This document shows, in pieces, positions 1 to 33,641 of a stretch of DNA of 33,641 bases (within the stretch, counting starts at the first letter, position 1; each line of letters begins with the position of its first letter). Source of the stretch: Candidatus Fermentibacterota bacterium (GTDB lineage: Bacteria > JAFGKV01); contig JAUXFG010000031.1 of assembly GCA_030620115.1 (NCBI GenBank), forward strand, positions 1 through 33,641. Direction: 5' to 3'. Under the pieces are notes generated by a model. The model saw only the letters and a program-made list of their open reading frames with translations. It searched no databases and was not told where the DNA came from. Position numbers and translations under genes: made by a program.

Positions 1-482
1 ACCATGGCGCCGGCTCCGGGAGGGGAATGCTCCAGAATGTACTCCTCTGCGACATGGGTTTCGGCCCCCTTGATCTCCGAGGCATCCTTGAATACGACAC
101 CGCCCTCATCAATGACGAGATACGTCAGTGAATCGGCCTTCCCCGTCAAGAGAACGACATCCACGCCGGAGCCTTTGATCTTTGGCGCCAGGGTCCCGCC
201 ACAGTATGATTCACCAAATCCGCCGGTGACGGGGCTCTTGGTGTATGTCCCAAACCGTGAATGACTCCACATTCGCGTCCCGGTCACGGGCCCGGTGACA
301 ATGATGAAAACATTCTCTGGAGAAAGCGCGTCGGCCCCTTGGGGATTCTCCTTCATGAGGAGGTGGATCCCCAACCCCTTTCCCCCAAGAGTCCGTTTGA
401 GGACTTCATCGGGGATAGGCTCATATCCGAACTCCTCTGTGGAGAGATTGATCCTCAGCAGTCTATTGAAGAACCCTTTCAT
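1..482 (-). CDS. Tungsten-type aldehyde:ferredoxin oxidoreductase, N-terminal part
   Basis: This is the first 160 codons of a gene that runs off the left edge. Enzymes of the AOR family oxidise aldehydes to carboxylic acids (or the reverse) with ferredoxin, using a tungstopterin cofactor and a 4Fe-4S cluster in the cytoplasm of anaerobes. The visible part matches the family's N-terminal pterin-binding domain: GGKGLG near residue 33, LSPENVFI and TGPVTGT near residues 53-67, then a TKSPVTGGFG stretch and CGG. The cluster cysteines and the C-terminal domains lie outside the window. The ATG at 482 is chosen because GAGGAG precedes it at good spacing. It is followed on the same strand by the alcohol dehydrogenase, SDR and unknown genes upstream of it, suggesting an aldehyde/alcohol redox cluster. 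Substrate is not predictable from this fragment. Confidence 0.88.
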   Translation of the reverse strand, partial: MKGFFNRLLRINLSTEEFGYEPIPDEVLKRTLGGKGLGIHLLMKENPQGADALSPENVFIIVTGPVTGTRMWSHSRFGTYTKSPVTGGFGESYCGGTLAPKIKGSGVDVVLLTGKADSLTYLVIDEGGVVFKDASEIKGAETHVAEEYILEHSPPGAGAM

Positions 483-613
483 TTCACGTCTCCTCACATT
501 CGATACGGTTTTGCATCCGTTCCTGCATCAAGAAAACGGGATGTTTCAGGATAGGCCTGGCAGTGCCTTACGCTTTCGGAACCCTCCTTGCAATGACTGA
601 GGGCCAACCGGGG

Positions 614-687
614 GTCATCGCGAGCGACAGCGCGGCGATCTCAATGGGCGGATGAGATTGCTTCGTCGCTACCCTCCTCGCAATGAC
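614..687. repeat. Palindromic intergenic repeat, copy 1
   Basis: This 74-bp element begins GTCATCGCGAG and ends CTCGCAATGAC, so its ends are inverted copies and it can fold into a long imperfect hairpin. Three further copies lie in tandem at 30946-31196. The DNA just before it (about 536-600, containing a 'gatgtttcagga.aggcc' stretch and a half unit ending 'caatgactga') also matches the DNA before the tandem copies, so the two places share a larger composite repeat. Similar elements are scattered through many bacterial genomes. Confidence 0.8.
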
Positions 688-710
688 TGAGGGTGGAGCC
701 GCGGGTAGAA

Positions 711-1868
711 TCATTCAACCACGCCTTGGTAGGCCTTTCGATAGATGGATTCCGCACCTTCGAGATCAACGGTGCGCGGGTTATTATCCAGAAGGCGCTT
801 CACCTTCATGGCCGCCTCGGCCATGGAAGGGATGGCGGACTCGGGAATGCCGAACTCATGTATGCTTGAAGGTATGCCGCATCTCTCCGAGATCTCCCTG
901 ATCTTCAGGATTCCCTGTTTCGCCATCTCTTCGCGAGAGCCATGTGGGGGAATGCCTACGGCTTCGGCGATGTCCGCATATTTGTCTACGCAAGCGGGAA
1001 GATTGAAGTCCATGACAAAGGGCAGAAGCACTGAATTCGAGACCCCATGGGGAATCTTGAACTCCCCACCCAAGGGATAGGCCAGCGCATGTACGGCCGC
1101 AGTATTGACAGGGCCGAGACCAAGGCCACCGTAGAGGCTCCCCAAGGCCATGGCCGTTCGCGCTTCGAGGCTATCGCCTGAATGCACCGCGGTCTCCAAG
1201 TTCGCTGCAATCAGTCGTATTCCTGCAAGTGCGATATTATCGATTATGGGATGTGCATGCCGGTTGGTGTACTGCTCTATACAGTGTGTCATGGCATCCA
1301 TGCCGGTGGCTGCGGTGATGGCCGGAGGCAGTGTCAATGTAAGCTCAGGGTCAACGATGGCCACATCGGGGACCAGGAACGTGCTCACCATGCCCTTCTT
1401 CAGCTTGTGTTGGATATCGGTCAACACCGCAATAGGCGTCACCTCGCTCCCGGTGCCTGAGGTGGTGGACACAGTCACGAGCTTCACCTTCCTGGTCTTG
1501 ACCTTACCGATCCCAATGATCTCCTCAGCCCTCTGAGCGCCTGAAAAAAGAACCGCCACGAGTTTCGCAAGATCCATCGCGGATCCGCCGCCGACCCCGA
1601 CTACCGCATCCGGATCGAACGTACGTACCGGCTCCAGTAGCCGTTCCAAGGCCTCGAATGGTGGCTCAGGGACCACATCAGTAGAAACCTGCACTTCGAT
1701 CGATTGGCTCTTTAGCTCGCCAACAACAGGTTCGATCTTGGTCATAATTGGCGGATCAGAAAGGATAAAGACCCTTCGACAGCCACCAAGATGCTCCTTC
1801 AGTTTCTCCAACCTTCCCGAGCCGAATTCAATGACCGAAGGCCAATTGAGAGTGACATCTCCAATCAC
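711..1868 (-). CDS. Iron-containing alcohol dehydrogenase (group III)
   Basis: A 385-residue NAD(P)-dependent iron alcohol dehydrogenase that interconverts alcohols and aldehydes or ketones in the cytoplasm. The N-terminal dinucleotide domain carries GGGSAMDLAK at about 93-102, and the C-terminal helical domain supplies the usual metal ligands, readable as D191 and H195 (GMDAMTHC), H260 (AVHALAYPLGG) and H274 (KIPHGVSNS). Length is typical. An open frame extends upstream to an ATG at 1979, but that extra stretch is basic and unlike the family. The GTG at 1868 has AGGAGG five bases before it and puts the family's N-terminus in place. It lies between the aldehyde oxidoreductase and an SDR, consistent with a shared alcohol/aldehyde pathway. 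The exact substrate is unknown. Confidence 0.9.
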   Translation of the reverse strand: MIGDVTLNWPSVIEFGSGRLEKLKEHLGGCRRVFILSDPPIMTKIEPVVGELKSQSIEVQVSTDVVPEPPFEALERLLEPVRTFDPDAVVGVGGGSAMDLAKLVAVLFSGAQRAEEIIGIGKVKTRKVKLVTVSTTSGTGSEVTPIAVLTDIQHKLKKGMVSTFLVPDVAIVDPELTLTLPPAITAATGMDAMTHCIEQYTNRHAHPIIDNIALAGIRLIAANLETAVHSGDSLEARTAMALGSLYGGLGLGPVNTAAVHALAYPLGGEFKIPHGVSNSVLLPFVMDFNLPACVDKYADIAEAVGIPPHGSREEMAKQGILKIREISERCGIPSSIHEFGIPESAIPSMAEAAMKVKRLLDNNPRTVDLEGAESIYRKAYQGVVE

Positions 1869-1873
1869 GATTT

Positions 1874-1879
1874 CCTCCT
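1874..1879 (-). promoter_or_regulatory. Ribosome binding site deciding the ADH GTG start
   Basis: AGGAGG on the minus strand, five bases before the GTG at 1868. No comparable site precedes the upstream in-frame ATG at 1979. Confidence 0.75.
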
Positions 1880-1968
1880 TTCGACGCGCCAAAAAAAGCC
1901 TCCTTCTGGTCCTCAAGAACCAGGAAGCGACTTCCGAGCCTGGTAGCGCATATGGACCTATCCATTCC

Positions 1969-2058
1969 AAAGGGTTCAAGATTCAGGGTTCAGGGTTGCC
2001 TTTTCTTGCGGGCATTCTCTAACCCGAACCCCTGAACCTCTTAACCCATGAACGGTCA
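1969..2058. repeat. TTCAGGG-type intergenic repeat, copy 1
   Basis: The gap between the ADH start and the SDR stop is built from repeated short words (GGTTCA, TTCAGGG) on the left and their complements (AACCCCTGAACC, AACCCATGAAC) on the right, so it can fold back on itself. Related tracts occur at about 2900-2927 and 16645-16715. No gene is visible in it. Confidence 0.55.
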
Positions 2059-2078
2059 TCTGCCCCACTCATCACTCG

Positions 2079-2870
2079 TCAGAATATTCCCTTTATGAAT
2101 CCTCCGTCCACCTGCAGGGCAATTCCTGTGATGTATGAAGCACCTTCGGATGCAAGAAAAGCCACCGCCTTGGCAAACTCATCCGGTGTGCCAAGTCTAC
2201 CCATTGGAATAGACCCCTCGATCTTCTCGTAGAAATCCTTTATCGTACCATTCCCGCGTTCCTGGAACGCCCTTGCGAGCTCGTCGACTCGCTCCGTCTT
2301 GGTGTAGCCTGGGCAGATTGCGTTTACCGTAATCCCGTGGCTGGCAACTTGATTCGACAAGGATTTCGAGAACCCCAGAACACCGGCTCGGGCGGTGTTG
2401 GAAAGGATTAGGGCATCGATCGGCTGCTTTGCCGATACCGAAGTCATGTTGATGATCCTTCCCCATTTCTTTTCCCTCATCAACGGGATGACCGCATTAC
2501 AGAGCGTCACCGTACTCAAGAGGTTGAGCCCAATGGCGTCCGCGTAATCGGTTGTGCTGAAATCGGCCGCCAAACCCGCAGGGGGGCCGCCGGCATTGCA
2601 GACCAGTATCTCCACGGTCCCAAGCTGCTTCCCCACCTCCTCCACCAGTGTCCGGGCGTGTTCCCTGTCACTCACATCAGCGAGAAATGCGACAACCTGC
2701 CCTCCGGTCTCGGCCGTGATTTCATCTCTCGCCCTGAAAAGCCTCTCTCTGTTCCTGGCACAGATGGCAACCCGCGCGCCCTCCTTGGATAACTCTCGTG
2801 CCACCGCTTTCCCAAGACCTCTGCTGGAGGCTGCAACCAGCGCAATCCTCCCCTTGATGCCCAAATCCAT
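2079..2870 (-). CDS. Atypical short-chain dehydrogenase/reductase
   Basis: A 263-residue SDR-fold protein with one Rossmann domain. The cofactor glycine motif is AASSRGLG at 13-20 rather than TGxxxGIG, followed by CNAGGPP at about 91-97 and a C-terminal ASYITGIALQVDGG strand typical of 3-oxoacyl-ACP-reductase-like members. The catalytic Ser is kept (S144) but the positions of the Tyr and Lys hold S157 and R161 (in SNTARAG), so the classical proton relay is missing. From memory, a recognised SDR subgroup shares the 'ASSxGLG', 'NAGGPP' and 'SNxxRAG' signatures and is often annotated as a reductase without proof. AAGGAG precedes the ATG. It lies between the ADH and an unknown gene on the same strand. 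An oxidoreductase role is plausible but not assured. Confidence 0.85.
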   Translation of the reverse strand: MDLGIKGRIALVAASSRGLGKAVARELSKEGARVAICARNRERLFRARDEITAETGGQVVAFLADVSDREHARTLVEEVGKQLGTVEILVCNAGGPPAGLAADFSTTDYADAIGLNLLSTVTLCNAVIPLMREKKWGRIINMTSVSAKQPIDALILSNTARAGVLGFSKSLSNQVASHGITVNAICPGYTKTERVDELARAFQERGNGTIKDFYEKIEGSIPMGRLGTPDEFAKAVAFLASEGASYITGIALQVDGGFIKGIF

Positions 2871-2942
2871 TCATTCTCTCCTTGATGTGTGTAATCGTAC
2901 ATGTTCAGGGGTTCAGAGTTCAGGAAAAAGCTCGATCCATCG

Positions 2943-4178
2943 CTATCCGCGGTAGGAGATCCCTGCGAATTCGGTTTCGTACCCCATTCTCATGATCTCC
3001 TTGGCATCCTTGTCACAGCGCACGCATTTGTGGTAAATCACATCGCCGATGAGCGCCGCCTTCTCCTTCCTTTCCTCGTCTGAGAGGAAGTACGCCCCCA
3101 TGGTATCCAGGGGACGAGACTCCCCGTCGCTTTCGTACTTGATGGTGATATTTCGCCCCGCATCGAGCACCTTGTGGGCACTCTTCGTCCAGTTGAAATC
3201 CTCCATGCCGAGATCCGGGTTGATCCTGAGATGAGCGGCCAGCGAGATCCCGGGAATCCCCGAGGCCTCAAGCTCCCGGCTGCACTGAATAAAGGTTTCG
3301 GCCGTGGCTGCGTTACCGATGTTTACCTCGTACAGGGGTGTAGTACCGTCGTCGCGCAGGAACTCTTTCACGATGTTGAGGAGCATCCGGAATAGGATGG
3401 TGTTCTGGGTCGAGAGCAACATGGATATCTTGAATTGAAGATTCGGGATCTCTCTGGCATAGTAACATGCGCCTACAATGGTCGACCAGCTCGGATTCAG
3501 GAAGAAATCGGCGCCTGTAGTGATGGCGGCCCTGGTGACCCCATCAAGATAGACGAGGTGGTTATTGTTGCCGATCTCCACGCCACCGAGATTACCGAAC
3601 GGCGTGCCCATGTTCTTCAGGAGGATCTGACTCAGCCCGTTTCCTAGATCCTTCCTTTCAAAGCGCTCTCCCGTCACGTTCTCGACTCTCGAGAAGCGCT
3701 CTTCAGTAAGGGGGGTTCCGAGGAGATTCGTGGTACAAAACTTACTGGCGCCCATGATATTCTCGGCCATGGCCAGAGTTGCCAGGAGATCGCCGCTATA
3801 GACGTATGCATCGGTCAACCCCACCACGGAGATCATCTCACTGGGGAAGAGTACATCTCCATTCTCCGCCAATCTTCGCATGCAATCCAGCGTGACATAG
3901 GCTCCCTGAAAACCGGAAACCTGGGTGGTGCAGACGGCTCTCCGACTCACGGAGATCTGGTTTTTCTCGAGATAATCCTCCACCTTGGGAAACTTGGCCG
4001 CATAAGTTTCCGCTTGCTCCAGCATCCCCCCAAAGCCCTTATCGCCGGCGATCTTCTTCCTGGTCTCGTACACCCGCATCGACGCAATCCGCTTGGAGAT
4101 TCCATCAGGTCCCCCGTAGGAATCCAACAAGCCATCCAATGCCTTGAGATCGCGATCGCTCAACAGCTTAAAATGCAT
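2943..4178 (-). CDS. Uncharacterised 411-residue cytoplasmic protein
   Basis: I do not recognise this protein. It has no signal peptide or membrane segment, is of even composition, and is well started (AAGGAGGAGAGG just before the ATG). It is rich in GxP, GN and Asn/Thr loop motifs between regular strands and helices, for example GTPFGNLGG near 215 and NIGNAATAET near 287, which gives the look of an alpha/beta enzyme; a barrel fold is only a guess. Near the C-terminus a CVRC pair (C385, C388) after a His could bind metal or form a disulfide. It is the first gene of a minus-strand series leading into SDR, iron ADH and AOR, with gaps of about 72-230 bases holding repeats, so joint expression is possible. 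A role in aldehyde or alcohol conversion is inferred from position only. Confidence 0.75.
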   Translation of the reverse strand: MHFKLLSDRDLKALDGLLDSYGGPDGISKRIASMRVYETRKKIAGDKGFGGMLEQAETYAAKFPKVEDYLEKNQISVSRRAVCTTQVSGFQGAYVTLDCMRRLAENGDVLFPSEMISVVGLTDAYVYSGDLLATLAMAENIMGASKFCTTNLLGTPLTEERFSRVENVTGERFERKDLGNGLSQILLKNMGTPFGNLGGVEIGNNNHLVYLDGVTRAAITTGADFFLNPSWSTIVGACYYAREIPNLQFKISMLLSTQNTILFRMLLNIVKEFLRDDGTTPLYEVNIGNAATAETFIQCSRELEASGIPGISLAAHLRINPDLGMEDFNWTKSAHKVLDAGRNITIKYESDGESRPLDTMGAYFLSDEERKEKAALIGDVIYHKCVRCDKDAKEIMRMGYETEFAGISYRG

Positions 4179-4637
4179 TCCTCTCCTCCTTATGGTATGT
4201 GTTCAAAGGTTCCTCTCCGCATTGGCAGAGCTGAAGCTCGTCGCACACGGCCAGAAGACCATGAACCCGGCCTCGCAATGAACGTTTTCCTTGGCCGGAA
4301 AACATCGGGCACCCCTCCCCTACTGTCAACATCCAGAGAGCTTGGATTGGGAGATGGGGGAATGGGGGAAGAATCTGGAATCTGTCAATCTAGGGGGGAG
4401 GGATAAGAGAGCGTTCAGCGTTTAGATGACGGAGAAGGATGTAGGAGAGATTCTTCGCTTCCGCTCAGAATGACAGAAGTTGGAAACAGAGTGATGTGCT
4501 ACTGTATGTCATTCTGAGGGAGTGGAGCGACCGAAGAATCTGGGGGGAGGGGGAGTATTGTGCTGGAATCGGGATGAGAGACGAACACACCAGCGACCAA
4601 CCGAATAAGGATACTCCGACGCTGCACGAGCACGAAT
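4179..4637. other. Gene-free interval with an inverted repeat pair
   Basis: No credible gene is seen here. The interval starts with a short GTTCAAAGGTTC tract near 4200 and holds a facing pair of repeats at 4448-4541, described separately. The short open frames on either strand have no ribosome site and no protein-like composition. Confidence 0.5.
4448..4541. repeat. Facing pair of AGATTCTTCG...AATGACA repeats
   Basis: The left arm (4448-4475) starts AGATTCTTCG and ends GAATGACA. The right arm (4507-4541) is its inverted counterpart, starting TGTCATTCTGAG and ending CGAAGAATCT. About 31 bases separate them. The arms are imperfect in the middle. This type of 'tgtcattctgag...gaagaatct' unit is a common dispersed intergenic repeat in bacteria. 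Confidence 0.7.
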
Positions 4638-4786
4638 AAATCTCCACTAAATAGAAGATTTTGCAAAACTATCAGATTTTGGCCCAAACAGCGAGATTAT
4701 GCACGGCGATTCACCCAATAGGCGGATCTTGGGCATACTCATCCGTGACATTCACGATCCTACAAGTTGCGGCAGGAAGAACGAGT

Positions 4787-5853
4787 TTAGACGATCAGGC
4801 ACAAGAGCTGATCTGCCATCAGAGCAAGTATCCCAAACATCAGATGGGCCATGATTTTTGCGTGGCCTCGCACCCGAACCATCCTCCCACCGAACTCGTC
4901 TTTCAACCGCCCGAATCCTCTCTCTGCGGTACTACGTTCTCTATACCGTAGCTTCTTGGCTGGGTCCAGCTCTTTCTTCTCGCTTCCTCTTGGATTGTGA
5001 TCTGTGATCGCCTTGGCATCATACGCCGAATCCATCACCTCGTACAGAATGGTGTCCAGTCGTTCATTGCTCATCTCTGCCAATGGAATCGCTACTTGGC
5101 CGTCGTGTAATGAGGCCGAGGTGAGAATACAGCTGATAGGGATGCCTCCGTCTGACCAGTCTACGTGGAGTTTGTACCCATTCCATGACTCTGAATACCC
5201 CTTGCTGTTCTTCTTACTCCCTCGATCACACACCTTGGGCAGATCATCCAGCATCTCCTGCAAGGGCATCCCAGCTGCCTGACGTTCCAGTCGAGTCGGT
5301 GGCGGGGGAGGTGGCTCTTCCCCCTTCTTCGGACGTCCAGGTTTGCGCTTTGGCCTGGCTGCTTCCTCCTTCTTGGGCTTCTTCGCCCTCTTCTCCCGTG
5401 CCTCTATTTTGGTGCCGTCTCGGGAGATGTGACATACGATCCTTGACCCCAGGTACATCTTTATGGTCGCCGCATGAACCCTCTGAGGCAACTCGCTCAT
5501 CGCGAATTCTGCAAACGCACGTGAGAACACTGATTCGCTCGGAATCTCCATTCCTTCTCCCAGCCGCATATACGCCGCAGATTCGGGGATGACTCCAATT
5601 GTTCTATCAAGGCGCGCGTCGTCCCAAGGGTGTACACGGACTTGGCAACAAAGGCCCGCACAATGGCTTGACGATCTTTCCGTGGTCGCCCGGGGAGGCC
5701 ACACACCGGCACTGGAACAAACTCCTCCATGCGAATGATCTCAAGAATAGCAATAAGCTTTTGCTGCTTTGCAGTTAGTTGATCCAATACTTCGGCAAGT
5801 TCAGGGAAAAGAGTTCCTTGAATCCTTGCCCATATCTGTGATAGATGTTCCAT
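4787..5853 (-). pseudogene. Frameshifted IS4/IS5-superfamily DDE transposase
   Basis: Two overlapping minus-strand frames together give a transposase of about 355 residues. The first starts at the ATG at 5853 (GGAGGTGA eight bases upstream) and carries the N-terminal domain ending LRRICGWE. The second continues from IPSESVFSRAF to a stop at 4787. The shift lies near 5555; no classical slippery heptamer is visible in register, so a mutation is likelier than programmed frameshifting. Catalytic signatures are otherwise intact: DGTKIEA for the first Asp, VMDSAYDAK for the second, and a textbook Y-x2-R-x3-E-x6-K motif in YRERSTAERGFGRLK. A Lys/Pro-rich linker with a run of prolines sits after the first Asp. 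Terminal repeats flank it. Relationship to IS1182-like elements is from memory; the family assignment is moderate. Confidence 0.82.
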
Positions 5854-6363
5854 TAAGTCACCTCCGGTTACTTCTGATATACAGACAGAAGGTGATACTA
5901 TAACAACTTCTTCATCATTTAGCAAAGAATTTATTAGCTAATTCACGCATTATCAGCGTTATTATGCTTTTGCTTTGTCAAACTATCATTTCCTCGGTAG
6001 GCCGCGACCATCATCCGACTCCAATCATGCCTCTCTCCTCGCAAAACCATCCTCGCGGAGGGGTTTTGCAAGTGGCTCCATCCATAGATTTACTAGAGAT
6101 TTAGAAGAAAAACGAAATTACGGGGAGCTCATGAGCTATTGAGCCCTTCGACTTCTCTCAGGACAGGCCGAGAAGCTGATGAGCAGGGATGCGATGTGAG
6201 AAGTCCGGGTTGACCGGTCTCGCTCTCCGTGCCCCATTCAGTATCCCGATTCTTGCGGGAACAGTCGCGCCAGGCAAGTGGGATCGAATCCCTTGTATCA
6301 TGATCCACTGAGCACCTTATTGAATAGAAGTTATAGCCTATTCCTAGGAGGCCGTTCAGCACC
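5854..6363. other. IS right flank and leader of the SNF2 gene
   Basis: No gene is seen. The first part is the outer end of the IS with a hairpin (6041-6069) and the terminal repeat (to 6103). Next comes a 'gcccttcgac...caggacaggcc' intergenic repeat (about 6145-6171, also near 30870) and a GTGAGAAGTCCGGGT word at 6196-6210. The last bases form the SNF2 leader: AGGAGG at 6346-6351 stands 12 bases before the ATG at 6364, rather far but the only candidate. Promoter words are weak (a TATAGC at 6332 without a good -35). Confidence 0.5.
6041..6069. repeat. Hairpin at the IS right end
   Basis: Stem GCAAAACC / GGTTTTGC, extended after a two-base bulge by CCTC / GAGG around a GCG loop. It lies just inside the right terminal repeat and no T-run follows, so it may be part of the IS end structure rather than a terminator. 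Confidence 0.6.
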
Positions 6364-9300
6364 ATGAAGAAGAGGCGGAAGAAAGGCAAACCACTCTCCC
6401 GGTTGGCGGAATGGGACGTGTTCGAGCAGGAGCTGCGAGAAATTATCGGCACCGAATATCGAGACGAGCAGGGCAAGCTCATCAAGAAAGCCGGGGAGTT
6501 CCCGACGGAGGCAGTTCTGAAGTCGATCGGAAAATACGATCTGGCGAAAACCATCTCCAGATATCACGGTGGTTACCCCGCAACAAGAAAGCGCTTCGGC
6601 TTCCCCGCCCTGCAAAGACCACCTGGATTCTGGAAGGACTTCTCAAATGTTGAACGCGAGCTGCGTGAGATCATTGATCGAGAGGTAACAGACTCCTTAG
6701 GCAAGATCATCAAACCGCGCGGAGAATTCCCCAGCATGAGCGCGCTGCAAGCGGTTCGGAGATGGAGTCTCGTGGGGGCTATTGCCAGATATCATGGGGG
6801 CATGGACGAGGTTCGTCGCAGGATGGGGTTCCCACCGGTGTCACATCTCCGGGGATATTGGAAGGACTGGGAGAAGGTCGAGCGTGAACTGAGATCCCTT
6901 ATCGAGCGCGAGACAAGGGATGAGGCCGGGAAGATAGAGAAAAGAGTCGGAGAGTTTCCGTTGGGCGCCGTGATCCGCGCTTTCGGGGAGAAGGGATTGC
7001 TGAATGGGATTCACACCTATCACGGAGGATTGTCTGCGGCCAGGCGACGTATGGGTTTCAAGGACGGATCGAGACCGCCACGCTATTGGAAGGATTTCAA
7101 GGACCTTGAAGCGCAGCTTCGCGGTATCATTGCCGACGAACTGCGGGATGAAGACGGGAAGGTAATGAAAGCCGAGGGGGAGTTTCCCAGCGCAGGGATG
7201 CTGAGCAGAATCGGGCAGTCGGCACTGGTGGGAGCGATGCGACGTCACGGCGGCATACATGCCGTGAGGAAACGAATGGGTTTCGAGTCTACAAAATGGA
7301 GGGTCGGCTACTGGAGACAGCTCGAAAACGTCAAGACAGAGCTACGCAAGATCATTGGATCCGAGCTGCGTGACCGGAACGGAAACCCGATCAAGAAAGC
7401 CGGGGAGTTTCCCACTGAGGCCATCTTGAAGGAGCAGGGACTCACCGGGATGGTTGCTGCGATTCAACAGCATCATGGAGGTATGCCGACGGTTAGACGT
7501 GCCATGGGCTTTGAGCTGGCGAAGTATAGCCCTGGGCGGTGGCGCGACCTAAGCAGTATTGATCGCGAACTCCGAGCCGTGATAGAAGCCGAGCTTACCG
7601 ATGCGGATGGGAAAACAGTCAAGGCGGCAGGCGAATTCCCAACTCACTCGCACCTCCTGAAAGCAGGAAGAGGAGACCTAGAAAGCGCGCTAAGCCGTCA
7701 CGGAGGAATTGCTTCATTCAGAGACCGGTTGGGCTTCCCGCCCTCAAGAAGTCCCGATGACGATTTGACGAAATTCGAGAATCTTGAACGCAAACTCCGA
7801 GAAGTCATTGCAGGAGAGCTCCGCGGCAAAGATGATGCCCTGATAAAGCGACCAGGCGACTTCCCCACTGCGGGCAGACTGAAAGCCGCCGGCAGGCATG
7901 ATCTGTTGTCTGCGATGTCCAGGCATTTCGGAGGGATGTCAACTGTGCGGGAACGAATGGGGTTCAAACCATCGAGACGGCATCATGGGTATTGGAAGGA
8001 ATTTGCGAACGTCGAGGGGAAATTGATCGAGATCATGGAGAGCGACTGTCGCGATGCCGACGGCAACCTGCTTAGGGTACGGGGCACATTTCCGGGGCCG
8101 AAGGAACTCATGAGAACAGGGAACTCGAGTCTACTCGCAGCCATCAACCGCCACCACGGGGGCATGGTGGCGGTAAGGGCGCGGATTGAGATCACACCGA
8201 TCAAGGGGGATCGGGGCTACTGGAAGGAGTTTGCGAACGTCGAGAAGGAGCTCATCCAGATCATCCGGAATGAGCAGAGAAATGAGCAGGACAATGTTGC
8301 TAAGGAGGCTGGTGAGTTTCCCACGTACGGAGAGTTGCTGAGGATGGGTCGAGGAGACCTGCTCTCGGCCATGCAGGTCCACCACGGCGGGCATCGGGCG
8401 GTGAAGGCGAAGATGGGCTTTTCTCCGGATATGCCCGAGGAAGCGGTGAGCGCCTTTGTGAGGAAGCTCAGGACAGTTGAGGGAGCGGAAGAGCTGGCGC
8501 GCTGTCCGGACCTGTCGGCTGTGGACAAGGCTGATGTTCTTGTTGCGCAGAATCGAGATGTCTTCCTGAGCCCGGCATATGTGGAGTATGCATTGCGGAA
8601 GCTGGAGGATATGCCGTCTTTTTCCCCATACGTGGAAGGAGAGCCGTGGCGGAGGGGGCAGTATCAGACGCATGAGCATTTCGATCAACTGGTCCGCCGG
8701 CGCCCGGACCTCTTCGCCCGGCCCGAACTGCTCGCACTGCTCATCCGCAAACTGGAGAATGTCTACTTCCGCCGCTTCCACGACGCTCCCCAAGAGACGC
8801 TGGCTGAACTAAGGCAGCGTGGCCAAGACGCCGGGCTACTGGCCGAGGCGTATGCCGAAGTGAATGGGAATCTGCGGAAGATGCAGCTGCTCAGAATACC
8901 GGATGCGGTGAGACGAATCAGAAACCCGCATTGGTTTGATGGCAGTGGGTTGGAGCAGATGGTGCTCTTTCCATCCCTGCATCAGAAGCGAGGGATCCTC
9001 AGAATTTTGGAACAGAAACGCGTTCTCATCGCGGATGAGATGGGGACGGGGAAGACGGCCCAGGCGATCTTGGCGAATCTGCTGCTTGCGGAGCGGTTGG
9101 GGAAGAAGATTCGGACCTTGGTGATCTGCCCGAGCTCGGTGATCTCCTGGTGGCGGGAGAAGATAGATGAGTACTGTGAGAACGTCTCAGCCAAAGATGT
9201 GGTAATTCTGGCCGGCGGTGGGTGGCGGCGCGGAGCCATTGAACGGGCGCAAGAGGGAGCCGAGTTCGTGTTGATCAACTACGACTTGCTGTCAAGACAA

Positions 9301-10410
9301 GAGGGAGCGGGTCGGCCGTCTCTGGTGGGAGAGCTGGCAGCCATGGGCCTCGACTATGTGGTCGTAGACGAGGTTCATCATGCGAAGAACATGAACGCCA
9401 ACCGGGCGGAAGCGATCCAGCGGATCACCGAGCGGGTTCCGTATGTGGCGCTCTTGTCCGGCACTCCCATTCCCAACCGGCTCCGGGACATCGGCATGAC
9501 CATGTCTCTGTTGGAGCCTGACCGGTATCCCACGGCCAGGCATTTCCGCGTAGCGTACGGCAATAATCCTCGCTTGATCAGAGACGCGTTGATAAACGGG
9601 CGAATGCTGCGGGTCCGATCAACGGATGTGTTCGAGCTGCCCCAATTGCGGTTTCGAGAAGAGACGGTGCGCCTCATACCCGAACAACGGGACGCTTACC
9701 TGGCTATCTATCGAGACAAAAGGCTCTCCATATACGGCAAGATGGCGCTCCTTCGATTGGTCTTGCTGGATCCCAACACGGTCCCACGCTACGTGACACA
9801 CAGACCGCTTACTTCACCCAAGTATGAGGCCCTGGACCGAATTCTCGAGGAGAAGGTCGACGCTGGAGAGAAGGCGGTGGTCTTTACCTGTTTCAAGCAC
9901 GGGATCACGCGACAAGTGGCCGGGCGGTATGCCCGGTACAATGCCGTGCTCATTGACGGAGATGTCGACCACAAACCCCGTGTTCGGCAAGAGAGTCAGC
10001 GGGAGTTGATCCGGAGAGAGTTCCAGTTCGGGGAGAGCCAAGTCCTCATAGCCACCATAGGCACCATGAGCGAGGGGGTTGATCTCACGGCTGCATCGAC
10101 GGTGGTCTTTCTGGACAAGCCGTTCACCAGCACGGGGAGAGATCAGGCGATAAAGCGGGTGCACCGGCTGGGACAGACAAGACCGGTAGAGGTAGTGAGT
10201 CTGGTGGCCCGTGATCCGGTCATAGCCGAAGAGATTCGAGACCGCGAGACCGGGGATCACGGTACGCTGGATGAAGCCTTGGAACGACTCATCGAGAAGA
10301 AGGAACAGCTCATAGAACAGGTGGTGGACGGCGCCCGACTATCTGAAGAGGAGAAGAAGCTTTTGGAAGAAAAGGAAATCCTCGGGAGGGTGCTCTTCAG
10401 GATCGGATGA
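6364..10410 (+). CDS. SNF2-family ATPase with nine N-terminal 75-residue modules
   Basis: A 1348-residue protein with two parts. Residues 17 to about 690 are nine tandem modules, starting near 17, 89, 165, 241, 316, 392, 468, 543 and 619. Each follows the plan W-K-(D/E)-F, VExELRxII, RDxxGK, GEFPT, a Leu/Gly helix, HHGG and VRxRMGF. They look like small helical units, possibly nucleic-acid binding (inference). A linker (about 690-880) repeats a hairpin: 'RDVFLSP..LRKLE' and 'PDLFARP..LIRKLE'. The rest is a superfamily 2 Swi2/Snf2 motor: motif I DEMGTGKT (891-898), DEVH (1002-1005), LSGTP (1031-1035) and HRLGQTR (1267-1273). It should hydrolyse ATP and translocate on nucleic acid. It lies between IS-end repeats and overlaps the next gene by ATGA. 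No nuclease or methylase domain is seen. Its biological role is unknown. Confidence 0.9.
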   Translation: MKKRRKKGKPLSRLAEWDVFEQELREIIGTEYRDEQGKLIKKAGEFPTEAVLKSIGKYDLAKTISRYHGGYPATRKRFGFPALQRPPGFWKDFSNVERELREIIDREVTDSLGKIIKPRGEFPSMSALQAVRRWSLVGAIARYHGGMDEVRRRMGFPPVSHLRGYWKDWEKVERELRSLIERETRDEAGKIEKRVGEFPLGAVIRAFGEKGLLNGIHTYHGGLSAARRRMGFKDGSRPPRYWKDFKDLEAQLRGIIADELRDEDGKVMKAEGEFPSAGMLSRIGQSALVGAMRRHGGIHAVRKRMGFESTKWRVGYWRQLENVKTELRKIIGSELRDRNGNPIKKAGEFPTEAILKEQGLTGMVAAIQQHHGGMPTVRRAMGFELAKYSPGRWRDLSSIDRELRAVIEAELTDADGKTVKAAGEFPTHSHLLKAGRGDLESALSRHGGIASFRDRLGFPPSRSPDDDLTKFENLERKLREVIAGELRGKDDALIKRPGDFPTAGRLKAAGRHDLLSAMSRHFGGMSTVRERMGFKPSRRHHGYWKEFANVEGKLIEIMESDCRDADGNLLRVRGTFPGPKELMRTGNSSLLAAINRHHGGMVAVRARIEITPIKGDRGYWKEFANVEKELIQIIRNEQRNEQDNVAKEAGEFPTYGELLRMGRGDLLSAMQVHHGGHRAVKAKMGFSPDMPEEAVSAFVRKLRTVEGAEELARCPDLSAVDKADVLVAQNRDVFLSPAYVEYALRKLEDMPSFSPYVEGEPWRRGQYQTHEHFDQLVRRRPDLFARPELLALLIRKLENVYFRRFHDAPQETLAELRQRGQDAGLLAEAYAEVNGNLRKMQLLRIPDAVRRIRNPHWFDGSGLEQMVLFPSLHQKRGILRILEQKRVLIADEMGTGKTAQAILANLLLAERLGKKIRTLVICPSSVISWWREKIDEYCENVSAKDVVILAGGGWRRGAIERAQEGAEFVLINYDLLSRQEGAGRPSLVGELAAMGLDYVVVDEVHHAKNMNANRAEAIQRITERVPYVALLSGTPIPNRLRDIGMTMSLLEPDRYPTARHFRVAYGNNPRLIRDALINGRMLRVRSTDVFELPQLRFREETVRLIPEQRDAYLAIYRDKRLSIYGKMALLRLVLLDPNTVPRYVTHRPLTSPKYEALDRILEEKVDAGEKAVVFTCFKHGITRQVAGRYARYNAVLIDGDVDHKPRVRQESQRELIRREFQFGESQVLIATIGTMSEGVDLTAASTVVFLDKPFTSTGRDQAIKRVHRLGQTRPVEVVSLVARDPVIAEEIRDRETGDHGTLDEALERLIEKKEQLIEQVVDGARLSEEEKKLLEEKEILGRVLFRIG

Positions 10411-12407
10411 TCAAGCTGAGACCGGCAAATGGGAGCGAAGATTCCACCAATGTCCTCTGGAAGGCGTTGGGACCGTGCACGCTTGGTCTGGATCTGACAT
10501 TCAATGAGTCCATGGGGTTTGAGCAGGTAGGTTTTCCCTCGGTCTCCCCGCAAGATCCAACCGTGAAGCTGGTCTTGACCAATGATACTGAGCTGACCTT
10601 GAGCGGGAATCCCGGCGGTGATACCGATTGGCCCTACATCTTCAAGATTGACAAAGACACATGGCACGGAACCGTGGAGCTCGACGCGGCCGCTGCAGCT
10701 CAGTCAGCGGGTGACATACGACTGCGCATCTCAGGAACGGTAGACATGGCGGGGGATACGCTGGACTGGGACCTGTCGACCCCTGGTGCGCAATCGTATG
10801 AGTACCCCTTGACTATGCCTGGTTTTAGACCACATCCCGATGATCCTGACGCAGGGGTGATTCGCAACACCACTGCGTCAGGCGATTCCACGTGGCCGCT
10901 GGGGTGGGCTGGCCTTCTCGTCAATGCCCGCGGATTCCATACAGAGGCAAGTGATCCACTCTCGATACAAGACATGAAGATATGGATCCGGGATATGGAC
11001 GCAGACACGACGTTGGTGAATGGGATCTCCATGACTCAGTATGATCGCGACTTCAAGTACGCTTGGGGTACGGAGAACGATCCCTATTGGGATGGGAGAC
11101 GTGAAGTGACCGTCAAGGCGTACAATCTGATCAGTCAGATACTCACCGATTTCACTCGCAATATCGTCATAGACAATTCCCCACCCATAGCCCAGAAGGT
11201 GGAACTCCGGAACATCTGGCCAGGGGACACCGGCTCGGATACCACCATTATCCGGAAGGCAGAATGGATAGATCATCCCACGGATCCGGCGTTGCGTCAG
11301 TTGGAGATCGAGACGCAGCGATCGATGACGCTCGATACGCTCGAAATCGTGGTACAGTTCGATCAGACGCAGGACAGAGACTCGTTGGAGGTCAAGACAT
11401 CGTATATGGTCCCTGGCGGGCTCAGCCCGCTTTTCAATGAGGTGAGGTGGGACAGCACGATCAGTCCGGATGACACGTGGGTCGGGCGCTGCGCCATTGT
11501 TATGTCATCAGGGATGAGAGATACCTATCCCGGCAGGTGGATAGTAACAATCAAGAGCGCCGATCTTGCAGGGAATTCCATCGACGCCAAAGCGGAGACG
11601 AAAGCATACAGAGACAGTCTCGGCAGCTTTGTGGGCTACGAAGATACTGGAGCGGACTCCACGCACTCCTGGTGGCTACAGAGTTGGTTCGACATAAACA
11701 TCGCGGGGGATGTGAGTCAGAGCCTGATCTTGGGTTGGAATGCTCAAGGAATGTATGTTGCCGACCGCATCCTGGAGTTGGCTCAAATCGAGCATTCGGA
11801 CAGCTCACGAGCCGATCTGTGGCGTGCGTCCGTCTGGCGATTCTTCGGATCAACGACAGCAGATATCGGCATAGTAGAGCAGTTGGCTGATGTAGGAGGA
11901 ACGCTGACTCAGGCGCGATCTGCGTTGGCAGGTCTGTGGGCCGGGGCTTCGGGGTGGATGATGTGCAGCGAACAATCCGCCGTGATCGAAAGCTTGATGG
12001 CATATGGCAGCAAGGGTAAACCGCGCAATTACGTGCTCATCTCGGACACGCAGATGAATAGAGGCCCATCGCGAAGAGAGCAAACGGCAATATGGGCTGC
12101 CGCGGCTTCTGACAGTACGCACGGATGTCCGACACATCTGTATACGGTAATGCCGGAGGAATATGCGGCAATATCCGGAGAGCTTGGGGATATTGTGGCG
12201 AGGAGCGGGGGCATGAATGCAATGGCTCCGTCCGATTCCATGTATTGGCGTTCGACTGTGGGCCGTGTTCTATTCAACCTTATCCGCGACAACTCAAGGC
12301 TGTACATGGCTCAAGCTGAGAGTGCCCGAGGGATCAGAGAAGATCATTGGTTCCATATCGACGAGTTGGAAACATCGATACGCTGGATCAAGAGCTTGAG
12401 ATCATAG
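10407..12407 (+). CDS. Secreted-type Ig-like protein with vWA-like end, lacking signal peptide
   Basis: A 666-residue reading frame whose composition (Asp/Thr/Ser/Trp-rich beta segments) is that of an extracellular protein. Ig-like stretches are visible, such as VTVKAYN and NIVIDNSPPIAQ near 230-260 and IVTIKSADLAGNS near 375-390. The last third resembles a degenerate von Willebrand A region with NYVLISDTQMN but no DxSxS metal motif. No signal peptide is present: the frame begins directly at an ATG overlapping the SNF2 stop (ATGA) with only a distant GGGAGGG upstream. Its 3' end overlaps the next frame by 61 bases. The simplest reading is that this is the middle of a larger secreted protein that lost its 5' end and was then split by a frameshift. 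A genuine coupled partner of the ATPase is possible but less likely. Confidence 0.6.
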   Translation: MIKLRPANGSEDSTNVLWKALGPCTLGLDLTFNESMGFEQVGFPSVSPQDPTVKLVLTNDTELTLSGNPGGDTDWPYIFKIDKDTWHGTVELDAAAAAQSAGDIRLRISGTVDMAGDTLDWDLSTPGAQSYEYPLTMPGFRPHPDDPDAGVIRNTTASGDSTWPLGWAGLLVNARGFHTEASDPLSIQDMKIWIRDMDADTTLVNGISMTQYDRDFKYAWGTENDPYWDGRREVTVKAYNLISQILTDFTRNIVIDNSPPIAQKVELRNIWPGDTGSDTTIIRKAEWIDHPTDPALRQLEIETQRSMTLDTLEIVVQFDQTQDRDSLEVKTSYMVPGGLSPLFNEVRWDSTISPDDTWVGRCAIVMSSGMRDTYPGRWIVTIKSADLAGNSIDAKAETKAYRDSLGSFVGYEDTGADSTHSWWLQSWFDINIAGDVSQSLILGWNAQGMYVADRILELAQIEHSDSSRADLWRASVWRFFGSTTADIGIVEQLADVGGTLTQARSALAGLWAGASGWMMCSEQSAVIESLMAYGSKGKPRNYVLISDTQMNRGPSRREQTAIWAAAASDSTHGCPTHLYTVMPEEYAAISGELGDIVARSGGMNAMAPSDSMYWRSTVGRVLFNLIRDNSRLYMAQAESARGIREDHWFHIDELETSIRWIKSLRS

Positions 12408-13807
12408 TCGGCGCCAGGGATGGTTCAGGGACCCTCTACTGTCTGAATCCGGACGCAAGCGCAGTAGCCGGATGGCCCATAACGCTGGGCAGTCAAATAG
12501 AGTCCGCCCCCACGCTGGCGGACCTGGATTCACCTCCTAACGGTGATCTCGAGGTAATCGTGGCCTGTGGCAGCCAGGTTCATGTGAGACGAAGCGATGG
12601 TACGGTGTTTCCGGGGTGGCCTCAAACCATAGGATGCGCGAATGTATTGTTCACGAGCCCTTGTGTTGCAAATTTTGAGAACTCAGATGAAGAATTGGAG
12701 ATCGCAGTATGCGGAGGCACCGATACACTCTACGTATTCAACGCCACGGGATCTCTGGAATGGAAGGAACGAGTCATCGGCAATTTTGTTTGGGCGCCGC
12801 TTTCCTGCGGGGACCTTGATTGGGACGGGGCACCTGAGATCCTTGTGCAGACCTGGCACGCGAGCCAGTCACGGCTTTACGCGTTCAAGGGAGACGGCAC
12901 GGCCCCGGCGGGATGGGAAACACCTATCCAGGTCGGGCTCCAGGCTCGGTCAGGAGCTGCATTAGGGGACCTGGATGGAGACGGTCGTTTAGAGGTTTTG
13001 GTAGGCGACGGCAACTTTGGGTATGTGTATGGCTATGCATCCAATGGGACTGCGCTCCCCGGCGCGTGGAGCAGCGGAGTTCCCATAGCGTCAAGGGTGT
13101 ACTCGCCACTCTGTTTGGCCGACCTTGACGGCAGTGGGTCATGCAGTGTTATCGTGTTGGGCATCAATAACGACAAAATGAATGTGGTGGACCAGAACGG
13201 GATGGTCTTGGAATCGTGGAGCCGGGCGCTGGACGGAGATTGCTATGGGGCTCCTTGCATCGCAGATATTGATCTCGATGGGGACACAGAGATTCTTCTC
13301 GGGACGGACGCGGGCACGGTATTTTGTTTTGACTTCGGAGGGACTTACAGTCCGCTTCGTTTGGAGTATCCGAAGTTCCAGGCCGACCTTGGAAACACGG
13401 GCAGGTACACTGAAGAAATCCCTCCCCAGCCGCCGACTGTTGAAACCATCGAGGTAGTGAACGGAGATGAACTTCAACTGACGTGGAATACTGTATCCAC
13501 CGACTCCCTTTCCCGTCAGGAGCTAGTCACGACCTACAGGATCTACCGTGGGACAGATGCGTATTTCGATGTAGGCACGGGCAGTCTGCTCGGCTCTGTA
13601 TCCAGACCGGAGACCACGTTCGTTGACGTCACCACGGGTATTGTGGGAGACGGAAGCACCAACTACTCCTATGCGGTGACCGCACTGGACCAGCACGGCA
13701 ACGAGTCACAGGCCTCGAATCGCATTGGCGAGCATGACTTCACGTCCAGTGGGCGCAGCCGAGAAGGCGAGAGGGATCGAAAGCAGCTTCGTCCTCGATC
13801 CAGATAG
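12347..13807 (+). CDS. FG-GAP beta-propeller plus fibronectin-III protein (probably continuation of preceding frame)
   Basis: Up to 486 residues; the real coding starts within 12347-12407. FG-GAP/VCBS-like blades repeat with DLDGDG-type calcium loops, for example LADLDSP, GDLDWDGAPEILV, GDLDGDGRLEVLV, LADLDGSG and ADIDLDGDTEILL. A fibronectin type III-like domain follows at about 365-460 (PPTVETIEVV, TYRIYRG, NYSYAVTALD). These are surface or secreted modules, yet there is no signal peptide and no ribosome site at the ATG at 12347; the first blade already begins within the overlap with the previous frame. I therefore read it as the second half of one broken gene. The last 20 or so residues are Arg/Ser-rich and unlike the rest, and the stop lies 22 bases before the palindrome at 13829, so the 3' end also appears disturbed. 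Confidence 0.65.
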   Translation: MVPYRRVGNIDTLDQELEIIVGARDGSGTLYCLNPDASAVAGWPITLGSQIESAPTLADLDSPPNGDLEVIVACGSQVHVRRSDGTVFPGWPQTIGCANVLFTSPCVANFENSDEELEIAVCGGTDTLYVFNATGSLEWKERVIGNFVWAPLSCGDLDWDGAPEILVQTWHASQSRLYAFKGDGTAPAGWETPIQVGLQARSGAALGDLDGDGRLEVLVGDGNFGYVYGYASNGTALPGAWSSGVPIASRVYSPLCLADLDGSGSCSVIVLGINNDKMNVVDQNGMVLESWSRALDGDCYGAPCIADIDLDGDTEILLGTDAGTVFCFDFGGTYSPLRLEYPKFQADLGNTGRYTEEIPPQPPTVETIEVVNGDELQLTWNTVSTDSLSRQELVTTYRIYRGTDAYFDVGTGSLLGSVSRPETTFVDVTTGIVGDGSTNYSYAVTALDQHGNESQASNRIGEHDFTSSGRSREGERDRKQLRPRSR

Positions 13808-13828
13808 GGAGCGCACAGCAATCAGGGG

Positions 13829-13864
13829 AAATCTCTAGTAAATCCATGGATTTACTAGAGATTT
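13829..13864. repeat. Perfect 36-bp palindrome built from two IS ends
   Basis: The left half AAATCTCTAGTAAATCCA is followed at once by its exact reverse complement, with no loop. The first 15 bases of each half equal the proposed right end of the IS at 6089-6103. It may be a relic of two abutted element ends, or a minimal mobile palindrome. It lies 22 bases past the FG-GAP gene stop and is not followed by a T-run. Confidence 0.85.
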
Positions 13865-13943
13865 AGCAGACAGGTCGACAGATGCCTTTTCATTTGCGGA
13901 CAGCGCTTCTTTCTCACTGGCTCTCGTACGGACGGGAAGAACC

Positions 13944-13972
13944 TTGACATGTGGGGGTTGGAGTGTCAGAAT
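13944..13972 (+). promoter_or_regulatory. Sigma-70 type promoter of the FadL-family gene
   Basis: TTGACA at 13944-13949, a 17-base spacer, then CAGAAT at 13967-13972 (four of six consensus bases). The predicted start near 13980 gives a leader of roughly 35 bases that contains the AGGAGGA ribosome site at 14004-14010. Confidence 0.65.
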
Positions 13973-14015
13973 GGCCCCTGTGGTTGAGAGTAAGTTTTTC
14001 TTCAGGAGGAAGAAG

Positions 14016-15395
14016 ATGCACAGATTTCTTTTCGGAGCCATCATCCTGTTCTCGATGATCAGCACTACGGTTTGGGGTGCTGGATTCGAGATCCCCGAGG
14101 TGGGTGCGCGGGCCCATGGCGTTGCCATGGCGTTTACGTCCGTTGCAGACGATGCCTCAGCTGCTTGGTTCAACCCAGCGGGCATGAGTTTCCTCAGCGG
14201 AACCCTTTCCACGACCGGCTTTACAATGATCAGAGTTCCTGGAACCGAGTTCTCGGGCAAGAATGCCGGCAGCCCATTTGCTGATGTGGAGGAGATGGCC
14301 AAGGACGACCTGTTCAACCTGGCTCATCTCTACCTGGTTTCTGATCTTGGGACAGAGAAGATCCGGCTCGGCCTCAGCGTCAATTCACCATTCGGTCTGG
14401 CGAAGCGATGGCCGAACGGCTCAGGATTTGTCAGCGATATCGTGGATATCGGAATCGCCCCTGTGTTTATCAATCCGAGCATTGCGTACCGGTTGACTCC
14501 GTGCATCTCCGTTGCCGGAGGGTTCACTATGGTGCGATCGAGCGTCATGTTCAAGAAAGCGCCCTACAACTATGCGGTGGATTTGGACGGGGATTTCGAC
14601 TTCGCGGACGGTGACAGGTTGTTTCTCCTCGACATGGAAGCCAACGGTACAGGCGCTGGCTTCAATTTTGGGCTCATGGTCAGGCCGTTGGACGGCAGAT
14701 TGAGCTTGGGCGCTCTGTTCAGGAGCAAAGTTGACATCGAGTATGAGGGCGATGTGAGCATAGGCGATATCAGTACGGGCCACATCCCAGTGGATATGGA
14801 TGGGGATGGGATACCAGAAACACCCGTCCCGGTCTCACAGGCGCTGTTCGGGGAGCAGGGATTGCGCAATACGGAGGACACCGGCGTGACCAATCTGGCA
14901 TTCCCGGCGCAACTGAGATTCGGTCTCTCCTATCGAGTGACCGATCCTCTCCTTCTCACCTTTGACTGGCATCTGACTTCATGGAGCAGTTACGAGGAAC
15001 TGGATCTCGATTTCAAGACGTATGACGCATTGGATAAGATACAGGAGAAGAATTGGGAGAACAGCGGTGCATTTCGTTTCGGGGCAATGTACAAGGTCAA
15101 ACCCGGAATAGAGCTCTCAGGCGGCTTTGTTGCCGACGCGACTCCCATACCGGACGAGACACTTGGACCAGAGCTGTCTGATTCCGATAGAACCGGCCTG
15201 ACGCTTGGTCTTCACCTGGGCGAAGGCCCCACAGGGCTGTCCATCGGCTTCATGTATCTCATGCCGAAGGATAGGGATTCGGAAACACTGGTTCCGCCCA
15301 CCGATCCGGCCGCAGCAGGAACGGCCACTGGGCAGGATGGAACCTTCAAGAATAAGGCTACCCTTTTGGGGGTGAGCCTGACTCACGCCTTCTAA
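14016..15395 (+). CDS. FadL/TodX-family outer-membrane transport protein
   Basis: A 459-residue protein of the OMPP1/FadL family: 14-strand outer-membrane barrels that let hydrophobic compounds such as long-chain fatty acids or aromatics cross. The N-terminus MHRFLFGAIILFSMIS is a signal peptide, probably cut near the AGF that follows VWG. The mature start GFEIPEVGARAHGVAMAF and NPAGMSFL are the family's hallmark plug segment. Alternating beta-strand pattern continues to a typical C-terminus ending in Phe (LTHAF), as needed for barrel insertion. An open frame reaches back to 13944, but the ATG at 14016 follows AGGAGGA by five bases and gives the signal peptide. It is a single transcription unit with its own promoter and a shared terminator with convergent trpS. 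Substrate unknown. Confidence 0.92.
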   Translation: MHRFLFGAIILFSMISTTVWGAGFEIPEVGARAHGVAMAFTSVADDASAAWFNPAGMSFLSGTLSTTGFTMIRVPGTEFSGKNAGSPFADVEEMAKDDLFNLAHLYLVSDLGTEKIRLGLSVNSPFGLAKRWPNGSGFVSDIVDIGIAPVFINPSIAYRLTPCISVAGGFTMVRSSVMFKKAPYNYAVDLDGDFDFADGDRLFLLDMEANGTGAGFNFGLMVRPLDGRLSLGALFRSKVDIEYEGDVSIGDISTGHIPVDMDGDGIPETPVPVSQALFGEQGLRNTEDTGVTNLAFPAQLRFGLSYRVTDPLLLTFDWHLTSWSSYEELDLDFKTYDALDKIQEKNWENSGAFRFGAMYKVKPGIELSGGFVADATPIPDETLGPELSDSDRTGLTLGLHLGEGPTGLSIGFMYLMPKDRDSETLVPPTDPAAAGTATGQDGTFKNKATLLGVSLTHAF

Positions 15396-15412
15396 ACTGC
15401 CACCTTCACTCA

Positions 15413-15446
15413 TTAGCGCCCCGTAGCTTGGGCTGCGGGGCGCTAA
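15413..15446. terminator. Bidirectional hairpin between fadL-type gene and trpS
   Basis: A perfect 11-bp stem, TTAGCGCCCCG / CGGGGCGCTAA, with a 12-base loop that itself pairs AGC with GCT. It sits between two convergent genes, 18 bases after one stop and 21 bases before the other. The T-tract is weak (TCATTTCTC). Confidence 0.8.
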
Positions 15447-15467
15447 TCATTTCTCCCGGGATATGGT

Positions 15468-16514
15468 TCACCAGTACTTGATGCTCATGGCCTCCTTGAC
15501 CAGGGCCATGGTCTGTGCTCCTTCGTTACGGGCAATGGCCGTTCCTTTCAGGAGAATATCGATGACATCGTCTGGTCTCGCCTCCCAGGGAGCTCTACGT
15601 TCCCTCAACGGGCGCACCAGATCCTTGAGTACCTGGGCCAAACGTTGCTTGTCCGCCACGCAACCGAGCGTTCCCTTTCGGCACTCGCAGGCGATCTGTT
15701 CCACCTCATCGGGAGGGGTGAAGACACGATGATATGCAAATACATTGCATACTTCCGGTCTTCCCGGATCATTCTTCCGTATCTTCTGAGGATCAGTAAT
15801 CGCCTTCATTACGGTTTTCTCGATGGTCTTATCGTCGTCACTGAGATGGATCGCGTTGCCCAAGCTCTTTCCCATGCTTGACTGGCCATCGAGTCCTTTG
15901 AGCCGAGGCACATCGCCCACCAAGGCACTGGGGAGCGGTATGATCTCCTTCCCCTTTCCGTAGAGCTGGTTGAATTTTCCCACGATATCCCGACAGAGTT
16001 CGATATGCGGGACCTGGTCTCCGCCAACTGGCACAAGATTCGCCCTCACAAACGTGATGTCCGCCGCCTGACTGATTGGATACCCGAAGAAGCCATAGGT
16101 GAGCCTGTCGAATCCGGTCATGAGATCATCGCCGGTCATGTAGCCGTATTGTTTTGCCTCGGTCTTGAGTGTGGGGTTGTGACGAAGCTTGTTCATTCGG
16201 GTGAAAAGGCCGTAGATTACCGAAAGCTCGGCTATCTGGGGAATCATGCTCTGTACACAGATGTTGCAGATCTCAGGATCGATGCCTACGGCCAGGTAGT
16301 CCAGGGTGACCTGTCGGATCACGTCGGGCATGATCTCGGGGTGCTCCCAATGTGTGCTCAATCCTTGAATATCGGCAATAAGTATGAATGTATCATACTC
16401 TCTCTGAAGCTTGACACGGTTGAGCAGTGTCCCCACATAGTGGCCCAAGTGGAGCCTGCCTGTGGACCGATCACCGGTCAAGATCCTTCCGCGTGAGTTT
16501 TTCTGTTGCTCCAC
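15468..16514 (-). CDS. trpS: Tryptophanyl-tRNA synthetase
   Basis: A 348-residue class I synthetase that charges tRNA-Trp in the cytoplasm. It has the HIGH-type motif HLGH at 22-25, the family stretch GDRSTGRLHLGH, DxQGLSTHW, PVGGDQVPHIELCRDI, and the KMSKS-equivalent written as SMGKSLGN. Length is normal. The frame is open to an ATG at 16610 and has another ATG at 16559, but neither has a ribosome site. The GTG at 16514 follows AAGGAGG by five bases and gives the family's usual N-terminal length, so it is chosen. The gene is convergent with the FadL gene and divergent from the lipoprotein gene; the 267-base upstream gap holds TTCAGGGG-type repeats. No leader peptide or T-box was recognised. 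Confidence 0.94.
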   Translation of the reverse strand: MEQQKNSRGRILTGDRSTGRLHLGHYVGTLLNRVKLQREYDTFILIADIQGLSTHWEHPEIMPDVIRQVTLDYLAVGIDPEICNICVQSMIPQIAELSVIYGLFTRMNKLRHNPTLKTEAKQYGYMTGDDLMTGFDRLTYGFFGYPISQAADITFVRANLVPVGGDQVPHIELCRDIVGKFNQLYGKGKEIIPLPSALVGDVPRLKGLDGQSSMGKSLGNAIHLSDDDKTIEKTVMKAITDPQKIRKNDPGRPEVCNVFAYHRVFTPPDEVEQIACECRKGTLGCVADKQRLAQVLKDLVRPLRERRAPWEARPDDVIDILLKGTAIARNEGAQTMALVKEAMSIKYW

Positions 16515-16519
16515 CTCTA

Positions 16520-16526
16520 CCTCCTT
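16520..16526 (-). promoter_or_regulatory. Ribosome binding site deciding the trpS GTG start
   Basis: AAGGAGG on the minus strand with a five-base spacer to the GTG at 16514. Confidence 0.7.
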
Positions 16527-16644
16527 CACTTGAGGGGCGTTCATGGACAGCCTATTGTTTCTGAACGCCCATACTGAGCAGGTTCCGAAGGTAGAGGATG
16601 TGCCCCTCATGTCAACGAGACTCGCGCTTCGTTTGAATAATGGT

Positions 16645-16715
16645 AACGGTTCAGGGGTTCAAAGGTTCACGCGTTCATGGGTTCAGCGCTCAGGGGTCAT
16701 CGAGAATCTGAACCT
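16645..16715. repeat. TTCAGGGG-type intergenic repeat, copy 3
   Basis: Between divergent trpS and the lipoprotein gene, the words GGTTCAGGGGTTCA, GGTTCA, CGTTCATGGGTTCA and then complements GAACCTCTGAACG follow one another. It is related to the tracts at 1969-2058 and about 2900-2927. No promoter could be read confidently within it. Confidence 0.55.
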
Positions 16716-16781
16716 CTGAACGCCTACGAATACTAGATACCGGGCCAGCGGGTCGGAATGGCGGCCGGGGGAGGAGAGTCG

Positions 16782-18038
16782 ATGCGCGCGAGAGCTTTTT
16801 TTATACTCATCTGCGTGATGATTGTGCAGAGCTCGTGTCATAGGGCAGGAGGGCTCACCCTGGCACAATTGGAGGCGCAGCTCAAAGATATGGAAGCCCA
16901 GGCAGTGGGAGAGGCATTGCGTGATCTTTTTCCCGCTTCCGAGGGGTGGGTGGTCTTGCCTGAGGCGCCAAAACCACATTCGTGGCCTGATTCCCTCCGG
17001 TTTTGGCTTGAGGCCCCCAGGGTCGTATGCCATGATAGTCTCCCACCCGACGCCTGGACAAGATTTCTTGGAAGACCGGGGCAGGTGGAATTCGTGGATG
17101 TGACCGGCTACCTGGCGACGCCCAGAAATCAGACACCTATGGGATTCAGGGGGTTTGTAGTACAGTTCAAAGTCAAGGGGATCGAATCCACGGCCCTCTT
17201 GGTTGGCTCAACCGGGATGCGGTGGTTGGTGTGGCTCGAGTATGCTTCCGGATTCCCCGGGACCGTCATGTATCCTGGTGAGCTGGACAGTCTTGGGTTG
17301 GCGGTTTCGGGCTGGTTGGCATCCCAGCCCGAAGAGCGAGAGACCATGTCGCTCCCCGTAGGATTTTTTTCGGAAGTCGGTCTGTTTCCACCCTGCCCCG
17401 CCACGTGTGTTGACCAGAATACGCTCTATGAAACCGCCCTCAGGCATTCCATGACCGGAGGAGCAGGCATGGAGGGATTGCGGCCCGATCTCGAAGCCGG
17501 GCAGAGGATCATCCGCGAAGCGCCCAGCTCCTTACTGCAGCACCAAGAACCATTCCTGCTGCAGAGACGACTGGAAATGATGGAGAACGCTGGATGGCCG
17601 GGCTTCCACCTCTCATATGCCGCTGTGCGCGGACTCGAGTCAGGAATCTACCTCTGGGCTGCTGGTCCGTTTGGTCAAGTGAGGGCTATGGCTATCGAGC
17701 GAGCGGACTCTTTGCCCGAAAGCGCATTGAGTATCGGACCATCTGTCCTTTTCTATGGAAGGCCGCTTCGAGGGGTTGGGACGTTCTCGATTGAATCTGG
17801 TCCCTCTGGGTCGTATGGGCGCGAGATTGATGCTTTTCCTTGGGAGTATGGCCTCTCGCCATACGTTGAAGGGAGCCTGCAGATGTTCCATGGAGAGATA
17901 TTCTTCAGTCGGATCGGATGGATTCTTGGGTTTTCCCCTGGGCCTCGGGAAGGCTATTCATGGCCACACTTGCGTACGCTCCCGGGAGAGAATCCGAGCC
18001 TTTCCCTGTGGCTGCCTATTCCCGAGAATGGCCGGTGA
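16782..18038 (+). CDS. Putative lipoprotein of unknown function
   Basis: A 418-residue protein I do not recognise. The N-terminus from the ATG at 16782 (MRARAFFILICVMIVQSSC) is a short signal peptide; C19 could be lipidated, but the lipobox QSSC lacks the usual Leu/Val at -3, so plain secretion is also possible. The mature part is rich in Trp, Pro and Gly, without clear repeats or membrane segments. GGAGGAGAG precedes this ATG, whereas the upstream ATG at 16758 has no ribosome site. Two Cys (CPATC, near 205-210) may form a disulfide. The gene is followed by aroQ after about 120 bases. An overlapping second frame near the 3' end (17918-18118) also looks partly protein-like; I could not decide whether a frameshift is present. 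Confidence 0.75.
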   Translation: MRARAFFILICVMIVQSSCHRAGGLTLAQLEAQLKDMEAQAVGEALRDLFPASEGWVVLPEAPKPHSWPDSLRFWLEAPRVVCHDSLPPDAWTRFLGRPGQVEFVDVTGYLATPRNQTPMGFRGFVVQFKVKGIESTALLVGSTGMRWLVWLEYASGFPGTVMYPGELDSLGLAVSGWLASQPEERETMSLPVGFFSEVGLFPPCPATCVDQNTLYETALRHSMTGGAGMEGLRPDLEAGQRIIREAPSSLLQHQEPFLLQRRLEMMENAGWPGFHLSYAAVRGLESGIYLWAAGPFGQVRAMAIERADSLPESALSIGPSVLFYGRPLRGVGTFSIESGPSGSYGREIDAFPWEYGLSPYVEGSLQMFHGEIFFSRIGWILGFSPGPREGYSWPHLRTLPGENPSLSLWLPIPENGR

Positions 18039-18161
18039 ACACGGCAGCGAGATACGCGCCGGAGGCCCATGCCTTGACCCCGATGGACAGGGCTGCATAC
18101 CTTTGGCCACGTTTTTAGGAGTATATCCGCCTGGTTCCCGGGAAGCGGATGACAGCAAAGG

Positions 18162-18623
18162 ATGGCAACGGTGACTCGACTCTTGGTGCTGCACGGTCCT
18201 AATCTGAACTTGCTTGGTGAGCGCGAACCCGAGATTTATGGGAATACGTCGCTGGAAGAGATCGATGAGAGGATTCGTATATGGGCCAAGCAGGAGAGTA
18301 TCGAAGCACGGATCGCGCAGAGCAATAGCGAGGGCACGCTCATCGATCTGTTTCAGGACATGCGTCAATGGGCCGATGGCGTGGTCCTCAATCCTGGCGG
18401 CCTGACACACACAAGTGTCTCTCTGGCTGATGCCATCCGGGCTACCGGCCTTCCCGTGGTGGAAGTGCATCTCTCGAACATCTTCGCCCGCGAGCCATTC
18501 CGGCAGCAGAGCATGATGGCCGGCGCGTGCATTGGAATCGTAGCCGGTTTTGGCCCTGACGGTTATATTGCCGCCTGCACGCTTCTGAAACGATTCCTGG
18601 AATCCTCAGAAGCTCTGGACTGA
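18162..18623 (+). CDS. aroQ: 3-Dehydroquinate dehydratase, type II
   Basis: A 153-residue enzyme that dehydrates 3-dehydroquinate to 3-dehydroshikimate in the shikimate pathway, normally as a dodecamer in the cytoplasm. All type II hallmarks are present: HGPNLNLLGEREPEIYG with R21 and the catalytic Y26, SNSEGTLID at 54-62, NPGGLTHTSV with N77/H83, and EVHLSNIFAREPFR with H103 and R114. The start is not certain. The ATG at 18162 has AAAGG directly abutting it, too close to serve. A GTG nine bases on (18171) would have AAAGG nine bases upstream and gives MTRLLVLHGPN, closer to the usual N-terminus. valS follows about 100 bases downstream on the same strand. Confidence 0.95.
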   Translation: MATVTRLLVLHGPNLNLLGEREPEIYGNTSLEEIDERIRIWAKQESIEARIAQSNSEGTLIDLFQDMRQWADGVVLNPGGLTHTSVSLADAIRATGLPVVEVHLSNIFAREPFRQQSMMAGACIGIVAGFGPDGYIAACTLLKRFLESSEALD

Positions 18624-18725
18624 ATACGCGATACCGGCCCCATAGTTGAGGCAGGTCACCCGAATAACAGACCCCATCACGCGATGTGAGGCGATCGATA
18701 CAAACATAACATATGGTGGATAGTC

Positions 18726-21380
18726 ATGCCGACCAAGATTCCCAAGCAATATGATCCGAAGCCGGTAGAGGAGAGAATCACTGCGCAGTGGTTGGAGAGC
18801 AAAGTCTTTGCCGCCAATGCCACAGGGGATGGCAAGCGTTTTTCTATAGTAATCCCTCCCCCCAATGTAACAGGGGCACTTCACATGGGCCATGCGCTCA
18901 ACAATGCGATCCAGGATATCGTGGTGCGACACAGGCGGATGCGCGGGGAGGAAACGCTTTGGCTGCCGGGCACGGACCATGCGGGAATCGCCACGCAGAA
19001 TGTAGTTGAGAAAGACCTCGCCTCAAAAGGGATTCGCCGTGCTGATCTTGGGCGGCAGCGATTCCTGGAGGAGGTGTGGAAGTGGAAAGAGGCATACGGT
19101 GATCGCATCGTCTATCAGCTCCAGAAGCTTGGCTGCTCATGTGATTGGGACAGACAGCGTTTCACTATGGACGAGGGGCTTTCCAACGCGGTCCGTGAGG
19201 TGTTTGTGCGGCTCCACGAGCGGAACCTCATCTACCGAGGCAAGTATGTTGTCAACTGGTGTCCCCGTTGCCAAACTGCCATCAGTGATGAGGAAGTCGA
19301 TCACCAGGAGCTTTCGGGACATCTGTGGTTCATCAAGTACTCGCTGAGGGGCTCTTCGGATTCGGTGCTGGTGGCAACCACCAGGCCTGAAACCATGCTT
19401 GGCGACACCGCATTGGCGGTGAATCCTTCGGACACACGCTTCCGACACCTTGTAGGCAAGATAGCAATCGTGCCGCTGGCAGGCCGCGAGATTCCTATTG
19501 TTACCAGCCGCCTTGTTGACCCGGATTTCGGCACAGGTGTGGTCAAAGTGACGCCCGCGCATGATGCCGTGGATTTCCTGATCGCCCAGGAACTCGAACT
19601 GCCGTCTGTGGTCATCATGGCGGAAGACGGCGCCATGACGGAGGAAGCCGGGGCAGAGTTTGCCGGAATGGATAGGTTTCATTGTCGGGAAGCGGTCATC
19701 AAGAAGCTGCGAGATGAGAAGCGTATCGGCAGAACCGAGAAACACACCCATAGCGTAGGCCACTGCCAGCGCTGTAGGACTATCATTGAGCCATATCTGT
19801 CTGACCAATGGTTCATTCGAATGAAACCTCTTGCCGACGCGGCCATCAGAGCTATGGAGGAGTCAAAGCCCAATCTGATGCCGAAGCGATGGATCAAGGT
19901 CTACTTATCATGGCTGCACAATATCCGGGATTGGTGTATCTCTCGGCAGCTTTGGTGGGGACACAGGATTCCTGTGTGGTATTGCACGGGGTGCGGCAGG
20001 GAGGTGGTGACCAGAGAGGATCCCGTCCAATGTCCTGATTGCAGCTGGGCGCTTCGGCAGGATGAGGATGTGCTGGATACATGGTTTTCCAGCTGGCTCT
20101 GGCCCTTTTCTACCCTTGGGTGGCCCCAAAACACTGAGGATTATCGGCGTTTCTACCCCACGGATCTTCTGGTGACTGGATATGATATCATATTCTTCTG
20201 GGTTGCCAGAATGGTCATGGCTGGGTTGGAATTCACCGAGGAAATTCCTTTCAGGGATGTATATTTCACGGGTATGGTCAAGGATGAGCAGGGCCGATGG
20301 ATGAGCAAATCCTTGGGCAACGGCATCGATCCAATCGAAATGATAGAACAGTACAGCGCCGATGCCGTCAGATTCTCCCTGGCTGTCTTGACCACCGAGG
20401 GGCAAGATATCAATCTGACGCCAAGCAAATTCGAGATGGGTCGTAACTTCTCCAACAAGATATGGAATGCGTATCGTTTCCTCGCTATGAATGATGCCGT
20501 AGTGGAGGACACGGACGAGCAAGCTCTCCTTGAACTGAGAGGAAAAGGGGGATTTGACCTATCTGACCGTTGGATCCTCTCCAGGTCTCTTATGGCCATT
20601 GAAGAAACCACGGCTCATTTGGAGCGATACCGATTCAGCGATGCCGCGCTCTCAGTGTATGGGTTCATATGGCGGGATTACTGTGATTGGTATGTGGAGT
20701 TGATCAAGTCACGCCTTGCCGGCAAGGCCGAGGCCGGCTCCTCTGCTCGGCTCGTGGCTTCCTACGTGCTTTCCGTGGCGCTTCGACTCCTGCATCCGTT
20801 CATGCCCTTCATCAGCGAGGAACTCTGGCAGCGTTGCTTCCCGTCCCGGGGGAGCATCGTCCGGGCAGATTGGCCTCATACTCTGCCCGGACTTCGGGAT
20901 CGAGTGGCAGAATATGACATGGAGAAGCTTCAGGGTGTGATCAAGGCTGTCCGGAATATGCGGGGTGAGATGAATATCCCGCCCTCGAAGCCTGCATCTC
21001 TGATAGTTCGAACCAGTTCCGCCGAACTCCGAAGATCCTTGGAACGCAATCTTCGATACATTGAAGAATTGGGCAAGGTAAGTTCTCTGCGGATGGTTTC
21101 GGAATTCCACCGAGAGGGGCCAGTGGCGGCTACTGTGGTTGATGAGACCGAGGTTTTTATGCCATTGGAAGGGCTTGTTGACATCAAAGGAGAAAGGACA
21201 CGACTTGGTAAGGAGTTGGACAAGATTGAGAAGGCCCTTCTCCGCTCGAGACAGAAGTTGAATAACCAGGATTTCTTGGAGAAGGCGCCAGATTCAGTGG
21301 TTGCTGCAGAGCGGGAGCGGACCGCTGAGTTCGAAAAGAAACGAACAAAGATCGTCGGATACCTGGAAGCATTGGGATAG
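18726..21380 (+). CDS. valS: Valyl-tRNA synthetase
   Basis: An 884-residue class Ia synthetase that charges tRNA-Val and edits mischarged Thr. The order is complete: PPPNVTGALHMGH (HIGH motif HMGH at 53-56), the editing domain with TTRPETMLGDTA and TPAHD, zinc-type Cys pairs (CPRC near 185, CxxC pairs near 345-350 and 423-441), DVLDTWFSSWLWPF, the GRWMSKSLGNGIDP loop at about 523-536, an anticodon-binding helical domain, and a C-terminal coiled coil of about 70 residues (KGERTRLGKELDKIEKAL). The first Lys of KMSKS is Trp here. The start ATG gives the family's usual N-terminus (KQYDPKPVEERI). Length is typical for the form with a C-terminal coiled coil. Repeat DNA follows the stop. Confidence 0.97.
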   Translation: MPTKIPKQYDPKPVEERITAQWLESKVFAANATGDGKRFSIVIPPPNVTGALHMGHALNNAIQDIVVRHRRMRGEETLWLPGTDHAGIATQNVVEKDLASKGIRRADLGRQRFLEEVWKWKEAYGDRIVYQLQKLGCSCDWDRQRFTMDEGLSNAVREVFVRLHERNLIYRGKYVVNWCPRCQTAISDEEVDHQELSGHLWFIKYSLRGSSDSVLVATTRPETMLGDTALAVNPSDTRFRHLVGKIAIVPLAGREIPIVTSRLVDPDFGTGVVKVTPAHDAVDFLIAQELELPSVVIMAEDGAMTEEAGAEFAGMDRFHCREAVIKKLRDEKRIGRTEKHTHSVGHCQRCRTIIEPYLSDQWFIRMKPLADAAIRAMEESKPNLMPKRWIKVYLSWLHNIRDWCISRQLWWGHRIPVWYCTGCGREVVTREDPVQCPDCSWALRQDEDVLDTWFSSWLWPFSTLGWPQNTEDYRRFYPTDLLVTGYDIIFFWVARMVMAGLEFTEEIPFRDVYFTGMVKDEQGRWMSKSLGNGIDPIEMIEQYSADAVRFSLAVLTTEGQDINLTPSKFEMGRNFSNKIWNAYRFLAMNDAVVEDTDEQALLELRGKGGFDLSDRWILSRSLMAIEETTAHLERYRFSDAALSVYGFIWRDYCDWYVELIKSRLAGKAEAGSSARLVASYVLSVALRLLHPFMPFISEELWQRCFPSRGSIVRADWPHTLPGLRDRVAEYDMEKLQGVIKAVRNMRGEMNIPPSKPASLIVRTSSAELRRSLERNLRYIEELGKVSSLRMVSEFHREGPVAATVVDETEVFMPLEGLVDIKGERTRLGKELDKIEKALLRSRQKLNNQDFLEKAPDSVVAAERERTAEFEKKRTKIVGYLEALG

Positions 21381-21398
21381 GAGTCTTGCCCGCGTGTT

Positions 21399-21534
21399 TA
21401 GGGTTCGCACAGAAATAGGTTCGCATTCTTGACGCACAGATTTGCCGTAGAATCGGTCTCCCCGAGGGAGCGAAACCGGCTTGCCCCGGCGGAGCCTTGG
21501 CGTAGACGGGAGGCGTAGTCCGCCAGCTGGCGGA
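21399..21534. repeat. GGGTTCGC...GGTCTCCCC...CGTAGTCC repeat, copy A
   Basis: Blocks such as GGGTTCGC, ATTTGCCG, GGTCTCCCC and GTAGACGGGAGGCGTAGTCC occur in the same order as in copy B at 29753-29925, with different spacers. It ends in a perfect 16-bp palindrome, TCCGCCAGCTGGCGGA (21519-21534). A GGTGAGAAGTTCGGG word follows at 21568-21582. No gene is seen between valS and gmd. Confidence 0.65.
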
Positions 21535-21613
21535 AAGCACGGATATCGGCGGTTGCAGCCGAGAGTTGGTGAGAAGTTCGGGCTCATCGTGTCGACTTGT
21601 GATGTCGAGGTAA

Positions 21614-22635
<1,022 letters not shown>

Positions 22636-22636
<1 letters not shown>

Positions 22637-23583
22637 TGCGCATTCTTGTCACAGGAGCCGAGGGATTTGTCGGAGGGCACCTGATCACCGAACTCAACAA
22701 ACAGGGCCACTGCGTCACTGGAACCTTTCTCCTCGAGAGGCCGAATCGAAACGATATCACTTGGGTCCAGTGCGATTTCACGCGACAGCAAGAGACCGCG
22801 GCTGTGGTCGCGCGAGCTGCCCCCGAGGCCGTAATCCATCTCGCCGCGGTAAGCCATGTTCTCGACGCGGAGAAAGAGATCGAGGTGGCATTCTCTGCGA
22901 ATGTCTTGGGTACCGCGAATCTCCTGGCGGCACTCCATGGCTTCGCGCCCTCCAGCAAAGTGATCGTGGTGAGTTCAGGCGAGGTCTATGGTCAAGTGCC
23001 ACGGGACAAGCTTCCGATTAGTGAGAAGCAGGTCGTGGCTCCATTGAACCTGTATGGTGTGACGAAACTCTGCGCAGAGCAAGTGGCACGGTACTACAGA
23101 AGAGAGAAGGCCCTGGCGGTCTCTATTGTCAGGCCTTTCAATCAGCTTGGTCCTGGACAGGCAGATAGCTTTGTGTGCTCATCATTTGCCAGGCAAGTAG
23201 CCCAAGCAGTTCTGAATAAGGCGTCACGAACCATTAGGGTGGGCAATCTATCAGTGCGGAGGGATTTCACGGATGTGCGCGATATGTGCCGTGCGTATGC
23301 TCTGGCTGTGGGGAAAGAGCTTGATATCGGGCCATACAACATCTGCTCGGAGGAATCCATTTCGATCAGAGAAATCTTGGATATTCTCATAGGCGTTGCA
23401 GGAATTGACATAGAGGTTGCAGTGGACGACGCGAGGGTCCGATCGTCCGACATCAATGAGCTACGGGGTGACTGCTCACTATTCAAGGCGACGTGTGGTT
23501 GGTTGCCTCGCATCCCCATCGAACGCTCTGTGGGTGATACGCTCCACTACTGGCTTGAGAGAGAGGGGCCGAGTCCTGGCTAA
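22636..23583 (+). CDS. rmd: NAD-dependent epimerase/dehydratase, probable GDP-4-keto-6-deoxy-D-mannose reductase
   Basis: A 315-residue extended SDR. Glycine motif GAEGFVGGHL at 7-16, VVSSGEVYG at 111-119, and Y140-x3-K144 (LNLYGVTK), then RPFNQLGPGQ and RRDFTDVRD, which are typical of the Rmd family. Rmd reduces the Gmd product to GDP-D-rhamnose with NAD(P)H. The frame is open further upstream inside gmd, but the ATG at 22636 sharing one base with the gmd stop gives the exact SDR N-terminus. Position between gmd and manC supports the assignment. A different reductase or epimerase giving another 6-deoxyhexose cannot be excluded from sequence alone. Confidence 0.85.
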
Positions 23584-23599
23584 CCGCCGGAGGGTTCTG

Positions 23600-24685
23600 A
23601 TGGCCGAAGTGAACAAGTATGCGTGCATCATGGCAGGAGGCCTGGGCAAGAGATTCTGGCCCTTGAGCAGAAGAAGCCGGCCAAAACATCTGATCCCCGT
23701 GGTTGGCGAAACCTCTTTGCTGAGGCAGACTGCGGAACGTCTTGTTTCCCACGTGGGGTGGAGCGGCATCGTGGTGGTTACCAATGCCGCCCAGTTCCAT
23801 GCGGTGAGAGAGGAACTCCCCGAGATCGATGAAGGACGTATTCTTGCCGAGCCATGCGGGCGGAACACGGCTGCGTGTATCGGGCTCTGTCTGCGATGGA
23901 TCATGGGCCAGGATACGGGCGAGAGTCTGGTGGGCTTTTTCCCTTCCGATCATCTCATTCCCGATAGAAGCGGATTTACGGCATGCCTGTCAAAGGCTTG
24001 GGAGGTGGCTCAGTCAGGAAATGTGATCACCTTTGGTATCCGACCCAGCCGACCGGAGACCGGGTATGGCTATATCGAAGCAGGTGATCCTCTCCCCGGT
24101 TTCGATGATGGGGATATCTGCCATGTTCGTGGATTTTTCGAGAAACCAGAACTGGAGACCGCCAAGGAATGGGTGCGGAATGGGCAATTCCTCTGGAATT
24201 CAGGCATGTTTGTCGCAAAGATCCGGGTGCTCTGGCAGGAGATTGAGAGATTCTTGCCTTCTCTGGCGCAAGGATTGGTTGACTTGGGTGATGATTTCTC
24301 ATACAATGGACTGCAGGAGAAGTCGGTACAGTATGGTAGACTTCCCCGCATATCCATTGATTATGGAGTCATGGAGAAATCCGATCTACTCGCTCTGGTC
24401 AAGGCGGATTTCTCCTGGGATGACCTGGGATCCTGGGAGGCGGCATCCGGCTATTGGCCTGAGGTCGGGAACGGCAATAGGGCCGTGGGAGAAGAGGTGG
24501 CGCTGATTGAGTGTGAGGGATGTCGGATCAGCGCGGCCGGCATACTCGTTGCGCTGGTCGGTCTGAAGGATGTGGTGGTCATTCAGACCGATGATGCGCT
24601 CCTCGTATGTCCGAGAGAACGAACGCAGGACGTCAAGAGACTCGTGGATCAACTGGAGCTGGAGGAGAAAGATCGTTATCTTTGA
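23600..24685 (+). CDS. manC: Mannose-1-phosphate guanylyltransferase
   Basis: A 361-residue nucleotidyltransferase that makes GDP-mannose from mannose-1-phosphate and GTP, feeding gmd. The pyrophosphorylase signature is at 13-31 (GGLGKRFWPLSRRSRPKHL); FFPSDHLI, GYGYIEAG, GFFEKP, LWNSGMF and FSWDDLGSW follow in the usual order. It is the short, single-function form without a phosphomannose isomerase domain. The frame is open upstream into rmd, but GGAGGG at 23589-23594 fits the ATG at 23600. It begins 16 bases after the rmd stop and is followed by the sensor kinase after 39 bases. WbpW in the P. aeruginosa A-band cluster has the same role. Confidence 0.94.
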   Translation: MAEVNKYACIMAGGLGKRFWPLSRRSRPKHLIPVVGETSLLRQTAERLVSHVGWSGIVVVTNAAQFHAVREELPEIDEGRILAEPCGRNTAACIGLCLRWIMGQDTGESLVGFFPSDHLIPDRSGFTACLSKAWEVAQSGNVITFGIRPSRPETGYGYIEAGDPLPGFDDGDICHVRGFFEKPELETAKEWVRNGQFLWNSGMFVAKIRVLWQEIERFLPSLAQGLVDLGDDFSYNGLQEKSVQYGRLPRISIDYGVMEKSDLLALVKADFSWDDLGSWEAASGYWPEVGNGNRAVGEEVALIECEGCRISAAGILVALVGLKDVVVIQTDDALLVCPRERTQDVKRLVDQLELEEKDRYL

Positions 24686-24724
24686 ACGTGTTCATCGATT
24701 TCGTAGAGTCGAGGGAGAAGTGAA

Positions 24725-26161
24725 GTGGAATCCGATACAATCATTTTCAGCGTAAGTCTCATTGCCCTTGGTGCACTGGTGGGAAGGTATCTCCTCAGCA
24801 TACCGGCTGAGCTGGCAGCAAGACGAGCGGCTGAGAAGCGGCTGGCCTCCAGCGAAAAGGCGAAAGAGGGCGCCGGTGCAGGATTGGAGGGCTTGGCACG
24901 CGAGCAGGAGGTCCCCAAGCGACTGCTCATTGTTCTTCCGGTGACGGCCGCGCAGTTGACGGAATGTCGGAGCCAGGAAGACGTCGCGCGGGTTGTGGGC
25001 GAAGCAGCCGCGGATCTCCTCGAGGCTCGAGAGGTAGCAGTCCTCATTCGTGACCATGAATTCCTTCGGCCTATCTGGACCAAGAGCGATGACACGAAGA
25101 AGCCATTGGATCGACCCATCAGAATACCCACGGGTCGCCTTGGGGAATTGTTGAAATCGGGGCTCGTGCTTTCGGCGGAAGAGTTGCCCAGTGGAAGCCA
25201 TCTTCCCTGGTCCGCCGCCATGTGGGCTCCCATCAGACACAGGGGCGAGCTCAGGGGAGTGATCCACGTTGCGCACATGCTTGGGCGAGGAAAGGAAGCG
25301 CAACGGCTGTTGACCGTGCTTGGGCATATGGCAGACAGCTCATTCAAAACAATCGAATTGTTTGATGAACAGGCAAGCTCGAGCAAATCACTCGAGGTCA
25401 AGGTGCACGAAAGAACGGTGGAATTGCGCAAGGCTTATGAGGAACTGAAGGAGCTCGACCATGCCAAGGATGAGTTCATCTCGAGTGTCTCACATGAACT
25501 CCGAACCCCGTTGACCAGCATTCGCTCGTTCTCTGAGTTGCTTCTCACCTTCGACGATGACGACAAACAGAGAAGGGAAGAGTTCCTCACGATCATCAAC
25601 GATGAGTCCAAGCGTCTTACCAGGCTTATCGACGATGTCCTGGATATCGCAAAGATTGAGAGCGGGCAGACGGAGTGGCGGCTGCAAAAGATTGATATAG
25701 CAGACCTCGTCGGGAATACTGTAGAGCTTCAGAAACCGTCGGCTGAGGAGAAGAAGCTGCGACTGCGGGTAGAATCCACCGGGTTGCAGCTGGTCGTCGC
25801 GGACCGGGATAGGATTAAGCAGGTGATGATGAACCTTCTTTCCAATGCCGTGAAGTTCAGTCCGCTTGGTAGCGAGGTGATGGTCTCCTCCATGATTGAC
25901 GGTCCCGATGTGGTGGTAACCATTGCCGACCAGGGCGCCGGTGTGCCCAGGAATGCCCGCGAGCGGATATTCATGCGTTTCCAGCAGCTTGGGGAAACAA
26001 ACACGGGAAAAACCCCCGGAACCGGCTTGGGTTTGGCCATCTGCAAAGAGATCATTTCCCGTCATGGGGGGAAGATCTGGGTTGAGGACAACATGCCGCG
26101 TGGCTCGAAATTCTCTTTCAGTCTGCCGGCACTCCCTGACGCCGATACAGAGACCATCTAG
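24725..26161 (+). CDS. Membrane-anchored GAF sensor histidine kinase
   Basis: A 478-residue kinase. One N-terminal membrane segment (about 6-25) is followed by a basic, Ala-rich helix, a GAF-like domain (about 75-215), a coiled coil (about 220-250), the phosphoacceptor domain with H257 in SVSHELRTPL, and an ATPase domain with N374 (LLSNAVKF), DQGAGVP at 402-408 and GTGLGLAICKEI from 432. All catalytic motifs are intact. There is no periplasmic loop, so the signal is probably cytoplasmic or membrane-borne. The GTG at 24725 follows GAGGGAGAAG. It lies between manC and a response-regulator diguanylate cyclase, whose gene starts eight bases after its stop, making that protein the likely partner. 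Confidence 0.92.
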   Translation: MESDTIIFSVSLIALGALVGRYLLSIPAELAARRAAEKRLASSEKAKEGAGAGLEGLAREQEVPKRLLIVLPVTAAQLTECRSQEDVARVVGEAAADLLEAREVAVLIRDHEFLRPIWTKSDDTKKPLDRPIRIPTGRLGELLKSGLVLSAEELPSGSHLPWSAAMWAPIRHRGELRGVIHVAHMLGRGKEAQRLLTVLGHMADSSFKTIELFDEQASSSKSLEVKVHERTVELRKAYEELKELDHAKDEFISSVSHELRTPLTSIRSFSELLLTFDDDDKQRREEFLTIINDESKRLTRLIDDVLDIAKIESGQTEWRLQKIDIADLVGNTVELQKPSAEEKKLRLRVESTGLQLVVADRDRIKQVMMNLLSNAVKFSPLGSEVMVSSMIDGPDVVVTIADQGAGVPRNARERIFMRFQQLGETNTGKTPGTGLGLAICKEIISRHGGKIWVEDNMPRGSKFSFSLPALPDADTETI

Positions 26162-26169
26162 AGGAGCTC

Positions 26170-27102
26170 ATGGATCCTGATCACATTGGAGCGAGGATAC
26201 TCATCGTAGATGATGATGAACACATAGCCAAAGGGTTGGACTATGCGCTCACACAGCAGGGATACGAGACAAACGTCCAGTACACGGGCAAGGCAACTAT
26301 TGTCGCCGCGGCTGAATGGGGACCGGATCTCCTCATACTCGATCTCAAACTGCCGGATATAGATGGGTTGGAGGTGTTGGCGGAGCTGCGGTCCAGGGAA
26401 TCTACCGCCAATACACCGGTGATATTGCTTACCGCGGCGAGGACAGACCCTGCGAGCCGCGTGGAAGGTTTGCAGCTCGGCGCGAACGATTATGTCATCA
26501 AGCCATACAGTCTCTCGGAGCTCTTGGCTCGGGTGGCTGCTAATCTGCGCATGGCTCGGCTCACCCAGAGGTTGGAGGAGATGACACATCGACTTGCCGA
26601 TGTGGCGAGTCGTGATGCGCTTACCGGCCTGTATCACCACGGCAAGATCATGGAGAAGCTCTCCATGGAGATCTATAGAGCAGCAAGATACGGCGTTGCT
26701 CTTTCGTGCATCATGATCGATCTTGACAAGTTCAAGTCAATCAACGACACGTTTGGACACCAGGTTGGCGATGAAGTCCTCATACGCATATCGAATATAC
26801 TGAAGGATAACTGCAGAAAGACCGACATGGTTGGCAGATATGGTGGTGAGGAGTTCTTAATGATTCTATCCCATACACCGCAGCAGAGCGCGTGCGCGAA
26901 AGCTGAAGTCCTCAAGGAAAAGATCTCCGAGGAGCATTTTGTCTCCCTTCCACACGGTTCCAGAATTACCGCGAGTTTTGGTGTTGCGTCACTTGGACAG
27001 TCGGAAGACGACGACGCGACGGCTCTGGTAAAGAGGGCAGACGATGCCATGTACGCCGCGAAAGCTGCCGGGGGATTCAGGGTCGTGTGTTTGACTCCCT
27101 GA
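26170..27102 (+). CDS. Response regulator diguanylate cyclase (REC-GGDEF)
   Basis: A 310-residue PleD-like two-domain protein expected to make cyclic di-GMP when phosphorylated. The receiver domain has acidic D14/D15/D16, phosphoacceptor D58 in LILDLKLPDIDG, T88 and K111. The cyclase domain has the metal Asp D184 (IMIDLDKFKSIND), an active-site loop RYGGEEF (GGEEF at 225-229) and an intact product-inhibition site RxxD (R216-D219) five residues before it, so it should be an active, feedback-limited enzyme. GAGGAG at the end of the kinase gene precedes the ATG. Only one receiver is present, unlike PleD. It is co-oriented with the kinase and, after 15 bases, the exporter permease. Confidence 0.95.
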   Translation: MDPDHIGARILIVDDDEHIAKGLDYALTQQGYETNVQYTGKATIVAAAEWGPDLLILDLKLPDIDGLEVLAELRSRESTANTPVILLTAARTDPASRVEGLQLGANDYVIKPYSLSELLARVAANLRMARLTQRLEEMTHRLADVASRDALTGLYHHGKIMEKLSMEIYRAARYGVALSCIMIDLDKFKSINDTFGHQVGDEVLIRISNILKDNCRKTDMVGRYGGEEFLMILSHTPQQSACAKAEVLKEKISEEHFVSLPHGSRITASFGVASLGQSEDDDATALVKRADDAMYAAKAAGGFRVVCLTP

Positions 27103-27117
27103 TGCTCGACTGATCTT

Positions 27118-27939
27118 TTGAGGCTTTCCTTGTTTCTTCCTGCTCGAGCTGCTGAACTCTGGCGATATCGTCATCTTGTTCATCAACTGGCCAAGCGCGA
27201 TCTGAAGGCACGATACAAGAAGAGCTTTCTCGGTTTTATCTGGTCTCTGCTCCATCCCTTTCTCATGATGGTCGTGCTCGCTGTTGTGTTTAGTTATGTA
27301 GGCCGGTTCAACGAGGGCATCGATCACTATCCCGCATTTATCCTCTGCGGTTTCCTGCCATGGCTGTACACGGCCACCAGTCTCGCTTCTTCTGTTCGTT
27401 CTGTGGTAGATGCCGGAAATCTCCTGCATAAGGTCGCTTTCCCACGTGAGGTGTTGCCGATTGCGGTGGTGCTCTCCAATCTATTCAACTTTGTGCTTGC
27501 ACTCATACCACTTCTATTCTATCTATTGGTTATCGGTGTAAGACCGGACCTCAAGCTCTTGGTCCTTCCGCTGGCAATGATCATACAGACCATGTTGCTG
27601 GTCGGCCTGGCGTTGTATCTCTCTGCGGCCAATGTCTACGCTCGTGATGTTGGAGTCATCCTCGAGGTGGTTCTGCTCGCCTGGTTTTATCTCTGTCCGG
27701 TGTTCTATCCACCGTCGATGGTGCTCGAGCAGGCGCCCGGATGGTTCGCGGGGAGCTACTTTTTCAATCCTATGGCCGCGCTGATGGTGCTCTATAGAGT
27801 TGCTCTGATGAATGCTTCCACTCCACATCTTGATCTGCGGTTCTACACAGCCGTGGCACTCTGTGCCTCTGGATTCCTCTTGGTCTCCGGATGGGCCTTC
27901 TTCATGTGGCGGCAGAGATATTTCGTGGAAGAACTATGA
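27118..27939 (+). CDS. wzm: Polysaccharide ABC exporter, permease subunit
   Basis: A 273-residue ABC-2 type membrane protein with about six membrane segments (near 45-65, 72-90, 110-140, 145-170, 177-200 and 245-265). The N-terminal cytoplasmic KRDLKARYKKSFLGFIWSLL segment and the YFNP-like FFNPMAALM are family features of Wzm/TagG permeases, which move undecaprenyl-linked polysaccharide across the inner membrane. The start is uncertain: the frame opens with TTG at 27118 without a clear ribosome site. The gene begins 15 bases after the cyclase stop, and its own stop overlaps the wzt start in ATGA. Pairing with an ATPase that carries a C-terminal carbohydrate-binding domain makes O-antigen-type export the likely role. 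Confidence 0.92.
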   Translation: MRLSLFLPARAAELWRYRHLVHQLAKRDLKARYKKSFLGFIWSLLHPFLMMVVLAVVFSYVGRFNEGIDHYPAFILCGFLPWLYTATSLASSVRSVVDAGNLLHKVAFPREVLPIAVVLSNLFNFVLALIPLLFYLLVIGVRPDLKLLVLPLAMIIQTMLLVGLALYLSAANVYARDVGVILEVVLLAWFYLCPVFYPPSMVLEQAPGWFAGSYFFNPMAALMVLYRVALMNASTPHLDLRFYTAVALCASGFLLVSGWAFFMWRQRYFVEEL

Positions 27940-29147
27940 GCTGGAACCTCCTCGTCAGGGGTGCGAGCAAGCGATTCATGGTGTCGCATCATCGGCCCAC
28001 AAGCCTCAGGGAACGTTTTATCCGCCGCCATCCATTTGGTGGGAGGGTTACGGAGCTCTGGGCACTGCGAGATATAGATCTCTGCGTGGCGCCGGGCGAG
28101 ATCTTTGGTGTTCTTGGCGCCAATGGATCCGGGAAGAGCACTCTCCTGCGTTTGGTGGCTGGAGTCATGGAACCCACCAAGGGAGAGGTTACGACAAGTG
28201 GGCGGGTTGGCGCCTTACTTGATCTTGCCGCCGGCTTCCACCCTGAGTTGACCGGGCTGGAAAACATAGAGCTGAATGGAGCATTGCTCGGGATGAGACC
28301 CGAGGAGGTTCGGGAGAGACGGGATGAGATCGTGGCTTTCTCAGATTTGGAGGGATTCATCGATTCGCCGGTGAAGTACTACTCATCCGGTATGCTCATG
28401 AGACTTGGTTTCTCTATATCGATACATCTGGATCCGGATATCCTATTGGTTGATGAGGTCCTCGCGGTGGGCGACGAGTCGTACCAGCGGCGCTGTCTCG
28501 ACCGGATCGATGCACTTCGTGATCAGGGGAAGAGCATTCTTCTCGTGACCCACGACATGCAGCAAGTGCGGCAGATGTGCACCCGTGCGCTCTGGCTGAA
28601 GAGCGGAGAGGCCGCTGCTTCCGGACCAGTAGAGGAGGTGGTGGGGGCCTATCTTGAATTCACTGACCGAACCGATGCGGTTCATGCGGGGGAGGAACAG
28701 GGTGATCGATGGGGAAGCCGGGAGATCGAGATCGTCCAGGTTGAAATGATCGATGGGAATGGGCACGTGAAGGCGGTCTTTTCTACAGGAGATCCATGTG
28801 CTATCAGAATCCACTACAAGGCCCACCATCCCGTGGAATCTCCCGTGGTGGGCTACGCGGTCTTCAGGTCTGACGGACTGCATGTTACCGGACCGAATAC
28901 TCGCACGGGACGATTCCCACTGGGGGCCATATCGGGGACGGGCATTGTTGAGCATAGGGTGGAATCATTGCCCCTGCTCCCCGGCGCCTACTACCTCTCG
29001 GTTGCGATTTACGATCGACACATCAGGCATCCATACGATCACCAAGACAAGCTTCACCGATTTCGCGTGGGCAAGGGAAAAACGCTGGAGAAAGAAGGAA
29101 TTGTCACTTTTCAAGGCATGTGGGATCACATCCGAATGCCGGATTGA
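27936..29147 (+). CDS. wzt: Polysaccharide ABC exporter, ATPase with C-terminal sugar-binding domain
   Basis: A 403-residue ABC ATPase. The nucleotide-binding domain has Walker A GANGSGKS (61-68), the signature variant KYYSSGM (147-153), Walker B DILLVDE (168-174) and H206 in LLVTHD. Residues from about 260 to 395 form a separate beta-rich domain matching the Wzt C-terminal carbohydrate-binding module (FSTGDPCAIRIHY, LLPGAYYLSVAIYD), which in E. coli O8/O9a-type systems recognises the capped end of the glycan before export. That implies the polymer here is terminated at its non-reducing end. The ATG at 27936 overlaps the wzm stop by ATGA, so translation is probably coupled. It is followed by a small lipoprotein gene. 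Confidence 0.95.
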   Translation: MSWNLLVRGASKRFMVSHHRPTSLRERFIRRHPFGGRVTELWALRDIDLCVAPGEIFGVLGANGSGKSTLLRLVAGVMEPTKGEVTTSGRVGALLDLAAGFHPELTGLENIELNGALLGMRPEEVRERRDEIVAFSDLEGFIDSPVKYYSSGMLMRLGFSISIHLDPDILLVDEVLAVGDESYQRRCLDRIDALRDQGKSILLVTHDMQQVRQMCTRALWLKSGEAAASGPVEEVVGAYLEFTDRTDAVHAGEEQGDRWGSREIEIVQVEMIDGNGHVKAVFSTGDPCAIRIHYKAHHPVESPVVGYAVFRSDGLHVTGPNTRTGRFPLGAISGTGIVEHRVESLPLLPGAYYLSVAIYDRHIRHPYDHQDKLHRFRVGKGKTLEKEGIVTFQGMWDHIRMPD

Positions 29148-29177
29148 TGCCATGTTGCACGGAACAAGGGGGTCCAT

Positions 29178-29609
29178 ATGGAATTCATCATCATGCGGTC
29201 AATTGCCGCCCTGGCAGGTGTGCTTGTGCTCTCCTGTGCCTCTGCCGGCTCCCAAACGGCGGCTTGGATTTCGCCGCGGGGGACTGAACAGATCCCGGTT
29301 GTGCGAATTGAGAGCGCCGAACCAAATGCCGAAGTGGTGATGACAACGGAGATTTCCAATATCGACGTTCCGACCATCAGGCAGGAGTTCAGCAGTTACG
29401 GGAGAATGGTTCTCACGGTTTGGATACGAAATTCGGGGCGTTCTCCGCAGATGGCCGATGTGAAAGCGAAGTTCTTCGACCGAGACGGCAGGATGTTGGA
29501 AGCCACCGGTGATTGGGATCAGGTCTTTCTCCAACCAGGTGAGGCAACACAGATCAATCTTCTTTGCGGAGAAGAAGGCGCCGCGACCTTCAAGGTCCTG
29601 CTTCGTTGA
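29178..29609 (+). CDS. Small lipoprotein, YcfL/DUF1425-like
   Basis: A 143-residue protein with an N-terminal signal peptide ending in a lipobox-like VLSC (C20), so probably a lipoprotein. The mature part is a single beta-sandwich-like domain: MVLTVWIRNSGRS, VKAKFFDRDGRML and LQPGEATQINL. The layout 'rNts...F.DadG...L.PgE' recalls YcfL-type lipoproteins; that link is from memory and tentative. AAGGGGG five bases upstream supports the ATG at 29178, although the ATG at 29193 would also give a signal peptide. It begins 30 bases after wzt on the same strand and is probably the last gene of the polysaccharide operon. Confidence 0.7.
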   Translation: MEFIIMRSIAALAGVLVLSCASAGSQTAAWISPRGTEQIPVVRIESAEPNAEVVMTTEISNIDVPTIRQEFSSYGRMVLTVWIRNSGRSPQMADVKAKFFDRDGRMLEATGDWDQVFLQPGEATQINLLCGEEGAATFKVLLR

Positions 29610-29614
29610 GGAGA

Positions 29615-29635
29615 GGGGGGTCGATCCGGCCCCCC
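29615..29635 (+). terminator. GC-rich hairpin after the polysaccharide operon
   Basis: Six G-C pairs plus two more (GGGGGGTC / GGCCCCCC with one G-T pair) around a five-base loop, starting six bases after the lipoprotein stop. No T-run follows, so terminator function is uncertain. Confidence 0.45.
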
Positions 29636-29649
29636 ATGGCGAAGCGGCG

Positions 29650-29681
29650 GATCAGTTCCGCAGGGAGCCGCGGAACTGATC
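29650..29681. repeat. Perfect 12-bp stem hairpin
   Basis: GATCAGTTCCGC, an eight-base loop, then its exact complement GCGGAACTGATC. No T-run on either side. It may be part of a dispersed repeat or a backup transcript end. Confidence 0.7.
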
Positions 29682-29752
29682 GAAGGAGCTTGGTGGGAAG
29701 TCCGGGTCATCCTCTCTTGCGCGTTTCGAGGCCGAATCCTCTCTCTGGCCTT

Positions 29753-29925
29753 TGGGTTCGCGCAAGAATAGGCTACATCGAGAGTCCCGCGTACTGCGCG
29801 GGATTCGCAGTTATGGCGTACATATTTGCCGCAGATTTGGTCTCCCCCATGTAGGGGCACGGCATGCCGTGCCCTCCGGCTTGTCACGGCGCAGTCAAAC
29901 GTAGACGGGAGGCGTAGTCCCGCCG
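29753..29925. repeat. GGGTTCGC...GGTCTCCCC...CGTAGTCC repeat, copy B
   Basis: Shares ordered blocks with copy A at 21399-21534 (GGGTTCGC, AATAGG, TTCGCA, ATTTGCCG, GGTCTCCCC, GTAGACGGGAGGCGTAGTCC). It is longer because of an inserted CCCGCG...CGCGGG hairpin near 29790 and a GCACGGCATGCCGTGC palindrome near 29860. Confidence 0.65.
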
Positions 29926-29960
29926 ACGGCAGGATAGAGATGAGATGTTAGAATGTGAAG

Positions 29961-30314
29961 TTATTCCTGCGCGAACTCCTTAGGGGCTCTGTGTCCCAGA
30001 TAGGACACCAGCAGGTGGAGCACCCACATGCTTCCTGCCTGATATGGCTTGCCATTCAGAACGAAGAGTGCCACGCCGCCCCATAGAAAGACATGAAGAG
30101 AGATCCAGTGTAGAATGCGGGAGAGGCTCCCGTGTCCGGCAAGAATCGTACTTGCTCCCTGGGAGAGCGTGCCGACAAGATAGATACCCATTTGCGCGAT
30201 GAGGGGGTATGCACCCACTGCGTGTGCCCAGGGGGGAAATGGCACCACGGTGTGGTGCAGTATCATACATGCGGCGAAAAGCAAGGCGAGGATTATGGCT
30301 CGTCCCTTCAACAT
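29961..30314 (-). CDS. Small integral membrane protein of unknown function
   Basis: A 117-residue protein with about four hydrophobic segments: ALLFAACMILHHTVV near 10-25, a Gly/Tyr-rich one near 35-55, LHWISLHVFLWGGVALFVL near 70-90 and a shorter one near 98-108. It is His- and Trp-rich within or beside membrane helices, which is seen in some haem- or quinone-linked proteins but is no proof. The frame is open upstream to 30680, but that extension reads antisense through the tRNA gene, so a start at the ATG at 30314 is preferred; no good ribosome site precedes it. Its neighbours are repeats and a tRNA, so context gives no function. I do not recognise the family. Confidence 0.55.
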   Translation of the reverse strand: MLKGRAIILALLFAACMILHHTVVPFPPWAHAVGAYPLIAQMGIYLVGTLSQGASTILAGHGSLSRILHWISLHVFLWGGVALFVLNGKPYQAGSMWVLHLLVSYLGHRAPKEFAQE

Positions 30315-30396
30315 GGGAGGATGATGCCTTGGGGATGCCTGTGCGCCGTGCTGACGTTCCGATCGGAACCGACCCCACATCTGTAGAAGGGCGGTC

Positions 30397-30425
30397 TTGA
30401 CCCCACAGCCGGCATTCCGTAATCT
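30397..30425 (+). promoter_or_regulatory. Possible promoter of tRNA-Leu
   Basis: TTGACC at 30397-30402, a 17-base spacer, then TAATCT at 30420-30425. The -10 box is weak (three of six). It lies about 40 bases before the tRNA. Confidence 0.35.
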
Positions 30426-30465
30426 TCCCACCTTCCTGTGCAGGATTTTCCTAGAAAAGATGCTC

Positions 30466-30552
30466 GCCGGAGTGGTGAAATTGGTAGACGCGCCGGACTC
30501 AAAATCCGGTGGCCTTCGGGCCGTGTGGGTTCGAGTCCCACCTCCGGCACCA
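30466..30552 (+). tRNA. tRNA-Leu (CAA anticodon)
   Basis: The acceptor stem GCCGGAG (30466-30472) pairs with CTCCGGC (30542-30548), followed by discriminator A and an encoded CCA. The anticodon stem CCGGA/TCCGG encloses the loop CTCAAAA, with anticodon CAA at 30500-30502, reading UUG leucine codons. A long variable arm (TGGCCTTCGGGCCGT) marks a class II tRNA, and GGTTCGAGTCC is the T arm. It is complete at 87 bases. Confidence 0.96.
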
Positions 30553-30615
30553 GATTCTTGTGTCCCCTCTTCAATCGGTTGGTTCGCATCAGCTACCGCC
30601 TCTATCATGCCATCG

Positions 30616-30663
30616 CCCGGACTTCTCACCGGCTTCGCTTCGTAAGCCGGTGAGAAGTCCGGG
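30616..30663. repeat. Perfect 20-bp stem hairpin of the GTGAGAAGTCCGGG family
   Basis: CCCGGACTTCTCACCGGCTT pairs perfectly with 30644-30663 around an eight-base loop. Each arm contains the GGTGAGAAGTYCGGG word that recurs singly at 6196, 21568, 29692 and 33588. It may terminate the tRNA transcript, though no T-run follows. Confidence 0.8.
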
Positions 30664-30846
30664 ATAGCTCTCGCCTTCATCAGACATCCAGATCATCCTG
30701 ACTGAGGACATCGGCGCTCGCAATCATTGTGGCAGTGACATAAGGCAGGAGATCCGAATCCGTCAAGATCGGAACCACCAATGCCTGGCCAGCAGCCATG
30801 AACCATGAAGAAGAGACCGCAAGGGAAGCGACGGAATGTATCCGGA

Positions 30847-30945
30847 TTTTGGGATGTTTCAGGACAGGCCCTTCGACTGAATCCAGGACAGGCCAAGAAG
30901 TGGTTTACACTCTCGGAATCCTCCTCACAATGACTGGGGCCGGGG
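30847..30945. repeat. Leader part of the composite repeat
   Basis: The sequence 'gggatgtttcagga.aggcc...ctcggaa.cctcct..caatgact' here matches about 536-600 in order and orientation. An inserted 'cccttcgac...caggacaggcc' stretch also resembles the repeat near 6145-6171. Confidence 0.6.
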
Positions 30946-31196
30946 GTCATCGCGAGCGACAGCGCGGCGATCTCAATGGGCGGATGAGATTGTTTCGTGT
31001 CGCTACACTCCTCACAATGACTGGGGGCGTGGGTCATCGCGAGCGACAGCGCGGCGATCTCAATGGGCGGATGAGATTGCTTCGTCGCTATACTCCTCGC
31101 AATGACAGGTGGAGGAGCTGGTCACAGCGAGCAACAGCGCGGCGATCTCAATGATCAGATGAGATTGTTTCGTGTCGCTACACTCCTCGTAATGAC
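30946..31196. repeat. Three tandem copies of the 74-76 bp palindromic repeat
   Basis: Copies at 30946-31021, 31033-31106 and 31121-31196, spaced at about 87-88 bases. Each begins GTCATCGCGAG or a variant and ends CTC(G/A)(C/T)AATGAC. The third is the most diverged (GTCACAGCGAGCAACAG). Copy 1 of the family is at 614-687. Open frames read through these copies are spurious. Confidence 0.85.
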
Positions 31197-31913
31197 TGGG
31201 GGTGATGCCACGGTTCCGGACTCTCTCCACGGGATTCTGTATTCCCAATCTTGAGCTGTTATTGAGTAGTCCTGTCGAGATAGGGAAGAGGGCGTCGGCT
31301 GCGCAGGCGACCTGCAGGGAATCCTCGTGAATTCTATGAAGGGCAATGCTGGACGTAGAAACGCGGAGAATGCCTCTTTGAGCGCAGCAGAAATGGTTGC
31401 CAGGGTTGAGTATCCAAGGTTGAGATGTTTGGATTCCCGCACCTGGTTGAAGATGCACCTTGATCGGAGACATAACTGCGGTGACTGCATTGTACACAAA
31501 GGAGAAAGGGGCCATTGCTTCGTGAGTTACATGAGGTATTGATGGCGCATAGTTTCTCGTCAAGCCGAATTCCCAGGATAAAGCTCAACATCAGGTCATC
31601 AATGGATGGATGATCCATTGGAAGCGGCTCACTGCGGGGAATAGTACCATGGTTGAGGAATCCAGTGATGGAAGAGGAATGGGCATAACTCAACCCCTGG
31701 GACAAGAAAGGCCCCGGGTGATGTGTCTTGGACAATACCTTGAATACGAAAGATCCTGTCAGGTAAGGATGTTTGCGCGGTGTGTTGAGGCAAATCGGGA
31801 GGAATAGAAATAGAGATCTCACGGGGGTCATGTGGGTGGTTTGAGAAGTTGGAGTTGAGTTTATGAGCGCAGTTTCATAATCTCTCAAGGCTACTCAACC
31901 AAAGGAGTTGATT
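31197..31913. other. 700-base interval without a recognisable gene
   Basis: Open frames on both strands are short or have unstructured, Ser/His/Pro-rich translations and no ribosome sites. I see no repeat of the families above here. The last 55 bases form the leader of the AAA+ gene with an inverted repeat and a good ribosome site. It could hold a decayed gene or an untranslated RNA; nothing in the sequence proves either. Confidence 0.5.
31861..31880. promoter_or_regulatory. Inverted repeat before the AAA+ gene
   Basis: TTATGA, eight bases, TCATAA, placed about 20 bases before the ribosome site of the next gene. It could be an operator, but a six-base arm is short enough to arise by chance. 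Confidence 0.3.
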
Positions 31914-33587
31914 ATGATCATTCGTGCGCTGGGATTCCATTCTCGCTTACAGGGAGAAGCGCCGATACGGACTTTGATCGATCTTGGCCGTTTCTGTTCT
32001 CAGCAGGGAGTAGAGCCTGAGCAGCTCCCCATGATTTATCTGGTGGAAGCGGAGCAGCTTCCCCTGTTTCGGGATCTCCATTGCATAGTGGATCGTGGGA
32101 TCAAGAACAAACACAAGGGGCTTTCGACTTACCTGCTCGGCTTGCGTCCGGAAATTATTCCACTCATAGATGGCAATTACGGGTCATCGAAGCAGCTGAG
32201 CAGGAGTATCCGTTCTCTTCTCGCGAAAGCCACGGAGAGGCAAGACGAGAAGCCCTACATCGTGGGAGCAAAAGCCGCCATCTTCGAGCATCTTTGGGAA
32301 GCAGCTGAGGAGAAAGACGCCGAAACCTACTCACCCAGGAGAGCGATGAGGGTGGGAGTGCCGGGATCCGGGGAGATGCGGGAAGGGCTCTTGCCTACAG
32401 ATATGTTTCCACAGGTGTCACATGCGCCTACGAACCGCTATGTGGGTATGTCCATGGAAGCACAGCTTGTTCGTCGGCTTGTGATCCACGCCTCACATAG
32501 TGATGATCCTGTACTCATTCTTGGTGAACCAGGGACCGGTAAGGAGGTCATCGCCAGAATGATTCATGCCTTGAGTCCCGGGGCCGGGCATGTCTTCTTG
32601 GCGGTGAACTGCAGCGGGCTGCAGGAGGAAGACGCGGAGGCTGAGCTCTTCGGACGCGAAGCAGGCCGCCAGTTCTCATCTCGGGCGGGTTTTTGGGCCA
32701 TGGCTGCAGATGGAACCCTTTTTCTAGATGGGATTGGAGATCTCTGCCCACGGGTCCAGAAGATGATCCTGCAAGTGCTCCAAAAGGGTAGGATCCGGCC
32801 GGTGGGATCCAGCGAGGAGATTGAGGTCCACCCGCATGTCATTGCCGCACACCACCATGAACTGTGGCCCATGGTACGCACAGGAACATTCGATAGAGCG
32901 CTATTCGACCTCGTGCGGACGGTACTCATTCGTGTTCCTGCGCTGAGAGATGATCCATCTGATATCGACGTGTTGGCGGAGTTCTTTTGGAAGCAGATGT
33001 TCGGCGAACAGGGTGCCGTGCTTACGCAGAGCACCTTGGAGGCGCTGAAGGAGCATTATTGGCCGGGGAACGGGCGAGAGCTCCGCACGGTTCTGGCGCA
33101 TCTTGGGATGTTCTACCCGGGGCGCGATCCATTGCCGGGGCGCCTCGATCTTGTGCGCAAATACCTCGGCGTCCCGCGGGGCATGGCGAAGGGTCTGGAA
33201 TCGGAGAAGGCCGGAGAGAGATTTCCGGGTCATTGGCTCCGGCATCTCATCCAGGCTTCTGAAATAGTCGAGTCCATCGAGACGGCAGTGGCGCCGGTCA
33301 TGAAGGCTTCTATCAGTGATGAGGATGTCCAACAAGCAGCCACGGCATCGCTGAGTCGACGTGTGCTGGAACTCGATCTCCTCTGTCGCAGGCCTCTATG
33401 GTTTCCGGGCGATCATGTGTTTGTCCTCATCCACGCGTTCTTGGGGAAGTTGAAATACTTCCTGGGCCTCGCAGAGGTCAGTTTCGACAGGTCGCGGAAC
33501 TACTGGAAAGAAGATGTCGAAGCACTGATCACACAGGCCACATCGATGCTCCAGGAGGAAATCGACCACGTGCTAGGCGAACTATAG
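31914..33587 (+). CDS. Sigma-54-activator-like AAA+ protein with degenerate motifs and no DNA-binding domain
   Basis: A 557-residue protein. The middle (about 175-400) is clearly the AAA+ domain of bacterial enhancer-binding proteins: Walker A GEPGTGKE at 204-211, 'VNCSGL', 'ELFGRE', GTLFLDGIGDL and the sensor II segment WPGNGREL at 383-390. Key residues are altered. The GAFTGA loop that touches sigma-54 reads GRQFSS (251-256), the Walker B Glu is Gly (D272-G273), and the arginine-finger segment is rewritten (FDRALFDLVR). The N-terminal 170 residues match no receiver, GAF or PAS domain I know. The C-terminal 150 residues are helical and lack a Fis-type helix-turn-helix. AAAGGAG at 31901-31907, six bases before the ATG, fixes the start. 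It probably binds ATP without normal hydrolysis; transcription activation through sigma-54 is unlikely. Confidence 0.85.
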   Translation: MIIRALGFHSRLQGEAPIRTLIDLGRFCSQQGVEPEQLPMIYLVEAEQLPLFRDLHCIVDRGIKNKHKGLSTYLLGLRPEIIPLIDGNYGSSKQLSRSIRSLLAKATERQDEKPYIVGAKAAIFEHLWEAAEEKDAETYSPRRAMRVGVPGSGEMREGLLPTDMFPQVSHAPTNRYVGMSMEAQLVRRLVIHASHSDDPVLILGEPGTGKEVIARMIHALSPGAGHVFLAVNCSGLQEEDAEAELFGREAGRQFSSRAGFWAMAADGTLFLDGIGDLCPRVQKMILQVLQKGRIRPVGSSEEIEVHPHVIAAHHHELWPMVRTGTFDRALFDLVRTVLIRVPALRDDPSDIDVLAEFFWKQMFGEQGAVLTQSTLEALKEHYWPGNGRELRTVLAHLGMFYPGRDPLPGRLDLVRKYLGVPRGMAKGLESEKAGERFPGHWLRHLIQASEIVESIETAVAPVMKASISDEDVQQAATASLSRRVLELDLLCRRPLWFPGDHVFVLIHAFLGKLKYFLGLAEVSFDRSRNYWKEDVEALITQATSMLQEEIDHVLGEL

Positions 33588-33602
33588 CCCGAACTTCTCA
33601 CC
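33588..33602 (-). repeat. GGTGAGAAGTTCGGG word after the AAA+ gene
   Basis: Read on the minus strand this is GGTGAGAAGTTCGGG, identical to 21568-21582, starting at the base after the AAA+ stop codon. The window ends 39 bases later without another gene. Confidence 0.6.
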
Positions 33603-33641
33603 AACCTTCGTTGCGAAACGGCCGAGATGGTGTTGCCTGCA

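Follow-up and report, generated by a model that had tools for sequence, protein, structure and literature searches.

A Snf2 family ATPase gene with nine HEAR-like modules in Candidatus Fermentibacterota: a candidate accessory double-stranded DNA translocase

Gene layout and genomic setting

We analyzed a window of 33,641 nucleotides, which is the whole of one contig from the 4.1 Mb genome of a Candidatus Fermentibacterota bacterium (296 contigs, 98% complete). The features are summarized in Table 1. The gene under study is an open reading frame (ORF) that stays open across 1348 codons from an ATG start, and an AGGAGG ribosome-binding site lies shortly 5' of the ATG. Nine tandem modules, a linker of 174 residues and a C-terminal motor make up its product. 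Domain and defense-model searches detected no nuclease, methylase or toxin domain in the protein, in agreement with the initial annotation of this DNA.

Table 1. Positions of the features in the window.
Feature	Position	Strand	Residues	Basis or remark
ORF	2943..4178	-	411 in total	no Pfam match
Degenerate IS5/IS1182-type transposase gene, frame broken, upstream	4787..5925	-		domain and frame reading
ORF, module array + linker + Snf2 motor	6364..10410	+	1348 in total	ORF reading, Pfam matches
Module 1	6388..6615	+	9-84
Module 2	6616..6843	+	85-160
Module 3	6844..7071	+	161-236
Module 4	7072..7296	+	237-311
Module 5	7297..7524	+	312-387
Module 6	7525..7749	+	388-462
Module 7	7750..7977	+	463-538
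Module 8	7978..8205	+	539-614	most degenerate (GTFP; RIEI replaces RMGF)
Module 9	8206..8433	+	615-690
Linker	8434..8955	+	691-864	no match in Pfam or PDB sequences
Snf2/SF2 motor	8956..10371	+	865-1336	full helicase motif set
3' debris of secreted subtilase-type gene, downstream	10407..12407	+		homology from 10440
Remains of the subtilase-type gene, whole extent	10407..13807	+		includes the next ORF
ORF	16758..18038	+	426 in total	no Pfam match

The downstream ORF overlaps the stop of the Snf2 gene by 4 nt. Its homologues are secreted proteins of 1400–1650 residues, which are encoded by whole ORFs in the same-family genomes. In one of these homologues the subtilase domain occupies residues 114–383, and the similarity to the downstream ORF begins only at residue 501. 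The ORF that follows is a frameshifted continuation with FG-GAP repeats. An operon or translational coupling with the downstream ORF was therefore rejected, because that ORF is 5'-truncated and frameshifted protease debris; the Snf2 gene is thus left without an operon partner, and the 4-nt overlap is probably accidental. By these alignments, the Snf2 gene and the IS remnant stand where the protease gene should have its 5' half, which marks them as an accessory insertion. The base composition of the Snf2 gene region is the same as that of its flanks.

Module array and Snf2 motor

The nine modules are 75–76 residues long, and the G[E/D/T]FP motif recurs along the array at spacings of 76, 76, 76, 75, 76, 75, 76 and 76 residues. 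When each module in turn was left out, the profile built from the rest recognized it with 78–99 bits (E 2e-23 to 6e-30), against a best score of 10 bits among 999 shuffles of the modules. The nine regular modules of the initial annotation are confirmed by these scores, with a period slightly tighter than its 72–76 residues. The pairwise identity between modules was 29–49%. At fourfold-degenerate sites the identity between modules was 0.263, against 0.275 expected from composition, which indicates saturation, and the identities at codon positions 1 and 2 were 0.551 and 0.603, respectively. These results indicate that the array descends from old duplications and that the protein frame of every module was kept by selection across all nine. 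The saturated fourfold sites rule out a recent repeat expansion.

AlphaFold2 predicted, for each module, a first helix, a small hairpin and then three helices. The single-module model reached a pLDDT of 83 and a pTM of 0.67, and the three-module model a pLDDT of 77 and a pTM of 0.41; the orientation of the modules to one another in the latter is unreliable. A Foldseek search of the module models against the PDB found no similar fold and matched no HNH_repeat structure. In BFVD, two uncharacterized siphovirus proteins, A0A8S5S295 (E 0.015) and A0A8S5SVB1 (E 0.05), resemble the three-module model.

The array carries a net charge of +33 and the linker one of −2; modules 6 and 9 are almost neutral. 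In module numbering, the basic residues R17, R25, K33, R67 and R69 are almost invariant, and entropy is highest at positions 22, 34, 41, 43, 45, 47, 50, 57 and 64, which involve all the helices. A TALE- or PPR-like code, with one or two hypervariable positions in a constant module, was not found: at least 8 positions vary, spread over all helices. Such a pattern is what general surface divergence would give, and it neither supports nor excludes sequence reading.

With regard to the motor, SNF2-rel_dom (PF00176, 3.7e-23) and Helicase_C (PF00271, 1.2e-12) were matched in Pfam, and motifs I (ADEMGTGKT), Ia, II (VVDEVHH), III (LSGTPIPN), IV, V and VI (QAIKRVHRLGQ) were all present. By these motifs the protein is classified as a Snf2 family ATPase with two RecA lobes and Snf2-type motifs I–VI, and the complete Swi2/Snf2 motor of the initial annotation stands. 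The motor is divergent: across 386 genomes, its identity to motors from beyond its own family reaches about 30–34% at most, and the motors fetched from that set carried neither the module nor HNH_repeat. The motor also matched phrog_62 (3.5e-80, 274 bits). A phage origin was rejected, because this match is generic: six of seven bacterial Snf2 controls scored higher, at 319–404 bits. Membership of Zorya, DISARM or Dpd was likewise rejected. The defense models matched the motor only, ZorD with 48 bits against a cut-off of 1500 and DrmD with 51 against 610; these scores are below one tenth of the cut-offs, and the neighboring genes are unrelated.

Relatives of the modules and distribution

No Pfam model detected the modules. 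A match of one module to DUF6964 (E 0.005 over 14 residues) was taken as chance. The sole sequence relatives found by tblastn were three modules in the plasmid protein WP_015211581 of Allocoleopsis franciscana PCC 7113 (E 8e-17), which is annotated as 'ATPase subunit of terminase, gpP-like'; hhalign related these modules to our modules at 99%. Their gene sits after a recombinase gene on the plasmid.

We then compared a profile of our own and the cyanobacterial modules with one of 24 HNH_repeat (PF18780) units gathered from the genomes sampled. The two were collinear at a probability of 92% and a score of 33.8, which none of 150 column shuffles reached (maximum, 17.1); the reversed profile scored 9.2. 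The similarity is limited to 43 columns, which correspond to helices 2–4 in the C-terminal half of the module. The PF18780 model itself matched no module at E 10 and nothing else in G000 either. The profile comparison hence points to a remote kinship with HNH_repeat and not to family membership. HA-domain (PF03457) membership was rejected at a profile probability of 0.3%, a weak test with three HA sequences only; G000 contains no HA domain match.

The profile search proposed in the initial annotation led from the module to three cyanobacterial modules and, remotely, to HNH_repeat, and from the linker to no match in Pfam or PDB sequences. The annotation had held that its reading would fall if the modules were assigned to a well-characterized family of known role; this came about by half, since the link is remote and HNH_repeat is itself hardly characterized in the literature searched. 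Among the HNH_repeat units sampled, some adjoin an HNH nuclease (L058), and type IV restriction helicases (L060 in G112 and L061 in G120) contain a single HNH_repeat-like unit, flanked by Helicase_C on one side and DUF3427 on the other. A protein of 523 residues (L063, G122) consists of about eight HNH_repeat-like units and adjoins serine recombinase genes.

The combination of the array and a Snf2 motor was found in no other protein of the collections searched, and none of the libraries searched held a described bacterial Snf2 system of this layout, as the initial annotation had supposed. One intact copy of the gene is known. The lineage is thinly sampled, and two same-family genomes were compared. 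G001 retains no more of the motor than its C-terminal third, with 68% identity, and no modules were found there; an IS transposase gene (L016, G001:C63, 294–1912) stands beside this partial Snf2 gene, the remainder of which is absent. G002 had neither modules nor the motor gene. The module profile gave no further matches in 386 bacterial genomes, phage searches gave no module relatives, and plasmid searches gave none apart from the one cyanobacterial record. A pattern scan of GTDB returned nine matches, none of them with the module. Scans of viral contigs with the protein and with a four-module pattern found no relatives, an absence that weighs little as these scans had no positive control.

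Proposed role and comparison with known systems

An accessory double-stranded DNA translocase that is held on DNA by the HEAR-like array is the best explanation of these data, and we assign it a probability of about 0.5. The nine basic HEAR-like modules at the N-terminus would lie along DNA and hold or position the protein, and the C-terminal Snf2 motor would then move on double-stranded DNA with the strands unopened. The motor could thereby push off or remodel a bound protein while the DNA stays covalently undamaged; what it would displace is a matter of conjecture. ATP-driven translocation is attributed to the motor by analogy with the Snf2 family. A nucleic-acid-binding role of the array is made likelier by the HNH_repeat kinship, the HTH-bearing cyanobacterial relatives and the charge of +33, from which we infer that the array binds DNA. 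Of the modular recognition array in the initial annotation, nucleic-acid binding thus gained ground and a readable code did not. Sequence-specific binding is conjectural, and the proposal that the nine modules together recognize one long site on the DNA and bring the non-cutting motor to it, as a protein-only targeted remodeller or roadblock remover, is doubtful. The gene could also be a recent resident with no function needed by the host.

An anti-phage or anti-plasmid factor, in which the array recognizes a particular sequence of invading DNA, where the motor would then halt or strip off transcription or replication machinery, is a possible but unlikely alternative. The motor falls in the Snf2 group that includes ZorD, DrmD and DpdE, type IV restriction helicases carry HNH_repeat units, and the gene is accessory and IS-flanked, as is frequent for defense genes. 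However, the defense-model matches are confined to the motor and lie far under the cut-offs, and neither a second defense gene near the Snf2 gene, a nuclease, a two-position code nor a homologue with a rearranged array was found. The sequence-guided defense or genome maintenance considered in the initial annotation gained no evidence of its own, with neither a defense partner nor an operon.

Also doubtful, and somewhat more so, is cargo or an accessory gene of a mobile element, of the homing or recombinase type, with an array that binds the element's own sites. HNH_repeat is named after homing endonucleases, the eight-unit array and the cyanobacterial module gene both neighbor recombinase genes, the Snf2 gene, with an IS remnant at its side, takes the position where a subtilase gene should have its 5' half, and the relative in G001 is IS-broken. 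Around the Snf2 gene, however, neither a recombinase nor terminal repeats nor the ends of an element were found, and the IS remnant is broken and differs in type from the IS in G001.

It is very unlikely that the protein recycles transcription complexes in the manner of RapA, a bacterial Snf2 protein with RNA polymerase as its target, and that its array binds protein or RNA such as RNA polymerase or nascent transcripts. Over the motor, the RapA model scored weakly, at 50 bits where its cut-off is 576, and 8so8 was also matched, but such a match is generic for Snf2 proteins and the N- and C-terminal domains of RapA are absent; the strongly basic array and the HTH-bearing relatives point to nucleic acid instead. 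A decaying passenger with no present function is highly improbable: the neighbors are pseudogenes (a broken transposase frame and protease debris), the G001 relative is broken and G002 lacks the gene, but the 1348 codons are open, all motor motifs are intact, the ribosome-binding site is good, and selection on the modules lasted long enough to saturate the fourfold sites.

If the array of the proposed translocase binds DNA site-specifically, the protein would represent a natural translocase that is targeted but leaves DNA uncut, and it would offer the first functional handle on HEAR-type repeats. These repeats occur widely alongside homing and restriction enzymes and are nearly undescribed in the literature searched. 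If binding is unspecific, the protein would still present a domain architecture new to the Snf2 proteins of bacteria, and its repeats a family that has not been described.

The protein has all its motor motifs in common with Snf2 family ATPases (solved relatives CHD1L, ISWI and Sulfolobus Snf2, 1z63), and differs from them in bearing the N-terminal array instead of known accessory domains. Its likeness to the defense Snf2 helicases ZorD, DrmD and DpdE is in the motor only; it has no ZorA/B/C, DISARM or Dpd partners and no nuclease. HA domain helicases, which combine an SF2 motor with tandem predicted nucleic-acid-binding helical repeats of about 65 residues, follow a similar general plan, but their repeats have no profile similarity to the modules. 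The cyanobacterial protein shares the pattern GYWxDF ... MPx..L...G...L..AI..HGG...VAxRLG with the modules. Its three modules, of 66–68 residues, lack the hairpin insert, about 9 residues long, that separates helix 1 from the GEFP motif; they are placed behind HTH domains, and a motor is absent. Repeats of the GYW...HGG type also occur in plants and algae. In the sampled genomes, no Snf2 motor was seen to be preceded by HNH_repeat (homing endonuclease associated repeat, HEAR). The tandem helical units of this repeat, of about 55–60 residues, follow the pattern W-helix-G-P/L-helix-(A..+.FG.W)-helix-(A...G), which is collinear with module helices 2–4, whereas the modules are 75–76 residues long, have a hairpin inserted behind their first helix and carry HGG where HNH_repeat has FG-W. 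Both form arrays, and HNH_repeat units stand beside DNA-acting enzymes.
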